From a virus, in IMG/VR virus record IMGVR_UViG_3300046780_000088, positions 22,783-86,782 of that record: a stretch of 64,000 nucleotides of DNA. One strand, written 5' to 3'. Both the position numbers and the translations under genes were made by a program. Shown here in pieces: positions 1-64,000 of this stretch. Below the pieces are notes generated by a model. The model was not told where the DNA came from, did no database searches, and worked only from the letters and a program-made list of their open reading frames with translations. The number at the start of each line of letters is the position of its first letter. Within the stretch, counting starts at the first letter, position 1.

Positions 1-22
1 AAATATACAGTGTTGCTCGGTA

Positions 23-322
23 CGCACTGCGCAACATTCAAGTGTGATCTTATCTCAGCCTGCCCTGACGGAATGGTCAGAAGCGCTTTTCGCGCACCCT
101 GAAAATGTTTGACCGTGTACCGTAACTCGCCCGACCAATTCAGATGCAAGAACTTGAATGCTGCGCACTGCGCACTGTGCAACACACTGGAATCGGAATC
201 AAAGCGTTGGCCGGTTTCCAGTTTTTCAATCCCAACGCTACAGAGGGAAATAATTCACTTTTCACCGTTAGACTTTGATCATGTCTTGTGTGTTGCACAC
301 TGCGCAGTTACCGCAGTGTTGA
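23..322. repeat. GCGCA-rich repeat cluster in left non-coding region
   Basis: Three related stretches lie at about 23-35, 161-190 and 288-322. They share CGCACTGCGCA and GTGCAACACAC / GTTGCACACTGCGCA words and are partly self-complementary. The surrounding 1-599 has no convincing gene on either strand; reading frames there are low-complexity and lack ribosome binding sites. The cluster could be an origin, an operator array or part of a structured transcript. Only the repetition is seen; the role is inferred. Confidence 0.45.
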
Positions 323-474
323 AAAGAGCAATGCTTCGCCCTTTCCCTTTCCGTCCGGGTGCCGGTTGTCTTCGGGTTTCGTTGCGAGTCGTCTGACTTC
401 GTGCTATCGGTTTTTAGCTTGTTGGCGGTTGCCTGTTGCCTGAACCCGCCACTCTGATTCTGCTTGGCAGACAC
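268..474 (-). CDS. doubtful small hypothetical protein
   Basis: A 68-codon frame begins with GTG and lies downstream of the strong leftward promoter at 600-627. It encodes a polar N-terminal half and a C-terminal Cys cluster (HCGNCAVCN). No good ribosome binding site is visible and the composition resembles the repeats it overlaps. The transcript may instead be non-coding. I do not recognise the protein. Confidence 0.18.
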   Translation of the reverse strand: MSAKQNQSGGFRQQATANKLKTDSTKSDDSQRNPKTTGTRTERERAKHCSFQHCGNCAVCNTQDMIKV

Positions 475-599
475 CGATGGTGCCTACCTACCGAAGCGAC
501 TCTGCTACCCTAGTGAGCCTGCTTCCCTTGCTACTCGGTTCTCAGTGCCCGGTGGACCCGACTGGTTGGCATCCACTGAACTTCAAGTACCGTGATTGA

Positions 600-627
600 A
601 GTATAGTCCAACCACAGACCATGTCAA
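600..627 (-). promoter_or_regulatory. sigma70-type promoter reading left
   Basis: On the minus strand the -35 box is TTGACA (622-627, perfect) and the -10 box is TATACT (600-605, one mismatch), separated by 16 bp. It lies just past the 3' end of the primase-helicase gene and fires leftward into the gene-poor first 600 bases, so it is not an internal promoter of the early operon. The product is unknown. Confidence 0.6.
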
Positions 628-672
628 GCACTTTCTGAACTATTTTTATGCTCTGTAAGCCCTTGATTCCAT

Positions 673-2598
673 TTAAAAATTCTCCGCATGGTAGCGACCA
701 TCAGGGCTAAGTGTGACCCTGCCTGCTTCGATCAGCGCGTATACCGAGCGGTCGAATCGCTTGCGCCGTGCATCAAGCAGCTTCGTGCGCTCTTCACCAT
801 CAGGCACTAGGTTGATCGCATAGTAGCGTTCGCGCCATGCATCGAGTGTTACTCCTTTGCCTTCGTCGCCTAACGTCTGCAATGCCATGTCATCGAATGC
901 TGATAGCGGTTTGATTTTCTTTCGCTCGACAGGAACATAGTCAGGCGGTTTCGGTTTGACGATGCACGATCCAATCGTTTCATCAGGATCAGCATCCGGG
1001 TCCGGTGATTTGCCGAGTCCGATGTATTCAAGATCGTACGAAAATGATTGTCCTGTTTCTCCATCGCGCACCTTGGACACTTCAGCAGTCCGCGCACCAT
1101 CTTCTTCTGTTCGCACTTGCAACTCGAAGTCCGCAGCAGCGCGCAACGAACTGTGACCGCGCGATCCTTTGCTTTCATCCTTGCCGCTATGGTGCACATA
1201 GACGACTGTGCAACCGCACGCATCGCGTATCGCCTTGCCTGCCATCACCATCATGCCCATGTCAATCGAACTATTCTCATCGCCACCCGGCATCATCGCG
1301 TTCAGCGTATCAAGCACGACCAGCACGACACCGTGCAACTCTTCCGACTTTTGCTTCACGTCTTCGACCAGTGCTGCAACGTCTGTTCCTTTCTGATCGC
1401 ACAGGTTCAAGTTCGTTTGCAGGATACGGAAGTTCGGATAGTCATCGGCGGATGTATTGTTGTGACCGACCATGTACGCACGCAAGCGATACGTCAGGTT
1501 GCCTTCGCTTGTGACGTAGATAACACCGCCCGGTTTGATTCGACGCTCGAACCAACGCAGCTTGCCTTCCTTCTGCGCAAGCAGCATCGCAAGGTCCGTT
1601 GCAAGAAACGTCTTCGAGCTACCCGGCTGACCATAGATGACTCCGATGTCGCCAAGCTGCGCAACACCGCGCACCAACCAACGAGGCGGTTGTCGATCAA
1701 GAAACTCCGACAACGTTTGTGACTTGACTACGCGCGGTACACCTTTCCATTCGAACCCTGCTTCGTATGCCCACTTGAAGATCGTGCCAACTGTGACCGG
1801 CTTGCGACCTGTCTTCTTGCGCGCATGGTAGAAGTCTAGCGTCTGTTTCTCGTTGAAGTTCCCCGCTCGACGCGCGAAGTCCAACGCAAGTTGCTCGCCG
1901 ACTTCGTCATGTCCGAACGCATTCCCAATCGCATACGTTATCCGCATCCATGAATCGCGGTCTTCCGCTTTTGCAGGATCAAGAAATTCCAGTGCAGCTT
2001 TCAGCTTTTCGAATGAACCCGGCTTGTTACGATTCCATTGTTCTTCTTCGTCATCGTCGGATTCAACCGTAGCACCTTTCTTTCTCAGCTTGACTTCGAC
2101 TTCTTCATTGATCGGTGCGAACGGTGCATCATCCGCGACATCTGTGATCGCGCGCCCGGTGAAGGTGACGTACTTCTTATCGGTGAAGACATCGATACCG
2201 ATACCATCGCCGATGTCCCTGTTGTCGGGCAGCGAAGATTTTCCACTCACAAACGCATGGACACCGTGACCTGACGGACTCCATTCAACGTACGTCGCCC
2301 CAAGACCTTTGATGATGTCGGCAGCGCGATCCTTCAGCGTCCCTTCAGCATCGGTTGCCTTGTCGAAGTCGTAGACTGTTACGCCGAGTTCAGGCAACAA
2401 AGCTAACCCGATTCCTGTAAAGGATTTCGGGTTTTTATCGAGTCTTTCTTTTGCTACGTCGAACGATACTAACTCAGCACGATCACTCGCATCACCATTC
2501 TCACCGCGTCTTGGTTCACCATTCGTTGCGTAGAACGGTTGCTTTGTAGCGTTATGCAGTAACCATACTGGCAGCTTTTTGAGTTCTGTGAGATTCAT
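673..2598 (-). CDS. primase-polymerase / RecA-like helicase (replicative primase-helicase)
   Basis: This protein probably primes and unwinds phage DNA at the replication fork. The N-terminal third carries a bifunctional primase-polymerase-like region (VYDFDKA, then VEWSPSGHGVHAF, then GIDVF) and the C-terminal half is a RecA/RepA-type ATPase with Walker A GQPGSSKT and Walker B VVLVVLDTLN. At 641 residues the size fits phage primase-helicases. An upstream TTG (2610) would add four residues, but I choose ATG at 2598. It is the last gene of the leftward operon, separated from its upstream neighbour by a perfect 24-bp palindrome. Family recognition is firm; fork function is inferred, since no polymerase gene is in the window. 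Confidence 0.88.
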   Translation of the reverse strand: MNLTELKKLPVWLLHNATKQPFYATNGEPRRGENGDASDRAELVSFDVAKERLDKNPKSFTGIGLALLPELGVTVYDFDKATDAEGTLKDRAADIIKGLGATYVEWSPSGHGVHAFVSGKSSLPDNRDIGDGIGIDVFTDKKYVTFTGRAITDVADDAPFAPINEEVEVKLRKKGATVESDDDEEEQWNRNKPGSFEKLKAALEFLDPAKAEDRDSWMRITYAIGNAFGHDEVGEQLALDFARRAGNFNEKQTLDFYHARKKTGRKPVTVGTIFKWAYEAGFEWKGVPRVVKSQTLSEFLDRQPPRWLVRGVAQLGDIGVIYGQPGSSKTFLATDLAMLLAQKEGKLRWFERRIKPGGVIYVTSEGNLTYRLRAYMVGHNNTSADDYPNFRILQTNLNLCDQKGTDVAALVEDVKQKSEELHGVVLVVLDTLNAMMPGGDENSSIDMGMMVMAGKAIRDACGCTVVYVHHSGKDESKGSRGHSSLRAAADFELQVRTEEDGARTAEVSKVRDGETGQSFSYDLEYIGLGKSPDPDADPDETIGSCIVKPKPPDYVPVERKKIKPLSAFDDMALQTLGDEGKGVTLDAWRERYYAINLVPDGEERTKLLDARRKRFDRSVYALIEAGRVTLSPDGRYHAENF

Positions 2599-2606
2599 TC
2601 TTTCGC

Positions 2607-2641
2607 CCAAAGAGAAACAGAGGGATCAATTGATCCCTCTG
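2607..2641 (-). terminator. 24-bp perfect palindrome with T-rich tail (terminator or operator)
   Basis: Positions 2618-2641 form a perfect inverted repeat with core GGATCAATTGATCC. Folded, it gives a 10-bp stem with an AATT loop, and the minus strand continues TTTCTCTTT, as in an intrinsic terminator. It stands between two leftward genes and so would attenuate primase expression. The same 14-bp core recurs at 26784-26797, so a protein-binding site is an alternative. Confidence 0.5.
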
Positions 2642-2664
2642 GCCTTGCATTATGGACGATGATT

Positions 2665-3477
2665 TTAGAACCGCTCGCTGGCTTTTCCGCTCTTCACGTC
2701 GTCGCCATCGGTTGCTGCCTTGAAGTCTGCCTTTGCCTTGCCGCCCTCGACCGCCGCCTTGAATGCCTTTGCAGCGTGATACAGGACCACAGGTGACGGT
2801 CCCTTGAGACTGATGACCCAACCCTGCCAGCTTCCCTTATCGTTGCTCTCTGGCGTGCTGGTGATCGTATAGATCGTGCTGTACGTCGGTTTTGTGAAGA
2901 AGACCCCATCCGAACCGGCAACCTTCTGCGCATCCATCTTCGAACACCAGTTGCGCGACTTCTTGACCTGAGTGCTTGACAGGTTGATCAGTGCCGGTGC
3001 GAAGCTGCCGTCATCTTCCAAGACCAAGACGTAATGCAGGCGCGTATCCTTCAGTTGATCGCTCGAACCATCAACGATCAGCTTACCTTCATCATCCGGC
3101 TTCGTGTTCTGCACGACCGGATCATCAGGTTGATATTCGCCCCTGAATCCGCCACCTTCTTTACGATCTGCCCAACGCAAGAAGCGCCGTTCGTAGTGAG
3201 CCGGGATCACGTCAACGGATTCGTAGAACTTTCCAGTGACGGTGTTGAACAGCATCCCTTGCTTCGCGCCTTCTACATACGCGCCGTCATCCTCATCGAC
3301 TTGCGGCGAACCCTTTTGCAGCATGATCAGGAACGGCATCGCATACGAATCTTTGTCAGCGTGTTCCAGACCAGCACCCTTGTCTTGCGCATACAGCGCG
3401 AGCAGTTCAGCATCAACTGCGCCAACCGCCGTGCTTTCCTTCACTACTACTTCTGTACCACTGGATTTCTTTGCCAT
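2665..3477 (-). CDS. conserved phage protein, possible single-stranded-DNA-binding role
   Basis: The 270-residue protein begins with an Ala/Val-rich polar leader, has a central beta-rich body (residues about 60-215) and ends in a charged Lys/Asp tail finishing ERF. I do not recognise a named family with certainty. A position directly upstream of the primase-helicase, a beta-rich core and a charged tail are compatible with a phage ssDNA-binding protein, but this is inference. The start is an ATG preceded by AAGGGAACACTTATC, a leader shared almost exactly with the gene at 9139. Confidence 0.6.
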   Translation of the reverse strand: MAKKSSGTEVVVKESTAVGAVDAELLALYAQDKGAGLEHADKDSYAMPFLIMLQKGSPQVDEDDGAYVEGAKQGMLFNTVTGKFYESVDVIPAHYERRFLRWADRKEGGGFRGEYQPDDPVVQNTKPDDEGKLIVDGSSDQLKDTRLHYVLVLEDDGSFAPALINLSSTQVKKSRNWCSKMDAQKVAGSDGVFFTKPTYSTIYTITSTPESNDKGSWQGWVISLKGPSPVVLYHAAKAFKAAVEGGKAKADFKAATDGDDVKSGKASERF

Positions 3478-3491
3478 GATAAGTGTTCCCT

Positions 3492-3995
3492 TTATTTGAT
3501 TACAGCAAGTGTTACGGCTTGAATTGCGAAAACGTCGTACGGAACGTCAACGCCTTTTTCCAATTGCTCTTTGACTAATGCTTTGAGCGTTTGCGGATGC
3601 ACTGTTTCCTTGTCTGCTATCGGGATGTTATTCTCTTCGCAGAACTTCAACAGTTTGTCAGCGGCATCACCTTCGTTCTTGCCGAAGTCAGCCTTGACTT
3701 GATGCTTGATCACTCCCCCCATTTCATGTTCGCGCAACCATGCGAACGCACGGTCTTGCATTTCCGCCGTGATACTGGCGAACACGTCAGGCTTGACTGT
3801 GATCTTCGTTCCATCTTCGAGTGCGATGCTTTGCACCTGTCCCTCACGCATCGCTTCCGGGATGTCAATCTCGATAAGCTTGCGCAAATCGTTGTTAGCT
3901 CGCTTCAGCGCTTCTTCTTTCTCTGCAATTTCATCCTTCTTGTCGCGCGCCAACTGCGCAAGACGAGAAAGAGTTTTCAGTAGGTCTTCGTTCAT
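3492..3995 (-). CDS. hypothetical early protein with N-terminal coiled coil
   Basis: 167 residues. Residues about 8-40 are a Lys/Glu heptad region (ARDKKDEIAEKEEALKRAN), followed by an alpha/beta body ending DVPYDVFAIQAVTLAVIK. No family is recognised. It overlaps the upstream gene by four bases (ATGA), so the two are translationally coupled. Placement beside the replication genes suggests a DNA-metabolism accessory role, which is inference only. Confidence 0.7.
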   Translation of the reverse strand: MNEDLLKTLSRLAQLARDKKDEIAEKEEALKRANNDLRKLIEIDIPEAMREGQVQSIALEDGTKITVKPDVFASITAEMQDRAFAWLREHEMGGVIKHQVKADFGKNEGDAADKLLKFCEENNIPIADKETVHPQTLKALVKEQLEKGVDVPYDVFAIQAVTLAVIK

Positions 3996-4369
3996 AGTTC
4001 CCTTCCCGATGAATCAATCTGCACAGCAACGTAATGTCCTGCCGTTCGTTGCAACGTTTGTGGATCAAGATCGCGTTCCCACTTCAGAATCCGCACTCGA
4101 CCACCATTACGCTCACCAGCAATGATTGCCGCAGCTACCATGATTGATGGATCGCCTAGCGGAACAAGATAATCATCGTCATTGAAGTGAATCAATTTCT
4201 CTCGCAACGTGCGAACGATTGGAACAGGAGCGAACAGGTTCAACACCGGGGGCAGCAACACGACAGGTTCGCCAAAATCCTTCAGCGAAGACAGATCGAA
4301 TTGTGAGACACGTTCTCCGGTGACTTTGTTCTTCTTAAAAATCTCTTGTGTAATGTAAACCTTGCCCAT
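3992..4369 (-). CDS. hypothetical early protein
   Basis: 125 residues. It has a hydrophobic Pro/Leu-rich centre (VVLLPPVLNLF) and an Ala/Ile stretch (IMVAAAIIAGE) too short to be a clear membrane span. The start ATG follows the stop of the upstream membrane-protein gene by three bases. It resembles small proteins widespread next to phage replication genes, but I cannot name a function. Confidence 0.65.
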   Translation of the reverse strand: MGKVYITQEIFKKNKVTGERVSQFDLSSLKDFGEPVVLLPPVLNLFAPVPIVRTLREKLIHFNDDDYLVPLGDPSIMVAAAIIAGERNGGRVRILKWERDLDPQTLQRTAGHYVAVQIDSSGREL

Positions 4370-4372
4370 TGC

Positions 4373-4615
4373 TCAGTATCCTTTGCGCACCTTGTTGCGT
4401 TGAACTTTATGATAGATGCTAATAACACCAGCAATGATTGCTGCAACAATAAGGATAGCAACTCCAATAGCAGCACCCAACCAAAATGGCATCGTAACGT
4501 ACCACCAAGACCAATCAATAAATCCTGTGAGCTTCAGCGTTACGAATACGATCCCAAGCAAACCCATTATAAGACCACTGAAATTCGTCGTTGTTTCTCC
4601 GCTCTGCTTATGCAT
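4373..4615 (-). CDS. small two-span membrane protein (Fragile-X-F-like)
   Basis: 80 residues with two hydrophobic segments (about 15-33 and 43-66) linked by DWSWWYVTMPFWL. That pattern is typical of the phage family annotated as transmembrane Fragile-X-F protein, whose function is not established. The basic tail HKVQRNKVRKGY would face the cytoplasm. The ribosome binding site GGAGAG lies seven bases before ATG. The gene overlaps the 3' end of its upstream neighbour. Confidence 0.65.
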   Translation of the reverse strand: MHKQSGETTTNFSGLIMGLLGIVFVTLKLTGFIDWSWWYVTMPFWLGAAIGVAILIVAAIIAGVISIYHKVQRNKVRKGY

Positions 4616-4883
4616 GTTCTTCTCTCCTATGTTGACGTGCTGACTTGAACTTCAAACCGCTGTACGGACCACTGGCATACCGATTCTTGTACGACCGTTG
4701 CGTCTTCGTCAAACCATCTGTGAGCTTATCGTTGCGACGATCCTTGCCAACGCCAGTATTGCGCAAGCTTTGACGATGATAGCCGTTTCCTGTTGCTGTC
4801 ATCACGCGCCACATAGCGATCAGAGCATCGTCAATGAATTTCCGCACGCCAGCACGATCAAGATTTCCATTTACAGTTGTCAT
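4608..4883 (-). CDS. hypothetical basic protein
   Basis: 91 residues, rich in Arg, Lys and Gly, with an acidic-amphipathic start (RKFIDDALIAMWRVM) and a basic C-terminus ending RREEHA. No family is recognised. It shares a CGATGA junction with the upstream gene, so expression is coupled. Confidence 0.6.
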   Translation of the reverse strand: MTTVNGNLDRAGVRKFIDDALIAMWRVMTATGNGYHRQSLRNTGVGKDRRNDKLTDGLTKTQRSYKNRYASGPYSGLKFKSARQHRREEHA

Positions 4884-5287
4884 CGCAGTAATGCTCCTAA
4901 AAGTGTTTCATCGTCATAAACAAACACACAAGAAGGCCAAACCTTCACTTTGATTTTGTCAGGCATGAAGCATGTTGCTGACGGTTCAACGTTTGGTTCA
5001 ACAGGACGAGGGGGAACATGAATCGGCTCCCAAGGGAAATGGAAATTTGTATTGGCATAAACATTTTTAACAACTTCTTTCTCGCCGGTTTCAAGTTCAT
5101 GCACGCGCCGATCAAGCTTGCGGATTGCTCCATCAATCGTGTCGGTTTCCAGAACGCGGTTTGTCGGAGTATTTATCTCGATCAACCTTCTAGCTTCGTG
5201 ATAACCACATTGACATTCGTTTTCGTTAACGGCATGACACCAAGTTTTGTGACCAATAGAGCGGATATAATCAATCGCTGCATTCAT
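4880..5287 (-). CDS. hypothetical early protein
   Basis: 135 residues from ATG 5287, which has AGGAAAAAGTAGA before it and overlaps the upstream stop as ATGA; an upstream TTG is rejected. Residues about 18-34 hold a Cys/His cluster (WCHAVNENECQCGYH) that could bind metal. A central Pro-rich stretch (WEPIHVPPRPVEP) separates it from a short beta-rich end. Function unknown. Confidence 0.6.
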   Translation of the reverse strand: MNAAIDYIRSIGHKTWCHAVNENECQCGYHEARRLIEINTPTNRVLETDTIDGAIRKLDRRVHELETGEKEVVKNVYANTNFHFPWEPIHVPPRPVEPNVEPSATCFMPDKIKVKVWPSCVFVYDDETLLGALLR

Positions 5288-5793
5288 TCTACTTTTTCCT
5301 CGCAAATTTGACGGACCTGTTCCAGAATTTCCAACTTGAAACGCTGAAGTCCGCGTGCTTTAACTACAACAGGATCGCCGAGCAACGAACGAATCACATT
5401 GACACTGCGCAAACAATCATTTGTTATCGCTCCATCGCAATGTGATATTTTCCCATCACTAGTTTTGAAATCAAGATTGAACGGCCAACAATGATTGAGG
5501 AATCGTTCTCCATACTCTCCCCATTTGTGACCGTGATCCTTTGCTGTGCCAGTGCGCGACGAAATCGTAACTCCAATAACACCTTCGCGGAACCACGCCT
5601 GAATAAAATCATCGAGCGCCAGCGATAGACGAAACAGGAACGGTTCCCACCAATCTAGGATTCGTTTCTTTCTATCTGTGAGCCAAAAAGAAATTCGCTC
5701 ACAAACTATGCGCGCATTAGTCGTAACCTTTGTTTTGTAAACGCTCTGTTGCGATAGAACGTAACCAATTATTCTCTGTACGCTCTTCTTCAA
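5284..5793 (-). CDS. hypothetical early protein, probable TTG start
   Basis: The frame is open from a GTG at 5916, but that start would lie deep inside the neighbouring gene. A TTG at 5793 preceded by GGAGAAAGAAC is the best-placed start and gives 169 residues. The protein is Trp- and Arg-rich at the N-terminus (ISFWLTDRKKRILDWWEPF). No family is recognised. The overlap of about 77 bases with the upstream gene is unusual even for this operon. Confidence 0.5.
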   Translation of the reverse strand: MKKSVQRIIGYVLSQQSVYKTKVTTNARIVCERISFWLTDRKKRILDWWEPFLFRLSLALDDFIQAWFREGVIGVTISSRTGTAKDHGHKWGEYGERFLNHCWPFNLDFKTSDGKISHCDGAITNDCLRSVNVIRSLLGDPVVVKARGLQRFKLEILEQVRQICEEKVE

Positions 5794-5968
5794 GTTCTTT
5801 CTCCAATCGTTGAATTTTCTGTTCCTGTGCTTCGACAAATCGAGCAGCAATGAATCCGCCTGTAGCTTGCATTGCTGAGTCTGGTCTTCCGGGCAAATCC
5901 TGCCGTGCCCATTCACGCAAATTCATAGCAACTCTATACGCGGTCGATAGACCCCATTTTTCGCTCAC
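5717..5968 (-). CDS. hypothetical protein with C-terminal coiled coil
   Basis: 83 residues from a GTG start with GGAG eight bases upstream, overlapping the upstream TGA. Residues about 47-70 form a charged coiled coil (EQKIQRLEKELEEERTEN). The N-terminal half (MNLREWARQDLPGRPDSAMQ) resembles short helical phage proteins. It probably oligomerises. Function unknown. Confidence 0.6.
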   Translation of the reverse strand: MSEKWGLSTAYRVAMNLREWARQDLPGRPDSAMQATGGFIAARFVEAQEQKIQRLEKELEEERTENNWLRSIATERLQNKGYD

Positions 5969-6201
5969 AACTTTAGCTCCCTAATCTTGTAATACAGTTG
6001 CCGTTCACTGATACCAAGCGACTTTGCAGTTGCCGCTCTGTGACCTTCGAACTCGCGCAGTCTACGCTTGATCACCATGTTGTTTATCTGTTCGAGTGTC
6101 GGATACCACGGACCACGCTGCTGTTGCGTGCGCAATTGCTTCATCACATCCAATCTTTTCGAAATCGATTTGTAAGCTTCATTAACCAGCGTATTTGCCA
6201 T
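5965..6201 (-). CDS. small Fis-type helix-turn-helix DNA-binding protein
   Basis: 78 residues from ATG 6201, which shares TAATG with the upstream gene. The C-terminal 35 residues (VIKRRLREFEGHRAATAKS then LGISERQLYYKIREL) match the Fis-type HTH pattern found at the C-terminus of Fis and NtrC-class regulators: a helix, a short turn and a recognition helix. The N-terminal half is helical and may dimerise. It is a likely transcriptional or nucleoid regulator; the target is unknown. Confidence 0.72.
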   Translation of the reverse strand: MANTLVNEAYKSISKRLDVMKQLRTQQQRGPWYPTLEQINNMVIKRRLREFEGHRAATAKSLGISERQLYYKIRELKL

Positions 6202-6404
6202 TATCGCATCATCCCGTAGAATCGGTCGATTGTCGGCACATCCATCCTTCGAGTTATTTCTGCCTCGTACCAAAATCTTTTATCATGAACCATTTCCATC
6301 GTGCGCGGTGGACAGGTTGCCGCAGTGCTAATTATTCCAACATACCTGTTGTATTCACTTTCTTGTGACTTCATATCTTCCGGCAATGACATCCAAATTT
6401 TCAT
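6201..6404 (-). CDS. hypothetical early protein
   Basis: 67 residues from ATG 6404, coupled to the upstream gene by ATGA; an upstream TTG is rejected. The sequence is helical with Met/Arg-rich ends (ITRRMDVPTIDRFYGMMR). No family is recognised. Confidence 0.55.
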   Translation of the reverse strand: MKIWMSLPEDMKSQESEYNRYVGIISTAATCPPRTMEMVHDKRFWYEAEITRRMDVPTIDRFYGMMR

Positions 6405-6700
6405 GGCTTCCCTGACAGTCCGCAATAACCCAACGCTTTACCATCACGACTCTCGCCTGTCTCCCGCCACGACATACACATCGAACCGATGCAATCTGTT
6501 CCTTGCGCCAACGATGCACCTTGCGCCGTGATAACTCGATTCACCGCCAAGAATGCAACAGCACCATTCCGAAGATCGACAGCTTGTGACGTGATACGAG
6601 TGTGTGGGCACCATTTCTTTTTTGCTTCTTCTTCAGTCATTGCCACGCTGCCCGGATTAACTTTCAGTGCGTGCATTCCACCTAACAACGTTTCACTCAT
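6401..6700 (-). CDS. Cys-rich small phage protein, possible zinc binding
   Basis: 99 residues. The C-terminal half has a widespread phage pattern: WCPHTRI, then AVNR, then DCIGSMCMSWRE and GYCGLSGKP. Four of its cysteines could bind zinc. Proteins with this layout are common in phage early regions and uncharacterised. It is coupled by ATGA to the downstream gene. Confidence 0.65.
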   Translation of the reverse strand: MSETLLGGMHALKVNPGSVAMTEEEAKKKWCPHTRITSQAVDLRNGAVAFLAVNRVITAQGASLAQGTDCIGSMCMSWRETGESRDGKALGYCGLSGKP

Positions 6701-6927
6701 AGCGTAAACTCCGATGGGTCAACTTCCAAAAGTTCTTTGCGTATGCCAGCAGCGAGTGCTAGATACGCGCCGTTCGGTACTTGATCAAGACATTCGCAAG
6801 CTGCTTCTACACCTTCGCGGTATGCCTCTTCAGCGAGCGCCAAAGCAAATTCTGTGAGTACCGAATCAAGCGCAGCTTCCGCTGTATCGAGTCGTGACGG
6901 AATTGATTCTAAATTTGCTTCGTTCAT
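6697..6927 (-). CDS. hypothetical acidic helical protein
   Basis: 76 residues, strongly acidic and Ala/Glu/Leu-rich, predicted all-helical. Overlaps the upstream gene as ATGA. Acidic early phage proteins sometimes mimic DNA or bind host enzymes, but nothing specific shows that here. Confidence 0.55.
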   Translation of the reverse strand: MNEANLESIPSRLDTAEAALDSVLTEFALALAEEAYREGVEAACECLDQVPNGAYLALAAGIRKELLEVDPSEFTL

Positions 6928-7145
6928 TTTCCGAACTCATCTGTGAGTTTTGCAAGTTGAACAAATACGCGACCATCAATATCAATTCGATCACGCGCTA
7001 ATTTTAATACCTTTGCAGGAAATTTATAGTCGTTATTTGTGTTCAATAGCACAATCAAATCATCCATCATTACGAGTAATTTTGCGCGCGATCCTAATTC
7101 TTCATCGCTGCCCATCGACTGCGATCCAACTTGGGAAACTGGCAT
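6924..7145 (-). CDS. hypothetical early protein
   Basis: 73 residues from ATG 7145, which has AAGGTG seven bases upstream; an internal ATG at 7115 would reduce the overlap with the upstream gene from 52 to 22 bases and is the alternative. The body is an alpha/beta sequence (LLVMMDDLIVLLNTN). No family recognised. Confidence 0.5.
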   Translation of the reverse strand: MPVSQVGSQSMGSDEELGSRAKLLVMMDDLIVLLNTNNDYKFPAKVLKLARDRIDIDGRVFVQLAKLTDEFGK

Positions 7146-7591
7146 AGTATCACCTTATCTGTTTGTGAGTCATATGTATCGATCAATGCGTTTGTGTTCT
7201 GATCCAACTCACTTGCAAACAGAACAGCTTCTTTGGCAGTTGCGCCAAGATGCATTGCTGCCATCGCAAATTTCGATCCTGTTCCAATCGCTGCAAATTC
7301 ATGCTCTACCGGAACAGGAGTCGGGCCATCATCGTACCAATACACGTCTTTCCACTGATTGACGTGAAGTGCTTCGAATTTCTTCGTGCGCTTCCATTCG
7401 AAATCGGCAAGCTTCTCTCCCGCCATGAACCACTGTCTGAACAACCATTCTCCATCAGTGTCACCAGCACATGCCATGCAACCGTGCCCTTTGATCTGAT
7501 AGAGCTTGCGGCAGTATGTCTTGATGTCATCGCCGAGAGTCAACTGTGTATCAGCGGCAAGGATGCGACCGCGCCATGCAATCGTCGTCAT
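7094..7591 (-). CDS. proteasome-like (HslV-type) Ntn hydrolase
   Basis: 165 residues starting MTTIAWRGRILAADTQLT. Thr at position 2 or 3 followed by a beta strand and an AADTQ motif is the signature of proteasome beta/HslV-type N-terminal nucleophile hydrolases. A Lys near residue 29 and a downstream GDTDG resemble the family's conserved Lys and Gly-Asp elements. Phage members are known but their substrates are not established. No HslU-like ATPase is in the window, so it may act alone or hijack a host unfoldase. It sits between the phosphoesterase and small genes, coupled to both. Confidence 0.7.
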   Translation of the reverse strand: MTTIAWRGRILAADTQLTLGDDIKTYCRKLYQIKGHGCMACAGDTDGEWLFRQWFMAGEKLADFEWKRTKKFEALHVNQWKDVYWYDDGPTPVPVEHEFAAIGTGSKFAMAAMHLGATAKEAVLFASELDQNTNALIDTYDSQTDKVILCQFPKLDRSRWAAMKN

Positions 7592-8841
7592 TTGTTACGC
7601 CACGAAATCCAATCGCCCTTTGGATCAACAAGTTTACCCGCTGCTGGTTCGAGAAACACCGGCATCTGGATCGTAATGCCATGCTCCGGGTGTGTGAGCC
7701 ACAGCGCTTGGATCGGCGGTTCATACGCGAAGTTCGACACGTTCGCATATTCATCGTATCCCTTCAGCGATCCATTACCGATGATCGACATCGTCGGGAA
7801 GTAAGTGTGAAAGTGACCGTGTATCAGCGTATCGAATTCCAAACCGATGTTCGAATTGCGCGCAGCTTTCTTCTTCTCTCCGCGCAGCACCGGACCAAAG
7901 TGACCAATCATCCCATCACCGCCGCGAAACTGATCACCGTGTGTGAGCAATATCCGATGCCCAACGACCGAATACAGCGCGTCCGGGCCATCTGGAATGT
8001 AGAACGTAATGCGATCATCGTTCTCGAACGACTGCGCGAGGAATTGATAAAGCAACCAATCGAAGTTTGTGAAGTTGCGATGCTTCGCGCGAGGCTTGCG
8101 AGTAGTGCGCCCATGATTGCCAGCAACACACGCTACGAACACACGACCAAACTCATCCGCCAATTCCTTCAACGCCCAACGCAAGACGCCAAACAGATCG
8201 AGCAACACCGGCATCAGCGGTTGTTCATTCGTTTCTGTGAGTTCTTCGTGGATGTCTCCTGACATCATATCGCCACCAAGATTCACGACGATGCCCGGAA
8301 AGTCCGGTGTCACGACGTGATGGCGCAGCAGATAGATTGTGCGCTCCACCAACTTCTTCGCTCGCTTGTGAGCTATTTCCAAATTGAATTCGTTTACTCC
8401 GTTGATCTGCGCCGGGAAGACAATTTCTCCCCAATGCCAATCAGACCAGAACGCGACAGGAACGCCGGGACGCTTCGTATCCTTTTTGATTGCATCGCCA
8501 GCAATCACCCAATTCGGTGTTGGTGTATCTTCGCATGTCTTCTTCAGATCGAGCAATTTACGCTTGACCCAATCATCGGTGATTGAATTCGCTCGAATGC
8601 TTTTCAGTTGGGTTGTGAGTTCGAAGACCTGATCACGCAACGCATCTTCAGGTGAAATGATTGCTTCTTTTTCGGATGGCCTGATCAGCGTAATCGCTTT
8701 TGCATATCTACCTTTGAACGTCGATGGTTGCACACCTTCTTCGCGTGCTGCCGCTGTTTTGTTACCATCGTGTTTGTTGACTAGAGCAATAACGTGTTTC
8801 GCTTCAGCAACAGTCATCTTTCCAAATTGATTTGCCCCCAT
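7588..8841 (-). CDS. metallophosphoesterase with N-terminal HTH
   Basis: 417 residues. The catalytic domain (from about residue 130) has all calcineurin-like metallophosphoesterase motifs in order: SDWHWGE (D-x-H), LGGDMMSG (GD), AGNHGR (GNH), LLTHGDQ (H) and HGHFHT (G-H-x-H). The N-terminal 55 residues look like an HTH (HDGNKTAAAREEGVQPSTFKGR). Phage enzymes of this type are usually nucleases or nucleotide phosphatases; an Mre11/SbcD-like DNA role is plausible but not shown. ATG is preceded by GAGGGAACAATAAT. Confidence 0.85.
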   Translation of the reverse strand: MGANQFGKMTVAEAKHVIALVNKHDGNKTAAAREEGVQPSTFKGRYAKAITLIRPSEKEAIISPEDALRDQVFELTTQLKSIRANSITDDWVKRKLLDLKKTCEDTPTPNWVIAGDAIKKDTKRPGVPVAFWSDWHWGEIVFPAQINGVNEFNLEIAHKRAKKLVERTIYLLRHHVVTPDFPGIVVNLGGDMMSGDIHEELTETNEQPLMPVLLDLFGVLRWALKELADEFGRVFVACVAGNHGRTTRKPRAKHRNFTNFDWLLYQFLAQSFENDDRITFYIPDGPDALYSVVGHRILLTHGDQFRGGDGMIGHFGPVLRGEKKKAARNSNIGLEFDTLIHGHFHTYFPTMSIIGNGSLKGYDEYANVSNFAYEPPIQALWLTHPEHGITIQMPVFLEPAAGKLVDPKGDWISWRNK

Positions 8842-8842
8842 A

Positions 8843-9139
8843 TTATTGTTCCCTCACGATACCGTTATCAATGACGTAATGCTTGCACAACAACGATACC
8901 GGAATGCGTGCTGCTTTCAGCTTCAATCCTTCTATACGTCCCTTAGTAGTGCAAGCTTCAAGATCAGGGAACGTTACCGGAGTCTTCCGATCAACTGTGA
9001 GCAGCGCACGATCTGCCGGGTTTGCATCTTCGACAAGAACAAGAACGTATCCGGGTTGAAGAGCAATTTCTGCAAATGCCGGTAAAGCAACCAACGCGCA
9101 CAATACAACTCCAATCAAAAATCCTTTAAGCAGATTCAT
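8843..9139 (-). CDS. small exported protein with signal peptide
   Basis: 98 residues from ATG 9139 (leader AAGGGAACACTT). It starts MNLLKGFLIGVVLCALVALPAFA, a clear signal peptide with an AFA cleavage site. The mature part (about 75 residues) has two cysteines that could form a disulphide. It should act in the periplasm or inner membrane, for example in superinfection exclusion; that role is inference. It lies downstream of a terminator, so may have its own promoter. Confidence 0.65.
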   Translation of the reverse strand: MNLLKGFLIGVVLCALVALPAFAEIALQPGYVLVLVEDANPADRALLTVDRKTPVTFPDLEACTTKGRIEGLKLKAARIPVSLLCKHYVIDNGIVREQ

Positions 9140-9157
9140 AAGTGTTCCCTTGTTGTG

Positions 9158-9192
9158 AGAAAAATAACGCGAACCACTGATCCGGTTCGCGT
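9158..9192 (-). terminator. intrinsic terminator, leftward
   Basis: On the minus strand a 9-bp perfect stem (ACGCGAACC / GGTTCGCGT, 9067-style spacing of eight loop bases; 9167-9175 with 9184-9192) is followed by TATTTTTCT. This is a good rho-independent terminator placed between two leftward genes. It splits the long early operon at this point. Confidence 0.75.
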
Positions 9193-9209
9193 CAAACCGC
9201 ACCGCCTGT

Positions 9210-9347
9210 TTACTTAGATGCTGCTTTCTGAGCCTCATTCTTTTCTTTGATCGCTCGCCGTGCTGCTGCAAACGTTTTGCGAATATCCGTTGCGACCGCT
9301 GGCGTATATCGAAACTTAGGATCGAGAATCGATTTAGGTTTCATCAT
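9210..9347 (-). CDS. hypothetical micro-protein
   Basis: 45 residues from ATG 9347 (or the adjacent ATG 9344), overlapping the upstream gene by 14 bases with GGATG upstream. It is basic and ends in a helical KEKNEAQKAASK tail. Ends just before the terminator. No family recognised. Confidence 0.5.
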   Translation of the reverse strand: MMKPKSILDPKFRYTPAVATDIRKTFAAARRAIKEKNEAQKAASK

Positions 9348-9555
9348 TACTAAAATCATCCTTTCTGGCATCAAAGAATTGAACCAAGTCAACGATAAGA
9401 TCACGACCTTCATCCCGCGTTTCTGCTATCAATTCACGAAGGTCTTCAATTTCCCAAACAGATTCTTTTAATTCGTGTTCCAACTCCTGAACGCGCTCTT
9501 TCAATTCGCGCACCTTTGCATTCGCCTTATCGAGCGGTGATTGATATTTACTCAT
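9334..9555 (-). CDS. hypothetical coiled-coil protein
   Basis: 73 residues, of which about 10-50 are a continuous charged coiled coil (KVRELKERVQELEHELKES). Function unknown; probable oligomer. Confidence 0.6.
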   Translation of the reverse strand: MSKYQSPLDKANAKVRELKERVQELEHELKESVWEIEDLRELIAETRDEGRDLIVDLVQFFDARKDDFSNDET

Positions 9556-9850
9556 GTTGCGTTACCATGCCACCAAGATTTTTAATCACGGCAGCTTCAA
9601 TCGAAGCTTCAAGTTGATCGAAGTTGCCAAGATTTTCACGATGCAACATCACCTGTGTAAAATTCTCGTACGTCATATCATCCATGTAGCGATCAACTGC
9701 AAGCAAGAATTCGAGTTCCTTGTCGGGAAGAGCAGTACGCGCGGTTTTTAAGTTTTGAAATTCTTCGTCTGCCTGTTCGTCGGTTTGTGAGGCGGCAAGC
9801 TTCAACAAATACGCATCGAATGCTGAGACAAATGTTTTGATGCTTTCCAT
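9548..9850 (-). CDS. hypothetical helical protein
   Basis: 100 residues from ATG 9850, which has AGGAGAAATTA immediately upstream; a longer upstream frame is rejected. All-helical and acidic. No family recognised. Confidence 0.6.
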   Translation of the reverse strand: MESIKTFVSAFDAYLLKLAASQTDEQADEEFQNLKTARTALPDKELEFLLAVDRYMDDMTYENFTQVMLHRENLGNFDQLEASIEAAVIKNLGGMVTQHE

Positions 9851-9864
9851 TAATTTCTCCTGTT

Positions 9865-10155
9865 TTATCGTTCGTGATGTTCGTATCTGTTCCGCAATTC
9901 TTCGATTTTCAAAGCTACACACTCTTCGAGTGAATGACCGAGTGAATCAGCCATGAACAAAGCATAGACATACACGTCTGCCAGTTCCTTCATAACATCG
10001 ACCGTCAAAACTTTGTCGCCGCGCCATTCTTTCTTGACGAAGTTCGCCAACTCTCCTGCCTCTCCGCACAATGCAAGCGAGCAATACCGCGACCACATTA
10101 TCGGTGTGAAGTTAGCGTTCTTCTGCATAGACAGCAATTCTTTATCGTACTTCAT
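9865..10155 (-). CDS. MazG-like nucleotide pyrophosphohydrolase
   Basis: 96 residues. The family metal-binding pattern is visible as GEAGELANFVKKEWRGD (E-x-x-E type) and KELADVYVYALFMAD (E-x-x-D). MazG-type enzymes hydrolyse NTPs or dNTPs to monophosphates and pyrophosphate, and MazG also acts on (p)ppGpp. In phages they are thought to adjust nucleotide pools or blunt stringent signalling. It is a single-domain form, shorter than E. coli MazG. Coupled by ATGA to the upstream micro-gene. Confidence 0.8.
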   Translation of the reverse strand: MKYDKELLSMQKNANFTPIMWSRYCSLALCGEAGELANFVKKEWRGDKVLTVDVMKELADVYVYALFMADSLGHSLEECVALKIEELRNRYEHHER

Positions 10156-10313
10156 GCTGTCACCTTCGCGTGCAGTTTGTTACGCGCAGCACGTTTCTTA
10201 CGCTTCGCTGCTGCTGCATCTTTTACTGCAACAGCGGTAAGGTTGCGCTTTGTGAGTGCTGAAGTGATCTTCTGATCAAGCAACGCTTTTTCGAGTTCTG
10301 TCTGTGCTGTCAT
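10152..10313 (-). CDS. small basic Ala/Lys/Arg-rich protein
   Basis: 53 residues from ATG 10313 (leader CGGGAACACCACA), ending in ATGA overlap with the MazG-like gene. The C-terminal half (AAAAKRKKRAARNKL) is strongly basic and probably binds nucleic acid. Too short for most gene callers. Confidence 0.55.
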   Translation of the reverse strand: MTAQTELEKALLDQKITSALTKRNLTAVAVKDAAAAKRKKRAARNKLHAKVTA

Positions 10314-10603
10314 TGTGGTGTTCCCGATCCCGGAGCAGTCATCTTGCCGAGTGTATTTTGCGCGAGTTCGTTTGCTGCTTGTTCAGCTTTCGCTTTCGCT
10401 GCTTGAATATCTGCTTCCATTGCAGCGCCAATATATCTACCGACCACTTGCCCCGCCTCATTAGCATACTCCAACGGCATCTTGCCATCCGCTGCAATAC
10501 GCGACAACAGGAGAATACCAGCACGTCCGGTTGTTACGACAAGTTGCAAATTGACCAGCATCTTGTCGTATTCAGGAGTCGGTAACTTTTGTTGTTCAGC
10601 CAT
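10310..10603 (-). CDS. hypothetical helical protein
   Basis: 97 residues from ATG 10603 with GAAAGGAAAAAG upstream. The C-terminal half is an Ala-rich helix (AKAKAEQAANELAQNTLG). Overlaps both neighbours. Function unknown. Confidence 0.6.
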   Translation of the reverse strand: MAEQQKLPTPEYDKMLVNLQLVVTTGRAGILLLSRIAADGKMPLEYANEAGQVVGRYIGAAMEADIQAAKAKAEQAANELAQNTLGKMTAPGSGTPQ

Positions 10604-10949
10604 TCTTTTTCCTTTCAGCTTTTCGCTTCTCAAGTGATTCGCCAATTTCGGCAAGCAATTTGTTACGGGCCTTGTCCCACGCTGGCGAAGCAACCTTAAC
10701 CAGTAACGCGAACATGACCAACTTGTCGTATGCTTCGAGCTTTCTTTGGGTTTCATAGATTGCCGCATTCTTTGCGTTGCGCACTGCGCATTCTTGCCGC
10801 CATCTTTCTTCGCGCTCTGCTTGACGGCGAGCTACAGCAGCATCGTTGTGAACACCGCATTTGTCAGACGGAGCAAGAGCATCGTTCTGACATTGCCGAG
10901 TGCGACCCCAATCGCCATACGGAAGTCGTACAACACATTTAGATGACAC
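10596..10949 (-). CDS. hypothetical protein with N-terminal Cys/His cluster
   Basis: 117 residues from GTG 10949, chosen because GGAGAGAGAAC precedes it and the upstream gene ends there. The N-terminus has Cys residues ending in DKCGVHND, a possible zinc site. The rest is a long Arg/Ala helix (RRQAEREERWRQECAVRNAK) and a basic tail. Function unknown. Confidence 0.55.
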   Translation of the reverse strand: MSSKCVVRLPYGDWGRTRQCQNDALAPSDKCGVHNDAAVARRQAEREERWRQECAVRNAKNAAIYETQRKLEAYDKLVMFALLVKVASPAWDKARNKLLAEIGESLEKRKAERKKNG

Positions 10950-11106
10950 GTTCTCTCTCCAAGAGAATATTGCGCCAGATTGCAAGATCGGCAGCAGCGA
11001 GGCGATGCTTTTCTTCGCTCTCATCACGCCAACGATTTTCTTCAACTTCGTAGTGAGCCACCAACACCTTCAAATCGGCGATGCTCAAGAATGGATTTGT
11101 GTTCAT
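10939..11106 (-). CDS. hypothetical small protein
   Basis: 55 residues, helical and charged (LVAHYEVEENRWRDESEEKH). ATG 11106 overlaps the upstream stop as ATGA, and its own stop overlaps the next start. No family recognised. Confidence 0.55.
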   Translation of the reverse strand: MNTNPFLSIADLKVLVAHYEVEENRWRDESEEKHRLAAADLAIWRNILLERERVI

Positions 11107-11441
11107 GCTTGCACTTCTGCACGAAGCTTTGCTATCACCTTTGCAAGCGCACCTTCACCATAGTCACGGTCGAACAAACCCGAATTGACTTCATCGTTTG
11201 TGATGTCAACTTTCATACAGCGACCGTTGAGATAATCAAAATACAAATTATTCCGTTTTCTTGCAACACCGCCAGCAAAAACATAATCACGGTCGAATTC
11301 CTCACCAAGAATTTTCTTGGCTTCATCTTCAGTCATGTCACCGCGAGTCGCGCGCAAAAATCCCATGCCCATCGGTTGCGCATGGTTGTAAATTGCCGCA
11401 AGCACTTTGTGCTTCGGGAGTCCACTGATGTCAACTTTCAT
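11103..11441 (-). CDS. hypothetical early protein
   Basis: 112 residues from ATG 11441 with GGTGGAAAGAGAA upstream. The mixed alpha/beta sequence contains MGFLRATRGDMTEDEAKKIL and DYVFAGGVARKRNN; proteins of this shape occur in other phages without known function. It is the first protein gene after the tRNA/tmRNA block in the direction of transcription. Confidence 0.6.
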   Translation of the reverse strand: MKVDISGLPKHKVLAAIYNHAQPMGMGFLRATRGDMTEDEAKKILGEEFDRDYVFAGGVARKRNNLYFDYLNGRCMKVDITNDEVNSGLFDRDYGEGALAKVIAKLRAEVQA

Positions 11442-11475
11442 TTCTCTTTCCACCTTTCTTATCAAAAATCATTTC

Positions 11476-11549
11476 TGGCGGGACGTAAGGGATTCGAACC
11501 CATATCTGACGGATAGACAATCCGTTGCATCCCGATCTGCCAACGCCCC
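11476..11549 (-). tRNA. tRNA-Asp(GTC)
   Basis: A 74-nt cloverleaf on the minus strand. The acceptor GGGGCGT pairs with ACGTCCC (one G-U), the anticodon stem is ACGGA/TCCGT with loop TTGTCTA (anticodon GTC, normal U33), and the T arm has loop TTCGAAT with one stem mismatch. The discriminator is G and CCA is encoded. It is the last RNA of the tRNA/tmRNA block. Confidence 0.88.
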
Positions 11550-11550
11550 A

Positions 11551-11595
11551 AAATAAAATCGCTCGGTACAGGCATCACTGTATCTGGCCCCGAGC
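11551..11595 (-). other. hairpin with T-rich tail between two tRNAs
   Basis: On the minus strand GCTCGG (11590-11595) pairs with CCGAGC (11561-11566), with a nested ACAG/CTGT, followed by GATTTTATTTT. It resembles a terminator but ends at the 5' edge of tRNA-Asp, so it may be a processing or attenuation element instead. Confidence 0.4.
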
Positions 11596-11627
11596 TTGCA
11601 TCGTCTTTGTGACGATGGATGCAGCGA

Positions 11628-11702
11628 TGGTAGCGGGTGTGCGATTCGAACGCACGATCTTCAGGTTATGGGCCTGACGAGTTACCACTTCTCCAACCCG
11701 CA
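11628..11702 (-). tRNA. initiator-like tRNA-Met(CAT)
   Basis: A 75-nt cloverleaf on the minus strand, CCA encoded. The anticodon loop is CCCATAA (CAT, but C33 instead of U33). Two initiator hallmarks are present: an unpaired 1:72 position (T against T) at the end of an otherwise 6-bp acceptor stem, and an A11:U24 pair in the D arm. The anticodon stem has only two of the three consecutive G:C pairs typical of initiators. An elongator Met tRNA is the alternative. Confidence 0.82.
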
Positions 11703-11902
11703 TTCGATTCCTTCGGCGGTTAAATCCCCGGATCGGGGGTCCGCCGTCGCCGACCCAAGACGCTTTAGCGACTCGCGCCGGGGAGTCCATGTGTTGCAAC
11801 ACATTCGCTCCTAAGCTTTCTTCCGGTTCCGCACAGCACAGGTTATGTGCTTTCGGTTCTGTTGCCACGCTCACCGGATCGCGCCGCGTATTGTTGGACC
11901 GA

Positions 11903-11941
11903 TTAGGCCGCGATACGCTGGTCGTACATTTCGTCATTCGC
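11903..11941 (-). other. tmRNA tag reading frame: ANDEMYDQRIAA-stop
   Basis: The resume codon GCG (11939-11941) starts a 12-codon frame reading ANDEMYDQRIAA and ending TAA. With the alanine carried by the tmRNA the tag would be A-ANDEMYDQRIAA. The start matches the SspB-contacting AANDE.Y of bacterial tags and the end keeps the double Ala used by ClpXP, while the YDQRI centre differs from the usual ALAA ending. Confidence 0.9.
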
Positions 11942-12099
11942 AGTTATGCGCTGGCTCAGTTATTACGCGACTGTGCGCGTGTTGTCATCGTCTGCTATCT
12001 CGCCACGTCGAAACCTGTGCGACCCCGCCGCGCGACACTTTGTTACCCGCATATTATTGCGCCCAACATTCACGGATGAACTATGGGAAAATGCCGCTC

Positions 12100-12201
12100 G
12101 GTGGAGTCGTCGGGAATTGAACCCGAGTCCGCAACGCCTTCACTTCCGAGTCTGCGGTCTTAATCACCGCCACAACAATTCTTCGAACGACAAGGGTTTC
12201 C
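12100..12201 (-). ncRNA. tmRNA acceptor piece (tRNA-like 3' half)
   Basis: This is the first-transcribed half of the permuted tmRNA. It contains a hairpin (GCGGT, seven-base loop, ACCGC; about 12155-12171), then the T arm and the 3' acceptor strand CGACTCC-A-CC. The stretch from GGACTCGGG to the acceptor aligns base for base in length with the E. coli tmRNA 3' end. Its 5' boundary is taken as the predicted transcription start near 12201. Confidence 0.88.
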
Positions 12202-12208
12202 CCAAGGG

Positions 12209-12235
12209 TAGACACCAAAACCTGCAAAAAGTTCC
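12209..12235 (-). promoter_or_regulatory. ECF/sigma-E-like promoter, copy A (drives tmRNA and tRNAs)
   Basis: On the minus strand GGAACTT (12229-12235) is followed after 15 bp by GTCTA (12209-12213), the classical ECF sigma-E layout, and then by CCCTTGGGGAAACCC. Copies B (25620-25646) and C (26126-26152) have the same boxes, spacing and downstream sequence. Transcription should start near 12201, right at the tmRNA acceptor piece. The -35 abuts the stop codon of the upstream gene. Confidence 0.78.
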
Positions 12236-12236
12236 G

Positions 12237-12560
12237 TTAATCGATTAACCCGTTGATCTGGTTAAGATAATGCGCGACCACTTCGCCAGCTTCTTCCCAT
12301 GTCGGTTTGTGATTAAAGTACGCCACTGGTTGCTCCTGAAAATATCTCCGACGCGCAACTGTCCGACCACGCTTGCGAATGAACTCATCTTTGATCGAGC
12401 AGACTGCAACCGTTGCTCCCCAATTTTGTGCCGTTGTTTGAAACGGATTTGGTGGAGTAGCATTGCGCGCAAAGAACGTCGCGCCACGATACTTGTTGAA
12501 CGGATCGTTGATCGGAAAATGGTGATAGATTTCTTCGTGCGTTGTACTTCTGTGATTCAT
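12237..12560 (-). CDS. hypothetical early protein
   Basis: 107 residues, rich in aromatic, His and Asn residues. It begins with MNHRSTTHEEIYHHFPIND and ends with a helical WEEAGEVVAHYLNQINGLID. No family recognised. It is the last protein gene before the tmRNA promoter. Confidence 0.6.
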   Translation of the reverse strand: MNHRSTTHEEIYHHFPINDPFNKYRGATFFARNATPPNPFQTTAQNWGATVAVCSIKDEFIRKRGRTVARRRYFQEQPVAYFNHKPTWEEAGEVVAHYLNQINGLID

Positions 12561-12820
12561 GATTGTTGCTCCTGATCCTGTTGTTGAATGTGATGTCTCG
12601 CGTTCTGCCGTGCAGTACCACGCGGCACCTTCATCACCTTCTTTGTTTCCTGTCGTTTCTTTTCGCGTGCAATGTTGCGTGCTTTGTTAGCGATGCTGCG
12701 ATTCATCTGATTGCCATCGCTAGGACTCGTTCCCTTTGCTCCGGTCTTCTTAACCTTCGTTGCCTTCTTCTCTTCCTTCTTTGTGTCTTTGTCAATCTTG
12801 TTCGAACGATCTTCGCTCAT
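12557..12820 (-). CDS. hypothetical Lys/Arg-rich protein
   Basis: 87 residues from ATG 12820. It is very basic (KKEEKKATKVKKTGAKG; NKARNIAREKKRQETKK) and ends in a Gln-rich tail. Probably disordered and nucleic-acid binding. Coupled to both neighbours by overlaps. Confidence 0.55.
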   Translation of the reverse strand: MSEDRSNKIDKDTKKEEKKATKVKKTGAKGTSPSDGNQMNRSIANKARNIAREKKRQETKKVMKVPRGTARQNARHHIQQQDQEQQS

Positions 12821-12822
12821 AT

Positions 12823-12960
12823 TCAATTGTCCACGTTGTGAATAATAACTTCAGGTACTACTTCGTCACGCTCCGGGTGACAACGGCATTCCAATCCAAT
12901 CAATCTGTGAGGCATACCAAATAACGGATACACATGCACATCATCTTGGTTCAACTCCAA
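12823..12960 (-). CDS. small His/Cys-containing phage protein
   Basis: The conserved-looking core (HVYPLFGMPHRLIGLECRCH then VPEVIIHNVDN) resembles a small protein seen in many phages and prophages, of unknown function. The start is uncertain: TTG 12960 gives 45 residues, GTG 12939 gives 38, and the frame is open further upstream inside the preceding gene. Confidence 0.5.
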   Translation of the reverse strand: MELNQDDVHVYPLFGMPHRLIGLECRCHPERDEVVPEVIIHNVDN

Positions 12961-13105
12961 ATTCTCGCATGATGACTTTTGTGATTTCTTCGAATTCAAT
13001 TTTCCATCCTTCCGGTTTATCACCGATATATTGCAAATTTCCAACGATTAGCTCTGCTGCATTTTTAGAGCGCTCTCGAATTTCATCTTCACTCATTATC
13101 TTCAT
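12941..13105 (-). CDS. hypothetical small protein
   Basis: 54 residues from ATG 13105, coupled to the metallopeptidase gene by ATGA. Charged, helical (SEDEIRERSKNAAELIVGN). No family recognised. Confidence 0.5.
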   Translation of the reverse strand: MKIMSEDEIRERSKNAAELIVGNLQYIGDKPEGWKIEFEEITKVIMREFGVEPR

Positions 13106-13488
13106 GACGCTACCACCAATCCAAATTCCCTCATTGACGCTCGAACATTCACCCAACCATCGAAGCGTTCGAGCAATCGAGCGTACAGCGCACAGAAATT
13201 GCCATGATGACCCACCTGTCCCAATGCATGTGTGAGTTCATGTAACGTATACCAAGGCGACCGAAAACATTCTGGCAGATAGATTAAATGATACTTGTCA
13301 TTATAGAATCCGGCACCGCCAACTGTTCGAGTAGTTCTGACTTTCGGTGCTGATCCTTTCGCACGCATATTGCTCCACACGTTTCTCGCCAAATCATTAC
13401 ACTCTGTGAGCGAAAGATATGGACATTGCATTCCTACCAATACACACCCTTCCCATGCGTAGAGCTTTGCCCGTTGGAAATCTCTCAT
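13102..13488 (-). CDS. HExxH zinc-metallopeptidase-like protein
   Basis: 128 residues. The motif LHELTHALGQVGHHGNFCALY contains HELTH (two zinc ligands and the catalytic Glu) and a downstream His that could be the third ligand. The N-terminal part (MRDFQRAKLYAWE ... LSLTECNDLARNVW) matches small phage proteins that carry this motif. It may be a minimal protease or an inactive relative; the substrate is unknown. It lies between an RNA ligase and micro-genes and is coupled to the ligase by ATGA. Confidence 0.7.
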   Translation of the reverse strand: MRDFQRAKLYAWEGCVLVGMQCPYLSLTECNDLARNVWSNMRAKGSAPKVRTTRTVGGAGFYNDKYHLIYLPECFRSPWYTLHELTHALGQVGHHGNFCALYARLLERFDGWVNVRASMREFGLVVAS

Positions 13489-14087
13489 TCTACTTTCCCT
13501 TTCGGAACTTCATCGTTCTTTATCGTCTTCTTGAATCCGATGTTTGCCGCGTGATGCCATATCACGATGCCTTCAGGGTTCATGAATCCGGGCGCTGCTT
13601 TACTGCCATGTTGTTCGAGTTCAGCTAACGACATTCGAACCCAATCAGTTGTGAATGGACCTTGATACACGACCGGCACAACGTCGCAACATGCAGGACG
13701 TACATCCTGCCATCTGTGAGTATTGAACAGCGCGAAGCGCCTGTGATCGAGTCCGTATCCGCGTTGAATACCGCGCCCATACCACTCGCCAAAGTGTGAG
13801 CCATGTCCAAGGTCTGCCAATTCTGCCGCGTGATTAGCAACCCAAAGAGCAAACCCAAAGTTGTCGTCTTGCGTACCAATCCATCGCGTGCGCGATCCTG
13901 CACGAATGAAATGTGTGACGCCATCAATCAACACTTGATTGTCGTACTTGATGTCGTATGCCTCGTCACCTGACACTAGCAACCGTGAATCTCGAATGCT
14001 TACTTGCGCATTCGTGCCATCGATCTTTTCTGTGATCGTACAGTCACGCGACAGTCGCGGCATCTTGGGAAACTCAACGAATTCCAT
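13485..14087 (-). CDS. Rnl2-type RNA ligase
   Basis: 200 residues from ATG 14087 (AGGAGAAAGA upstream). Nucleotidyltransferase motifs appear in order: motif I TEKIDGTNA with the adenylated Lys (K-x-DGTN), motif III-like FGEWYGRGI, motif IV PEGIVIW and motif V FKKTIK. The compact length implies an adenylyltransferase core without a large C-terminal domain. Such enzymes seal nicks in RNA, classically repairing tRNAs cut by host anticodon nucleases. Together with the RtcB gene at 17290 it gives this phage two unrelated RNA ligases. Confidence 0.85.
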   Translation of the reverse strand: MEFVEFPKMPRLSRDCTITEKIDGTNAQVSIRDSRLLVSGDEAYDIKYDNQVLIDGVTHFIRAGSRTRWIGTQDDNFGFALWVANHAAELADLGHGSHFGEWYGRGIQRGYGLDHRRFALFNTHRWQDVRPACCDVVPVVYQGPFTTDWVRMSLAELEQHGSKAAPGFMNPEGIVIWHHAANIGFKKTIKNDEVPKGKVE

Positions 14088-14265
14088 TCTTTCTCCTATC
14101 ACGTTTTGTGAGTACAGCAAACATTTCGTTGCATACGTCAGTACCGTGTTCCTTTTCGAACTTCGCTATATCGCACCGAGCTTCAATACGATCCATTTGC
14201 CTCAATGACGACAGTTTGTTTGTGAGTCTGTCAAACCTATCAAGCATTGATCTGGTATAGCTCAT
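14074..14265 (-). CDS. hypothetical small helical protein
   Basis: 63 residues from ATG 14265, coupled to the upstream gene by ATGA. Basic and helical (MLDRFDRLTNKLSSLRQMD). Overlaps the RNA-ligase start by 14 bases. Function unknown. Confidence 0.55.
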   Translation of the reverse strand: MSYTRSMLDRFDRLTNKLSSLRQMDRIEARCDIAKFEKEHGTDVCNEMFAVLTKRDRRKNGIR

Positions 14266-14561
14266 TGTAATGTCTCTCCCCCACGTTGAATGTCTCCTGC
14301 TTGGCACTTCAACAACTCGTACGTTGAATCTTTGCCGACGAAACCCCACTTGATACCAGCGCACCCTTGCTCGGTAGCACGCGCAAATCCAAGCAGGATT
14401 AGTGAGCCACCATTCGTCGCCAGCGTCAATTGATAACCTGACGGCAGTGCAACGAGTGAGCAAAACTTAGCGCGAGGGTCAATCGGTTGCGGCAGCAAAT
14501 CCAGTATGCCTTCTGTTGCATTCTCAATCTCAATCAACCATCCTTCAATCATTTCCTTCAT
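14262..14561 (-). CDS. hypothetical early protein
   Basis: 99 residues. It has an acidic helical start and a beta-rich body (SGYQLTLATNGGSLILLGF). No family recognised. Coupled to the helicase gene by an overlap of four bases. Confidence 0.55.
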   Translation of the reverse strand: MKEMIEGWLIEIENATEGILDLLPQPIDPRAKFCSLVALPSGYQLTLATNGGSLILLGFARATEQGCAGIKWGFVGKDSTYELLKCQAGDIQRGGETLQ

Positions 14562-16003
14562 TGCATCCGCTCCAAGTGTCGCAACGTTTCAATCGATACA
14601 TCGCTCTTTGATTCCAGCGTGTCCAATATATGCCTGTCAATCGGTGCATCACGGCAGATGATGTCATAGTACGTTACCGACTTCGTCTGACCGCCACGGT
14701 GCGACCTGTCTTCTGATTGAATGCGATCCTCAAGACTGAAATTGTTTGTGAAGTAAATCACATGCGATGCTCGATTCAATGTGATCGACAATCCACCAGC
14801 ATGTTGATTGCCTACGAAGATTCGTTTCTCGCCAGCTTCGAATGCAGCAACGTTTGCTCCCCGTTCATCCTTCTTGGTATCTCCAATGTACGTTACGATG
14901 TTTCCTTCATACATCTTGGCAATTCGCTCTGTGTCTTCTGTGAACCGCGACCAGATGATGATGCTTTCGTCTTCCGGTATATCTTCAATCAGTTCCTTCA
15001 GCGTATCGAATCTGTTAGTCGGTATCGGCGGCAGATCAGGCAGATGCCCGGACAACAATTGCTGCAATCGCATGAAGCTTGTGAGCTTCGATACAGTAGC
15101 AATGCGATTATCCTTCAATACGATCTGCAAATCCTCATCGAGTCGGTGATAGATATTCTTTTGCTCTGGTGTCATCACGCAAAACACACGCTCGAACACC
15201 TTCGGCGGAAGATCGAGGCAATCAACCTTCTTTACATGGTACGAGTATGGAGCGATCAATGCAGCGAGCTTATCAAGGTTCTTGAACTTTGGTCTGCCTG
15301 TCTCTTTGTCACGCGCAAGAATCTGCGGTTGAAACCTGTCGCGCCCTGTTATGTTCTTGACCTGTTTGTGAGACAACAGATCGCAATATTCTGCGGTGAA
15401 AGCATATTTGCTGCATCCAAGAATCGACTCATCCAAGAATGTAAACTGTGAGTACACGTCAACCGGGTTTTGCGTGATCGGAGTGCCGGTCGCTATCCGA
15501 CGAACCTTCGCCAACTTCCCAAGCTTGATCATCCGCTTCGTACGAATTGCTCCTGTTGACTTGATGCGACTTGATTCATCGATAGCAAGATATGAATCGA
15601 CGCACATCAAAACCTTCTTCAACATCGCTTCGCCTTTGGCAGTCTGCACCGCGTCGATGTTCATCAGGAATACGCGCATCCCATCTTTGTGAGCCATGAA
15701 TTCGTCGTACTTCTTCTTCCACTTCTTCGTTTCTGTTTTTCCTGAATGCCACGCCAGAATTTTACCGTTGACATATTCAGGAAACCACTTCGGCAATTCC
15801 ACTTCTTCCCAATTGATGTGAGCAGACATCGGCCCAACAACAACGAGGCATTGAATTTTCCCGTTTCCATATAGCTCGACAGATTCATCAATGACGATCT
15901 TGGTCTTGCCTGTTCCCGGCTCACACAGGAATGCGAAAGCAACTGCACCGCGCGCTTTGTCACGCGCTATCTTCTGATGCCCCCAATCGACGCTCTTTAC
16001 CAT
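14558..16003 (-). CDS. SNF2-family (superfamily 2) helicase
   Basis: 481 residues. Helicase motifs in order: I EPGTGKT, II AIDESSR (DExx), III ATGTPI, then C-terminal GNQHAGGLSITLNRASHVIY (motif V) and EDRSHRGGQTK, the arginine-finger motif VI. Phage SNF2-like helicases act in replication, recombination or anti-defence. GTG 16021 would add six residues, but ATG 16003 overlaps the stop of the upstream membrane gene and is preferred. Confidence 0.88.
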   Translation of the reverse strand: MVKSVDWGHQKIARDKARGAVAFAFLCEPGTGKTKIVIDESVELYGNGKIQCLVVVGPMSAHINWEEVELPKWFPEYVNGKILAWHSGKTETKKWKKKYDEFMAHKDGMRVFLMNIDAVQTAKGEAMLKKVLMCVDSYLAIDESSRIKSTGAIRTKRMIKLGKLAKVRRIATGTPITQNPVDVYSQFTFLDESILGCSKYAFTAEYCDLLSHKQVKNITGRDRFQPQILARDKETGRPKFKNLDKLAALIAPYSYHVKKVDCLDLPPKVFERVFCVMTPEQKNIYHRLDEDLQIVLKDNRIATVSKLTSFMRLQQLLSGHLPDLPPIPTNRFDTLKELIEDIPEDESIIIWSRFTEDTERIAKMYEGNIVTYIGDTKKDERGANVAAFEAGEKRIFVGNQHAGGLSITLNRASHVIYFTNNFSLEDRIQSEDRSHRGGQTKSVTYYDIICRDAPIDRHILDTLESKSDVSIETLRHLERMQ

Positions 16004-16092
16004 AACGGAATTCCATCCCACAACATGCAGAACACAAAGAATCCACCTATACCAATAAAAGCAAGTCCTAGCAGCTTGATCAGATCATTCAT
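15997..16092 (-). CDS. micro membrane protein
   Basis: 31 residues from ATG 16092, with GAGG six bases upstream (ATG 16095 is an alternative). It is nearly all one hydrophobic segment (IKLLGLAFIGIGGFFVFCMLW). It could act like a toxin-type or regulatory micro-membrane protein; function unknown. Confidence 0.5.
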   Translation of the reverse strand: MNDLIKLLGLAFIGIGGFFVFCMLWDGIPLW

Positions 16093-16294
16093 CATCTTCC
16101 TCGAACATCGATTTGTGACCCGGTCCCTTGCGATGCATAGCGAGTTCAGATGGATGCACCCAACCCGCTCCATCACCATTGTAGAAATCGACAGCGACCA
16201 TCGGTGGATCAATCTTTGTGACCGTGCCATGTTCCCAATCGTCTGCACCCATGCGACAGACCTGATCACCGACGCGCAACTCTTCGATCAACAT
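16085..16294 (-). CDS. small beta-barrel-like protein
   Basis: 69 residues. The pattern LRVGDQVCRMGADDWEHGTVTKIDPPMVAVDF is typical of KOW/SH3-like small barrels, with an acidic C-terminus. Shares TAATG with the upstream gene. A similar layout occurs at 16588-16767. Confidence 0.6.
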   Translation of the reverse strand: MLIEELRVGDQVCRMGADDWEHGTVTKIDPPMVAVDFYNGDGAGWVHPSELAMHRKGPGHKSMFEEDDE

Positions 16295-16578
16295 TACTGT
16301 TCCAATACTCGCGCCAACTCTGTGAAGAGTGCAGCGAGTTCTGCCAGATCAGCAGCTTCAACGTACTGTGAGTTCGAAGAATCCCAATTTGAATCGCGGA
16401 TGAATGCTTTGCTTCCGAAACGCAAACGAATATGTGGGCGACGATTTGGGCGTTCTTTCTGATCATCAGGTACTTGAACACTCAACACTGCATAGTGATT
16501 TCCAGTAGTGTGTTCACCGGGCACAATTTCAAATTGTTTTATTGTTGGCGGAATTTCTTTGACCAAAGCAGTTTTCAT
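16294..16578 (-). CDS. hypothetical early protein
   Basis: 94 residues with a beta-rich centre (HYAVLSVQVPDDQKERPNRR) and a C-terminal helix. No family recognised. Confidence 0.55.
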   Translation of the reverse strand: MKTALVKEIPPTIKQFEIVPGEHTTGNHYAVLSVQVPDDQKERPNRRPHIRLRFGSKAFIRDSNWDSSNSQYVEAADLAELAALFTELARVLEQ

Positions 16579-16587
16579 TTGTGATCC

Positions 16588-16767
16588 TCAATCGTAATAG
16601 AACGTAAGATTGTCCGGGTGTATTGCTGAATCGAAATCGTCGCCACGCAATCGCACCATGACGAACGGCCAATCAATTTTTGTAATCCTTCCTATCTGAA
16701 CGAATCCTTCCTTGACAGGCGGAATGTAAAGCACCTTGTCTCCAACGCGAGCGTTCTTGATGTTCAT
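16588..16767 (-). CDS. small SH3/KOW-like protein
   Basis: 59 residues (NARVGDKVLYIPPVKEG ... IGRITKIDWPFVMVRL). It has the same VGD-V ... G-V/I-T-KID layout as the protein at 16085 and is probably a diverged paralog. ATG 16767 overlaps the upstream stop as ATGA. Confidence 0.55.
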   Translation of the reverse strand: MNIKNARVGDKVLYIPPVKEGFVQIGRITKIDWPFVMVRLRGDDFDSAIHPDNLTFYYD

Positions 16768-17033
16768 TTGAGTGCCGAATCTATTTCCGCTAATGTTTCC
16801 TCAACATCCAATGTTTCCTCAACATCGCGGACAGGTTTGTGAGAGAGTAGAAGACTGATACATCCTCTTGCACGTTCTAATGCTAATCGACGTGTTTCAA
16901 GCAACGCGATGGCGTGCTTTACCATGTCTGCTTGATAAGCGTGCCACGAATTTTTGTCTTTGCCAGCGCGCGATCGCTCTCCGCTTTCCATCGTTGTGAG
17001 CCTTTGCACGAACTCTTCGCTGCCGATCTTCAT
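16764..17033 (-). CDS. hypothetical helical protein with duplicated VEETLDVEETL end
   Basis: 89 residues from ATG 17033 with GAGGAAACAG upstream. All-helical. Near the C-terminus a tandem DNA repeat (GTTTCCTCAACATC twice, about 16794-16829) encodes VEETLDVEETL, a recent slippage duplication. Function unknown. Confidence 0.55.
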   Translation of the reverse strand: MKIGSEEFVQRLTTMESGERSRAGKDKNSWHAYQADMVKHAIALLETRRLALERARGCISLLLSHKPVRDVEETLDVEETLAEIDSALK

Positions 17034-17118
17034 CTGTTTCCTCGTATGTATCTTCAAAATAAAACATGAACATCGCAACAATGGTCAATCCAAGCAGTAA
17101 AAATATTCCATCAACCAT
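16897..17118 (-). CDS. small membrane protein, long overlap with downstream gene
   Basis: 73 residues from ATG 17118, which shares TGATG with the upstream stop. The N-terminus is one membrane span (GIFLLLGLTIVAMFMFYF) followed by a charged tail. The last 137 bases overlap the next gene in another frame, so its 3' end may be incidental; the coupled start and the span argue that it is translated. Confidence 0.45.
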   Translation of the reverse strand: MVDGIFLLLGLTIVAMFMFYFEDTYEETDEDRQRRVRAKAHNDGKRRAIARWQRQKFVARLSSRHGKARHRVA

Positions 17119-17288
17119 CAAAGCATTCCATCAATGAATCGTTGATTCAGTTTATCACGCACCCACGTTTCGAATGAAGGTGGATGACCAGCAAAATAAC
17201 GAAATGCTTTGTTGTACTGCGCTCGCAAACTATCGAATTCCGCGCGAGTCAAAGAAATATCTGGTTCATCAATTATCTTGATTGCCAT
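17118..17288 (-). CDS. hypothetical small protein
   Basis: 56 residues from ATG 17288 with AAAGGGAA upstream, directly after the RtcB gene. Helical and aromatic (NKAFRYFAGHPPSFETWV). No family recognised. Confidence 0.55.
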   Translation of the reverse strand: MAIKIIDEPDISLTRAEFDSLRAQYNKAFRYFAGHPPSFETWVRDKLNQRFIDGML

Positions 17289-17289
17289 G

Positions 17290-18474
17290 TCAGTTTCCCT
17301 TTATGCAAAGCACTTGCTTCAATGTGTGAACGACTTCGACAAGGTCTTCCTGATTCTTCATTACGACATCGATGTCTTTGTAAGCACCGGGTATCTCATC
17401 GATCACGCCTTTATCTTTGCGACATTCGACGCCTTGTGTTTGTGCGATAAGATCGTCAACCGTGAATTGCTTGTTCGCTTCTGTGCGCGACATCCGACGA
17501 CCAGCACCATGCGAACACGAATGGTACGAGTCTGCATTTCCCTTCCCACGCACAATGTATGATCGTTGCCCCATGCTGCCGGGTATGATGCCCATATCGC
17601 CCTCTCGCGCACGAATCGCCCCTTTTCTAGTTACCAAAACGTTCTGTCCAAAATGACTTTCACGCTCGATGTAATTGTGATGGCAGTTGACCGCTTCGGT
17701 TGTGAGTTCAAACGGTTTCACCGAGTGATGCAACGCGCGCAGCACCGTATCGAGCATCGCCTTGCGGTTTGTGAGTGCATAGTCCTGTGCCCACGTTACC
17801 GCCTCGACATAGTCGCGGAAGTCTTGCGTGTTCTCCGGGAAGTATGCAAGGTCTTTGTCGGGCAACGTTATGAAGTATTCTTCCATGCGCTCGCGCGCTT
17901 TTGTGATGAAGTGACGCCCGATCTGATTGCCGATGCCACGCGATCCTGAGTGCAACATCACCCAAACGTTTTGTGACTCGTCAAGACAGACTTCAATGAA
18001 GTGATTCCCGCCACCCAACGTGCCGATTTGCTTACCAGCGTTCTTCAACGAAACCTTTGAATCGCGCAACGGCAAATCATCGAGTCTGTCGAACAGATTT
18101 CTATCCGGCCATTGATCTTCGCCGTGCGCCGCCCCCGGCCCGAGCGGAACACCGCGCTCGATGTCGTGTCGCAATTGTGTGAGTGAGTCGGGCAGATCAG
18201 ATGCAGTCAATGATGTGCGTACAGCGTTCATACCGCAACCGATGTCAACGCCAACAGCAGCAGGAATCACCGCGCGTGCAGTCACTATCACGCTACCGAC
18301 TGTTGCACCAATGCCGTAATGAACGTCAGGCATCGCCACAACTCCATGCGGATGAATGAACGGCAGTTGCGAAGCGTTGATCAGTTGCTTCATTGCTTCA
18401 GGTTCGACATCGTCTGTCCAAATGCGAACAGGACGTGCGCCGGGTGATTGTGTGACGTGCGGAAAATCAGACAT
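17290..18474 (-). CDS. rtcB: RtcB-type RNA-splicing ligase
   Basis: 394 residues, close to the bacterial length. RtcB joins RNA 2',3'-cyclic phosphate or 3'-phosphate ends to 5'-OH ends using GTP and Mn2+. Family landmarks appear in order: MPDVHYGIGATVG, GVDIGCGMN (metal-binding Cys), GGGNHFIEV (metal-binding His), LHSGSRGIGNQIG, CHHNY, GIIPGSMG, and CSHGAGR with the guanylated His. It should reseal tRNA or rRNA cut by ribotoxins. It complements the Rnl2-type ligase at 13485, which needs the opposite end chemistry. Confidence 0.95.
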   Translation of the reverse strand: MSDFPHVTQSPGARPVRIWTDDVEPEAMKQLINASQLPFIHPHGVVAMPDVHYGIGATVGSVIVTARAVIPAAVGVDIGCGMNAVRTSLTASDLPDSLTQLRHDIERGVPLGPGAAHGEDQWPDRNLFDRLDDLPLRDSKVSLKNAGKQIGTLGGGNHFIEVCLDESQNVWVMLHSGSRGIGNQIGRHFITKARERMEEYFITLPDKDLAYFPENTQDFRDYVEAVTWAQDYALTNRKAMLDTVLRALHHSVKPFELTTEAVNCHHNYIERESHFGQNVLVTRKGAIRAREGDMGIIPGSMGQRSYIVRGKGNADSYHSCSHGAGRRMSRTEANKQFTVDDLIAQTQGVECRKDKGVIDEIPGAYKDIDVVMKNQEDLVEVVHTLKQVLCIKGN

Positions 18475-18475
18475 G

Positions 18476-18700
18476 CTATTCCTTTATGATTGCGTATACG
18501 ACCATTGTGAGCAAGTAACAATCAATGATTGCTGAAATTGCCGGATGTGCATGACGAATGTTTCCGCCCGATCCTACCGCCAAATCGACAAGGTCTGCCA
18601 CTTGCCAGAAACCAAAGATGACGAGCAACAGCTTCGAAAAGATCGGATACTTGCGCGCTCCGCTTTCGTATGCTTTGTGATATTCGTTGTCGTGAGTCAT
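18476..18700 (-). CDS. hypothetical membrane protein
   Basis: 74 residues with two hydrophobic segments (FSKLLLVIFGFWQVADLV and AISAIIDCYLLTMVVYAII). Lies directly upstream of rtcB. Function unknown. Confidence 0.6.
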   Translation of the reverse strand: MTHDNEYHKAYESGARKYPIFSKLLLVIFGFWQVADLVDLAVGSGGNIRHAHPAISAIIDCYLLTMVVYAIIKE

Positions 18701-18701
18701 T

Positions 18702-18917
18702 TCAATTCCTTCTCAATGGTACGAGAGACATCGCTGCCATTTGCTTTAACCACTCCACAACTTCTTCGTCGCCAAGCAATACTTCGAGTGCGATTCGATC
18801 TGCCGGATGACTGTAAGCAGAAAAGAATTCCTGTGCGTGAACCACGATGCTGCCAAGCTTCATCAACACCGGAAGCGACGGCACCGTTGGATTCACCGGC
18901 TTCGCTGCCATAGTCAT
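18702..18917 (-). CDS. hypothetical early protein
   Basis: 71 residues from ATG 18917, overlapping the upstream stop as ATGA. Pro-rich start (KPVNPTVPSLP) and helical body with EVLLGDEEVVEWLKQM. No family recognised. Confidence 0.55.
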   Translation of the reverse strand: MTMAAKPVNPTVPSLPVLMKLGSIVVHAQEFFSAYSHPADRIALEVLLGDEEVVEWLKQMAAMSLVPLRRN

Positions 18918-19114
18918 AGCACTGCCCCTTTGCTTATACACATCCAATCGCCATACTGCTGCATTCCTTTGACGCCACTAATTTTCCCACGCATAGCAAC
19001 ACCGCCTCGCTGTTCGCATCCTTGAATGAATGCGTCAGACTTGACAGACCCATCGTAGACAACCCACAACAAAAAGAAAAACGCTGCGAACAAACCAACG
19101 ATGAGTGTTTTCAC
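18914..19114 (-). CDS. small exported or membrane-anchored protein
   Basis: 66 residues from GTG 19114. It starts MKTLIVGLFAAFFFLLWVVY, a signal anchor, followed by a short soluble part with two cysteines (IQGCEQRGG and DWMCIS). Probably periplasmic-facing. Function unknown. Confidence 0.55.
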   Translation of the reverse strand: MKTLIVGLFAAFFFLLWVVYDGSVKSDAFIQGCEQRGGVAMRGKISGVKGMQQYGDWMCISKGAVL

Positions 19115-19323
19115 CGCTCTTCTCCGCTCGACTTCCGATACTCGCTGTTCAACGTTTCGAACCCCAAGTCGCCATGCACCTTCAACACCGTGCTTGTGAG
19201 TACAGATTGTGTGTTTGAAACTTTACTCGACGTGTGATCGATTGGAACAACGATTGCTGATTGTCCAACGATAGGACCACGCAACGTTTCAACATAGTGA
19301 ACTACTCGTTTACTATTCATCAT
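19111..19323 (-). CDS. hypothetical early protein
   Basis: 70 residues. Beta-rich start (VHYVETLRGPIVGQSAIVVPIDH) and polar end. The start overlaps the upstream gene as ATGATG. No family recognised. Confidence 0.55.
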   Translation of the reverse strand: MMNSKRVVHYVETLRGPIVGQSAIVVPIDHTSSKVSNTQSVLTSTVLKVHGDLGFETLNSEYRKSSGEER

Positions 19324-19496
19324 AGCTCCTGTTCAACATCTGCAATCCCATCCGAGTATCCTGATTGATACCCGGCGCGTGTGGCGTTTGCAATTGCTCT
19401 TACATGATCTTGGAAACTGACCCAAGGCCCGTTCGGTGCGGGTTCGAGTCCGCTGCCAACAGTCTCATCAACGATACGCCAGCGCTCGATACTCAT
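19320..19496 (-). CDS. hypothetical small protein
   Basis: 58 residues (SIERWRIVDETVGSG, then a Gly/Tyr-rich RAGYQSGYSDGIADVEQEL). Too short for many callers, but coupled at both ends by four-base overlaps. Confidence 0.5.
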   Translation of the reverse strand: MSIERWRIVDETVGSGLEPAPNGPWVSFQDHVRAIANATRAGYQSGYSDGIADVEQEL

Positions 19497-19663
19497 CGCA
19501 TCCTCGCGGTGCGCGTGATCTTCGTGCGTACATCACGCATCGTTTGACGAATCCGGCTTGTGAGCGTGACGCGCTCTGCTGCCGTGTCGTCATTGGTTGC
19601 AAGACGAGCAAGCGCCGACTTCCGACGCGCGTTAACCTTCTCCGGGAAATTCCATGTCTTCAT
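19493..19663 (-). CDS. hypothetical basic micro-protein
   Basis: 56 residues, Arg/Lys-rich (FPEKVNARRKSALARLAT; TMRDVRTKITRTARMR). Likely nucleic-acid binding. ATGA overlaps on both sides. Confidence 0.5.
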   Translation of the reverse strand: MKTWNFPEKVNARRKSALARLATNDDTAAERVTLTSRIRQTMRDVRTKITRTARMR

Positions 19664-19830
19664 TTCTGACCCCTCGCTTTCACTGCCTTGTCTGCAATCT
19701 TGTAAGCACGTTCGAGCAACACGTCTTCGTTGAATTCCTTTTTGTCAGCACGACCTATCAATGCATGTGCGACGACCATCGCCCACTGATCGCGCAATGC
19801 TTCCGCTGACGGTGCTATAAGTGTGAGCAT
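19660..19830 (-). CDS. hypothetical small helical protein
   Basis: 56 residues (APSAEALRDQWAMVVAHAL ... AYKIADKAVKARGQK). Shares TAATG with the upstream gene. No family recognised. Confidence 0.5.
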   Translation of the reverse strand: MLTLIAPSAEALRDQWAMVVAHALIGRADKKEFNEDVLLERAYKIADKAVKARGQK

Positions 19831-20147
19831 TAAAGATGTTTCTCGATGTAGTTAGCGATCTGATCGAACGATTTTGCACCAGTACCATTCCAATCGCCAT
19901 CATTCATTGCCGACAATTTTTGCTGTTGTTCTATTGTTAAGCCTATAAGCTTGAGTGATTGAACAGAAAGAAGTTCATCGCCTATGGGGTCTTTTTTCAG
20001 TTTTTTATCGCATACGGTTTTCAAAACACCTAAACAACAATAACCAATTTCACCATCTTCATTGACACCTTCAAGCACGCCTCGCGCCTGCCTAAACAAT
20101 CCTGACCGCAATGCTTTAACCCAATACTTCTTGATCGTCTTGTTCAT
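19830..20147 (-). CDS. conserved phage protein (YCCLGVL type)
   Basis: 105 residues. The pattern KYWVKALRSGLFRQARGVL, YCCLGVL and MNDGDWNGTGAKSFDQIANYIE is widespread in phages of many hosts but has no known function. ATG has AGGAGCAAAAAA upstream. Confidence 0.7.
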   Translation of the reverse strand: MNKTIKKYWVKALRSGLFRQARGVLEGVNEDGEIGYCCLGVLKTVCDKKLKKDPIGDELLSVQSLKLIGLTIEQQQKLSAMNDGDWNGTGAKSFDQIANYIEKHL

Positions 20148-20160
20148 TTTTTTGCTCCTG

Positions 20161-20361
20161 TTATCTCACTTCAATGCTGCCAATATGCTTCGGTTCATCT
20201 TCATCGAGAATCTTCAAGTCGAATGCGCAGATTGTGTAATCGGTATAATCAGATTCATCCATTGCTTTGTATGTTTTGTATACATCATAACCGTTACCGT
20301 TTCGGTTGTAAGCAACATAGAATTTCACTTTCAAAGTACGAGGCTTAATTTTTGCTGCCAT
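20161..20361 (-). CDS. hypothetical early protein
   Basis: 66 residues, beta-rich (LKVKFYVAYNRNGNGYDVY ... ICAFDLKIL). ATG has AGGAGAAATTTAA upstream. No family recognised. Confidence 0.55.
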   Translation of the reverse strand: MAAKIKPRTLKVKFYVAYNRNGNGYDVYKTYKAMDESDYTDYTICAFDLKILDEDEPKHIGSIEVR

Positions 20362-20376
20362 TTAAATTTCTCCTGA

Positions 20377-20769
20377 TTAAAATGGAACTACACCTTTGTC
20401 ATCCGGCCACCGAATCGGTTTCGCTTCCCGGATGTTCTCGATGTTTGTGATGATTCGTACGTTGTCAATTGCGTACGGTCCAACATCACCATTACGCGCC
20501 ATGCAATATTGATGTCCGAGTCTGCCCCGTTCTCGCCAGTACCCGGACGTAACCCACACTTGCCACCACTCCGCAAGCGTTAGCTTCCACTCGACTCCAC
20601 GCTTTTGTGCATTCTCTCTTTGACGCCTGTAAGCGTGCAACGGATGTTTGCTGTTCTTCGCACGCCTGCCATACTGCGCATCCAACGATGGCAGATCGAC
20701 GCCCAATAATTCGCTTTCTGGTATACACATACGAAAGTCAAGACGTAACTGTTTCGGTCTTCTTGTCAT
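20377..20769 (-). CDS. phage HNH-like protein
   Basis: 130 residues from ATG 20769, overlapping the ParB-like gene by 32 bases; ATG 20742 or below would shorten it. The C-terminal half (YCMARNGDVGPYAIDNVRIIT then NIREA) matches a common phage protein often annotated as HNH-type or endonuclease VII-like. A complete HNH zinc site is not obvious, so nuclease activity is uncertain. Confidence 0.55.
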   Translation of the reverse strand: MTRRPKQLRLDFRMCIPESELLGVDLPSLDAQYGRRAKNSKHPLHAYRRQRENAQKRGVEWKLTLAEWWQVWVTSGYWRERGRLGHQYCMARNGDVGPYAIDNVRIITNIENIREAKPIRWPDDKGVVPF

Positions 20770-21580
20770 GTGAGCGCTTCGGGCCGTTGCGTTCAACGAT
20801 CTGCCGCAGTTTCTTGAACACGACCTTCGCCGTTTCCAATTGACCGTTGCTCAGTTTGAATTTCTGCACATCAACAACAACAATCACGTCGTGTATCTGG
20901 CCGATCAAATCGACCAGCGTTTCGTATGGATCGCCAGCAGCGATCAGTTGATCCTTCGTCGGTTCGAGTTCGGCCTTCTTTGCTGCCTTGTCTGCCGCTG
21001 CATCGAGCTTCGCCTTCGCCGCTTCCATCTTCGACGCGCTAGGATCGTCGCCAGTCGTCAGAGACTTCAGGGCAGCATTCAGGGTAGTCTTGCCGTCCCT
21101 GACCGCTTCTACGACCGCTTTAGGTGCTTCTGCGACGAGTTTCTTGGCCCGCTTCACGGTGACAGGCGAAACACCCATCGCTTTCGCCGCTTCCGGTTGT
21201 GTGAGCGGTGCAGCAGGATTAATTGATCCATCTGCCTTGGTCTTGCGCACGCCCTTCTTGCCTGTCGCCATCGCGTTCGCCAGCAATGCGCGCTGGCTGG
21301 TTGTGAGTGACCGTCTGTGCAGATTGAGCGACAGCACCAGCAACCGCGCAGCATGTTCGTCGCCCTCGAAGTTGTGAGTCTTGATAGCGATGCTTCGCTC
21401 GATACATGCATCGTACCGATGACGACCATCGAGTATCTTGCCTTCGAACAATTCGATTGGCACGCGCAGGCCGTTCGTTTCGATGTCATCGGCAAACGAA
21501 CTGTATTCGTCTTCGCCCATGCGCGGCACCATGTCTGCCAGTGGATGATTCTCCAAATGTTTCACGCTTACGAGTTCCAT
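20738..21580 (-). CDS. ParB/Srx-like DNA-binding protein
   Basis: 280 residues. The N-terminal domain has the ParB/sulfiredoxin pattern (HPLADMVPRMGEDEYSSFA, then IELFEGKILDGRHRYDAC, where DGRHR is the nucleotide-binding motif). A central HTH follows (TQPEAAKAMGVSPVTVKRAKK) and an Ala/Lys-rich linker leads to a helical end. No ParA is nearby, so this is more likely a phage transcription or DNA-transaction regulator than a partition protein. Confidence 0.8.
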   Translation of the reverse strand: MELVSVKHLENHPLADMVPRMGEDEYSSFADDIETNGLRVPIELFEGKILDGRHRYDACIERSIAIKTHNFEGDEHAARLLVLSLNLHRRSLTTSQRALLANAMATGKKGVRKTKADGSINPAAPLTQPEAAKAMGVSPVTVKRAKKLVAEAPKAVVEAVRDGKTTLNAALKSLTTGDDPSASKMEAAKAKLDAAADKAAKKAELEPTKDQLIAAGDPYETLVDLIGQIHDVIVVVDVQKFKLSNGQLETAKVVFKKLRQIVERNGPKRSHDKKTETVTS

Positions 21581-21590
21581 TTGTTAGCCT

Positions 21591-21728
21591 TTATATGAAA
21601 TACAAAATCGAAAACAGCAATGCGATACTCGACACCGCTGCTGCTTCAGCTTTCTCGCCATCCATGTATGCTTCTATCGCGCAACAGGCAACGACAAAAA
21701 TAGACAAACAGAAAATGAAATCACGCAT
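21591..21728 (-). CDS. small membrane protein
   Basis: 45 residues from ATG 21728 with two short hydrophobic stretches (IFCLSIFVVACCAI and SIALLFSILYFI). Missed by longer length cutoffs. Function unknown. Confidence 0.5.
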   Translation of the reverse strand: MRDFIFCLSIFVVACCAIEAYMDGEKAEAAAVSSIALLFSILYFI

Positions 21729-21936
21729 CATCGAATGCCGGTGCTATCCATTGATACCACAATTGTCCGCAAGCGTAAACACAGACATGCCTATCAGTAT
21801 TGAAGTCCGTTAGTGGACTGAACTTCGAACCGGGATCGATGCCCCGCGCGCACCATACAACGCCCGATTCGTAAGGCGGTCGCTGTCCGCTCGGTGCGCG
21901 GTTTGTGATCTTGTCGCTGAGTCGAACAGGTAACAT
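21721..21936 (-). CDS. hypothetical early protein
   Basis: 71 residues from ATG 21936 (TGATG junction with the upstream gene). Contains three Cys and ends LWYQWIAPAFDDA. No family recognised. Confidence 0.5.
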   Translation of the reverse strand: MLPVRLSDKITNRAPSGQRPPYESGVVWCARGIDPGSKFSPLTDFNTDRHVCVYACGQLWYQWIAPAFDDA

Positions 21937-22193
21937 CAAACGCTGCCCCGCGCCAGTGCGAACAGTTCGGTTGCCTCATCGCGCATCTGATCTGCTTTTG
22001 TGTGAGCTTCGAAAGCTTCTGTGTATGCTGCTTTCGCATTTCCTACCGTCACCGCGAGCATAGCCTTCGCCGATGCAGTGTCGTACACGAATCCGTATTG
22101 CTTGCGCAACAGGATCGATTCCTCTGCCAGCTTGTGAGCCTTGGTGATCATTTGTTCCGGTGTCAATGCTGCTGGTTGCGCTTGCTGTTCCAT
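21936..22193 (-). CDS. hypothetical helical protein
   Basis: 85 residues from ATG 22193 with GGGCGACGA upstream. All-helical, Ala-rich (GNAKAAYTEAFEAHTKADQM). Overlaps the upstream gene by 31 bases. Confidence 0.55.
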   Translation of the reverse strand: MEQQAQPAALTPEQMITKAHKLAEESILLRKQYGFVYDTASAKAMLAVTVGNAKAAYTEAFEAHTKADQMRDEATELFALARGSV

Positions 22194-22360
22194 TCGTCGC
22201 CCTTTCCAAATGTTGAATATGTCCTGATGCGTTTTTGCAATTCTTCCTTTGCTTGTTTCTCGCGCAACCAATCATCGTACTGTTCGTCATGCGCGCGTTC
22301 CAAATCATCCTCTCGATCACTGGTGCACAACGGACAACGAGGCGTGTGTAGTACGCTCAT
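22163..22360 (-). CDS. hypothetical protein with CxxC start
   Basis: 65 residues. An N-terminal CPLC is followed by a highly charged helix (DDLERAHDEQYDDWLREKQ). Single zinc half-site at most. Coupled upstream by TGATG. Confidence 0.5.
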   Translation of the reverse strand: MSVLHTPRCPLCTSDREDDLERAHDEQYDDWLREKQAKEELQKRIRTYSTFGKGDEWNSKRNQQH

Positions 22361-22542
22361 CAAAAATTCCTTCCGTTTGGATCATACCATTCACGATGTT
22401 TCTTCATCACGTCGCGCAACGATTCGTTGTACAGATTGCGCTCGCCACACAGCTTGCATTTGCGATCAACGAATTGATGCTCGACTCCGGGCATCCGATG
22501 CCCCGGTTTGTAAGAACATAACCAACGAAAGCAGAGAATCAT
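22360..22542 (-). CDS. small zinc-ribbon-like protein
   Basis: 60 residues. The Cys pattern C-x-W-L-C and CKLCGE with a nearby His (GVEHQF) resembles a small zinc ribbon. Ends DPNGRNF. Function unknown. Confidence 0.5.
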   Translation of the reverse strand: MILCFRWLCSYKPGHRMPGVEHQFVDRKCKLCGERNLYNESLRDVMKKHREWYDPNGRNF

Positions 22543-22841
22543 TTGTCACTCGCCGCTTGCGATGCGAGGGCGCGCGACGAGTCAATAGCTTCGTCCATGT
22601 GTTCGCCCCACAGTGACGCGGCATAGCCTGATACGTCAGCGTTTTGCGGGTCACGCAGCCACCGATACCGTTCCGCATCCCGCTCCAACTCCCCGCACCG
22701 CGCGGCCAGTGCGTCGTTGGCGGCGATGCGGCGATAGCAGTCTACGAGAATGGCGTCGATAGCATGACTGCCCGCGCCAATCCGCAGCGCCTCCCGTATC
22801 TCCGCCAGCAGTTCGTCAGGCCCGCTCACTTGGTGGTTCAT
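22539..22841 (-). CDS. phage protein in GC-rich insert
   Basis: 100 residues. The part ERDAERYRWLRDPQNADVSG ... LWGEHMDEAID is a common phage/prophage pattern of unknown function. This gene and the next three are visibly more GC-rich than their neighbours, suggesting acquisition from another phage. Confidence 0.6.
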   Translation of the reverse strand: MNHQVSGPDELLAEIREALRIGAGSHAIDAILVDCYRRIAANDALAARCGELERDAERYRWLRDPQNADVSGYAASLWGEHMDEAIDSSRALASQAASDK

Positions 22842-23062
22842 GCGTTGCTCGTATCGCAGGCGTCAAACAACATACCGTCCTCGGCGGCAACAACCTTTCC
22901 CGGCGTCATGGTTCCCTGCCGTTGCTCGTCACTACTGCGGCGCGTGCGGTAGGTAACCGTGATAATTCGCTTCGGGTCGAAGCCAGCGTGGGCAAGGATT
23001 TGTTCGTAAGTTACCTCTTGTCTTGCAACATAAGTCTGCTTGCCGTTTATGTAGATATTCAT
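22838..23062 (-). CDS. multiubiquitin-like (ubiquitin-fold) protein
   Basis: 74 residues, one domain. The sequence starts MNIYINGKQTYV and continues VTYEQILAHAGFDP, ITVTYRT, a GTMTPGKVV turn and EDGMLFDACDTSNA, matching the bacterial multiubiquitin domain (strand, helix, YTVTYRR strand, G-L-x-G loop, EGM-F-DV end). In bacteria such domains sit with E1/E2/JAB genes; no partner enzyme is visible here. It could be a protein modifier, a decoy or simply a stand-alone beta-grasp fold. Confidence 0.65.
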   Translation of the reverse strand: MNIYINGKQTYVARQEVTYEQILAHAGFDPKRIITVTYRTRRSSDEQRQGTMTPGKVVAAEDGMLFDACDTSNA

Positions 23063-23334
23063 TTGACCTCAATCATGTAGCGGCGGGGGCACCACGGGCC
23101 GGGGCATTGATGCGTCCAGTCCGCGCACTCCCGCTCGCACCGCTTGTTATGTTCCGCGATCACGCCCTCTAGCGCCCGGTTGCGGGTGAGCAGGGATTCG
23201 AGTACAGGTAAGGCGTCGTCCGTCCACTCGATAAGCTCGAAGCGGTCACACACACCTTGGTATCGCTCGATCAAGTCGGCGGCGTCATCCTCCGGCGCGG
23301 CATCGATCCTCGCCAGCAGTTCAGGCCCGCTCAC
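23059..23334 (-). CDS. IAEHNKRCERE-type phage protein, copy 1
   Basis: 91 residues from GTG 23334. The end (VIAEHNKRCERECADWTHQC ... RYMIEV) is nearly repeated in the next gene. The N-terminal half is acidic and helical. GC-rich. Unknown function; Cys/His spacing suggests a metal site. Confidence 0.55.
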   Translation of the reverse strand: MSGPELLARIDAAPEDDAADLIERYQGVCDRFELIEWTDDALPVLESLLTRNRALEGVIAEHNKRCERECADWTHQCPGPWCPRRYMIEVK

Positions 23335-23675
23335 TTGGGCACCTCGATCATGTAGTTGAGCGGATCAGTACATCGCATACCGCCAAATGTGACCGACTCC
23401 CGCTCGCACCGCTTATTGTGTTCCGCGATCACGGTCTCTAGCGCCAATTTCACGCCTAGTAATTTGATGTTGGCGGCTTGCGCGCTATCCCTGTGCTGGC
23501 AGGCCAGCCGTTCGCGCACCAGCAGCTCCATGTTCTTGCCCTCTAGCGCCGTGCAGCGGGTGGAGAGGGATTCGATCATGTCGGCTGCGGCGTTTCGAGA
23601 TACGCCACCATGCGGCACGCGAAGTTCTTTGACTGTTTCCGCTACATCCTCCGGCGCGGCAGGGGCGGTAGTCAT
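23331..23675 (-). CDS. IAEHNKRCERE-type phage protein, copy 2
   Basis: 114 residues. The C-terminal 40 residues (VIAEHNKRCERESVTFGGM ... NYMIEVP) are paralogous to the neighbouring gene at 23059, while the N-terminal two thirds differ. The pair looks like a tandem duplication with N-terminal divergence inside the GC-rich insert. Confidence 0.55.
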   Translation of the reverse strand: MTTAPAAPEDVAETVKELRVPHGGVSRNAAADMIESLSTRCTALEGKNMELLVRERLACQHRDSAQAANIKLLGVKLALETVIAEHNKRCERESVTFGGMRCTDPLNYMIEVPK

Positions 23676-23941
23676 GATGCGACATACCCGGTGATGCGAT
23701 TGACTTCTTCAACCGCTTCTTTGAGGCTTGATCCCTTGATCGACTCACGATAAAACCGAACCGCAGCAACACGACCTTCGGTGCGCGACAGTTCCTTGAT
23801 ACGCGCCTCGAATGCCGGTCCACGCACGTTGATCACATCCAAGATCACTTGCGGATATTGATCGGCGAGCTTCACCAGCAATTCCAGCGCGTCAATCGAT
23901 CCACTGCCAACTTCGATCATGATCTGATTCAGCGATTTCAT
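23672..23941 (-). CDS. ribosomal L7/L12 C-terminal-domain-like protein
   Basis: 89 residues. The end RVAAVRFYRESIKGSSLKEAVEEVNRI resembles the L7/L12 C-terminal domain signature (K-V-x-R-x-x-T-G-L-x-L-K-E-A-K). L7/L12 binds translation factors, so an influence on translation is possible, but similarity by eye over about 25 residues is the only basis. Confidence 0.5.
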   Translation of the reverse strand: MKSLNQIMIEVGSGSIDALELLVKLADQYPQVILDVINVRGPAFEARIKELSRTEGRVAAVRFYRESIKGSSLKEAVEEVNRITGYVAS

Positions 23942-23943
23942 TT

Positions 23944-24219
23944 TTAACCTTTCTTCTTCAATGATTGGACAAGTTCAATCACATCATAGATTGAATTGTA
24001 CGTTGCACCGCCACTCGAATATGAATTCAACCTTTCTGTGAGTGCAAGTCTAACTTCTTCGAGTGCTGCATCGCGTATCCCATCCATGTACTCGAAGACA
24101 TCGCGCGGGATTTCATACGAACGCTGTCCGACCACGACGATCTTTGTGAGTTCGGTTTCATCTGTGATAACAGGATTGTGTGATGCCCAACTCACCTGAT
24201 CAAGTGTATCTTTACTCAC
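23944..24219 (-). CDS. hypothetical early protein
   Basis: 91 residues from GTG 24219, which overlaps the upstream TGA. Contains beta hairpin KIVVVGQRSYEIPRDVFEYM and a helical end. No family recognised. Confidence 0.55.
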   Translation of the reverse strand: MSKDTLDQVSWASHNPVITDETELTKIVVVGQRSYEIPRDVFEYMDGIRDAALEEVRLALTERLNSYSSGGATYNSIYDVIELVQSLKKKG

Positions 24220-24383
24220 GCCCACAGCACGCTCCGGTCGCGGCCAAATGCATCTTCCAACGCGCACAGCGCTTTGAATTTTGTGATCGCGCGCAAGACC
24301 ATCGCCATTACATACGCGCTGCCTTTCAATGCATTGTTATATGCACTGATCAAATGCTGCAACACTTTCGAGCGGTTCATCAT
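24216..24383 (-). CDS. hypothetical small helical protein
   Basis: 55 residues, basic and hydrophobic helix (SAYVMAMVLRAITKFKALC). Start ATGATG overlaps the upstream gene. A weak membrane segment is possible. Confidence 0.5.
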   Translation of the reverse strand: MMNRSKVLQHLISAYNNALKGSAYVMAMVLRAITKFKALCALEDAFGRDRSVLWA

Positions 24384-24550
24384 TCACCTTTCTTCAAGCG
24401 AGCTACGAAACAGTTCAATGCGCTGATGACATGCGCCTCAAGATAGATTTCGTTTGTTACGTTGATGCCATCTTCGGTTGTGAGCAGAATGCTATCGCTG
24501 CCCTCTTCGTATGCAGCATACACACCATCGCCAAGATATTCTTTCTTCAT
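24380..24550 (-). CDS. hypothetical small protein
   Basis: 56 residues, acidic, with GDGVYAAYEEGSDSILLTTED. Coupled to both neighbours by ATGA. No family recognised. Confidence 0.5.
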   Translation of the reverse strand: MKKEYLGDGVYAAYEEGSDSILLTTEDGINVTNEIYLEAHVISALNCFVARLKKGE

Positions 24551-24735
24551 CGTGACTCGATCACCGCGCGAGCTAAGGCGTCCACCGCGCGTTCAACTGT
24601 GTCGTCGCCTTTCAAGCAAACGTCTTTGAAATGCGTATTGCGCAAATCGTATGCCGAATCAAACACCGAATCAACAAACAACTTCTCACGCTCTGTGAGC
24701 TTGTCGTAATTCTCGTGTATCGCGTGTCTCATCAT
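24547..24735 (-). CDS. hypothetical helical protein
   Basis: 62 residues from ATG 24735 (or 24732). Helical, with HENYDKLTEREKLFVDSVFD, reminiscent of phage proteins ending HTH-like, but no clear motif. Coupled upstream by TGATGATG. Confidence 0.5.
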   Translation of the reverse strand: MMRHAIHENYDKLTEREKLFVDSVFDSAYDLRNTHFKDVCLKGDDTVERAVDALARAVIESR

Positions 24736-24983
24736 CAACCTTTCTGTGTTGTGCGCGGTGTGTTCCATATAGCCATGTGCGCCTCGTTCAACTTCTCGAT
24801 CAGCGTCTTGTGCCACGGTGCTGTGATTTGTGGCAAGTTTAACGCCATTGCATCGGCAACATAGTACAGACCGAGCAGTGCATTGTACTCTGCCGGTTTG
24901 ACCCGATCATTCGCGCGTGCAACAACATCGACCTTGAGCTTCGCGTGCGAACCATCGGTATTAACTAACTTGTCTCGCTTCAT
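24735..24983 (-). CDS. hypothetical early protein
   Basis: 82 residues. Basic beta-like start (HAKLKVDVVARANDRV) and helical body (LLGLYYVADAMALNLPQI). No family recognised. Confidence 0.55.
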   Translation of the reverse strand: MKRDKLVNTDGSHAKLKVDVVARANDRVKPAEYNALLGLYYVADAMALNLPQITAPWHKTLIEKLNEAHMAIWNTPRTTQKG

Positions 24984-25113
24984 CTGTGACCTTTCTTATG
25001 AATGGCGGCGACCAGCGACATGCGCTGCACGCGAACCATAGACGACCACAACGAAAGCCGTGCGGCGATCCATACCCGCGACATTTCCAATCATTCTGCT
25101 GTTTCTTTGCCAT
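24961..25113 (-). CDS. small zinc-ribbon-like protein
   Basis: 50 residues from ATG 25113. DWKCRGYGSPHGFRCGRLW then ACSACRW provides four Cys and one His, a plausible zinc ribbon. Overlaps both neighbours. Confidence 0.5.
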   Translation of the reverse strand: MAKKQQNDWKCRGYGSPHGFRCGRLWFACSACRWSPPFIRKVTDEARQVS

Positions 25114-25360
25114 CGTCTTTCTTTCTCTTTGTGAGCGGGATGAAGTTCGGGCCGTCGCGTTCGTCATCGAACTTCGACTGCTGCCACTGGAACCAACCAT
25201 CAATCCGCTCGATTCGATTCACGTCTTCATAGTTGCGAATCTGCTGAAGTGCCGCGCGACGTTCCACGCCCCTTAGCGACGATCCATTGTAGATAGCGCT
25301 GACCAAGCGATGATAATCGCCCCGGACGCGCGCTGATTCAACAATCGCTTCAATCCTCAT
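25091..25360 (-). CDS. hypothetical helical protein
   Basis: 89 residues from ATG 25360 with AAAGGTG upstream. Arg-rich helical core (SSLRGVERRAALQQIRNYED) and a Lys-rich end. Function unknown. Confidence 0.55.
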   Translation of the reverse strand: MRIEAIVESARVRGDYHRLVSAIYNGSSLRGVERRAALQQIRNYEDVNRIERIDGWFQWQQSKFDDERDGPNFIPLTKRKKDDGKETAE

Positions 25361-25395
25361 TGTCAATTTGCACCTTTCTGTTTGACGCGCGCCGT

Positions 25396-25578
25396 TCAAT
25401 GCGCGAAAGCTACATCCTCTTCAAGTTCATGCAAGAACATCGGTTCCGATTCTTGGTGTCCCTCGAATCGGACAAAGATACTGTCACCCTGAACATCTGT
25501 GATCACCCCGGACTGCGGGTATGCAGGATGACTCCATACCACATGAAGTCCGACCCGCGCCGTTCTGAGCTTTGTCAT
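25396..25578 (-). CDS. first gene of the leftward operon, small barrel-like protein
   Basis: 60 residues from ATG 25578, about 34 bases after the predicted start of transcription from promoter B. The sequence (VGLHVVWSHPAYPQSGVIT ... DSIFVRFEG) resembles a small SH3-like barrel. Being first in the operon suggests very early expression. Function unknown. Confidence 0.55.
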   Translation of the reverse strand: MTKLRTARVGLHVVWSHPAYPQSGVITDVQGDSIFVRFEGHQESEPMFLHELEEDVAFAH

Positions 25579-25619
25579 CGCATCATGCCTCTCTTTTGTG
25601 AGCAGGGTTTCCCCAAGGG

Positions 25620-25646
25620 TAGACACCGAGCGGCGCGGAAAGTTCC
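25620..25646 (-). promoter_or_regulatory. ECF/sigma-E-like promoter, copy B (leftward operon)
   Basis: On the minus strand GGAACTT (25640-25646), 15 bp, then GTCTA (25620-25624), followed by CCCTTGGGGAAACCC. Boxes, spacing and downstream sequence equal copy A; the spacer itself differs, so conservation is confined to functional parts. It faces the first leftward gene. Confidence 0.78.
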
Positions 25647-26125
25647 GTGGCAACCGAAAATAAGGTTTCAGGGATTTTCGGTTGACTCGTTAGAACGGCC
25701 TTGGTTGATCGGCGAGTCGCGGACATGGGAAGATGAGCGCCGACCACCGGGCGATCAATGGCGAGGCTTGTGAGCGGTTTGTTGCGCGTTATATGGCGAG
25801 CGCTACCCAACGAGCGATTGATTGCTCAAAATCGTATAGAACTAATAGTTATAATGACCGCCGAAAAACGAGCGATTGGAATATAGGGTTTTGGCCCGAA
25901 TCGCGGCCAAAAACTAAGTCATTGAATTATATAAGTGTGATAATAGAATCAAAGACGTTTTGGTCCTGACGCTCGGACGGACACGGACAAGCCTATAGGC
26001 TTTTGTCCTGTCCTGTCCAGAGTGAGCGGTCACTATGGACTGGTGGACAGAACGGACAAAGTCCGATTTGTCCCGTTTTGTCCGGTTTGGTTGCTTAGGC
26101 AATCATTGTCTCGGCAAGCAATCAC
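25647..26125. other. divergent AT-rich control region without genes
   Basis: No credible gene lies in these 480 bases. The region becomes AT-rich around 25830-25960 (GTTATAATG; ATTATATAAG). A weak leftward sigma70-like pair TTGATT / TATAAT with a 15-bp spacer sits at 25926-25952. TGTCC/GGACA words cluster from 25975 on. It probably holds early promoters and possibly the replication origin. Confidence 0.5.
25975..26087. repeat. GGACA/TGTCC iteron cluster with inverted repeat
   Basis: At least nine GGACA or TGTCC pentamers occur in about 110 bases. Around GCCTATAGGC they form a long imperfect inverted repeat: ACGGACACGGACAAGCC on one side, GGCTTTTGTCCTGTCC on the other. More copies follow near 26560, 26613, 26647 and 26674-26692. 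Such arrays are typical of initiator- or repressor-binding sites. Confidence 0.6.
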
Positions 26126-26223
26126 GGAACTTTTTGAGTTATTTGTTGTCTACCCTTGGGGAAACCTTTGTGTGCTACAAAACGGATCATCATTGCTTAG
26201 GCAATAATTGCTCTGCCAAGCGT
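26091..26223. repeat. paired TTGCTTAGGCAA hairpin repeats flanking promoter C
   Basis: TTGCTTAGGCAA occurs at 26091-26102 and 26193-26204. Both continue as AT(C/A)ATTG and end in a CAAGC/CCAAGC complement, giving two similar hairpins 102 bp apart, one on each side of promoter C. A third relative, TGCCTAGGCA, is at 26756-26765. They look like operators controlling the rightward promoter. Confidence 0.55.
26126..26152 (+). promoter_or_regulatory. ECF/sigma-E-like promoter, copy C (rightward)
   Basis: GGAACTT (26126-26132), 15 bp, GTCTA (26148-26152), then CCCTTGGGGAAACC. Identical boxes and spacing to copies A and B but on the plus strand, facing the rightward half. Start of transcription is expected near 26160. 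Confidence 0.78.
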
Positions 26224-26291
26224 CGATCTGTACCGTACAAAAACGCGGTTTTTATTCCCCTTTAAAATCAACGACTTACACAGGAGCAGCA

Positions 26292-26537
26292 ATGTTAACC
26301 ATAAGAATCAATGGGTTAGATGGGAATCAGGAAATCTTCGAGGCGTCGGTCGTCGTGCGCCGTCCTGCATCCCTGCCCGGTAGCGCTGGTGCGCTTGAAT
26401 TCACGTCTGGTGGCGTCGAATGCCATGCTGCTGCTCACTTCGGACACGTCTACGTTATGAACGACCACGGCAAAACGGTCGCGGCATACGATCTTGGGAA
26501 GTGGGATGAGGATAAGCCAGCGGCGCGTAAAGCATAG
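26292..26537 (+). CDS. first rightward gene, hypothetical protein
   Basis: 81 residues from ATG 26292 with AGGAG six bases upstream. Beta-rich (MLTIRINGLDG ... FEASVVVRRPASLPGSAGAL ... HVYVMNDHGKTVAAYDLG). No family recognised. It stands alone, followed by 476 non-coding bases. Confidence 0.6.
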   Translation: MLTIRINGLDGNQEIFEASVVVRRPASLPGSAGALEFTSGGVECHAAAHFGHVYVMNDHGKTVAAYDLGKWDEDKPAARKA

Positions 26538-26641
26538 GCAAAGTGGTAGATTTTATTTGTCCTACATTCTTTACATATTAGGCATTATACGCAGTGCAGA
26601 TTTATCCGCGTTGATTATTAAGGACAATTCACCACTCCCAT

Positions 26642-26683
26642 AATCTTGTCCAACCTGAATTAGAGGGTGTCTAGGACAAGATT
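26642..26683. repeat. inverted repeat with TTGTCC arms
   Basis: AATCTTGTCC at 26642-26651 is repeated as its exact reverse complement at 26674-26683 with 22 bases between. The arms contain the TGTCC word of the 25975-26087 cluster, so one protein may bind both places. Confidence 0.55.
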
Positions 26684-26782
26684 CGACATTGTCCATGCCG
26701 AACAGCAGCATGGTCGAGCGGTGCGGTTTGCCAAGTGGGGAATCAGCGATTCCACTGCCTAGGCAACGATCTTCGGTCCACA

Positions 26783-26798
26783 TGGATCAATTGATCCA
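26783..26798. repeat. palindrome TGGATCAATTGATCCA
   Basis: A 16-bp perfect palindrome whose 14-bp core GGATCAATTGATCC is also the centre of the palindrome at 2618-2641. No T-tract follows here, which favours a protein-binding site over a terminator for this copy. Confidence 0.5.
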
Positions 26799-27013
26799 CG
26801 ATGCAAGCGATCGATGGCACGATCCTTGACGCCGACACGATCCATGCCAAAGGATCGTTGAACGGCGCACGGTGCGCGCAGATCGACGGACCACGACCGT
26901 TGGACTCCCCCCGGTTTCGCGTCGGGCCGTTCGACCACCCCCGGCTTCGGTTTTGTTCTGAACAGCGGCGCATGTCGTGCATCTGTGCCGGAAAATCAAA
27001 AAAAGGAAAAAAG

Positions 27014-27151
27014 ATGCAGATCGTCTTGATCGTGCTTTTGGTTTTGCTTCTTGCTGGCGCGTTCCCGATATATGGATGGGCAGGACCGTACGGATTGGTT
27101 GGTACGCTTCTTATCATCGTTCTGATTCTCGCGTTGCTCGGCGCTCTCTGA
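27014..27151 (+). CDS. DUF3309-like small membrane protein
   Basis: 45 residues with AAAAGGAAAAAAG upstream. Two hydrophobic segments (MQIVLIVLLVLLLAGAF and LVGTLLIIVLILALLG) joined by a Pro/Trp/Tyr/Gly turn match the DUF3309 family of small bacterial membrane proteins. Function unknown. Confidence 0.6.
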   Translation: MQIVLIVLLVLLLAGAFPIYGWAGPYGLVGTLLIIVLILALLGAL

Positions 27152-27471
27152 ACATCGCATTATGTCCATCGCCTCTGTTGCACCGAAAGATGTGCATCAA
27201 GCGTTGGATTTCCCTTTCACCGCGCGTCGAGCTTCGCTCGTTGAAAACAAAACATTGATCAAAGTGTCCGTTGCATCCGCCGTCAGGCGAGGAAGACCGT
27301 CAGCGGGCACGATGTTAACTCAGCCGACCGAGGGGTCGCGGTGTTCACGCACCGAACTGTGATACCACAACTGTGGTGCTGATGTAATAAATCACAGGTG
27401 AACAGAAGTTAAAGCAGAGCAAGCGACATGGGATGAAATTTCCAGAAAATCCAAAAAAGGAGAATATCCAA
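27152..27471. other. 320-base stretch without a supported gene
   Basis: A 66-codon frame at 27162-27362 has no ribosome binding site and an unstructured composition, so I do not call it. A small inverted repeat ACCACAACTGTGGT lies near 27364-27377 and could be an operator or part of a weak terminator. Nothing else is seen. Confidence 0.4.
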
Positions 27472-27804
27472 ATGTTGAACATACTGTTTGCAGTATTGAT
27501 GGCAATTCCGTTAACGTTCGTAAGTTGCCAAGCGAGGGCAGAGGATCACCGTGTTGGACCAGTGAACGGCCCGAACGTGACGATACAAACTGATCGTGAG
27601 CATGTATTCCCGCGCCACATCGAAGTACATCGTCATCACTTTCATAGCTATCGACATGGGCGCACTGAGTTTGGTGTTGTGATCGCAGCACCGTGGGTTC
27701 CGGGTCCGGGATATGCAGCGCGATCCGCATGGTGTCCTGATCCTGCCGGATATTATCCAGACGTGCAAGTTTGTTTTCAACCGTGGGTTCGAGTGATCAA
27801 CTAA
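27472..27804 (+). CDS. exported His-rich protein, possible lipoprotein
   Basis: 110 residues from ATG 27472 with AAGGAG upstream. The signal sequence (MLNILFAVLMAIPLTFVSC) ends either at a lipobox-like FVSC or at ARA. The mature part has an HRHHFHSYRH cluster and a C-terminal WCPDPAGYYPDVQVCFQPW, resembling small bacterial envelope proteins with paired cysteines. A cell-envelope role is inferred. Confidence 0.6.
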   Translation: MLNILFAVLMAIPLTFVSCQARAEDHRVGPVNGPNVTIQTDREHVFPRHIEVHRHHFHSYRHGRTEFGVVIAAPWVPGPGYAARSAWCPDPAGYYPDVQVCFQPWVRVIN

Positions 27805-27818
27805 TGAGGAAAAATAGA

Positions 27819-28151
27819 ATGGTACATAAACACGAAGGTCAGACCAAGGTTCAACCGCCGAACGATTCGGCCTATCCGGGTCCGTATTTGCAAGTCGCCG
27901 ACTTGAAAGTCGATGATGCGAAGTATATTCAAAAGCGTGCTGGTTCAGTTTTCAATTCCATCGTCAAGGGCGATCAAGCGGCGAAGAATGATCTGATCAA
28001 TGCAGCGATGCAAGGCGCATACCGCGATGCTTCGCCGGGTGATACGCAACCGCAAGTGATTGCTCCGAACTTCGATGATTCGCAATACGCCAATCAAAGT
28101 GTGATCGATGTTGTTGCGGCATTCAACAAATTCAGACATCCGAATCGGTGA
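27819..28151 (+). CDS. hypothetical protein
   Basis: 110 residues from ATG 27819 (GAGGAAAAATAGA upstream; ATG 27804 overlapping the previous stop is the alternative). Polar, with DDAKYIQKRAGSVFNSIVKGD. No family recognised. Confidence 0.55.
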   Translation: MVHKHEGQTKVQPPNDSAYPGPYLQVADLKVDDAKYIQKRAGSVFNSIVKGDQAAKNDLINAAMQGAYRDASPGDTQPQVIAPNFDDSQYANQSVIDVVAAFNKFRHPNR

Positions 28152-28336
28152 TTTCACCAGCGACAAGTATTGTCATCGTCGGAGTGAGTGCGCAGACAGC
28201 GTTGCTCGCTCTTTGGGCGTTGGGCATCGAGCGATGGCCTTGGTTCATCAATCTGCTCCCGCTTGAAGCACTGATCGTATTCGTGCTTGGGCTGAGTGTG
28301 TATCTGGTATCAACGAAATCGAATCCATTTCAGTGA
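28148..28336 (+). CDS. small two-span membrane protein, holin candidate
   Basis: 62 residues from GTG 28148, overlapping the previous stop. Two hydrophobic segments (IVIVGVSAQTALLALWALG and LLPLEALIVFVLGLSVYLV) and a short polar tail. The size and topology fit a small holin, but no endolysin is next to it, so the call is open. Confidence 0.5.
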   Translation: MISPATSIVIVGVSAQTALLALWALGIERWPWFINLLPLEALIVFVLGLSVYLVSTKSNPFQ

Positions 28337-28347
28337 AGGAAAACATC

Positions 28348-28737
28348 ATGGCAAAATACGGAAGAGTACCGCAAGAAAAAGATGCAGTCGCACCGAAGGG
28401 CGCGTTCGGACAACCGAATGGCGATGGATCGCACAACGACAAGCCTGATTTCGTTGGACAGGTTGTATCGAGTGACGCGAGGGCCACACACCGCGTTGTG
28501 AAGTCGGTTGGCAATCAGCGCGAAGCGGTTGCGCATTTCGCGCCGGTTCCGCAAGATGCGTCGGCATTCGAAGCGGCGGTAGAAGCTGCGAAGGTTTTGT
28601 CGAAGGAACAACCGGGTGCGACGTTCGATGTCGAAGGTCCGAAACCTGACGATAAGGCAGAAACGTCGTTCGTCGTGGAGACACCAAAACCGAAGGTTGA
28701 AGCGGCAAAGACTGAGACAACTTCTGCGAAGACGTGA
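28348..28737 (+). CDS. hypothetical Ala/Pro/Lys-rich protein
   Basis: 129 residues from ATG 28348 with AAGGA upstream. Low-complexity C-terminus (KPKVEAAKTETTSAKT). Probably largely disordered. Function unknown. Confidence 0.55.
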   Translation: MAKYGRVPQEKDAVAPKGAFGQPNGDGSHNDKPDFVGQVVSSDARATHRVVKSVGNQREAVAHFAPVPQDASAFEAAVEAAKVLSKEQPGATFDVEGPKPDDKAETSFVVETPKPKVEAAKTETTSAKT

Positions 28738-28880
28738 GCGAAGCGCAATATTCATTCACTGACCTTGTGATCGCGTTCTGGATGGGCGCGATCTTTTTGT
28801 ATATGCTGCTGATCATAATGGCCGGTATCCAAGTGATGAAAAACAAACCGCCGAACGAACCGCCGACAGGCACGACATGA
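28734..28880 (+). CDS. single-span micro membrane protein
   Basis: 48 residues from GTG 28734. One membrane span (LVIAFWMGAIFLYMLLIIM) then a Pro-rich tail (NKPPNEPPTGTT). Overlaps both neighbours by four bases (GTGA, ATGA), so it is translated with the small terminase gene. Confidence 0.55.
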   Translation: MSEAQYSFTDLVIAFWMGAIFLYMLLIIMAGIQVMKNKPPNEPPTGTT

Positions 28881-29380
28881 AGATTAAGAAGACGCGAAGC
28901 GACAAAGGCGTGCATAAACCTGCATCCGAAAAGAGTTTGCAAGCGCTGGTGAAGTACCGAGCGGAACATCCGGGCGAGAAAATTGGTGGTATACCGTTGG
29001 TAGTGTTCGATGCAAAGCAGTTGCAGACGATCACGAAGTTGCGCGCAGTAAGCACCCCGATTAGGGCTATTGCTCGCGCGATGGGCGTGTCGAACATGAC
29101 GTTCAATGCGATGCGCGAACGGCAACCGGAAGTTCAGGACGCACTCGATGCTGGCGACGACATGCTGTACAACAGGATCATTTCAGGTCGCACAGGATTG
29201 CTCAACGAGAAGAGTTTCGTTGCGAAGATTTTCTTAGCGAAGGCGTTGTTAGGACTACGCGATGGCGAATCAGTGCCGGGTAATACCGGGCCGCGCATAG
29301 TCATCAACATGCCCGGAGCGCAACCGCTGTCGAAGGTGATCGAGGGACAGGTGATCAGGGAAGATGACGACGAAAAATAA
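28877..29380 (+). CDS. small terminase subunit (probable)
   Basis: 167 residues. The N-terminus is basic. A helix-turn-helix-like stretch (STPIRAIARAMGVSNMTFNA) is followed by QPEVQDALDAGDDMLYNRI, typical of TerS-like and phage DNA-binding HTH proteins, and an acidic tail REDDDEK. TerS recognises the packaging site and feeds DNA to TerL. It is 3 kb upstream of the large terminase gene, farther than usual. Another HTH regulator is the alternative. Confidence 0.6.
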   Translation: MKIKKTRSDKGVHKPASEKSLQALVKYRAEHPGEKIGGIPLVVFDAKQLQTITKLRAVSTPIRAIARAMGVSNMTFNAMRERQPEVQDALDAGDDMLYNRIISGRTGLLNEKSFVAKIFLAKALLGLRDGESVPGNTGPRIVINMPGAQPLSKVIEGQVIREDDDEK

Positions 29381-29540
29381 ATTCAGTCCGCGCGTCGGCG
29401 ATCCGAATTTCAACCCGCGTGCGTACTATGAGCGTGTGTATCTCAAAGACATCGAGCGTGACATCGACATGAAGGACAAGCTCAAGAAGGATGCAGCATG
29501 GCGGAAGATGATCAGGGACAAACACAATGAAACTGCTTGA
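29364..29540 (+). CDS. hypothetical small charged protein
   Basis: 58 residues from ATG 29364, overlapping the end of the small-terminase gene. Charged helix (YLKDIERDIDMKDKLKKDAA). Not previously long enough for most callers. Function unknown. Confidence 0.5.
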   Translation: MTTKNKFSPRVGDPNFNPRAYYERVYLKDIERDIDMKDKLKKDAAWRKMIRDKHNETA

Positions 29541-29718
29541 CTATCCCGGACTGACGATTGAAAAGTTCGATGACGGTACAGTTACCGTCAGTTTGTTCGA
29601 TCAGTATGTGGAATTTACGAACGAGGAATTTTTGTTCATGATGAAAGATTTGAATGGGAACATTGCACATGATGCGCGCATGGAGCGCGAGCGACCATCG
29701 CCGGTTGCCGTAGCTTGA
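29527..29718 (+). CDS. hypothetical small protein
   Basis: 63 residues, beta hairpin then helix (IEKFDDGTVTVSLFDQYVEF). Overlaps the previous gene by 14 bases. Function unknown. Confidence 0.5.
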   Translation: MKLLDYPGLTIEKFDDGTVTVSLFDQYVEFTNEEFLFMMKDLNGNIAHDARMERERPSPVAVA

Positions 29719-29724
29719 CGCCAT

Positions 29725-29802
29725 CTGTGCGTAGCTCAGTCAGGTCAGAGTACCCGGCCCGGAACCGGGAAGTCGAAGGTTCGAATCCTTCCGTACAGAC
29801 CA
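29725..29802 (+). tRNA. tRNA-Pro(CGG)
   Basis: A 78-nt cloverleaf with encoded CCA. Acceptor CTGTGCG pairs with CGTACAG (one G-U), anticodon stem CCCGG/CCGGG with loop CCCGGAA (anticodon CGG), T stem GAAGG/CCTTC with loop TTCGAAT. C1:G72 and A73 are proline identity features. Position 33 is C rather than the near-universal U. Confidence 0.87.
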
Positions 29803-29821
29803 TTTCCAAGAGGAAATTATC

Positions 29822-29992
29822 ATGAATACAACCGTTGTAACACTGAATTATTTCTTCGTACTTGCTGCTACCGTTGTGATGTGGGTTGCGGCATTCAATC
29901 CTACCGTCGATGCAAACCATAAATTTTCGCTCGCAATAAATTGGATGTGTCTTAGCTTTGCACTTCTTCTGACTGCGTGGTTCTTCAAGTAA
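29822..29992 (+). CDS. small two-span membrane protein
   Basis: 56 residues from ATG 29822 with GAGG upstream. Spans are YFFVLAATVVMWVAAF and INWMCLSFALLLTAWFF. Function unknown; another holin-sized candidate. Confidence 0.55.
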   Translation: MNTTVVTLNYFFVLAATVVMWVAAFNPTVDANHKFSLAINWMCLSFALLLTAWFFK

Positions 29993-30139
29993 GTGAAGAA
30001 CTGCACTTACGGTTGTACGGGAAAGTGTTTCGATAATCATTCGTTCGATTGTTCGGTTTGTGGTAGCAAATCTTCGGCATGTTACGGTATTGATAACGTA
30101 TGGTATTGCGTGAAGTGCTGGCTTGAGAGAGTTCTATGA
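29993..30139 (+). CDS. Cys-rich micro-protein
   Basis: 48 residues from GTG 29993 with eight cysteines (KNCTYGCTGKCF, CSVCG, ACYG, WYCVKCW). The CxxC pairs suggest one or two zinc ribbons. The gene follows the previous stop without a gap and ends in ATGA overlap with the next. Confidence 0.55.
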   Translation: MKNCTYGCTGKCFDNHSFDCSVCGSKSSACYGIDNVWYCVKCWLERVL

Positions 30140-30438
30140 TCGAGTACGTTCTGGTTATGGTGGTTGGCAGTCAACTGGCGTTTGCTACCGACGTTCGTAC
30201 AGATGAAATGCTCATCTTTACGAAGCTTGCTGTATGTGAGCAAGCGAAAGTGAGGATGGAGAAAGTTGCTGCGAAAGTGATGAAGGAAAATCCGCAGTTC
30301 GACAAAAGCTTGACGCCTGTGATTGAATGCATTGATCGGCAGAAGACACCTTGGGCCGATGAACCAACAGAAAAGAAAACGCCGATGCTGAACGAAGAAC
30401 AATTCTTTCAGTACGGCAACAAGCAAGGTGATGCATAA
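30136..30438 (+). CDS. hypothetical exported or anchored protein
   Basis: 100 residues beginning MIEYVLVMVVGSQLAFA, a probable signal peptide, then a charged helical domain with two cysteines (VCEQAK and IECIDRQ) that may form a disulphide. Function unknown. Confidence 0.55.
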   Translation: MIEYVLVMVVGSQLAFATDVRTDEMLIFTKLAVCEQAKVRMEKVAAKVMKENPQFDKSLTPVIECIDRQKTPWADEPTEKKTPMLNEEQFFQYGNKQGDA

Positions 30439-30698
30439 TGGTTCGCGCATTTCAAGATACTGGTAACGGTACAGCAGCACCGGCAACTTTCACTGGACAA
30501 GTGAAAGCAAATGGTGAATCTCCAACCGACAACAAGACGTATTCTGCAACGTATCGCGTGACTCGATATTGGGGTGTGGCATTCATTCAAGCAGAAGCGG
30601 TAGCGTACTTTCATACCAAAGCAGACGCCGATGCTGCTGCTGCAACATTGAATGCAACGGCACATGGTGAAGTATATCGTTCTGAAGTTTCTCAATGA
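30438..30698 (+). CDS. hypothetical beta-rich protein
   Basis: 86 residues (TFTGQVKANGES, YSATYRVTRYWGVAFIQAEAV, ADADAAAATLNA). Starts at the stop of the previous gene. No family recognised. Confidence 0.55.
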   Translation: MVRAFQDTGNGTAAPATFTGQVKANGESPTDNKTYSATYRVTRYWGVAFIQAEAVAYFHTKADADAAAATLNATAHGEVYRSEVSQ

Positions 30699-30708
30699 GG
30701 AAATTGAT

Positions 30709-30885
30709 ATGTCAATGAATGGTCCGAAGTCCGCGAACAAGAAACAAACATTCGATATTCAACCAAAACTGATTCCTGATGGATATGCACAATTACCAGC
30801 AGCATTGGCGGTTACACCGCCCGGTGTTCCAGTAAGTGTTCCGTTGGTTCCAAATGCAATGCCTGTGTATCCTTGTAAGAATTGA
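30709..30885 (+). CDS. hypothetical small protein
   Basis: 58 residues from ATG 30709 with GAGGAAATTGAT upstream. Pro/Val-rich end (VTPPGVPVSVPLVPNAMPV). Function unknown. Confidence 0.5.
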   Translation: MSMNGPKSANKKQTFDIQPKLIPDGYAQLPAALAVTPPGVPVSVPLVPNAMPVYPCKN

Positions 30886-30890
30886 TGTAA

Positions 30891-31094
30891 GTGAGAGGAA
30901 TGCGTAACATCGCTCTTTGGGCGTCGAACGAATCACCAAATTCGCAATCCGCGCCAATGGTTTCGATAAACCAAAAAGACGATTGTGTTGTGTTCACAGT
31001 GCGTGATGCCTTCGACACAACAGCGATTGCCTTCATGCCGATAAAAGACTTCGTGAAGTTTGCTGCGACATTTATTCAAGAGGCTAGATCATGA
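30891..31094 (+). CDS. hypothetical small protein
   Basis: 67 residues if the GTG at 30891 is used, 64 from ATG 30900. Beta-rich (VSINQKDDCVVFTVRDAF). Ends in ATGA overlap with the first MTGWTD gene. Confidence 0.5.
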   Translation: MRGMRNIALWASNESPNSQSAPMVSINQKDDCVVFTVRDAFDTTAIAFMPIKDFVKFAATFIQEARS

Positions 31095-31534
31095 CAGGCT
31101 GGACTGATGCAGCAAGAGCCGCGAGTCTTGCAGTTCGTGAGGCTGAAGCGAAGAATCACAATGCAAATGGAAAAAGAGCAGGGCAGGAAACACATCATCA
31201 AGCAATTCGTGAAGTATCAAAATGGTATCACGGCGACATTAATGCGATAAGAGGACAATCAATAAATGCAAAGAGTTTGATGACTCCAAGTTGGGCAGTA
31301 ACGAATTTAAAGTCAGCTTATAATTATGCAACTCAAGCATCATACAAAAAATCTTTAATTCCTGAACGCAAAGCGATATTCTCAGTTAGACCGATAACAA
31401 AAAATTCAACTCGTATGTCGGAAGGTCGCGGTCGCGGTAGTATGTCAAAAGAAGTTATTGCTTCTCCATATCGGATGAGTATTGTGTCAAGATTACCGCA
31501 AGCTCGCGGCCATGCATCAAGAGGAAAATATTGA
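31091..31534 (+). CDS. MTGWTD-family protein 1
   Basis: 147 residues. The N-terminal module (MTGWTDAARAASLAVREAEAK then NHNANGKRAGQETHHQAI) is shared by five neighbouring genes. The C-terminal 100 residues are basic and unlike the others. The module ends in a His pair; its role is unknown. First of a run of four overlapping members leading into the large terminase. Confidence 0.7.
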   Translation: MTGWTDAARAASLAVREAEAKNHNANGKRAGQETHHQAIREVSKWYHGDINAIRGQSINAKSLMTPSWAVTNLKSAYNYATQASYKKSLIPERKAIFSVRPITKNSTRMSEGRGRGSMSKEVIASPYRMSIVSRLPQARGHASRGKY

Positions 31535-31707
31535 TGACAGGCTGGACTGATGACGCGCGGAAGTCGTCGCTCGATGCACGTCGGAACAAGAAGACAGGAA
31601 AAAAGAAGACGTACGTTCGCAATCGCGTAGCGAAAACTCCGCGCGAAAAGGCAATCGATAAATTTGGTGAAGCCTATGTCGAAACTTTCATGGATGAACT
31701 GAAATGA
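31534..31707 (+). CDS. MTGWTD-family protein 2 (short form)
   Basis: 57 residues. It keeps MTGWTDDARKSSLDARR but lacks the HNANGK...QETHH half, going straight into a basic KKTGKKKTYVRNRV stretch and an acidic helix. It may be a deletion derivative or the minimal form. ATG overlaps the previous stop; its own stop overlaps the next start. Confidence 0.6.
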   Translation: MTGWTDDARKSSLDARRNKKTGKKKTYVRNRVAKTPREKAIDKFGEAYVETFMDELK

Positions 31708-32096
31708 CAGGATGGACTGACCAAGCACGCGAGGCGTCGATTGCTGCACGCCACAATGCCAATGGCAAAGCACCCGGTCAGGAAGCGCACCATGCCGCGT
31801 TGAAAGCGGCGCAGACGCGCAGAGCGAATGTCGCGCACAACGATCACCGTCATGCTGTGAAAGCTGCTGAAGATGCGTTGCTTCGTGCACGTTCGCTTCA
31901 TGAAGTTCCGAAGTGGGCGAACCTGAAAGCTGTGAGCAACTTCTATCTTGCCGCTGCACAATCGCATGGTCGATACCAAGTCGATCACATCGTACCGTTG
32001 AACGGTCGCAAAGTGATGGGTTTGCATGTGGAGAATAATATGCAACTGTTGACTCCGTGGCAGAATAAATCAAAAAGCAACAGGTTCAAATCATGA
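31704..32096 (+). CDS. MTGWTD-family protein 3 with HNH endonuclease domain
   Basis: 130 residues. The MTGWTD module (residues 1-38, with HNANGKAPGQEAHHAALK) is fused to an HNH nuclease: YQVDHIVPLNGRKVMGLHVENNMQLLTPWQNKSK has the D-H, central N and C-terminal H/N...K spacing of the family. HNH enzymes beside terminase genes are needed for DNA packaging in several phages (HK97 gp74 type), so a packaging role is likely. Confidence 0.75.
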   Translation: MTGWTDQAREASIAARHNANGKAPGQEAHHAALKAAQTRRANVAHNDHRHAVKAAEDALLRARSLHEVPKWANLKAVSNFYLAAAQSHGRYQVDHIVPLNGRKVMGLHVENNMQLLTPWQNKSKSNRFKS

Positions 32097-32413
32097 CAGG
32101 CTGGACTGACGCTGCGCGTGAAGCGAGCTTGGCAGTTCGTGAAGCCGAAGCGAAAGATCATAACGCCAACGGGAAAGCTCCCGGACAGGAAACGCACCAT
32201 GCCGCATTGAAGGGCGCAGTGACGCCGACATGGGCAACACATACTGAAGCTGCACGAAAGATGGCAGCGTTGCAATCGACAAGACCGCATTCAATTGAAA
32301 AACGTTTCGGTAGTAACGGGCCAAATCCTGATCAATTGACAGCATATAAAGCAGAAGTGAAGTCTTGGAATTCTGCATATCGAAATGCGAAGAAGGGATT
32401 GATGCCTAGATGA
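32093..32413 (+). CDS. MTGWTD-family protein 4
   Basis: 106 residues. Module MTGWTDAAREASLAVREAEAK / DHNANGKAPGQETHHAALK followed by a 65-residue basic tail (TEAARKMAALQSTRPHSIEK). The stop overlaps the large terminase start. C-terminal function unknown. Confidence 0.7.
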   Translation: MTGWTDAAREASLAVREAEAKDHNANGKAPGQETHHAALKGAVTPTWATHTEAARKMAALQSTRPHSIEKRFGSNGPNPDQLTAYKAEVKSWNSAYRNAKKGLMPR

Positions 32414-33849
32414 GCCAAGAAGTAATAGCACGCACACCAGAAAAAGTAGTAGGAAGACCAAGACTCGATACACCGCCGCCCGGAACCGATCTGTTGACGA
32501 TGTCGAAATTTCAGAAGCGCGTGCTTCGCGTTCCTGAAGAAGTCGATTTGTTTCTTGGTGGTGGTCGTGGTGGCGCGAAGTCATACACGATGGTCTTGCT
32601 CGCTCTTCGGCACGTCGAACAGTATGGTCCAAAGGCACGAATTCTTTACATCCGGCAAACACATGCGGGGTGCGCAGACTTCGAATCTTTGTGTCTCGAA
32701 GTTTTTTCGTTGTTGTATGGTCGCACCGTAAAATACAATTCTACGAAGGGACTATTCAAGTTCCCGAACGGCGCGACTCTCGAAATCAATCAGCTTGAAA
32801 CAGTATCAGACTATACGAAATTTCAGGGGCGCTCATTTACGCTGCTGATGATTGACGAAGCAGGGCATTATGCGATGCCTGATATGTTGGACAAGCTTCG
32901 TTCGAACTTGCGTGGACCGGCAGACATGCCTACACGCATTGTGATCGCAGCAAATCCGGGTGATGCAGGACACCATTGGTTAGCTTCACGGTACGTTTTT
33001 CGTGCGGCACCGTGGACTATCTTCAAGGAACCGAACTCGCAACGTTTCTTTTTGTATGCGCCTTCAACGTTCCTAGACAATCCATTCATCAACCAAGCTG
33101 AATACAAGGCTCAACTTGTATCGTCTTGTCCAAGCGATCCTGAACTGTTGCGCGCGTGGCTTGATGGTGATTGGGCGATTGCTCGCGGTGCGTACTTCGG
33201 TGGATGTCTTGAAGAATCGCGTAACGCGGTAGACTTCTGGAATTACAAGATACCTGCTGGTTGGGATTGGTGGCTTGCGCACGATTATGGTTCGACCGCT
33301 CCGTCAGTAACGTACATCGTTGCGAAGTCACCGGGTGGCGAAGGACCGGATGGAAAATGGTATCCGCGCGATTCACTTGTACTGGTCGATGAATTTGCAA
33401 CGAACGAAGCTGGACATCTGAACAAGGGACTTGGTTGGATGGTTCCGCGACTCGCAGAAGAAATCATCAAGCATTTGTGTATGCCGTGGAATGTTGCCGC
33501 AACTGGTGTCGCTGATGATGCTTGCTTTGCCAAAGGTGGACATTCTCGCGGTTCGATTGCTGATGAGTTTGCACGATGTGGATTGATCTTTGTTCCTGCC
33601 AAGAAGGGTGATCGTCTTTCAGGCTTGACAACGTTGAAGCGTTTGTTAGGCGATGCAGGACAGATGGATGTACCCGGTTTGTATATCTCGCGTTCGTGTT
33701 CGTATTTTTGGGCTACCGTTCCATACTTGGCGCGCGATCCTCGTAAGATGGAAGATTTGGATTCAAAGGGACCGGATCACGCTGCTGATGCAGCACGGTA
33801 CGGTGTATTGCGCGAAGAGAGAAGCGCAACAATGAAGGCGATGTTCTGA
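32410..33849 (+). CDS. terL: large terminase subunit
   Basis: 479 residues. The ATPase half has a Walker A-like GGGRGGAKS and Walker B LLMIDEAG; the nuclease half has the three acidic positions of the RNase H-like fold: LAHDYGST, GVADDACF and GPDHAADAARYG. It pumps DNA into the prohead and cuts it at the portal. Length is normal. Which packaging type it uses (cos or headful) cannot be told from here. Confidence 0.95.
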   Translation: MSQEVIARTPEKVVGRPRLDTPPPGTDLLTMSKFQKRVLRVPEEVDLFLGGGRGGAKSYTMVLLALRHVEQYGPKARILYIRQTHAGCADFESLCLEVFSLLYGRTVKYNSTKGLFKFPNGATLEINQLETVSDYTKFQGRSFTLLMIDEAGHYAMPDMLDKLRSNLRGPADMPTRIVIAANPGDAGHHWLASRYVFRAAPWTIFKEPNSQRFFLYAPSTFLDNPFINQAEYKAQLVSSCPSDPELLRAWLDGDWAIARGAYFGGCLEESRNAVDFWNYKIPAGWDWWLAHDYGSTAPSVTYIVAKSPGGEGPDGKWYPRDSLVLVDEFATNEAGHLNKGLGWMVPRLAEEIIKHLCMPWNVAATGVADDACFAKGGHSRGSIADEFARCGLIFVPAKKGDRLSGLTTLKRLLGDAGQMDVPGLYISRSCSYFWATVPYLARDPRKMEDLDSKGPDHAADAARYGVLREERSATMKAMF

Positions 33850-33860
33850 AAGGAAAACCA

Positions 33861-34004
33861 ATGACAAATTTGACGGTTGTAAATCCGAATGAACTGAATC
33901 CTGATACATCACCGCCGCCAGTTGTGATAGGTGAAGCAAGCGAATCGCCGGATGATTCTGATGCTGATGATGTTGTTGATGTGCCGCAAGGCTCTAAGGT
34001 GTAA
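33861..34004 (+). CDS. small acidic protein
   Basis: 47 residues from ATG 33861 with GAAAGGAAAACC upstream. Pro/Asp/Ser-rich (DTSPPPVVIGEASESPDDSDADD). Probably disordered. Function unknown. Confidence 0.5.
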   Translation: MTNLTVVNPNELNPDTSPPPVVIGEASESPDDSDADDVVDVPQGSKV

Positions 34005-34008
34005 ATGA

Positions 34009-34299
34009 ATGTCTATGACCTTAGATCGGTTCAAAACTGAACCACACAAAATCTATTCGTCAGGTTGGTTTGTATTCTGCTTAGTGATTATAGCAGCTTT
34101 GGTTTTGGAATTGCTGCATCAACAAACAATAATTCTCGATCAAACAAAGATCGATCAAGAACTCCAAACGATAATCAACAATGAAGAAAATATAATTGCT
34201 CACCAAGGTCAGTATGATCAGATAATCAAGATGCTTCTTTCAAACCAAGAAAACATCATTAAGAAGCTCGATGACCACAACACCGGAAAATCGAAATGA
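34009..34299 (+). CDS. membrane-anchored coiled-coil protein
   Basis: 96 residues. One membrane span (WFVFCLVIIAALVLELL, about 15-33) followed by a coiled coil of Ile/Gln/Asn heptads (IIKMLLSNQENIIKKLDDH). Overlaps the next gene by ATGA. The pair could be lysis-, exclusion- or ejection-related; no spanin lipobox is present. Confidence 0.55.
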   Translation: MSMTLDRFKTEPHKIYSSGWFVFCLVIIAALVLELLHQQTIILDQTKIDQELQTIINNEENIIAHQGQYDQIIKMLLSNQENIIKKLDDHNTGKSK

Positions 34300-34820
34300 T
34301 GACAGCTACTACTACACAACAGAGACAACGTAAAAAAGACGCACGAAAAGTAATCACCACTGCACAGACTACAGCGAAGATGTTGAAGAGCAATGCAGAT
34401 GCAGTTGCTTCGGCGACAGCAAATGTATTGAAGAGTAACGCCAAGCTTGTTTCTGATGCTTTGGAAGACACGGCAAAAAATACAGCAGATATTGTTTCAA
34501 AAGCAATTGAAACTGCTAACCATAAAAATGAAGAAATATTGCGACAACGATCTGATGAAATTGTTCTTAAAACAGAAGCGCATTTTGACAAGGCTTCAGA
34601 CCGAATCGATTCATTGGAAGATAGAATTGATGGAGTAGAAAAGAAGGTTCAGGACAGAATTGATAAGGTTGAAAAGAAGGTTGATGAAGGAAATGAAGAT
34701 ACGAAGAAGGTTTTGGCAATAGTTAGTGCAGGAAAAATTGGTGGCAAATTCATGGGTTGGCTTGCCGCGCTGATTGCTTCTATTGCTGTTGCATGGTCGT
34801 ATCTTATTCATGGAAAATAA
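34296..34820 (+). CDS. tail-anchored coiled-coil membrane protein
   Basis: 174 residues. A long coiled coil fills residues 10-145 (RIDSLEDRIDGVEKKVQDR, with duplicated DRID..EKKV units) and a C-terminal membrane span follows (GWLAALIASIAVAWSYLI). With the preceding gene it forms an N-anchored plus C-anchored pair. Function unknown. Confidence 0.55.
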   Translation: MMTATTTQQRQRKKDARKVITTAQTTAKMLKSNADAVASATANVLKSNAKLVSDALEDTAKNTADIVSKAIETANHKNEEILRQRSDEIVLKTEAHFDKASDRIDSLEDRIDGVEKKVQDRIDKVEKKVDEGNEDTKKVLAIVSAGKIGGKFMGWLAALIASIAVAWSYLIHGK

Positions 34821-34838
34821 ATTTGGAGTGTGAGCAAA

Positions 34839-35033
34839 ATGTCATCGACTCGCCCACCGAAAACTCTCGATTACGATGCACAAGAAGTTAGCATGTTGAG
34901 AGATTTGTATACCAAGATGGCAAAGAATAATGAAATGGATCAGGATAGCGAAGGCTTCGTCACCGTCGAACAAGTTTTCGACGAATTTGCGCGAGTGCGC
35001 GATTTCTACAAAATGAAGCGAAGGAAACATTAA
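34839..35033 (+). CDS. hypothetical small protein
   Basis: 64 residues from ATG 34839 with GGAG ten bases upstream; a GTG at 34830 is too close to that site. Helical and charged (YDAQEVSMLRDLYTKMAKN). Function unknown. Confidence 0.5.
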   Translation: MSSTRPPKTLDYDAQEVSMLRDLYTKMAKNNEMDQDSEGFVTVEQVFDEFARVRDFYKMKRRKH

Positions 35034-35034
35034 A

Positions 35035-35442
35035 ATGACAGGATGGACAGACGAAGCGAGGGCCGCATCGCTCGCAGTGCGTGAGGCTGAAGCAAAAGAC
35101 CACAACGCAAACGGCAAAGCACCGGGACAAGAAACACATCATCAAGCAATTAAGGCGGCGAGTAATTTAACTCGTCAGCATTTCGTTGCTGCCGCGAATC
35201 AGTTGCGCGAATCTGGTGCAAGCGCTGAAGCTGTTTCGCGCGCTGCTAATGCATTCGCTATGACGAATCCTAATTTTGATCGTGGTCGTTTTGTTGCTGC
35301 CGCTACAAAGGGACTGACGAAGGGACTTGATATTCGCTCGCAATCAAACAAAGGATTCGCAAAAGCTTCGCGTGTTGCAGCTAACGTGATGAAAAATTAT
35401 TCGAGCGGCAGTCCCTATTTGACCCCTTCTAGGAGTCGATAA
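35035..35442 (+). CDS. MTGWTD-family protein 5
   Basis: 135 residues. The module is MTGWTDEARAASLAVREAEAK / DHNANGKAPGQETHHQAIK, followed by an Ala-rich helical domain (ANQLRESGASAEAVSRAANA) unlike the other members. Codons for the module differ silently from its paralogs, so protein-level selection maintains it. Confidence 0.7.
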   Translation: MTGWTDEARAASLAVREAEAKDHNANGKAPGQETHHQAIKAASNLTRQHFVAAANQLRESGASAEAVSRAANAFAMTNPNFDRGRFVAAATKGLTKGLDIRSQSNKGFAKASRVAANVMKNYSSGSPYLTPSRSR

Positions 35443-35443
35443 C

Positions 35444-36004
35444 ATGACCGGCTGGACTGACGAAGCACGACAAGCATCACTCGATGCACGGCGCGGCAAT
35501 CCAAAGGATCATAATGCCAATGGTGCTGTGAGGGGGCAAGAAACTCATCAAGCAGCGGCGCGAGTATTTTCGCGCAACAATTTACCGAAGCTTATGCGCC
35601 AATCAAATTGGTCGATTCTTTCTGCCAATCGTGGTGATGCAGTATCATCGACCAAGAACACGATGCATCAAACACAACTTGCAAACGATCTTCGTAGACA
35701 AGGGGCATCATTCATCAAGGTAGAAGGACATTATGGTGGCAAGCCTGAAATTTCGTATGCCGTAACTGGAATTTCTGCGAGAGCAGCATACGCACTTGGT
35801 GCTAAATACAAACAAGATTCTATTTTGACCAATCGTGGTCTGATTTATACGACAGGCGCGAAAGCTCGCGCTGGCGTTCGTACACCATCTACAGGAAGAA
35901 TGGCAGTCGGAAAGTCCGCAACCGGAGATTTCTATTCGCGTATTCCGTCAACAGGCGCGCGTTTCTCTGCCGGTTTGAATTTCGACAAATACAAGACAAG
36001 GTAA
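35444..36004 (+). CDS. MTGWTD-family protein 6 with DUF3293-like domain
   Basis: 186 residues. The module (MTGWTDEARQASLDARRGN / DHNANGAVRGQETHQAA) precedes a region where LANDLRRQGASFIKVEGHY, EISYAVTGISARAAYALGA and QDSILTNRGLIYT follow the DUF3293 layout: a helix, V-x-G-x-Y-G turn, S-Y-x-V strand, I-S helix and a Q-D/N-S/A-I strand. DUF3293 function is unknown. It is followed by the portal gene. Confidence 0.65.
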   Translation: MTGWTDEARQASLDARRGNPKDHNANGAVRGQETHQAAARVFSRNNLPKLMRQSNWSILSANRGDAVSSTKNTMHQTQLANDLRRQGASFIKVEGHYGGKPEISYAVTGISARAAYALGAKYKQDSILTNRGLIYTTGAKARAGVRTPSTGRMAVGKSATGDFYSRIPSTGARFSAGLNFDKYKTR

Positions 36005-36010
36005 TAGCCT

Positions 36011-37576
36011 ATGTACGGTGATACGAATCCCTCTCCCGCGCCAGCTATTGCGCGTGCGGCAGTTGCAGCATTGCTTGGTGGCGGCGGAAAAAATCCTGTA
36101 GGGATTCCGACTGCGCGTTACACCGAACTTGCCGCAGAGCGTTTGTTGCCCCGTACATTGATGGGCGGCACCGAATCGATGCGTGCTGCCGGAACATTGT
36201 TCCTACCGAAACATCCTGCCGAAACACAAGCTTCGTACGACTCTCGTATCAATGCAACGTTCTTGTATGGCGGTTATGCTGAAACTGTTTTCCGCATGGC
36301 AGCTAAGTTCTTCGAAGAACCGATTGCAATGAAAGATGATGTACCGATCAAGATGCAGCAACTTGCATTGAACATCGATGGTCAGGGTCGTGCATTGACT
36401 CCATTCACAATGGACTTGGTGAAAGAAGCAATGGTCGATGGGATAGCATTCATTCTTGTTGATCACCCTAAAGTAGCACCAGATTCTACGCAAGCAGATG
36501 TGATAAAAGCTGGATTGCGTCCGTATTGGATTCTTGTTAAAGCAGATGATGTCATTGGTTGGCAGACAACTGCTGACTCTGGTGCGCAACTTCTTACGCA
36601 AGTCCGCATCAAGGAAACTGTTGTTGTCCCTGATGGATTGTTTGGCGAGAAAATTGAGAAGCGCGTTCGTGTTTTGTTTCCCGGACACTTCCAAGTTTAC
36701 ACACAGATTGTAAACTCGCGTGGAGAATCAGATTGGATATTATCTGATTCTGGTGATACATCGTTCGATGAAATTCCTTTGATCCCTTTCTACACCAATC
36801 GTTGTGGATTCATGGAAGGTATGCCGCCGCTGAAGGTTCTGGCGGAAATGAATCAAGAACATTGGGTATCGTCTAGTGAACAACGTCGTGCGTTGACGTT
36901 CTTGCGTTTCGCAATGCTTTGTGCAATTGGTGTTGATGGTAAGACATCGACACTTGAAGTTGGCCCTGATCGAGTGTTGTACGTTCCTCTCGGTGGCGAT
37001 GCAAAGTACGTTGAACATAGTGGTAAGGGAATTGAATCTGGTCAAGCTGATTTGGATTCGATAGAGAAGCGCATGACTAGCGCTGGAATGAAGTTGAGAA
37101 TTGAGAATGCAGGACAAGTTTCTGCTACAGCGAGTGCAGTTGATAGCGATGATGTGAATGCAGTATTGAAAGCAATTGCCAAAGAACTTGAAGACGTGCT
37201 TGCGCAAGCAGCACAATTCACTGTTGAATTGCTTGGGTTGCCGGATGGCGGTTCATACGATGTGTTTGATGATTTCGCTGATAGCGGCGCACCGGGCACA
37301 ATAACTGAATTCAATGCAATGGCGGTCGCAGGAAATATCAGCAAGCAGACGTTGTGGGAAGAATTGCGCCGTCGCCATATGCTCAGTGAGGATTTCGATC
37401 CCGAAACAGAACAAGCAAATCTTGATTCAGAATTGCAGTCGTACATGAAATCAGTAGCACAACAGTCGGCATTGGTTGCTAATGCAGTGCCGCCATCACC
37501 CACTTCTGGCGCTGCGCCAACACCTGTTGCACCAACACCGCCTAAGAAGTCGAAATTGAATATCAAACAAAATTGA
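36011..37576 (+). CDS. portal protein (DUF4055 type)
   Basis: 521 residues. The region LPKHPAETQASYDSRINATFLYGGYAETVFRMAAKFFEEPI is typical of DUF4055 phage portals, and the later EMNQEHWVSSSEQRRALTFLRFAM fits the portal clip/wing. Dodecameric portals form the packaging and ejection channel. The Pro-rich tail (VPPSPTSGAAPTPVAP) is likely flexible. Confidence 0.85.
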   Translation: MYGDTNPSPAPAIARAAVAALLGGGGKNPVGIPTARYTELAAERLLPRTLMGGTESMRAAGTLFLPKHPAETQASYDSRINATFLYGGYAETVFRMAAKFFEEPIAMKDDVPIKMQQLALNIDGQGRALTPFTMDLVKEAMVDGIAFILVDHPKVAPDSTQADVIKAGLRPYWILVKADDVIGWQTTADSGAQLLTQVRIKETVVVPDGLFGEKIEKRVRVLFPGHFQVYTQIVNSRGESDWILSDSGDTSFDEIPLIPFYTNRCGFMEGMPPLKVLAEMNQEHWVSSSEQRRALTFLRFAMLCAIGVDGKTSTLEVGPDRVLYVPLGGDAKYVEHSGKGIESGQADLDSIEKRMTSAGMKLRIENAGQVSATASAVDSDDVNAVLKAIAKELEDVLAQAAQFTVELLGLPDGGSYDVFDDFADSGAPGTITEFNAMAVAGNISKQTLWEELRRRHMLSEDFDPETEQANLDSELQSYMKSVAQQSALVANAVPPSPTSGAAPTPVAPTPPKKSKLNIKQN

Positions 37577-37590
37577 AGGAGTCTTGAAAA

Positions 37591-38283
37591 ATGATGGACA
37601 AATTAAATGCAACAGACGGTGTTGGTGCAGCAGTACATCGCGGGGCCGCATTGTCTGAATCGATGAATGCAATTGGTCGCTATGATGTGACTTGTGTTCG
37701 ACCGCTGAAAGAATATGAAGGTGAATATCTTCGCTTGCTCGGTATTGCGATGGCATGGGACAAGATCGGTAAGGAACGACTTGTTGAACGCTTCCTTGAA
37801 CAAGCTAGAGAATTGCCGCATCAGATTGTGTGGGAAGATACAATTCACAACACGGTCTGTACTGCCGGGAAGAATCTTGCTCTCGATACTTTTCTTGCTG
37901 GCTCTTCGTACACAGTTGTTGGTCCGTATATTGGTTTGATCAGTTCAACTTCGTATTCGGCAATTGCCGCTGGCGATACGCAAGCATCGCACTCTGGTTG
38001 GCTTGAAGCTGGAAATGCAAACGCTCCGACATATACATCGCCTCGTAAGACTGCCGCATGGAGTGCTGCTTCTGCTGGTTCGAAAGCGTTGTCTTCGAAT
38101 GCCTCGTTCGCTATTACTGGATCGGGAACCGTCAAAGGTGCGTTTATGATTTATGGTTCAGGTGCATTGACTACCATTGACAACACTGCCGGAACGCTTC
38201 TGTCTGCTGGTCTGTTCACTGGTGGCGATAAAGTTGTTGCCAACCTTGACACGCTTAACGTCAGCTATTCGCTGGCAATCTAA
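37591..38283 (+). CDS. virion structural protein, fibre-associated
   Basis: 230 residues. The pattern WEDTIHNTVCTAGKNLALDTFLAGS, YIGLISSTSYSAIAAGDT and HSGWLEAGN occurs in a widespread phage structural protein of unknown exact place. The C-terminal half is Ser/Thr/Gly-rich beta structure. It opens the fibre block between portal and head genes. Confidence 0.65.
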   Translation: MMDKLNATDGVGAAVHRGAALSESMNAIGRYDVTCVRPLKEYEGEYLRLLGIAMAWDKIGKERLVERFLEQARELPHQIVWEDTIHNTVCTAGKNLALDTFLAGSSYTVVGPYIGLISSTSYSAIAAGDTQASHSGWLEAGNANAPTYTSPRKTAAWSAASAGSKALSSNASFAITGSGTVKGAFMIYGSGALTTIDNTAGTLLSAGLFTGGDKVVANLDTLNVSYSLAI

Positions 38284-38297
38284 TAGGAGATTTGGTT

Positions 38298-38483
38298 ATG
38301 TTGAAAAAGGGATCGAAGGTAAAACAGATTGTCCAAGCTGCGATTGAAGGTGAAGTTGTGCGCGTCGAACGTGATGGCGATGGCGAACCAACAGGGAATT
38401 ATCTTGTTGAATGGGAAGCTGATGGTGTGACTCATTCCAAATATTTCTCTGAAAAAGAAGTTGAGGAAGTTGCAAATGGATAA
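38298..38483 (+). CDS. small barrel-like protein
   Basis: 61 residues from ATG 38298 (AGGAGA upstream; a TTG six bases earlier is rejected). KKGSKVKQIVQAAIEGEVVRV then YLVEWEADGVTHSKYF resembles an SH3-like barrel. Function unknown. Confidence 0.55.
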   Translation: MLKKGSKVKQIVQAAIEGEVVRVERDGDGEPTGNYLVEWEADGVTHSKYFSEKEVEEVANG

Positions 38484-38718
38484 CGCCACGTTGATTGCCG
38501 ACATTACTACGTCTTTGCAAGATGCTTGCACTTTAGCAAACGTTCAATCGCCGATGCAGCAACTTGTGACAGCAAACGCTTCACTGCAAACTGCATTAAC
38601 TCATGCTACACAATTACAGACTGCTCTTGATGCTGAGACAGCAGATGATGTTGCAAAAGCAGCGCAGTTAGCGACAGCGAAACAGAAGGCACAGGATTTG
38701 GTTGCTTCACTTAGTTGA
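38476..38718 (+). CDS. small helical protein
   Basis: 80 residues from ATG 38476, overlapping the previous stop by eight bases. Thr/Ala/Gln-rich helix (LQTALTHATQLQTALDAETA). Possibly a fibre chaperone or coiled-coil partner; inference only. Confidence 0.5.
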   Translation: MDNATLIADITTSLQDACTLANVQSPMQQLVTANASLQTALTHATQLQTALDAETADDVAKAAQLATAKQKAQDLVASLS

Positions 38719-38730
38719 AAGGATTTGTTC

Positions 38731-40758
38731 ATGCCAACTGTTACATACGACACAATCGTAACTGGTCTTCAACGCGCTATAGTAGACGCGCAAACTTTGG
38801 CTGGACAAGTAATTACTCCCCCGCCGCCCCCGCCGCCTGTTAATGGAACCCCGATTGGGACGTACTATCCGCCAAACTTTACTGAGTCTGGTTTTGGTGA
38901 TGCTGCTGGACCGCCATCATGCGGTGTAACAGCTAGAATTGGTCAACAGTTGAAACCGCCTTATCCGGCATTTCTTCCGGGATTTTATTTAGGTGATGGT
39001 GATGCTCCGGTGCGTTGGACGACAATCAATAAACCTGATTGGTATGATACCGCTGGAACATTGTATGGTTCTGTTCCATACGCTAAGACTACGGTTACTG
39101 CTGCGCCAGTTCATTTAACTGAATTTTCGGTTGATCTTGATGCAACTTCATTAGTTAAGGAATTTGCAAGCAAACCGAATTATGGATTTGTAGTTGCTGC
39201 TGACAGTGCAAACTCTAACACAATCAAATGGCGTTCTTCACATGCATCAGTAAATTTGCCGGTGCTTATTGTTGATGGTGTGACGATTCAATGTGAACGT
39301 TCTACATGGTTTTCGACTAGCAGTGAGACATCGTTTGCTGGCAATCCTGAAATGAGAACGGCACATAATACCGATTTTGCTTTGCTGCGATTCGATCTTA
39401 GAACTATCGACGTATCGAAAGTCCAAAAAGCAACACTTCGTATGTGGACGTTTGATCAATATGGTAACGTGACAATCGGATTATATCGTTTGTGGAATCC
39501 GGCTGATCCTGCGAGCGTTGCACCTGTGCAACTTGGCATTGCTGCACAATATCCGCTTGATGTCGGAATTGAAACTAATTCTGCTGTTGCGTTTGTTCAA
39601 GCCGTCAAGGATAAAAATTATTCTTCCCTTTGGGGTTCTAGCTCCACTGGCGACAATTCAACATTCTTTACACCGGCAGACTTGGCAGCGCTTGGTTTAC
39701 CGCCTATGCCGGGGGCTACTGGAAACGCTATTGCTGGTGTCTTCAAAAAAGGTGGCCCGCAAAGTACCTTAGAAGCTCACTGGTCGCCGTGGCGTAGGGG
39801 TCAGGGTACAACCGGACCTTGGGAAACCGGGCAGCAGCTACGACCGCCTGCACCGATGGAAGAGGCATATTTCCGATATTACCTTATGATCCACGGCAAC
39901 CCGGAACCTGATGGTGGTAAGTTGTTTGGATTCGATGGTCGATACCGCGATTGGGGAACACCGCCTACACCTGAAAGTCTTGTTGGTGCTGGTCGTGGAA
40001 ATTCAGCTTCATTTTGTGATTTGCTTACTGGATATTCTGCGCGTGGAAATCACAATGCTGAACCTGTAGCTGGATCGCCTTGTAAGGGTCGTATTGGTGT
40101 TGGTATGAGCGATTGTTACATACCGGACCAAACAGGACCATATGGACCGGCATTAACAGTTGATCTAAATTATCTTGGTCAATTGAAAAAGGATGTGCCG
40201 CACTGTATTGAAATGCATTTGAAGTTGAATACAGTGACACATCCTGAAGAAAAACAGCAACTCATTACTTCTATTACTGCTGTAAATGGTGTTGCTACAG
40301 CTACTCTTGCACAACCATGTACGTCGCCATTGTACGTTACCGGAGCAACTATGGCTGTTGGTGGTGCTGGTGGATATTCTTCACTTGCATACAATGGTGA
40401 ATTCAAAATCACTGTTATCAGTCCGACTCAATTTACATATCCAGTTCCAACAACTGTTGCTCCTGTTGCTGCACTAGGTTCTAGTCCAAGCTATCCGTTG
40501 CGATTCACTTGCTGTTTGAGTACTGGAAACTTCGACGGTATTTTGGAATGGTTCATCAATGGTCGTTTGGCAATGCGTTATTCCGGTATGCGTTTTCGTG
40601 GTTCAGCATGGCTTCCTGATGGCAAATCGAAATATGGAATTGACAATTTCTGGTTTGCATTCTTCCAAGGTGGCCCAAACAATCCGACAGAAGACTACTG
40701 GATGTTTGCCAGTGGCATTGTGATCGCCGATAAATACATTGGACCTATGGTTCATTGA
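38731..40758 (+). CDS. putative tailspike / polysaccharide depolymerase
   Basis: 675 residues from ATG 38731 (GAAAGGA upstream). After a helical start and a poly-Pro linker, residues about 215-270 resemble a DNRLRE-type beta domain (FALLRFDLRTIDVSKVQKATL). The rest resembles PL14-like polysaccharide lyases with a jelly-roll fold: GGKLFGFDGRYRDWG, IEMHLKLN and GILEWFINGRLAMRY. Such spikes cleave capsule or exopolysaccharide. Catalytic residues are not assigned; a non-enzymatic lectin is the alternative. Confidence 0.55.
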   Translation: MPTVTYDTIVTGLQRAIVDAQTLAGQVITPPPPPPPVNGTPIGTYYPPNFTESGFGDAAGPPSCGVTARIGQQLKPPYPAFLPGFYLGDGDAPVRWTTINKPDWYDTAGTLYGSVPYAKTTVTAAPVHLTEFSVDLDATSLVKEFASKPNYGFVVAADSANSNTIKWRSSHASVNLPVLIVDGVTIQCERSTWFSTSSETSFAGNPEMRTAHNTDFALLRFDLRTIDVSKVQKATLRMWTFDQYGNVTIGLYRLWNPADPASVAPVQLGIAAQYPLDVGIETNSAVAFVQAVKDKNYSSLWGSSSTGDNSTFFTPADLAALGLPPMPGATGNAIAGVFKKGGPQSTLEAHWSPWRRGQGTTGPWETGQQLRPPAPMEEAYFRYYLMIHGNPEPDGGKLFGFDGRYRDWGTPPTPESLVGAGRGNSASFCDLLTGYSARGNHNAEPVAGSPCKGRIGVGMSDCYIPDQTGPYGPALTVDLNYLGQLKKDVPHCIEMHLKLNTVTHPEEKQQLITSITAVNGVATATLAQPCTSPLYVTGATMAVGGAGGYSSLAYNGEFKITVISPTQFTYPVPTTVAPVAALGSSPSYPLRFTCCLSTGNFDGILEWFINGRLAMRYSGMRFRGSAWLPDGKSKYGIDNFWFAFFQGGPNNPTEDYWMFASGIVIADKYIGPMVH

Positions 40759-40773
40759 AAGTGAATACATAAA

Positions 40774-41130
40774 ATGGCAGCTACTAAAAACAAGCGGACT
40801 CTTCTTGCTTCAACGAGTATTGCCGCAGCAACACCGACTGATGGTACTGAAATTGATCTTTCAACGAAGTATGGTGGCGTTCTTACTGTAAAATTGACGA
40901 ATGGTGGAACTGGTCCTACGGTTCCGATCAACGCTTATGTATACATTGGTGGCGCTACAACTGAAAAGAAATTGTTCGCCAAGCTTCTTGGTGATTCAGT
41001 AAACAGTAGCGTTAATGAATATGCAGTTGATATTCCTGCTGGCACAATGTTTTTGAACATCACATTTAAGGACAATACTGCACAAGCGGTGACTTGTGAG
41101 GCATTCTTGCAAGAACTGACTACGATTTAA
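40774..41130 (+). CDS. small structural protein, possible decoration or fibre-tip
   Basis: 118 residues, beta-rich (GGVLTVKLTNGGTGPTVPINA, EYAVDIPAGTMFLNITF). It resembles small phage receptor-binding or decoration proteins. Lies between two large fibre-type genes. Confidence 0.5.
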   Translation: MAATKNKRTLLASTSIAAATPTDGTEIDLSTKYGGVLTVKLTNGGTGPTVPINAYVYIGGATTEKKLFAKLLGDSVNSSVNEYAVDIPAGTMFLNITFKDNTAQAVTCEAFLQELTTI

Positions 41131-41133
41131 GCT

Positions 41134-43479
41134 ATGACTGTTTTCAATCGAGTTCGGTCGGCTCAGATTCCGCGTTACCCGCTGAAGATTGATCGCTCGA
41201 CTGAAATCGGAAAATCTCTCGTTGGACTTGTTTACTGCGGTGATAATGTAGCGCTCGATCTTGTAACTGGTTTGAAGCTTACATCGACGGTAAAAGCAGG
41301 AACGGCACCAGATTCAATAATGCCTCGCGGTGCACAGATACGTCCGATTAGTGCGGCGAATGGTGTTTACACTGCTAACCGTCTTGATTTTCCGACATGG
41401 CAGATTTCGCAACCACTAACATTTTTTGCGTTGTGGTATATATCATCGTATCAAGGATCAACCAGCACTGGAATGGGTTTTACTGGCGGGTCTGATGGTT
41501 TTCGCATAGGTGAACAGTTTGGTATTGGCAATCGTGTTTATGCAGCAATGGGAATATCAATTCTTCCGGGTGCTGTGTGGCCGATCAATACACCAATCTT
41601 AACTGTGATGACGTATAGCGGCGGTAATCTCGCTGCATATTTGAACGGTGTTGCAGATGGAACTGCAACTGGTGGTGCTGCAATAACATACGGTGCATTT
41701 GCTCGATTGTTTGCTGGAAAGCAACCTGACGGTTTTGCATTGAATGGTGGCGTATGTTACATGGGGTTGTGTAACTCTGTGTTGAGTACCGCTGCAATCG
41801 CAACTCTCTCCGCTGATCCGTTGTCGATACTTGCTCCTGCTCCAAGTCCTGAATGGTGGTGGCAAGTTGGTGCAACCGGAAATACCTATAACGATGGTGT
41901 TACGGAAAGTGGAAGCGCTGCCGACTCAGTAGACGGAATAATCTGTTCTGAATTTTTCCCTGCATCTGATATATCGTCTGGAAGTTGGGTTCCTAGTACT
42001 GGCGGAAGTTTGTTTGGTACTGTTGACGAATTTATTGCAGACGATAGTGACTACGACAAAAGTAGTTTCGATCCTTCTTCAGATACGATGGAAGTAAAAT
42101 TTGGTAGTGTGATAGCACCAAGCGTAAACACCAATCACACAATCAAGTATAGAATTTCCGCAAGATCGGGAGCTAATCGAGCAGCGCAATTGGTGATGAG
42201 TTTGTATTGCGGAGCTACGCTTATCAAAACTTGGACGCATAATCCAGTTCCGTCAACACCAACAACATATTTTCAAGCGCTAACACCGTCTGAAGCAAAC
42301 ACGATTTCAGATTATACTGATCTTCGGTTGCGTGCTGTTGCATCGAAGGTGCTTGTAACACCATCATGGCTTAGTGGCGCAGCAGTAAATTCGTGGGTTC
42401 CTTTGCCCGGTACAGATTTGAATTCTATGGATGTCTCTGTTCTGACTGCTGCTGGTTTGAATCCGGGAGCGAATGAATGGGGCAACCCTAAAACTGGAAT
42501 TCTTGCTTATAGTGGCGGAACGATACGAAGATCAGATAGTACATTCATGATTTTCGGTGGTGGCGGTTCGAATGCTTGGGCTGGAAATGAATGGCGTGGA
42601 ATTGGATTAGAAGACAATGCTCCATCTTGGGTTTGTTTGACGAATCCTGATCCAGCTTATGATTGTTGGTTGCACGCTGATCCTGCTGCTGCATACAACA
42701 AAGATGGTATCACACCGCAAGCACGCCACTCATATTGGGCAGGGCATTACATCGATGCAACAAAACGTTGCTATACATTCGGTATTGCGAATACTTGGTC
42801 AACTGATGGATCACCGCCCGGAAATGAAAAATATCATGTCGATGCAATTCTTCTTGCTACTAAGACATGGTTAGCACCTGATACTCTTTCGCGCCCAACA
42901 TCTTATCCGCGAGCGCAAGATGGAAACTTGATTCTCAAGAATCCATCTAATGAACATATTTATTGGTATGGCTCTACGACCATCGCTGAATATGATCCTT
43001 CGACTGATACTTGGACTTCAAGATATTCGCAAGCTGGAACAGATAATGACAGCGCTGGTGGATGTGTCGATCCTGTAAATGGTGTTGTTTTGAGATTTGG
43101 TGATGATGGTGGAACACAAAACCTATGGCATGAGTTTGCAATTGGTACATCGTGGACAAAAACTGCTTGCACCATGTCTGGTCCGTATGCTGGAACTCTA
43201 GCGCAGTATCACGGTTATTGGGCAAATGGTTTTGTATACGATGAAGGATTAGGTTGTTTCTTGATGTATCAGGATGATGGTTTTCTATACACGATTACTC
43301 GCACTGGTACAGCAGCATACACTGTTGATCGATTGACGATGACAGGTACACCGCCAACAGCAAATCAATATGGTGGACTGACTGGCATTTGGAGTCGTAT
43401 GCAGTACGTTCCAAATCTCAAAGGTGTTGCCATTTATCTTCTTGGTTCGAATCCAATCTATTTTGCAAAAACTTCGTAA
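41134..43479 (+). CDS. large receptor-binding/fibre protein with LamG-like and beta-propeller-like parts
   Basis: 781 residues. Residues about 60-240 look like a LamG/concanavalin-type sandwich (PLTFFALWYISSYQGSTSTG, YLNGVADGTATGG). A short unit TYNDGVTESGSAADSVDG links to a middle beta domain, and the last 350 residues have Kelch-like blades (GGTIRRSDSTFMIFGGGGSNAW; EYDPSTDTWTSR; GGCVDPVNGVVLRFGDDGG). Probably binds a host surface glycan. Confidence 0.6.
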   Translation: MTVFNRVRSAQIPRYPLKIDRSTEIGKSLVGLVYCGDNVALDLVTGLKLTSTVKAGTAPDSIMPRGAQIRPISAANGVYTANRLDFPTWQISQPLTFFALWYISSYQGSTSTGMGFTGGSDGFRIGEQFGIGNRVYAAMGISILPGAVWPINTPILTVMTYSGGNLAAYLNGVADGTATGGAAITYGAFARLFAGKQPDGFALNGGVCYMGLCNSVLSTAAIATLSADPLSILAPAPSPEWWWQVGATGNTYNDGVTESGSAADSVDGIICSEFFPASDISSGSWVPSTGGSLFGTVDEFIADDSDYDKSSFDPSSDTMEVKFGSVIAPSVNTNHTIKYRISARSGANRAAQLVMSLYCGATLIKTWTHNPVPSTPTTYFQALTPSEANTISDYTDLRLRAVASKVLVTPSWLSGAAVNSWVPLPGTDLNSMDVSVLTAAGLNPGANEWGNPKTGILAYSGGTIRRSDSTFMIFGGGGSNAWAGNEWRGIGLEDNAPSWVCLTNPDPAYDCWLHADPAAAYNKDGITPQARHSYWAGHYIDATKRCYTFGIANTWSTDGSPPGNEKYHVDAILLATKTWLAPDTLSRPTSYPRAQDGNLILKNPSNEHIYWYGSTTIAEYDPSTDTWTSRYSQAGTDNDSAGGCVDPVNGVVLRFGDDGGTQNLWHEFAIGTSWTKTACTMSGPYAGTLAQYHGYWANGFVYDEGLGCFLMYQDDGFLYTITRTGTAAYTVDRLTMTGTPPTANQYGGLTGIWSRMQYVPNLKGVAIYLLGSNPIYFAKTS

Positions 43480-43491
43480 GGGTAAACTTCA

Positions 43492-44613
43492 ATGACACTG
43501 CATACGCATTCAGATAGATTGGAGCGCTGGTTGGGCGCAGAAGAAGTTGCGAATTTGTCTAGAGCGATGAAGGATTTTTATTGGCCTATCGCCGTGCATG
43601 GTGTACCCGGTTCTGTTTTTGCAATGCCGGGTGGAGATTTTACTGGTGAGATTCGCGCTGGAAAAGAAGTGAGCGCAGTAGAACGTGCATCAGATACGCT
43701 TCGCAGAATGCGTAATGCTCAACGCGCTCGCATGGCAATGTCGCAACGACAACTTGGTGCATTCTCTAATCTTTCAGCCTTGATTGCGGCAGCTACAGGT
43801 GGCAAGGCGCAAAATTTCACATACACCAAAACAGGTTCGGCGGTTGCTGCGATTGGTAATGCTGCTGACCTTTGGACTTCTGCTGGTCAACCGGGTGCTG
43901 GTGCTGCTGGTAGTGCAGCGCCGGGGGGCAAAGCATGGACAAATGCTGATGCAGGAAGTTTGAAGTATGCTAATCCTGTAAACGCAAACACCGGACACTT
44001 TGCTACCGGATATGTTTCAGCTAGTGTTGTTTCGAACACACTATTGCTTTACGACAGATTGCTTTCAGTTGTAAAGACGATGGCATCGACAACAACTGAA
44101 GCAGTGACAGGAACATTTTCGCGTTATCAAAGTGCAACGACTACTAATGCAGATTACATTGGCGGGAATTTCTGTTTCCCAAGTAATCCAACAACGATTT
44201 TGGCAGCAACAGCACACAACTGGACTGTGTGCCAATACACCGATCAAGCAGGTAATACTGCAAATAGTTTCCCTACAATTGCTGGTCTTTCAGCTTGCGC
44301 TGTTCATGCAATCGATCTGGCTGTTGGCAATTGGTTTATGCCTCTCGCCTCTGGCGATGTTGGAGTCAAAGCGTTGACGCAAATGCAATGCGATGCTTCG
44401 GTTGCAACCGGAACAATCGACTTCAATGTCGGACATCCAATTGCATTCTTCCCGGCACCAATTGCAAATATGATTTGTGTGATTGATGGTATCAACACAG
44501 CATTTAATTTGACGAATATATATGATAATGCCTGCCTAGCATTTCTCGAAATGCCAAAACCGGCAACGACAGCTACGACTTATGGTGGACAAGTAACCAT
44601 AGTTGCTGAGTAA
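43492..44613 (+). CDS. virion structural protein
   Basis: 373 residues. N-terminal helical region, then a Gly/Ala/Thr-rich beta body (VGHPIAFFPAPIANMICVIDG). Proteins with this sequence style (NFTYTKTGSAVAAIGNAADLW) are common in phage structural clusters but unassigned. Expression with the fibre genes is likely. Confidence 0.6.
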   Translation: MTLHTHSDRLERWLGAEEVANLSRAMKDFYWPIAVHGVPGSVFAMPGGDFTGEIRAGKEVSAVERASDTLRRMRNAQRARMAMSQRQLGAFSNLSALIAAATGGKAQNFTYTKTGSAVAAIGNAADLWTSAGQPGAGAAGSAAPGGKAWTNADAGSLKYANPVNANTGHFATGYVSASVVSNTLLLYDRLLSVVKTMASTTTEAVTGTFSRYQSATTTNADYIGGNFCFPSNPTTILAATAHNWTVCQYTDQAGNTANSFPTIAGLSACAVHAIDLAVGNWFMPLASGDVGVKALTQMQCDASVATGTIDFNVGHPIAFFPAPIANMICVIDGINTAFNLTNIYDNACLAFLEMPKPATTATTYGGQVTIVAE

Positions 44614-44616
44614 TAC

Positions 44617-45858
44617 ATGGCGAACATCTTTCGATGGGCACCATCTTCAATTGTAAGTGCCAGTGAAAATCAATGGGCAAATGTAGAAGGTGATGCTGAT
44701 TCAGATGTTTTACCTGTTGGTGGGCGTGACGGTATAATCTTTGAATCACTCAAAGCAACAGACGGTGTTGATGCAACACAACCAACACAAGCGTTTTTGT
44801 TTTGGGCGAATCTTGAAATCCCGAAGGGTACTACTGCTTCAGTAATTGCGGAATCAGGTACAGCAACAGATACCGTTGGTAGCGCGTGGGTTACGACAGC
44901 AGCGGTTGTTGAATCAGGCACAGCAACAGATACAGTCGGTAGCGCATGGGTTACTAAAGCGACTATCGCCGAGGCTGGTTCAGCAGCGGATACAGTTGGC
45001 AGTGCTTGGACAACTTCAGCAGCAATCGCGGAATCTGGTACAGCAACAGACACGGTAGGAAGCGCGTGGGTAACGTCTGCCGCGATTGTTGAAACAGGTA
45101 CAGCAACAGATACCGTTGGTAGTGCGTGGGTTACTACAGCGGCGATTGTTGAATCAGGTTCGGCAGCAGACACTACGGATGCCTCAATTTCATCTGGCGG
45201 TGTAAATGCAATTGCCGAAGCTGGATCGGCAGCAGACACGGTTTCAGCAAGTGTTGTTGATTCTGCTGCAATATCTGAGTCTGGTTCGGCAGCAGATACA
45301 GTCGGAAGTGCTTGGATAACTTTTGCTGCAATTGCCGAAGCTGGATCGGCAGCGGACATCACTGCTGTAACAGCTATTTTCAATGCTGCGATTTCTGAAT
45401 CTGGTTCAGCAGCAGATACGGTTATCAGTGCTTGGATCACATCGGCAGCGATTGTCGAATCTGGATCAGCAGCGGATACCGTAAATGGTTCGATAACTAG
45501 CGGAACCGCTAGTGCTGTTTCTGAAGCAGGAAGTGCGATTGATTCTTGCGATGCTCATGTTGTATATGCCGGTTCGATTGCTGAAGGAAGCGCTAGTGCC
45601 GCCGACGTTGTTGCTGTTCGAGCATTGTGGGCAGCAGCTATTGCTGAAAATGGTAATGCAATAGATGTTGAATCTGTCACTGCACAATTCGTTGCAAGCA
45701 TTGCCGAAATTGGTGCTGCACAAGATGATGTCCATCTTCCAGTTACTACGATCCATGAATCGCTTTGTTCAGCAACACCTGAAACACCTTATTTTGTTAC
45801 CGCTGCTGAACGTGTATACAAACCTGTAATGCCCGAAAACATTCCAAAGGGATCGTAA
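44617..45858 (+). CDS. repetitive tail-fibre protein
   Basis: 413 residues. From residue about 75 to 375 it consists of roughly fifteen imperfect 20-residue units of the form I-x-E-S/A-G-S/T-A-x-D-T-V-G-S-A-W-x-T-x-A (60-bp DNA period). Such repeats form an extended beta shaft. The ends are unique. The same unit appears once in the protein at 41134. It overlaps the adaptor gene start by one base. Confidence 0.7.
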   Translation: MANIFRWAPSSIVSASENQWANVEGDADSDVLPVGGRDGIIFESLKATDGVDATQPTQAFLFWANLEIPKGTTASVIAESGTATDTVGSAWVTTAAVVESGTATDTVGSAWVTKATIAEAGSAADTVGSAWTTSAAIAESGTATDTVGSAWVTSAAIVETGTATDTVGSAWVTTAAIVESGSAADTTDASISSGGVNAIAEAGSAADTVSASVVDSAAISESGSAADTVGSAWITFAAIAEAGSAADITAVTAIFNAAISESGSAADTVISAWITSAAIVESGSAADTVNGSITSGTASAVSEAGSAIDSCDAHVVYAGSIAEGSASAADVVAVRALWAAAIAENGNAIDVESVTAQFVASIAEIGAAQDDVHLPVTTIHESLCSATPETPYFVTAAERVYKPVMPENIPKGS

Positions 45859-46172
45859 TGGATTACATAATTGGCGATGATGGATACCCACACACTGATG
45901 CAGACATTGCCGCTAATTTGCCATACGGTTTCGATCTGACTCAATGGGTTTTGTCCAAAGGTGAATCTGGTATTGCTTCGGCAACTTGTACAGCAGATGC
46001 AGGAGTGACCAAGGTTGGATCGGTTGTGATTGTTGGTAGCAAGATTGCACAACAATGTGACTTGTCTACATGCTCCATCAACACTGCATACAAGTTGAAA
46101 TTCGCATGGGTTTCGTCACCGAATGGTTTTAAGGATGAGAGGACAATCGTTCTTGATGTCAAGCAACGTTGA
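45858..46172 (+). CDS. fibre-tail adaptor protein
   Basis: 104 residues. The layout WVLSKGESGIASATCTADAGV, TKVGSVVIVGSKI and a final DERTIVLDVKQR fits the phage fibre-tail adaptor family, an Ig-like fold that joins fibres to the virion. Position right after the repeat fibre supports this. Confidence 0.65.
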   Translation: MDYIIGDDGYPHTDADIAANLPYGFDLTQWVLSKGESGIASATCTADAGVTKVGSVVIVGSKIAQQCDLSTCSINTAYKLKFAWVSSPNGFKDERTIVLDVKQR

Positions 46173-46950
46173 TACAACCACAGATGTAATAGCAGGAAAG
46201 CTTGCTGAACACCGCGTCAATTTGATGCGGGTAGCTGCACATATTTCGACGTTGGTAAATGCAATTCTTACTGATCTACAAAACGAAATAATTTATCGGT
46301 TGCGTTCCACCGATCTGACTTCATTCCAACAGTTCAAGCTGGCATCGCTTTTGACAGACATCGGAAATGAAATTGCTTATAGCATGAACGAAGCAAGCAC
46401 ATTGATCGATGAAAACATGACTGATGTTTCTGGAACAGAAGCTTTGGTTGTAGCGCAGATCATCAATAGCGTTCTTGGTATGGATGTTATGAATGGTGAT
46501 TTGCCAAACGAAACGACTCAACAAATCGTTGATGATCTGATGGTTCAAGGTGCACCAATTGGTGATTATCTAAACCAACAGGGAAGTGATCTTCAATTCA
46601 GAATAGCTCAACAATTGCGCATGGGTGTAGCTGCTGACGATTCAATGTCTGAATTGGAAGACAGAATAATTGGTGCTGGTGGCGATCCCGGAGTGTTTGG
46701 GAAAACGAATTCTATGATGGATTTGTTGGTAGGTACAGCGCTCGCAACAGTTGTGAATGATACTCGCTCGGCAGTATATGATCAAAATGATGTTGCACAC
46801 ATGGTCTGGTACACCATCATGGATGGTGATGAATGCCCTGAGTGCGCGGACCTAAATGGTGAAGTCGATCCTGATGATGAACCACCATTACACCCGAATT
46901 GTAGATGTGACCTTGTTCCACAGGTAGCGGCAGAGGCGCAGATCGAATGA
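46156..46950 (+). CDS. MuF-type head morphogenesis protein
   Basis: 264 residues from ATG 46156 (11 codons inside the longest frame, overlapping the adaptor gene). The C-terminus has the MuF/SPP1 gp7 signature: VWYTIMDGDECPECADLNGE and PPLHPNCRC, with paired Cys and His. These minor head proteins bind the portal and enter the prohead. The usual C-terminal extension is carried by the next separate gene. Confidence 0.85.
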   Translation: MSSNVDTTTDVIAGKLAEHRVNLMRVAAHISTLVNAILTDLQNEIIYRLRSTDLTSFQQFKLASLLTDIGNEIAYSMNEASTLIDENMTDVSGTEALVVAQIINSVLGMDVMNGDLPNETTQQIVDDLMVQGAPIGDYLNQQGSDLQFRIAQQLRMGVAADDSMSELEDRIIGAGGDPGVFGKTNSMMDLLVGTALATVVNDTRSAVYDQNDVAHMVWYTIMDGDECPECADLNGEVDPDDEPPLHPNCRCDLVPQVAAEAQIE

Positions 46951-47168
46951 AAAAGGCAAGCAAAGATTTTCAGAACTGGTTTGATGAATTAGGAACCGTC
47001 AGACAAGACGAATTACTAGGAGCAGATAAGGCAGAACTTTTTCGCAATGGAAAGTTGAATGTACGAAATTTGTTGAATCAAAAAGCACGACCCTTATCTC
47101 TGGAAGAGTTAAGACGAATGCATGGAGTAGATACAAACGATGGTGTGACGCCATCAACCCGAAGTTAG
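46947..47168 (+). CDS. detached C-terminal part of MuF-type protein
   Basis: 73 residues. DFQNWFDELGTVRQDELLGADKAELFRNGKLNVRNLLNQ then RPLSLEELRRMHG matches the segment that normally follows the MuF domain in one polypeptide. Here it is a separate frame coupled by ATGA. It probably acts with the 46156 protein. A sequencing error is unlikely to make so neat a junction but cannot be excluded. Confidence 0.7.
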   Translation: MKKASKDFQNWFDELGTVRQDELLGADKAELFRNGKLNVRNLLNQKARPLSLEELRRMHGVDTNDGVTPSTRS

Positions 47169-47182
47169 GCGAGGGACTCGCC
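47168..47182 (+). other. hairpin after MuF gene pair
   Basis: GGCGAG (47168-47173) and CTCGCC (47177-47182) form a 6-bp GC-rich stem with a GGA loop. No T-tract follows, so this is more likely an mRNA processing or stability element before the scaffold/coat genes than a terminator. Confidence 0.4.
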
Positions 47183-47216
47183 AAACATAGTTTGAAAAGA
47201 ATGGAGTGATTCCATC

Positions 47217-47999
47217 ATGGCACTAAAAATCGTAGTCGATACTTTGGATGGTCTGGATGACGCAACAAAGGCGCTGTACGAACCGAAACCCAATGCAGAA
47301 GGAAAGTTTGATCTGATTGTTGAGGGGATTGATGGTTTGCGCAGTGCGCTTGGATCGGAACGGGAAGCTGCGAAGAAGGAACGAGTGCGCGCGGAAAAGG
47401 CAGAAGCATTGTCTAAGGCGTTCTCCGAACTTGGAATGGCACCTGAAACGATCAAGGAACTGAAGTCCAAAATGGAAGGTGATGCTGAAGCGCAATTGCT
47501 TGCGCAAGGCAAGATCAACGAACTGCTTGGACTTCGGACTGAGAAGATGCGCGGAGACTTTACAAAGAAACTCGAAGCGGCTGATGCGACCGTCAAGAAA
47601 GCTCTTGAGACAGCATCAAAATGGACCGGGAAGGTTCTGGAAAATCATATCCGCGAAGCTGCAATAGTTGTTGGCGTTCACAAGAATGCCGTTCAAGATG
47701 CACTGCTTCGTGCGAGAGGGATTTTTCAACTGAATGAAGATGGAAACGCGGTTGCGATGCGCGATGGTAGCCCTGTACTCGGGAAAGATGGCAAGACGCC
47801 ATTGACTCCTTCGGAATGGCTGGACTCAATGAAAGAAGTTGCACCACATTGGTTCCCTGCTGCCGGTTCGGGTTCAGGAGCGCAACAATCATCGAACGCG
47901 CAAGGCGCGAAGACAATCAAGAGGGCCGCATTTGACGCACTCGATCCGCAGCAAAAGCGGAAAGCAGTAGTTGAAGACGGCATGACAATAGTTGACTAA
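47217..47999 (+). CDS. capsid scaffold protein
   Basis: 260 residues, highly charged and helical. A coiled coil spans about 45-145 (EREAAKKERVRAEKAEALSK), then a C-terminal region with GSGSGAQQSS and FDALDPQQKRKAVVEDGMTIVD, typical of the C-terminal coat-binding end of phage scaffolds. Immediately upstream of the coat gene. Confidence 0.8.
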   Translation: MALKIVVDTLDGLDDATKALYEPKPNAEGKFDLIVEGIDGLRSALGSEREAAKKERVRAEKAEALSKAFSELGMAPETIKELKSKMEGDAEAQLLAQGKINELLGLRTEKMRGDFTKKLEAADATVKKALETASKWTGKVLENHIREAAIVVGVHKNAVQDALLRARGIFQLNEDGNAVAMRDGSPVLGKDGKTPLTPSEWLDSMKEVAPHWFPAAGSGSGAQQSSNAQGAKTIKRAAFDALDPQQKRKAVVEDGMTIVD

Positions 48000-48032
48000 T
48001 CTGTCAACACTCCAAGAAGGAATTTTTGAACT

Positions 48033-49184
48033 ATGGCAAATACCCTTACGGGTCTAATCCCCACACTATTCGCGGCACTTGATGTTGTGTCGCGTGAATT
48101 GGTTGGGTTCATTCCCGCTGTTACGCGCAATTCGAGCGCAGAGCGGGCCGCATTGAACGAAACAATTACATACCCGGTTGCACCTATCGGTACGCTGTCG
48201 AACATCACACCGGGCGTTACTGCCCCGAATGATGGCGATCAGACTATCGGTACTGGTTCGATCACCATTTCCAAGTCGATGTACGCTCCGGTTCGTTGGA
48301 ACGGCGAGGAAATGAAGGGTGTTGGTAACTCTGGACAGCTTCAACAAATCATGCAAGACCAATTTTCGAACGCGATGCGTGCGCTTGTGAATCAGGTTGA
48401 AACTGATTTGGCTGTTGCTGCCCGCGCTGGTGCTTCGCGTGCTGTCGGTACTATTGGTCAAAACCCGTTTGGAACTGCTGGCGACTTCAGTGATTTTGCT
48501 GCTGCGCTGAAAGTTCTGGATGACAACGGTGCACCGACATCAGACCGTCACCTTGTGCTTGGATCGGCAGCTATTGCCAATCTTCGCGGCAAGCAATCGG
48601 TTCTGTTCAAGGTGAATGAAGCTGGTACGCAAGACCTTTTGCGCGCTGGTATCATGGGTCGCGTTGAAGGGTTCGACATCCACAACAGCGCTGGTATCAA
48701 GCAAGCTGCGTCTGGTGGTGGTACAGCATACGTTACTAACGGTTCCACCGCTCCGGGTGTTACTGGCATCGCACTTATTACTGGTTCTGGTACTGTGCTT
48801 GCTGGTGACGTTGTTACCTTCGCGGCTGACGCAACCAATAAGTATGTTATTGGTACTGGTGTTGCTGCACCGGGTACGATTCAGTTGAACAAGCCGGGTG
48901 CGTTGGTCACTATTGCAACATCAAATGCGATGACGATTGCGGCAGCAAATACTGCCAATGCAGCGTTCTCGCGTAATGCTATCCACCTTGTTACTCGCGC
49001 ACCGGCAATGCCGGAAGGTGGGGATGGAGCGGATGACGTTATGGAAATTACCGATCCGGTTTCGGGTCTGTCTTTCCAAGTTGCTGTGTACCGTCAGTAC
49101 CGCCAGATTCGTTACGAAGTTGGTCTTGCTTGGGGTGTTGCTACTCCCAAGTCGGAACACATCGCAACTCTGATCGGAGCGTAA
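48033..49184 (+). CDS. major capsid protein (P22 coat-like)
   Basis: 383 residues. The N-terminal LVGFIPAVTRNSSAERAALNETITYPV and the body with GDFSDFAAALKVLDDNGAPTSDRHLVLGSAA fit the P22-type branch of HK97-fold coats, with a beta-barrel insertion (about 235-300, ALITGSGTVLAGDVVTFAAD). C-terminal YRQIRYEVGLAWGVATPKSE is typical. A weak terminator follows the gene. Confidence 0.88.
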   Translation: MANTLTGLIPTLFAALDVVSRELVGFIPAVTRNSSAERAALNETITYPVAPIGTLSNITPGVTAPNDGDQTIGTGSITISKSMYAPVRWNGEEMKGVGNSGQLQQIMQDQFSNAMRALVNQVETDLAVAARAGASRAVGTIGQNPFGTAGDFSDFAAALKVLDDNGAPTSDRHLVLGSAAIANLRGKQSVLFKVNEAGTQDLLRAGIMGRVEGFDIHNSAGIKQAASGGGTAYVTNGSTAPGVTGIALITGSGTVLAGDVVTFAADATNKYVIGTGVAAPGTIQLNKPGALVTIATSNAMTIAAANTANAAFSRNAIHLVTRAPAMPEGGDGADDVMEITDPVSGLSFQVAVYRQYRQIRYEVGLAWGVATPKSEHIATLIGA

Positions 49185-49202
49185 TAGAAGTTGTGAGCCA
49201 AT

Positions 49203-49234
49203 CCCGGCTTGCTCAAAAGGCGAGTCGGGGTTTC
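49203..49234 (+). terminator. weak intrinsic terminator after coat gene
   Basis: A 10-bp stem (CCCGGCTTGC / GCGAGTCGGG with two G-U pairs), seven-base loop, then GTTTCACTT. The short T-run suggests partial termination, which would give more coat than connector mRNA. Confidence 0.55.
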
Positions 49235-49255
49235 ACTTATCAGGAGATATTGAAA

Positions 49256-49552
49256 ATGACTGAAGATACAAAGGATGTTAATGGTGCGCCTCTGGTGAAA
49301 ATGATTCATCCTAATCCGCCTAATGGTGCGCCGCCTGCTATTTATGTTTCTAGTGATCCAGAAATTTTGAGACAGCATAAGCGTCTTGGATGGGTTGCTG
49401 ATCCTGAACAAGAGAGCATCGCAATCTACAAAGCTATTGAAGCGAAGATTGCGGCAGAAGCACCGAAAGAAACTTTCCCACAATTCACTCCTGTTGCTAC
49501 GGAGAAAAGGGAAACAATCAACACATTGAGCAAGCCTAAATTCAACAAGTAA
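49256..49552 (+). CDS. hypothetical small protein after coat gene
   Basis: 98 residues from ATG 49256 with AGGAG nine bases upstream; the longer frame runs through the terminator and is rejected. Pro-rich N-terminal half and IYVSSDPEILRQHKRLGW. Possibly a head-fibre or decoration factor; unknown. Confidence 0.55.
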   Translation: MTEDTKDVNGAPLVKMIHPNPPNGAPPAIYVSSDPEILRQHKRLGWVADPEQESIAIYKAIEAKIAAEAPKETFPQFTPVATEKRETINTLSKPKFNK

Positions 49553-49564
49553 TGGAGTAAGCCG

Positions 49565-50101
49565 ATGGCGTCGAATCTGATTGTCGAAGATGGCAGCATT
49601 GTTGCAAACGCAGATTCGTATGTTACTGCTGCGGAAGCTGATACTTATTGGCTTACCAATCGCAACAACAATGCGATTTGGCTTGCTGCATCTGTTGGAC
49701 AGAAGGATCAGGCATTGCGTGAGGCAACACAGTTTTTGGACAATGCATACGATTGGCTCGGTGGTCGTCGGAATTATAGTCAGTCTCTTCGCTGGCCGCG
49801 CGTGCTTTGGTGGACAAAAGACAACAAGGTTCTGAACGTCAACACCATTCCTGATGCAATCAAAGTTGCGCAGATGGAACTCGCCATCGAAGCTGTTGGT
49901 GGTCGTTTGATTACTGGCGCTCCAAAAGCTTCGCTCGAACGTGGCGGAATGATTTCATCTGAATCTTTGAGCGGCATGGCGATTCAATATTCGTCATCGG
50001 CTCCCGGTGGCATTTCATATCCGTTTATTGATTTGATCGTCGCCGATTATGTTCAAGGTGCGAAGTATGGTGCACTTTCTGGCGAAGCAGTTCGTAGCTG
50101 A
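49565..50101 (+). CDS. head-tail connector, DnaT-like family
   Basis: 178 residues. The N-terminus LIVEDGSIVANADSYVTAAEADTYWLTN and ALREATQFLDNAYDWLGGRR...LRWPR matches the phage family annotated as putative DnaT-like ssDNA-binding protein. Its constant position after the coat gene indicates a head-completion adaptor. It overlaps the next gene by one base. Confidence 0.75.
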   Translation: MASNLIVEDGSIVANADSYVTAAEADTYWLTNRNNNAIWLAASVGQKDQALREATQFLDNAYDWLGGRRNYSQSLRWPRVLWWTKDNKVLNVNTIPDAIKVAQMELAIEAVGGRLITGAPKASLERGGMISSESLSGMAIQYSSSAPGGISYPFIDLIVADYVQGAKYGALSGEAVRS

Positions 50102-50490
50102 TGCCAAATCTTACGCAGTTCGATAGGATATTTCCTGCCCTTGCATTGAAAATGCTGGCGCAGTTTGGTACGTCAGCAATATTCACACACACTGAAGTCC
50201 AAACTTACGATACATCCACACTGTCGCAACCAAGTGTTAGCGAAAGCTATAACGTGAAGGTTGCATTCCCGCCTGACCCTCGGGGTGTCTACATTGTGGA
50301 TCGATTTGAAAATGGATCACTTGCTGCATCATCGCATCGTCGTGTTTTGATGGCAGCACTCGATGCTCCTGTTGCTCCTACCAATGGAGACATTCTTACC
50401 ATCGGTGGAGTCGATTACACGATCCTGACTTGGTCGCCGATTTACAGCGGTGAAAAAATCGCTGCGTATGAAATGAAGATTGATTTTTGA
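50101..50490 (+). CDS. head closure protein (probable)
   Basis: 129 residues, beta-rich, with GVYIVDRFENGSLAASSHRRVLMA and GDILTIGGVDYTILTWSPI, the style of head-closure/stopper proteins (Hc1, gp16-like). The assignment rests mainly on gene order. Confidence 0.6.
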   Translation: MPNLTQFDRIFPALALKMLAQFGTSAIFTHTEVQTYDTSTLSQPSVSESYNVKVAFPPDPRGVYIVDRFENGSLAASSHRRVLMAALDAPVAPTNGDILTIGGVDYTILTWSPIYSGEKIAAYEMKIDF

Positions 50491-50891
50491 TGGGTCAACA
50501 ATTTTTCTCCAACATTACGAATTGGGTTGAAAAAGCCAAAGGCGATTGCGACCAAGTAGTTCGTGATGTATTAATTGATCTATCTGCTGTTGTGCCGCGC
50601 ACACCAGTTGATACTGGACACGCACAAGCTAACTGGCAATTCGGTACAGACTCGATGCCTACCGATGAAATCCCCGGTGTAAATCCGCCTGACCTTGCGG
50701 CAGATATTCAATCGGCGAAGGCAGGACACATTCATTATCTTGTGAACAATGTTCCGTACATAGGAAAGCTCGAATATGGTGGATACCCGATTCCCGGTGC
50801 TGGCAAGACTGTGAACGGTTTCTCAACGCAAGCACCAGCGGGAATGGCGCGTCTTACCATGCTCGAAGTGAAAGCAAAATATTCCCAATGA
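50490..50891 (+). CDS. HK97 gp10-like neck / tail completion protein
   Basis: 133 residues from ATG 50490 (TGATG junction). VVPRTPVDTGHAQANWQFGT and VNNVPYIGKLEYGGYP are hallmark segments of the HK97 gp10 family, which joins tail to head. Confidence 0.8.
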   Translation: MGQQFFSNITNWVEKAKGDCDQVVRDVLIDLSAVVPRTPVDTGHAQANWQFGTDSMPTDEIPGVNPPDLAADIQSAKAGHIHYLVNNVPYIGKLEYGGYPIPGAGKTVNGFSTQAPAGMARLTMLEVKAKYSQ

Positions 50892-51286
50892 TTGAAATCC
50901 AGAAGGCACTCGAAGCACGACTCGCCGCGTTGTCAGGGGCATTACCGACTGCATGGTCGAATGTTCTTTTGTCACCGCCAGCAACAGCATATCAAAGTGT
51001 TGATTTACTCCCTGCAAAACCAGTGAACCCTACATTCGGAAGCGCGTTCTATAGGGATCAGGGAATTTTCCAAGTGACTCTTTTCTTTCCACTTGGCGGC
51101 GGTGTTGGGGCAGCGCTCGCTCGCGCTGATGTTATTAGGGCCGGATTTCCGCGAGGCTCTTCGTATTCAAATGGCGGAATAACTGTTTTGATCAGTGGGA
51201 CTCCTGAGATTGCTCCGGGGCGGGTGATTGAACAACGGTGGGTTGTGCCAGTGAGCATACCCTATTTTGCAAATATTTTTCCCTAA
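50888..51286 (+). CDS. tail terminator protein (DUF4128-like)
   Basis: 132 residues. PLGGGVGAALARADVIRAGF...and VPVSIPYFANIF fit the DUF4128 tail-terminator family, which caps the tail tube. ATGA overlap with the preceding gene. Confidence 0.72.
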   Translation: MIEIQKALEARLAALSGALPTAWSNVLLSPPATAYQSVDLLPAKPVNPTFGSAFYRDQGIFQVTLFFPLGGGVGAALARADVIRAGFPRGSSYSNGGITVLISGTPEIAPGRVIEQRWVVPVSIPYFANIFP

Positions 51287-51298
51287 AGAGGAATTGCG

Positions 51299-52525
51299 AT
51301 GACTATTGCAACAGGCGTAGGTAAGAAAGTTGCCTACAAAAAGGAAGTAACATTTGGTGTTGACCCCGCTGCCGGTGGCGCGCAATACCTTCGTAGGGTG
51401 ACATCAACGATTGATTTGGCGAAAGACACTTATCAATCTGCTGAACTCCGAACGGATTACCAAGTCGCAGATATGCGACATGGGATGCGCAAGGTTGGTG
51501 GCAACTTGAAGGATGAATTGTCGTGTGGAACATTTAAGGATTGGCTTGCTGCTATTGCTCGCGCAGCTTGGGTTGCTGGTACAGCAATTACAACTGGTGC
51601 GCTTACAACCATTTCGTCACAGGTTGGACCGCCCGGAACAATTACTCGTTCTGCTGGATCATTTATCACTGATGGATTCAGAGTTGGCGACATCATTACG
51701 ATGTCAGGTTGGGCTACAACGATGACAGGAGCAAATGCAACTGCCTATCAGATTATGGCAGTTACAGCAACCGTAATGACGCTTGATGGTTTGACACCAG
51801 CAGCATTTGCTCTCGTAACTAAAGCCGCTGGTGACTCTGTTACGGTTCTTCGTTCTACATCGAAGGTTATGGTTCCGTTGTCAGGACATACCGACGACTC
51901 GTTTACGATTGAACATCAATATACTGACATCGTTCAATCGGAGCGGTTCAATGGTTGTAAAATGAATTCTCTTGACATCCAACTTCCGGCAACTGGAATT
52001 GCAACAATGGATTGGAATGTCATGGGGCAAAATGCACAGTCTGTTGCATCGACTGGATATTTTACTACACCGACAGCGCCAACAACCACAGGTGTTATGG
52101 CGGCTGTTAATGGACAGCTTATCTATAACGGTGTCGTGAATGCACTTGTTACTTCGGCAAGTATTAAGATTGAAGGTGGAATGTCTGTTGGAGCAGTTGT
52201 TGGAAGCAATCAAACACCAAGTGTGTTTCCGGGTCGTGTCCGTGTTTCCGGGCAACTTGGTATTTACTTCCAAGATGCTGCTACTGGTCGTGACGACTTC
52301 TGGAATGAAGCAACACCATCACTTTCGATTGCAATGGCTTCTGATGGTGGTATTCTTCCGGCTTCGATTTTTGTTATTACGATGCCTAAGATCAAATTGG
52401 GTGGCTTCACGCGCGCTGATGGTGAGCAAGGTATTATTGCTACGGCACCGTTTACAGCGTTGCTTCCTGCCGCAACAACTGGTCTTGATACAACAACGAT
52501 CAGCTTCCAAGATTCAACGTTCTAA
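51299..52525 (+). CDS. major tail tube protein
   Basis: 408 residues. ATGVGKKVAYKKEVTFGVDPA and RRVTSTIDLAKDTYQSAELR are typical of the phage tail tube family of long-tailed phages. An inserted Thr/Ser-rich beta domain (about 100-180) may be surface-exposed on the tail. Confidence 0.8.
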   Translation: MTIATGVGKKVAYKKEVTFGVDPAAGGAQYLRRVTSTIDLAKDTYQSAELRTDYQVADMRHGMRKVGGNLKDELSCGTFKDWLAAIARAAWVAGTAITTGALTTISSQVGPPGTITRSAGSFITDGFRVGDIITMSGWATTMTGANATAYQIMAVTATVMTLDGLTPAAFALVTKAAGDSVTVLRSTSKVMVPLSGHTDDSFTIEHQYTDIVQSERFNGCKMNSLDIQLPATGIATMDWNVMGQNAQSVASTGYFTTPTAPTTTGVMAAVNGQLIYNGVVNALVTSASIKIEGGMSVGAVVGSNQTPSVFPGRVRVSGQLGIYFQDAATGRDDFWNEATPSLSIAMASDGGILPASIFVITMPKIKLGGFTRADGEQGIIATAPFTALLPAATTGLDTTTISFQDSTF

Positions 52526-52601
52526 TCGTAGCAAATGCGAGGGGTTACAATTCTGTGATCCTTCGCAGTTTTACCAACGGGGAAACAATAGGAGATTGAC
52601 C

Positions 52602-53042
52602 ATGAGTGAGAATCAAGTTGCGAAGTTTTCGTTTGATGAATTCGAAACGAAGGATAAGTCAAACGCTGGATATGAAGTCACAATCAACAATGCATTTGGT
52701 GAGCCTTCAGGTTTGTTCATCACTGTGCTTGGTGTTGACAGTGATGCATATGTAAACCTGAAAGAAAAGCACGACCGCAATCGTATTAAGAAGATGGCGA
52801 AGAAAGGTCGTGGGGCAGTGGAAGAATTGTATGATGATGCGAAAGGCAACGATCTTGAATTGCTTGTCGCTTGCACATTGTCTTGGCGTCATGCGTCGGG
52901 CGATAAAATGCCGTTCGATATTGGGCCTTCTTCACCGGCTGAAACGAAAGAATTCTACGCGAAGTATCCGCTTGTTGCGGAACAGGTTCGTGTTGGAATG
53001 ACTGATCGTGCAAATTTTACGCCAGCATCGGCGAACTCCTAA
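52602..53042 (+). CDS. tail assembly chaperone, short form
   Basis: 146 residues from ATG 52602 with AGGAGATTGACC upstream; the longer frame starting inside the tube gene is rejected. It is the gpG-like product of a two-product locus. A heptamer A AAT TTT at 53012-53018 near its 3' end allows a -1 shift into the following frame, as in lambda G/GT. Chaperones bind the tape measure and recruit tube protein. Confidence 0.8.
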   Translation: MSENQVAKFSFDEFETKDKSNAGYEVTINNAFGEPSGLFITVLGVDSDAYVNLKEKHDRNRIKKMAKKGRGAVEELYDDAKGNDLELLVACTLSWRHASGDKMPFDIGPSSPAETKEFYAKYPLVAEQVRVGMTDRANFTPASANS

Positions 53043-53377
53043 TTGAAGTTGCCGGTGCACGTTTCAATTTAGATGTCCCAACAAAAGTAGGTGGCACACT
53101 AAGGGACCATCTTGTTGCAGTATGGAATAGAACTCGGGTGATGCCAAAGGAACTAGATACTCCTGACATCCCCGAAGTTCTTCAATACCTGATGGATTGG
53201 TGGCAAAGCTTGAGTCTTAGCAGAACGAACAATGGTTTCGGTAACAATCCACTTCAATATTCCGAAATCGAGGCATGGTGCAGGATCAACGGGATCAAGA
53301 TGGAACGTTGGGAATTATCCTGTATCAGAGCAATCGATATTGCTTATCTAACTGCAATGGCTAAAGCTAAGGATTGA
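52602..53377 (+). CDS. tail assembly chaperone, -1 frameshift fusion
   Basis: Slipping at 53012-53018 joins 52602-53018 to 53018-53377, giving 258 residues. The -1 frame is open from 53006, encodes YASIGELLIEVAGARFNLDV after the shift, and ends with the widespread chaperone tail DWWQSLSLSRTNNGFGNN / YSEIEAWCRINGI. A stand-alone start (GTG 53138 or ATG 53141) exists but lacks a good ribosome binding site, and it would waste about 100 open upstream bases. Confidence 0.78.
53012..53018 (+). promoter_or_regulatory. -1 ribosomal slippery site A AAT TTT
   Basis: In the zero frame the codons are GCA AAT TTT ACG, giving the canonical X XXY YYZ heptamer A AAT TTT. The zero-frame stop follows eight codons later (53040-53042). 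A CGCC...GGCG stem (53020-53033) begins one base after the heptamer, closer than typical stimulators, so its role is doubtful. Confidence 0.75.
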
Positions 53378-53378
53378 A

Positions 53379-56300
53379 ATGACAGTTGATGTAAGCTCGC
53401 TCGCGCTCGCAGTCGATTCAACGCAAGTTGTATCTGCTGCGACTGCACTTGACAGTATGGCAAAGGCTTCATCTGCCGCTGGTACAGCGCAGGAGTCGTT
53501 CGCCAGTGGAACAAAGAAAGGTTCGGACGCAGCAGAGCAAGCGGCGCGAAGTGCTAAATCATTTCTTGATTCGTTGGAACGGACTGCCGCAACACTTGGC
53601 ATGTCACGTTCTGCTTTGCTTGAATATGATGCATCGCTTCAGAAATTAGACGATACACAAAAATCTGTAGCTCAATCTGCCATCAATCAGATTGCCGCAT
53701 TCGACAGTTCGAAGCAATCGTTGGATGGTCTTGCCAATGCAGCGCGCGGTGCTGGCGATCCTATTGGAATGCTTAAAGGATTGTTTGAGGGTGTTGGTGG
53801 TGGAGCAGGAATAGCAGTAACAGCGATCATTGCTGTTGTTGGTGCGATACTTGATCTTGCGAAAGGCACTGCTGATTCTGTGAATCAGTTGCGTAACTTG
53901 GCGGCTGAGTCTGGAACCAACATGACAGCGATGGTTGCTTGGAAAGCAATCGCTGATGAAGCAGGAGTGAGCGGGGAATTGATGGCCCGCACGCTTGCTC
54001 GCTTGAGTAACAACATGGCTGAAGCTGAAGACGAAAGCACGAAAGCTGCATACGTCTTCAATAAGTTGAATGTCGAAACCAAAAATCTTGATGGCTCTTT
54101 CAGAGATACTAGTGCCGTCATGTTGGATTTGCTCACGTCGATTTCGAAGATCGGGAGTGTATCGCAACAACAATCTGCTTTGTCTGATGCATTCGGTTTG
54201 CGTCAGGCTCTTTTGCTGCGCCCGCTGCTTGTTGACATCGAAGGGAATTGGACTCGTATAAGTCAAATCATTAATGACACTGGTGCTGGTCCTAGTGAGA
54301 GGCTTAATCAAGCTGCATTGAATTATCAGAAGGCAACGACTGATACTGGACTTACTTGGGAAGGATTGAAGAACACGATCTTCCCGCCTGTGATTGATCA
54401 GTTGACAGATATGGTTAAGGCGATGGGTGGCGCGGCATTAGCTGCAAAGGATTTTGCAACATGGATTCAATCTGCATTCAATCCTGATGTTTTGAAAGGT
54501 CTTGATAAAATCTTGACTGTTGCAAATACTGGTGTGCTTGGATTTGTATTGAATGCTGTTGCAAAGTATGGGCAAAAACCGACAGATCAAAGTCAAGCAG
54601 GGCAACCCGATTGGGGCGGCATCGGGTCGTTGAATCCTCATACAGTGCAAGGTTCTCAGGGTGATTCCGCTGACTATGCCGAGAATTATGCTAAGAGCAG
54701 AAGGGATGCGGCAGAGGCAGACAGGATTCTCGATGAGCTTTCGAAAGAAGTAGCTGAAGACATTCGCGCTGAAGAACAAGCGATGATGAAGGCACAACAA
54801 GCAACGGCTTTATATACTGGTGAAATGATTAAGTTGAATCAGGTTATCAATCAAGCGGCTGGTGGCGGAAGTATGTCGCTGTTCGAAGAGACTGAAAACA
54901 AGATCAATGCCGCTCTTGTTGCTGGTGTTCCGCTGCAACAAAAACAAATTGATAATATGCTTCATGCCGCAGCAGTGGCATCCGATCTTACTGATGAACG
55001 TATCAAATGGCTTGCTATCCAGAACGCGCAAATCGCTTCTGATGACGAAGAACAAAAAGCAATTGATAGTGTCAACAACGTTGTAGATCAATCGATAAAG
55101 AAATTTGATGAATGGTCTGAGAAGATTCAGGATAACGTAGACAAGTTCAATCAGGAAGTTGAGGACATTGGTAAGTCAGCTTCGCAGATCAAGATAGATA
55201 CCGAAGCAAGACGTAACGATATTGAATTACGCAAAATCTTGACTGATTTGCAAGATGAAGAAAACAAGATCAATACGACCGCTAATCAAATTCGCGCACA
55301 AGGCGATCCTGATTATGCCAAATTCTTAGCAAACCAAATTCAAGAAATAGAAAATCGAAAGCAGATTGCTGCTACTGCTGTTGCGCAAGCCAATGCGACT
55401 ATAGCTGCTGACGTTCATGCGCAGGATTCATTTGGCGCAGGATGGGCGAAGGCGTTCGCCGCATATAACGATGGACTGACAGGAGCGAAGGTTGCTCAAG
55501 ATTTGTTCAATCAAACTACACAAGCATTTGAGACATTGATCGTTGGTGTGTTGAACAAAACACAAAATGCTTGGAAGACATTTACTGCATCCATCCTTCA
55601 AATGATCGAACAGATGGCAGCAAAGATGTTTGTGAGTGGCATCTTTGGTGGCGGCGGCGGTCCCGGACTTTCCTCGCTTTTTTCAGGTGGAATTGGTTCG
55701 GGTTCGAGTAGCAGCGGCGGATTAGGAAATCTTGGTGGTCTTAGCAGCAGTTTGTTTTCTGCTGGTCCGTGGAATGCTGCTGGTAATTTAGTGACCGGAA
55801 ATTTCCTTGGTGGATTTGGCGCTGCTGCTGGAACAACAGTTGGTGGAACAACTGCCGCTGTTACGACAGACGTTGCTGGTAGTGCTATGGCTGAAATGGC
55901 TGGTGGCGCTTCAGTTGCCGCTGATGCTTCTCTTGCCGCTGGTGAGGGTCTAATGACTTTCGCTGGAACAATTGGTGCTGCAATTCCTGTTATCGGTGCG
56001 TTCGTTGCCGTTGCCTTGATCGCATATCAATTACTGAGTCAGCCGAAAGGTGGGCCGAAGGTTGGCGGGTATGGTGCTGCCGGAAACTTTTCTAACTTCG
56101 AGGGACTTGATACAGATAATAGTCGATACTACACGCCAAACCAGAATGATGATCAGATGGTTCAATTAGCGAAGGGGAATATCACTTCATACAATTCTGC
56201 TTTGTTAGGTCTTGGTGGAAACAATCTAAACAACAAAGCAAGCTTTGCGTTCGGTGCTGATACGGACCCTGAAGGGACTGCGGGTAATCGAGTGAGTGCT

Positions 56301-57359
56301 GGCGCAATTGTAAATGGGAAGAACGTTTACAATCAGCGCAACTTGGACATCGGACAAGGTGATGTCTCTGCCGCACTTGGTCTTGAAGCACAGCGAGCAT
56401 TGCTTGCTGCATTACAGGCATCAGACTTGCCTGCTGGTGTTGCGAAGATTCTTAATTCGTTGGCACCAAAAACAGCAACAGCAGAGGCAATCACTAACGC
56501 TGTTGCTGTAGCATCTGTGTATGAATCGATCTTGAAACTTGGTGTCGAAATCCCGGCAACGATTCAGAAGATGTTCGATAGCATTGATCTGTCAGCGATC
56601 ACTTCCGATCAGGTTGCACAGGTTCAAGCTTTCTCGCAAGCCTATTTGACCATCAGTGATATTCTGAAAAAGAATCCTCTGGCTGAAGCAATGAAGAGCA
56701 TTCAAACCGCTGCTGGTGGAGCGTATGGTGCGCTGTTTACGATGGGCGATTCTCTTGCTACGTTAGGCAAGAAGTTTGATGGTAGTACGGCAGCATCGCA
56801 ACAGCTTACGCAAGCATCGGTTCAGTATTATCAAGCGCTGATTCAAGAACTCGTTGTGATCCAACAAATGAAAACGGCAATCAACGATACCGCAGAAGGA
56901 TTTAAGCGCCAGATCACGATGCAGAACATGACGAACCAACAGAAGGATGCTTATCTGCAAGCACAAATTGCTGGTGAGCGTAAGCAACTTGATGCTGCTA
57001 CAAATCCTGACGACATCAATCGCTTAACGAATCAAATCTTTAGCGATATGAGTTCTGCATTCAATCTTGAAACGCCAGAACAACAAATTGCGAATCAGGC
57101 AACGTTCTTGCATGACATCGATGTCATCAATCAGGAAGCACAGACTAAGCTTGATGCAGCTTCTCAGAAGGCGGTTGACGCCTCGACTACTGTTATCAAT
57201 GGTATCAAGACAGCTATGGACGCTGCCGCTGCCAAGATCATCGATTCTGTGAAGGGTCCGATTCCTATTGATGTCAATACAACCGTTACGGTAAATGCCA
57301 ATGGCGCGACAGCAACAACTGAAGTTGATACCGCTCCAAATCCTAACGTCGGGGGTTGA
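53379..57359 (+). CDS. tape measure protein
   Basis: 1,326 residues. N-terminal helical region with a hydrophobic GAGIAVTAIIAVVGAILDLA, long coiled coils (about 430-680), Gly-rich stretch (GGGGGPGLSSLFSGGIGSGS) and further hydrophobic spans (GAAIPVIGAFVAVALIAYQLL), ending in another helical part. Tape measures set tail length and enter the host membrane. By the usual 1.5 angstrom per residue rule the tail would be about 200 nm. Confidence 0.93.
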   Translation: MTVDVSSLALAVDSTQVVSAATALDSMAKASSAAGTAQESFASGTKKGSDAAEQAARSAKSFLDSLERTAATLGMSRSALLEYDASLQKLDDTQKSVAQSAINQIAAFDSSKQSLDGLANAARGAGDPIGMLKGLFEGVGGGAGIAVTAIIAVVGAILDLAKGTADSVNQLRNLAAESGTNMTAMVAWKAIADEAGVSGELMARTLARLSNNMAEAEDESTKAAYVFNKLNVETKNLDGSFRDTSAVMLDLLTSISKIGSVSQQQSALSDAFGLRQALLLRPLLVDIEGNWTRISQIINDTGAGPSERLNQAALNYQKATTDTGLTWEGLKNTIFPPVIDQLTDMVKAMGGAALAAKDFATWIQSAFNPDVLKGLDKILTVANTGVLGFVLNAVAKYGQKPTDQSQAGQPDWGGIGSLNPHTVQGSQGDSADYAENYAKSRRDAAEADRILDELSKEVAEDIRAEEQAMMKAQQATALYTGEMIKLNQVINQAAGGGSMSLFEETENKINAALVAGVPLQQKQIDNMLHAAAVASDLTDERIKWLAIQNAQIASDDEEQKAIDSVNNVVDQSIKKFDEWSEKIQDNVDKFNQEVEDIGKSASQIKIDTEARRNDIELRKILTDLQDEENKINTTANQIRAQGDPDYAKFLANQIQEIENRKQIAATAVAQANATIAADVHAQDSFGAGWAKAFAAYNDGLTGAKVAQDLFNQTTQAFETLIVGVLNKTQNAWKTFTASILQMIEQMAAKMFVSGIFGGGGGPGLSSLFSGGIGSGSSSSGGLGNLGGLSSSLFSAGPWNAAGNLVTGNFLGGFGAAAGTTVGGTTAAVTTDVAGSAMAEMAGGASVAADASLAAGEGLMTFAGTIGAAIPVIGAFVAVALIAYQLLSQPKGGPKVGGYGAAGNFSNFEGLDTDNSRYYTPNQNDDQMVQLAKGNITSYNSALLGLGGNNLNNKASFAFGADTDPEGTAGNRVSAGAIVNGKNVYNQRNLDIGQGDVSAALGLEAQRALLAALQASDLPAGVAKILNSLAPKTATAEAITNAVAVASVYESILKLGVEIPATIQKMFDSIDLSAITSDQVAQVQAFSQAYLTISDILKKNPLAEAMKSIQTAAGGAYGALFTMGDSLATLGKKFDGSTAASQQLTQASVQYYQALIQELVVIQQMKTAINDTAEGFKRQITMQNMTNQQKDAYLQAQIAGERKQLDAATNPDDINRLTNQIFSDMSSAFNLETPEQQIANQATFLHDIDVINQEAQTKLDAASQKAVDASTTVINGIKTAMDAAAAKIIDSVKGPIPIDVNTTVTVNANGATATTEVDTAPNPNVGG

Positions 57360-57362
57360 TAG

Positions 57363-57902
57363 ATGAGAAGTCCAACATCAGGTATTGCTGGACAGCTTTC
57401 AGCGACGGTAACGCAGTCTGGTTATCTTGTATCGATTGCGTTGTCATCTGCTACATTATTTTTGACTTCTCTTTCGCAAGGATTTAATTTCGTCACTACT
57501 GACAACTCAAGTGGAACTTGGGCGAGCAAAAGTATTGATATTACTGGAATCAATTGGCAAGCAAAAGGTTCACAAGCTGGACAGATGGTTATGGAAGACG
57601 CTGATCTTGTGATGTGGTCGTATGCATTGAATGGTTTGCTTTCTGATGCGGTTGTTTCAATATGGCAAGTTTATGCTGATGCACCAAATGAAGCTGAACC
57701 TTTATGGGTTGGAAGAATTGGGGCAATCAACAAGGGTGATCTTGAAATTACTTGTGCACTTGTTCCAGAAAATACTGTACGGTTAGCTCCGTCGCGGAGA
57801 GTTCAATCATTTATTGATTCGAATTTTTTGATTGCTCCGGGAACCATAGTCAATGTTGGAAAAGCGCAATGGGTTATTGCTGCGCAATCAATCAACGGGT
57901 AA
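57363..57902 (+). CDS. distal tail / minor tail protein
   Basis: 179 residues, beta-rich (SGTWASKSIDITGINWQAKG; EPLWVGRIGAINKGDLEITC; IAPGTIVNVGKAQWVIAAQS). The position right after the tape measure and a Dit/hub-like beta style suggest a distal tail protein. Family not firmly recognised. Confidence 0.65.
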   Translation: MRSPTSGIAGQLSATVTQSGYLVSIALSSATLFLTSLSQGFNFVTTDNSSGTWASKSIDITGINWQAKGSQAGQMVMEDADLVMWSYALNGLLSDAVVSIWQVYADAPNEAEPLWVGRIGAINKGDLEITCALVPENTVRLAPSRRVQSFIDSNFLIAPGTIVNVGKAQWVIAAQSING

Positions 57903-57905
57903 TTC

Positions 57906-58238
57906 ATGCCGAACACTTATCCTGCACTTCCTCAATTTGTTGGAACAAAATATTCACCGCGATTCAATATGCAAGAACGTATTTCGCGCAATGGATCGGT
58001 TCGTCTTCGAAAACTTGCTTCTCCGAAGTATGACATTGTTGTCGTTCATGATTTATTGACACAAGCTAATAGAAATACTCTTGTTACTTTTTACAATGCT
58101 AATTCAACTTTGCCAATTCTTTTTACTGCGGTTGAAGATGGTGTTCAACGAACTATGTTGTTTGCTGGACAAGGATATGACATCGAACCGCGTGATTCTG
58201 GTTTGTATAAGGCGACAGTATATTTAAGGGAAGTCTAA
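57906..58238 (+). CDS. minor tail protein
   Basis: 110 residues. FNMQERISRNGSVRLRKLASP and LVTFYNANSTLPILFTAVEDG with a final YKATVYLREV fit small distal tail-tip proteins. Assignment rests on order and style. Confidence 0.6.
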   Translation: MPNTYPALPQFVGTKYSPRFNMQERISRNGSVRLRKLASPKYDIVVVHDLLTQANRNTLVTFYNANSTLPILFTAVEDGVQRTMLFAGQGYDIEPRDSGLYKATVYLREV

Positions 58239-58242
58239 ATCG

Positions 58243-61200
58243 ATGTCAGTAAAAAAGAATCCAGTTGGTTATGCAGATTCGTTTAGTCCGTATGGACAAA
58301 CTGGTGGCGGAGCTTTGCCTATGGGTCCACCCGGAACATCATCTGGTGTTCCTACATCGGTTGGTGCAAATAATCCGAATACTGGTGGATTGCCAATGGA
58401 CCCATCAACTACATCTGCATCTTCTGGATGGATAAATTGGGACATTGGTGTTGTAACTCCGGTTGCTCCTGCATCAAGTCTTCAATCAACAGGGAAGAAA
58501 CGTGGCGCACCGTCAACAGCTACCGTTGCAGCGCTTGGTTCGTTTCTTCCAGTTGCATATGGCACAGTTCAAGTGCCAGCGCTGCTTGTTAATATTTTGG
58601 ATAGTCCATCGACAGGCAAAACAACGTTTTTTGTTTTGTGGTGTGAGGGACCGATAGGTGCTATCACACAAGTTCAGATGAACGACACTGATCTTCCTAA
58701 TGGAACGATCATTACCAATTACACAGGTACGCAATCACAGACAGTAAATTCGACTCTTGTATCAGGTTACGCTGCTGTTATAGGTGGACACCAAACAGGG
58801 CCAACATGGAATAATGCGCTGCTTGGAATTGCATATTCTGTGATCACTTTGGACTATGGCAAGAACACATCACCGCCGAAGTTTACTGCAACGATTAATG
58901 GTCGTAACGTTTATGATCCTCGTAAAGACTCAACGTTGTGTTGGAATCTGTTGACGTTCACAGAAGATTTCAGTAATGCAGCTTGGACGAAAACTAGAAC
59001 AACAGCATCAGCTAAAACAGCAAATGGCGGTAGGATTAGAACAACAGCGCAAACCAATTTGATTACCGAAGATGCCACAGCAAGTGCAACACACTTGGTG
59101 CAACAAAATGTGACATTGACCGCGAGCAAGACGTATACAAAATCTGTATATGCAACAGTTAATCCATTGCATCCTCGCAATTTCATCTATTTGCAAATCA
59201 CTGATCTTGCCGGTACGTCAAAGCACGCATATTTCAATATTTCAACTGGTGCTATTGGAAATGTAAGCGCTGGATGTACAGCAGCAATCGAATCACAAGG
59301 TACAGGATGGTATCGTTGTGAGTTTACTTTTGCTTCAGCGACAGGTGTAACAGCACCGGCTGAAGTGATTGGTCTTGCTGCCGCAGACAACACTCCTTCA
59401 TATACTGGTGATGGTGTGTCTGGTGTATATCTATGGGGAGCGCAGACAGAAATAGCTCCTGCCGTACAGGAATATTTTCCTGTATTGACAAACCTTGCTG
59501 CTATGACGCAGAGGCAAACAGATCAAACGACTTGGGCATTCTCAGCTAACGCTGCTTGCATTCTTGCAGATTTCTTGTCGCAACCAGCGACATCGTGGGG
59601 TGCTGGAAAAACTGTTCTTTGGTCTTCGGTAATTTCTACCGCGCAGATGAGTGACACTGCCCTTGGTGTATATCCAAATATTGAAGTTCAACGCGATTGC
59701 AATATGTTGTTGGATAAACCGGCCACAATAGATTCATGGAAAGACACTCTCCGCACTGCTGCTGGTTGTTTCCTTGCAGAGAATCAAAATGTAGTAAAGC
59801 TTATTCCAGATTTATTGGGTGTTGCAACACAAACGTTTTCTGACAGCGATGGAACATTAATTGCGATCACTAATCTGCATACAGCAGATGCTACGCAATT
59901 ACCAACAGTAATTGATTTGACTTGGACTGATACTACAGGTGCTACGGCAACACCGCCTACTCCGTGGAAAGATAATACTGTTACCGTTAAGCGAATTGGT
60001 GTTGATACTGGCACAGTACCGTGGCGTCGGTCGTCGGTCCCTATGCAATGGATTCAACGTTACTCGCAAGCCTCGCGTGAGGCAACAGAACGTTTGAATA
60101 AATTATGGCTTCGTTCTCCAATGTTCGATGCTGAAGTTTTCGATGAAGGATTGAAGACTGAAGTTGGAGACACGATAGCATTGAATTCCACAGAACATGG
60201 TTTTGTTAGTTTGCTTTGCAAAGTATTCCAAGTCACGCCTACAGATCATGGTACTTGGGTTCTTTCAGTTACGAAAGACGATCCGGGTTCATATAGCTTG
60301 ACTGTGCAAACAAACCCAACTATTCCTGCTATCGCTCTTCCTGATCCTAGTAATGTTCCAATGATCACAGGGTTGGTGGTGGCAGAAGATGTTTACCAAG
60401 CGCAGACAGGATATTTTGCTTCACGTTGGAAGATCGATTGGGATGATCCTAGTTTGTCGTGGCCTTATGTTGATCGAATCAATGTTGTTGTTACGCAAAA
60501 TGGAATATTGAAAGACTCAGCACAAGTTGCTCGCGGAGCTACTGAATATGTTACGCCATCGATGGCAGAAAATCTTGCGTATGATATTTCTGTCAACATT
60601 ATTTCGACAGTTGGTATTGCTGGTCCTGTTGCTTCTGTAACAGCAACGAACAGTGGTAAATCTGCATTGCCAACAGATGTTGCTATTCTTAATGGGTACG
60701 ATATTTCTGGTGAAACACATTTGCAATGGACACCATCAACTGATCTTGATTTAACTGGATATGAAATCAGATATTATCAAGGTGGAAGTCCATCATGGGC
60801 AAATGCAACATTGCTTGATCGGGTTTCTGTTCCATCATTGAAATATGTAACTAACGGACTTGTTCCGCCCGGAGCAACAACGTTTTATATTAAGGCTCTT
60901 GATTCAGTTCGTAGCAATGATTTACCGTTTGGTCAGTATTCAGCGAATGCCGCCTCATGTTCCGTTACTGTTGGAACGAACCCTGATTCGCTTGTTGCTG
61001 CAACGCATACTTGGACAACACCAACTCTTACTGCGATGGTGGCAACAGGTTCGTCACCGCAGAATTGGCTTACTGATTACGGCACTTCATGGTCAACATT
61101 ATTCCCAACTGCATTGTCTGGTTTTACGAATGTTCTTTCTAGTTATTTTGGTACTGGTGTTAGCACGTTGTTGACTGAGACTTTCGATTTGGGTCAAGCA

Positions 61201-61716
61201 TATGCTGGACTCTTAACCAACAATGCAACGTGGACTGATCTGTCTGGTGTTGCAACAGTGTTCATTGAAACATCGCTTGACAACGTAACGTTCACACAGT
61301 TCTCCGGACAAGCAGCGCAGATCAACGGACGCTATGTTCGATTCCGCATTACCACAACTGGTGTTGTGCTTGTTACTAGTATGGGATCAATGCAGTTGTC
61401 AGTTGTTGCGGCAAGCGAATCTGGAAGTGTGATGACTAGCACAACAGGTTGGGTAACTGTGACGCTTGCTCGCAAATATTCAAAGGTTAAAACGATTCAA
61501 CTTACATCTGATGGAAGTCTTGGTGTAGCGAATCCGGTCTATGATCAGAACAGCATCACGCTGGTTGGCGATCCAAGATATGTGAACACTACTTACATTC
61601 CAGAAGATTATGTTGACGAGGCTTACAGTCCGCTTGGCTCATTCGCAGTTGAATGTTTCGACAACAACGACAATCTACTCGCTCGATCTACCAATTATTT
61701 GTTTCAAGGAATCTAA
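58243..61716 (+). CDS. tail-tip hub / host-specificity protein (gpJ-like)
   Basis: 1,157 residues. Early part FLPVAYGTVQVPALLVNILDS and VLWCEGPIGAITQVQMNDTDL is typical of gpJ-like hubs. A carbohydrate-binding-like insert is at about 225-400 (FTEDFSNAAWTKTRTTASAK; YLWGAQTEIAPAVQEYF). The hub continues with a phage-tail_3-like region (WIQRYSQASREATERLNKLW), followed by two fibronectin-III-like domains (about 700-900) and a C-terminal beta domain. It closes the tail tube and contacts the receptor. Confidence 0.85.
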   Translation: MSVKKNPVGYADSFSPYGQTGGGALPMGPPGTSSGVPTSVGANNPNTGGLPMDPSTTSASSGWINWDIGVVTPVAPASSLQSTGKKRGAPSTATVAALGSFLPVAYGTVQVPALLVNILDSPSTGKTTFFVLWCEGPIGAITQVQMNDTDLPNGTIITNYTGTQSQTVNSTLVSGYAAVIGGHQTGPTWNNALLGIAYSVITLDYGKNTSPPKFTATINGRNVYDPRKDSTLCWNLLTFTEDFSNAAWTKTRTTASAKTANGGRIRTTAQTNLITEDATASATHLVQQNVTLTASKTYTKSVYATVNPLHPRNFIYLQITDLAGTSKHAYFNISTGAIGNVSAGCTAAIESQGTGWYRCEFTFASATGVTAPAEVIGLAAADNTPSYTGDGVSGVYLWGAQTEIAPAVQEYFPVLTNLAAMTQRQTDQTTWAFSANAACILADFLSQPATSWGAGKTVLWSSVISTAQMSDTALGVYPNIEVQRDCNMLLDKPATIDSWKDTLRTAAGCFLAENQNVVKLIPDLLGVATQTFSDSDGTLIAITNLHTADATQLPTVIDLTWTDTTGATATPPTPWKDNTVTVKRIGVDTGTVPWRRSSVPMQWIQRYSQASREATERLNKLWLRSPMFDAEVFDEGLKTEVGDTIALNSTEHGFVSLLCKVFQVTPTDHGTWVLSVTKDDPGSYSLTVQTNPTIPAIALPDPSNVPMITGLVVAEDVYQAQTGYFASRWKIDWDDPSLSWPYVDRINVVVTQNGILKDSAQVARGATEYVTPSMAENLAYDISVNIISTVGIAGPVASVTATNSGKSALPTDVAILNGYDISGETHLQWTPSTDLDLTGYEIRYYQGGSPSWANATLLDRVSVPSLKYVTNGLVPPGATTFYIKALDSVRSNDLPFGQYSANAASCSVTVGTNPDSLVAATHTWTTPTLTAMVATGSSPQNWLTDYGTSWSTLFPTALSGFTNVLSSYFGTGVSTLLTETFDLGQAYAGLLTNNATWTDLSGVATVFIETSLDNVTFTQFSGQAAQINGRYVRFRITTTGVVLVTSMGSMQLSVVAASESGSVMTSTTGWVTVTLARKYSKVKTIQLTSDGSLGVANPVYDQNSITLVGDPRYVNTTYIPEDYVDEAYSPLGSFAVECFDNNDNLLARSTNYLFQGI

Positions 61717-62436
61717 ATGGCATTAACCCTACGAGCAGTAAAAGGTTCTCAGCTTACGCAAGCTGAAATGGATGCGAACATGAAGGAAATTGGTTTCGTG
61801 TCTTCTACTGTTGCTAGTGCTGCAACAACTGATTTGAATACTGCTACAGGGAATTATGTTCCTATCAGTGGTACAACAACTATCACCAGTTTTGGTTCTG
61901 CCGCTCCGACAGGGACTTTGCGTATTTTGAAGTTTGCTGGTGCGCTAACATTGACTCATGGTGCTTCTGCAATTGTACTTCCGGGGGCTATTAATTTTGT
62001 TACGCGAGCAAATGATATTGTAGCGTTCGTTCATGAAGGTTCAGGTTTGTGGCGATGTATTGATCTGGTTCGCGCTGATGGTTCAACGCTTGCACAGTTC
62101 TTACAGTTCCCCGCTGTGTTCGATAACGGTTCGACTCCGGGTGCTACGCCAACAATCGATCCTACCAAGGGTGCACGACAAAAGATCACTCTCAATATTA
62201 ACGTTACCACGTTCACTATTACAGCACCGCCAAATAGTTTACCAATGAATTTGCAGATTGATATTTTTCAAGATGGAACTGGTGGCAGAACATGGCCCGC
62301 TGGTGGACCGGCAAGTTCGAAGTGGAAGACAGGAGCAGACAAAGTATTGAGTGCTGCCGCGAGTGCGCGTGATCGTTTGATTGCTGATTATGATGGCACT
62401 GCATGGATTTGTGATTTGATGAAGGGTATCGCGTGA
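61717..62436 (+). CDS. tail-fibre-type protein
   Basis: 239 residues. It starts TLRAVKGSQLTQAEMDANMK, a short N-terminal motif common in phage fibre proteins that probably attaches to the tail tip. The rest is a Gly/Ala/Thr-rich beta body with FDNGSTPGATPTIDPTKGAR. Confidence 0.65.
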   Translation: MALTLRAVKGSQLTQAEMDANMKEIGFVSSTVASAATTDLNTATGNYVPISGTTTITSFGSAAPTGTLRILKFAGALTLTHGASAIVLPGAINFVTRANDIVAFVHEGSGLWRCIDLVRADGSTLAQFLQFPAVFDNGSTPGATPTIDPTKGARQKITLNINVTTFTITAPPNSLPMNLQIDIFQDGTGGRTWPAGGPASSKWKTGADKVLSAAASARDRLIADYDGTAWICDLMKGIA

Positions 62437-63098
62437 CAGCTAGTTACATTGGTGTTGGAACTGTTACTGGTGGTGCTGCGTCAGGCGCAGTGACATCGCA
62501 CGCAAGCACACTTGCTGGTGACGTTCTTATCTTATTGACCAATGCTGGTGGTGCGAACGTAAGTACAATCACAGGTGGAAGCAGTCCGACATGGACTAAA
62601 TTTGGAACTACACAAACAACTTCCAACAGTTTAGTTCACTTGGAAGTATGGTACGCGACGGCAGCAGCAGCGGATATTGCCGCATCATTCACGGTGACTT
62701 ACACAGTGTCAACGCAGTTCACCGCAGCTTTGGCAACATGGCGCGGTGGAAGTGGAGCTACACCTTCACTTGGTAATTTCCAAGGAACCATAGATAACAC
62801 AGCAGGCACGATTATTACATCGCCGAATTGGAATGGTTCGGTTGCTGTTGCTTATGGTGCTATCAACAGCACAGGTGCGACTCCAACTTGTACAGTTACA
62901 GGCGCAGCATGGACAGAAATTGTAGACCATGCGCGAACAACCAACATTGCAAGTGATGTGGCAAATGACACTTCAACAAGTGGCATTAGTAATCCCGGCA
63001 GTACATTTACTTGGACTTCAAGTGGTGCATCACGCGCTGCTCTTACATTCAATGTGATTGACGCTGGTGGAACTCCATTATTTTTTGGAAGCAACTAA
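62433..63098 (+). CDS. tail-fibre-associated beta protein
   Basis: 221 residues, Thr/Ser/Gly-rich (GVGTVTGGAASGAVTSHAST; TWSKFG-like and ATWRGGSGATPSLGNFQG). Resembles phage structural proteins that decorate fibres. ATGA overlap with the previous gene, so made together. Confidence 0.55.
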   Translation: MTASYIGVGTVTGGAASGAVTSHASTLAGDVLILLTNAGGANVSTITGGSSPTWTKFGTTQTTSNSLVHLEVWYATAAAADIAASFTVTYTVSTQFTAALATWRGGSGATPSLGNFQGTIDNTAGTIITSPNWNGSVAVAYGAINSTGATPTCTVTGAAWTEIVDHARTTNIASDVANDTSTSGISNPGSTFTWTSSGASRAALTFNVIDAGGTPLFFGSN

Positions 63099-64000
63099 AT
63101 GACTTCTTCTTATACAGCACTAGATTCTACAAAACCAGCCGGAACACAAACGGGTCCGCAGTTCGCGGTATCGGCTAATTCAAACGACGTAGCATTGTGG
63201 TACGGATTGATTGCTGCCAATCCTGATGGATGGGTATATGCACCTGTTGTTGGATCAGGCACGGCAGAACAACCACAATACATGGTCTGGACAAATGGAG
63301 CATTCCGTGTTCGAGGAACTTTGACTTGGGGTGTTTCTGCTGGCGCGACAGGAAACATTACACAGATCATTTGGGAAGTCTCACAGGATAGCGGTAGCAC
63401 GCCAAACAGCACAGGTACTTGGGCAGCGCGCGGATCAACGCAGACGATGACATATGACGCAAATGGCAATCTCACAGCGACAACAAATGCTGGTGGCTTC
63501 GCAACATTCGTAGCATATCTGATTGGTAGAGTTAAAGGGCACACGACACTATTGGCATCGCATACCGCTGCATTGGCAGCGCTCGGTACGATGTCAACTC
63601 AATCAGCAAGTGCTGTTGCAATTGCTGGTGGTTCAATCAATGGAACACCAATCGGTGCAACGACTCCATCTGTTGTTGCAGCAACAAATTTTGAAGGTGT
63701 TGTTGTTAATCTAGGAAACATTACCGGAACTGTAAACATTGATTGGAATCTTGGCGATTATTACTACGGTACGCAGACAGGCATTACTACGATAACATTC
63801 TCGAATCTTCCAGCATCAGGAAGAGCGCAAGGTTTGACGTTGGAAGTAACAAACCCCGGCGCGTTTGCTTGGACGTGGCCTACGATCAAATGGCCTAGTG
63901 CTACTGCGCCAACACGAACTGTTTCTGGAATCGATTTATTTGAATTCTCATGTCGTGATGGAGTAACAGTTCGTGGCGTGCAATCAATGAAGGATAGTAG
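63099..64000 (+). CDS. structural protein, cut by window end
   Basis: The frame is open from ATG 63099, directly after the previous stop, to the last base (300 codons, no stop seen). N-terminal MTSSYTALDSTKPAGTQTG then Thr/Gly/Ala-rich beta sequence, with SRAQG-like LPASGRAQGLTLEVTNPGAF near the end. Likely another tail-fibre or tip protein. The 3' end lies outside the window. Confidence 0.75.
   Translation, partial: MTSSYTALDSTKPAGTQTGPQFAVSANSNDVALWYGLIAANPDGWVYAPVVGSGTAEQPQYMVWTNGAFRVRGTLTWGVSAGATGNITQIIWEVSQDSGSTPNSTGTWAARGSTQTMTYDANGNLTATTNAGGFATFVAYLIGRVKGHTTLLASHTAALAALGTMSTQSASAVAIAGGSINGTPIGATTPSVVAATNFEGVVVNLGNITGTVNIDWNLGDYYYGTQTGITTITFSNLPASGRAQGLTLEVTNPGAFAWTWPTIKWPSATAPTRTVSGIDLFEFSCRDGVTVRGVQSMKDS

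What the first reader, a model, noticed from the sequence alone, without database searches (positions are those of the whole stretch)
11800..12201. Phage-encoded circularly permuted, two-piece tmRNA
Seen: the tRNA-like 3' half (T arm, CGACTCC, A73) is transcribed before the 5' half (GGGGTCG, GGTTTCGACG, tag frame). The split acceptor strands pair over 7 bp with the G3-U70 alanine determinant. Known: two-piece tmRNAs occur in alpha-, some beta-proteobacteria and cyanobacteria. Inferred: the phage carries its own ribosome-rescue RNA, processed by host RNases at the 73-nt spacer. I am not aware of a well-studied phage example of this form.
Basis: partly seen in the sequence, partly recalled or inferred. 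Interest (0 to 1): 0.9.

Follow-up and report, generated by a model that had tools for sequence, protein, structure and literature searches.

The report
Phage two-piece ribosome-rescue RNA (tmRNA)
This uncultured phage carries its own intact-looking gene for a two-piece ribosome-rescue RNA; the gene is real, but phages with this form of the RNA have been reported before and are common in environmental virus data, so it is a new example of a known kind.

Summary
On the minus strand, ARAGORN calls a permuted tmRNA at 11812-12191 with tag ANDEMYDQRIAA, and Rfam tmRNA_permuted (RF04321) matches over its full length at 11903-12155 with 90 bits, cut-off 47. The tRNA-like 3' half precedes the 5' half. 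The split acceptor stem pairs over 7 bp with G3-U70, and the spacer is 73 nt, as stated. ARAGORN finds no tmRNA in 3.2 Mb of shuffled window. The surroundings are phage: terminase, portal, coat and tape-measure genes, with no SmpB and no tyrosine integrase or resolvase. Best reading: a divergent, beta-like two-piece tmRNA that uses host RNases and host SmpB to rescue stalled ribosomes during infection. The kind is not new: phage Melnitz carries one, and 53 unique two-piece tmRNAs were counted in phage genomes in 2021 (PMC9004378). Our scan found at least 119 IMG/VR stretches with the permuted arrangement. Individual traits: a tag ending RIAA, an extra hairpin in the acceptor piece, CCG instead of encoded CCA, and neighbouring RNA-ligase, RtcB and initiator-tRNA genes. 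Expression, processing and activity are inferred.

The parts
12100..12191 (-). 3' acceptor piece of the tmRNA (transcribed first): AGAATTGTTGT block, hairpin insert, P2 5' strand, T arm, acceptor 3' strand CGACTCC, A73, CC (then G, so CCA is not encoded). The 5' end is approximate.
   Evidence: ARAGORN; RF04321; alignment
12154..12170 (-). GCGGTGATTAAGACCGC, a 5-bp hairpin inserted in the acceptor piece and absent from the six aligned viral relatives
   Evidence: alignment; coordinates; folds as a hairpin
12108..12131 (-). T arm (stem TCGGG/CCCGA, loop TTCAATT) with flanking bases
12027..12099 (-). 73-nt intervening spacer, expected to be cut out; folds into a hairpin (z -2.27)
12020..12026 (-). 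5' end of the coding piece, GGGGTCG, pairing with CGACTCC (7 bp, G3-U70)
11957..11980 (-). Candidate pseudoknot PK1: stem ACGCG/CGCGT, loop CAGT pairing with downstream ACTG
11903..11941 (-). Tag reading frame GCG AAT GAC GAA ATG TAC GAC CAG CGT ATC GCG GCC TAA = ANDEMYDQRIAA*
11812..11902 (-). 3' remainder of the coding piece as delimited by ARAGORN; contains an AGCACA/TGTGCT hairpin; end uncertain
11628..11702 (-). tRNA-Met (CAT), initiator-like, next to the tmRNA on the same strand
11476..11549 (-). tRNA-Asp (GTC), same strand

Best explanation
This is an ssrA gene of the circularly permuted form, carried by an apparently virulent tailed phage and most like the betaproteobacterial type. The minus-strand transcript carries the acceptor piece, a spacer and then the coding piece. 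Host RNase P is expected to cut before G1 at 12026. Host 3'-end maturation (RNase Z or exonucleases) and CCA addition would finish the acceptor piece after C75 at 12100. The two pieces would stay together through the 7-bp acceptor stem and P2. Alanyl-tRNA synthetase would charge it through G3-U70 and, with host SmpB, it would enter stalled ribosomes. The ribosome would resume at GCG (11941), add ANDEMYDQRIAA and terminate at TAA, freeing the ribosome and marking the fragment for proteolysis. The probable benefit is keeping ribosomes usable while mRNAs are being broken during infection. Shown: gene anatomy, model match, phage context, absence of SmpB in the record. Inferred: expression, processing, charging, activity, benefit.
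For: ARAGORN permuted call with tag; RF04321 at 90 bits, full model; beta_tmRNA 66 bits and alpha 41 bits at the same place; 7/7 acceptor pairs with G3-U70 and an intact T stem. Across 95 distinct viral matches, pairs not fixed by the search pattern covary: 5-68 GC/AT/CG/TA, 6-67 TA/CG/AT, 50-64 GC/CG/TA/AT, and this gene is the only U5-A68. PK1 can form. Phage replication and virion genes lie on both sides. Viral relatives share the AGAATTGTTGT block and the GGTTTCGAC region (the latter required by the search pattern) and are scored beta_tmRNA.
Against: It falls below the beta_tmRNA and alpha_tmRNA cut-offs, so it is divergent. Its folding energy and two-piece interaction energy do not beat shuffles (44 of 300 shuffles as good). 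No promoter-like site lies directly upstream. CCA is not encoded. No expression data exist. No close phage relative with the same tmRNA was found, so purifying selection on the tag could not be measured.
Confidence: 0.88

Rival explanations
1. It is a decoy or inhibitor: the RNA binds host SmpB or ribosomes and blocks host trans-translation instead of carrying it out, as proposed for the tag-less tmRNA of mycobacteriophage DS6A.
For: DS6A carries little more than the tRNA-like domain, and a similar RNA inhibits tmRNA in E. coli (PMC11915505, PMC4131195). The phage here encodes no SmpB of its own.
Against: This gene has a complete resume site and a 12-codon tag beginning AND and ending in a hydrophobic residue plus AA, which a decoy would not need.
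Confidence: 0.06
2. It is a degenerate or recently captured host gene with no function in the phage, for example a relic of integration at ssrA.
For: ssrA is a frequent integration site, and imprecise excision has been proposed as the source of phage ssrA (PMC9004378). The gene scores lower than its viral relatives.
Against: Acceptor stem, T arm, resume site and open tag are all intact. No tyrosine integrase or resolvase is found in the 86.8-kb record. It sits beside tRNA genes within phage genes on the same strand.
Confidence: 0.05
3. Chance resemblance, or a misread tRNA pair.
For: Single-strand folding energy is ordinary.
Against: E 5.5e-16 in a 64-kb scan, and none called in 3.2 Mb of shuffled sequence.
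Confidence: 0.01

Closest known systems
Two-piece tmRNA of OM43 phage Melnitz and related phages (PMC9004378)
   Same: Phage-borne, permuted ssrA gene
   Different: Melnitz's is alpha-type, linked to a glutamine riboswitch, in a 141-kb myophage. This one is closest to the beta model, with no riboswitch match, in a phage with a P22-type coat protein and 86.8 kb recovered.
Betaproteobacterial two-piece tmRNA (Rfam RF01850 beta_tmRNA)
   Same: Gene order, possible P2 outer pairing GTTGT/ACAAC, acceptor CTCCACC not followed by A, AND... tag
   Different: 66 bits, below the cut-off of 84; 17-nt hairpin insert; tag ends RIAA; a poor match at the model's 3' hairpin
Permuted tmRNAs in IMG/VR viral contigs (e.g. 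L007, L030, L079, L105)
   Same: Same arrangement and motifs; 12 of 16 long contigs tested encode a terminase
   Different: The four named score 128-161 bits with beta_tmRNA, lack the hairpin insert and carry different tags
One-piece phage tmRNAs (mycobacteriophages Bxz1, Wildcat and others; Bacillus phage G; PMC4131195)
   Same: Phage-borne ssrA; [quoted passage not shown]
   Different: Standard, not permuted, gene form (from general knowledge of these phages)

Membership tests
Permuted (two-piece) tmRNA, RF04321 | Match to the family covariance model above its curated cut-off | tested here: met
   90 bits against 47, full model
Permuted (two-piece) tmRNA, RF04321 | tRNA-like 3' half encoded before the 5' half, with an intervening spacer | tested here: met
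   Ends at 12100 and 12026, spacer 73 nt
Permuted (two-piece) tmRNA, RF04321 | Alanine-type acceptor stem with G3-U70 | tested here: met
   GGGGTCG/CGACTCC
Permuted (two-piece) tmRNA, RF04321 | Resume site and tag frame ending in a stop | tested here: met
   cataactGCGAATGACGA; ANDEMYDQRIAA*
Permuted (two-piece) tmRNA, RF04321 | Transcript processed into two RNAs | not testable with these tools
   Needs RNA-seq, Northern blot or end mapping
beta_tmRNA, RF01850 | Match above the curated cut-off | tested here: not met
   66 bits against 84, full model 1-331; therefore called beta-like, not a formal member
alpha_tmRNA, RF01849 | Match above the curated cut-off | tested here: not met
   41 bits against 50
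cyano_tmRNA, RF01851 | Match above the curated cut-off | tested here: not met
   Not reported at gathering threshold; any weaker clan match was hidden behind beta_tmRNA

The most novel reading that the evidence does not exclude
The phage tmRNA is not a copy of the host's but a specialised version (a tag ending RIAA, an added hairpin in the acceptor piece) that works with the phage-encoded RNA ligase, RtcB, initiator tRNA and HslV-family peptidase as one programme against host RNA-cleaving defences, possibly sending tagged chains to a different protease.
Probability: 0.07. Interest if true: 0.65.

Novelty: new member of a known kind. Interest (0 to 1): 0.27.

Why it matters
It adds a divergent, beta-like two-piece tmRNA from a phage with a P22-type coat protein to a group known mainly from marine and aquatic phages, and shows that the form is common in environmental viral contigs. 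None of the 16 long viral contigs tested encodes SmpB, which implies dependence on host SmpB. Why phages keep their own rescue RNA is an open question that a laboratory phage with such a gene could test.

Tried and rejected
Folding energy as evidence: not informative, except that the spacer folds somewhat better than shuffles (z -2.27). Host assignment by pattern scans of bacterial genomes for this acceptor/T-arm sequence: two scans, no match, so the host is unknown. DNA similarity to sequenced phages across the locus: only the tRNA-Met matched among the records listed. Relatives found through portal and coat proteins: 16 loci at 32-69% identity, mostly on short contigs, none with a permuted tmRNA, so conservation within this phage group could not be judged. 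The first viral pattern used too short a spacer range for this gene; one search corrected that. Acceptor pairs 1-72 to 4-69 and G7 were forced by the search pattern and were not counted as covariation.

Full report
Observation. On the minus strand of the window, ARAGORN reports a permuted tmRNA at 11812-12191 with tag ANDEMYDQRIAA. cmscan against Rfam finds tmRNA_permuted (RF04321) at 11903-12155, 90 bits, cut-off 47, E 5.5e-16, model covered from end to end. In a narrower search beta_tmRNA matches 11862-12192 at 66 bits, below its cut-off of 84; alpha_tmRNA gives 41 bits, below 50. Reading 5'->3', the T arm and the acceptor strand CGACTCC, A73 and CC end at 12100. A 73-nt spacer follows, and GGGGTCG starts at 12026. 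All seven acceptor pairs form, with G3-U70. Fifty shuffled versions of the window (3.2 Mb) gave no tmRNA call.

Structure. The T stem (TCGGG/CCCGA) and acceptor stem are intact. A candidate PK1 can form: stem ACGCG/CGCGT, loop CAGT with downstream ACTG. The resume sequence is cataactGCGAATGACGA. Across 95 distinct permuted tmRNAs taken from viral contigs, pairs that the search pattern did not fix vary on both sides while remaining paired: 5-68 (GC, AT, CG, TA), 6-67 (TA, CG, AT) and 50-64 (GC, CG, TA, AT). This gene is the only one with U5-A68. Thermodynamic folding of the precursor is not better than shuffles, so energy is not evidence here. The spacer alone folds better than most shuffles (z -2.27), which might hold the two pieces near each other before cutting (inference).

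Individual traits. Compared with six viral relatives, the acceptor piece shares the block AGAATTGTTGT, which holds GTTGT, an outer P2 strand that can pair with ACAAC within 11976-11987. It then carries an extra hairpin, GCGGTGATTAAGACCGC (12154-12170), that none of the six has. The base after ACC is G, so CCA must be added after transcription. Most of the viral set encode A there (108 of 125 matches), while the beta_tmRNA consensus itself has C. The tag ends RIAA, and ARAGORN reports the tag as not identified in its own list. Tags ending in R-(I/L)-A-A recur in other viral contigs (L009, L049, L051, L100), so this ending is not unique.

Context. The contig is a virus record of 86,782 bases. 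It encodes terminase, portal, a P22-type coat protein and a tape measure, plus primase/helicase and exonuclease. A DnaE-like polymerase and a ribonucleotide reductase are recognisable by eye among the translations of the 22.8 kb outside the window (not tested against a family library). No SmpB, tyrosine integrase or resolvase was found. The tmRNA lies just upstream of an initiator-like tRNA-Met and a tRNA-Asp on the same strand. An RNA-ligase gene lies at 13485-14120 and RtcB at 17290-18474. A further five tRNA genes are in the part outside the window.

Mechanism. From established two-piece tmRNA biology (Caulobacter; reviewed in PMC3985003), the precursor should be cut by host RNase P and 3'-processing enzymes, charged with alanine through G3-U70, and used with host SmpB to rescue ribosomes stalled on broken mRNA. 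Host SmpB use is an inference. It is consistent with the absence of SmpB from this record and from 16 long viral contigs that carry the permuted pattern, 12 of which encode a recognisable terminase. [quoted passage not shown] A decoy role like that suggested for the tag-less DS6A RNA is unlikely because the tag is complete.

Comparison with the known. Phage-borne two-piece tmRNA is already described: Melnitz and related phages, and 53 unique two-piece tmRNAs among 18,146 phage genomes, 50 of them from marine or aquatic samples (PMC9004378). The tmRNA database lists 79 unique bacteriophage tmRNA sequences of all forms (PMC11915505). Some of the short contigs may be bacterial, but the long ones with terminases are phage. 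The finding is thus a real, divergent, beta-like member of a known kind.

Limits. The host is unknown. No close relative carrying the gene was found. There are no expression data.

Noticed in passing
11628-11702 (-): Initiator-like tRNA-Met: positions 1 and 72 are U and U (unpaired, as expected of an initiator), the anticodon stem is TCAGG/CCTGA, and CCA is encoded. It is 89% identical to a tRNA-Met of 'Virus Rctr197k' from a DAMO enrichment.
   Followed up: partly
13485-14120 (-) and 17290-18474 (-): RNA ligase (PF09414) and RtcB (PF01139) genes near the tmRNA and tRNAs: a possible RNA-repair set.
   Followed up: partly
7094-7591 (-): HslV-family / proteasome-type peptidase gene (phrog_1040, PF00227).
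   Followed up: no
12027-12099 (-): The spacer folds into a long hairpin more stable than most shuffles (z -2.27).
   Followed up: no
L125:4368-5008 (+): Second tRNA cluster (Ala, Gly, Thr, Leu with anticodon AAG, Ile) outside the window.
   Followed up: no
IMG/VR contigs L006-L124: At least 119 viral stretches hold the permuted tmRNA pattern, with diverse tags. 16 long contigs (77-192 kb) lack SmpB and 12 of them have a terminase.
   Followed up: partly
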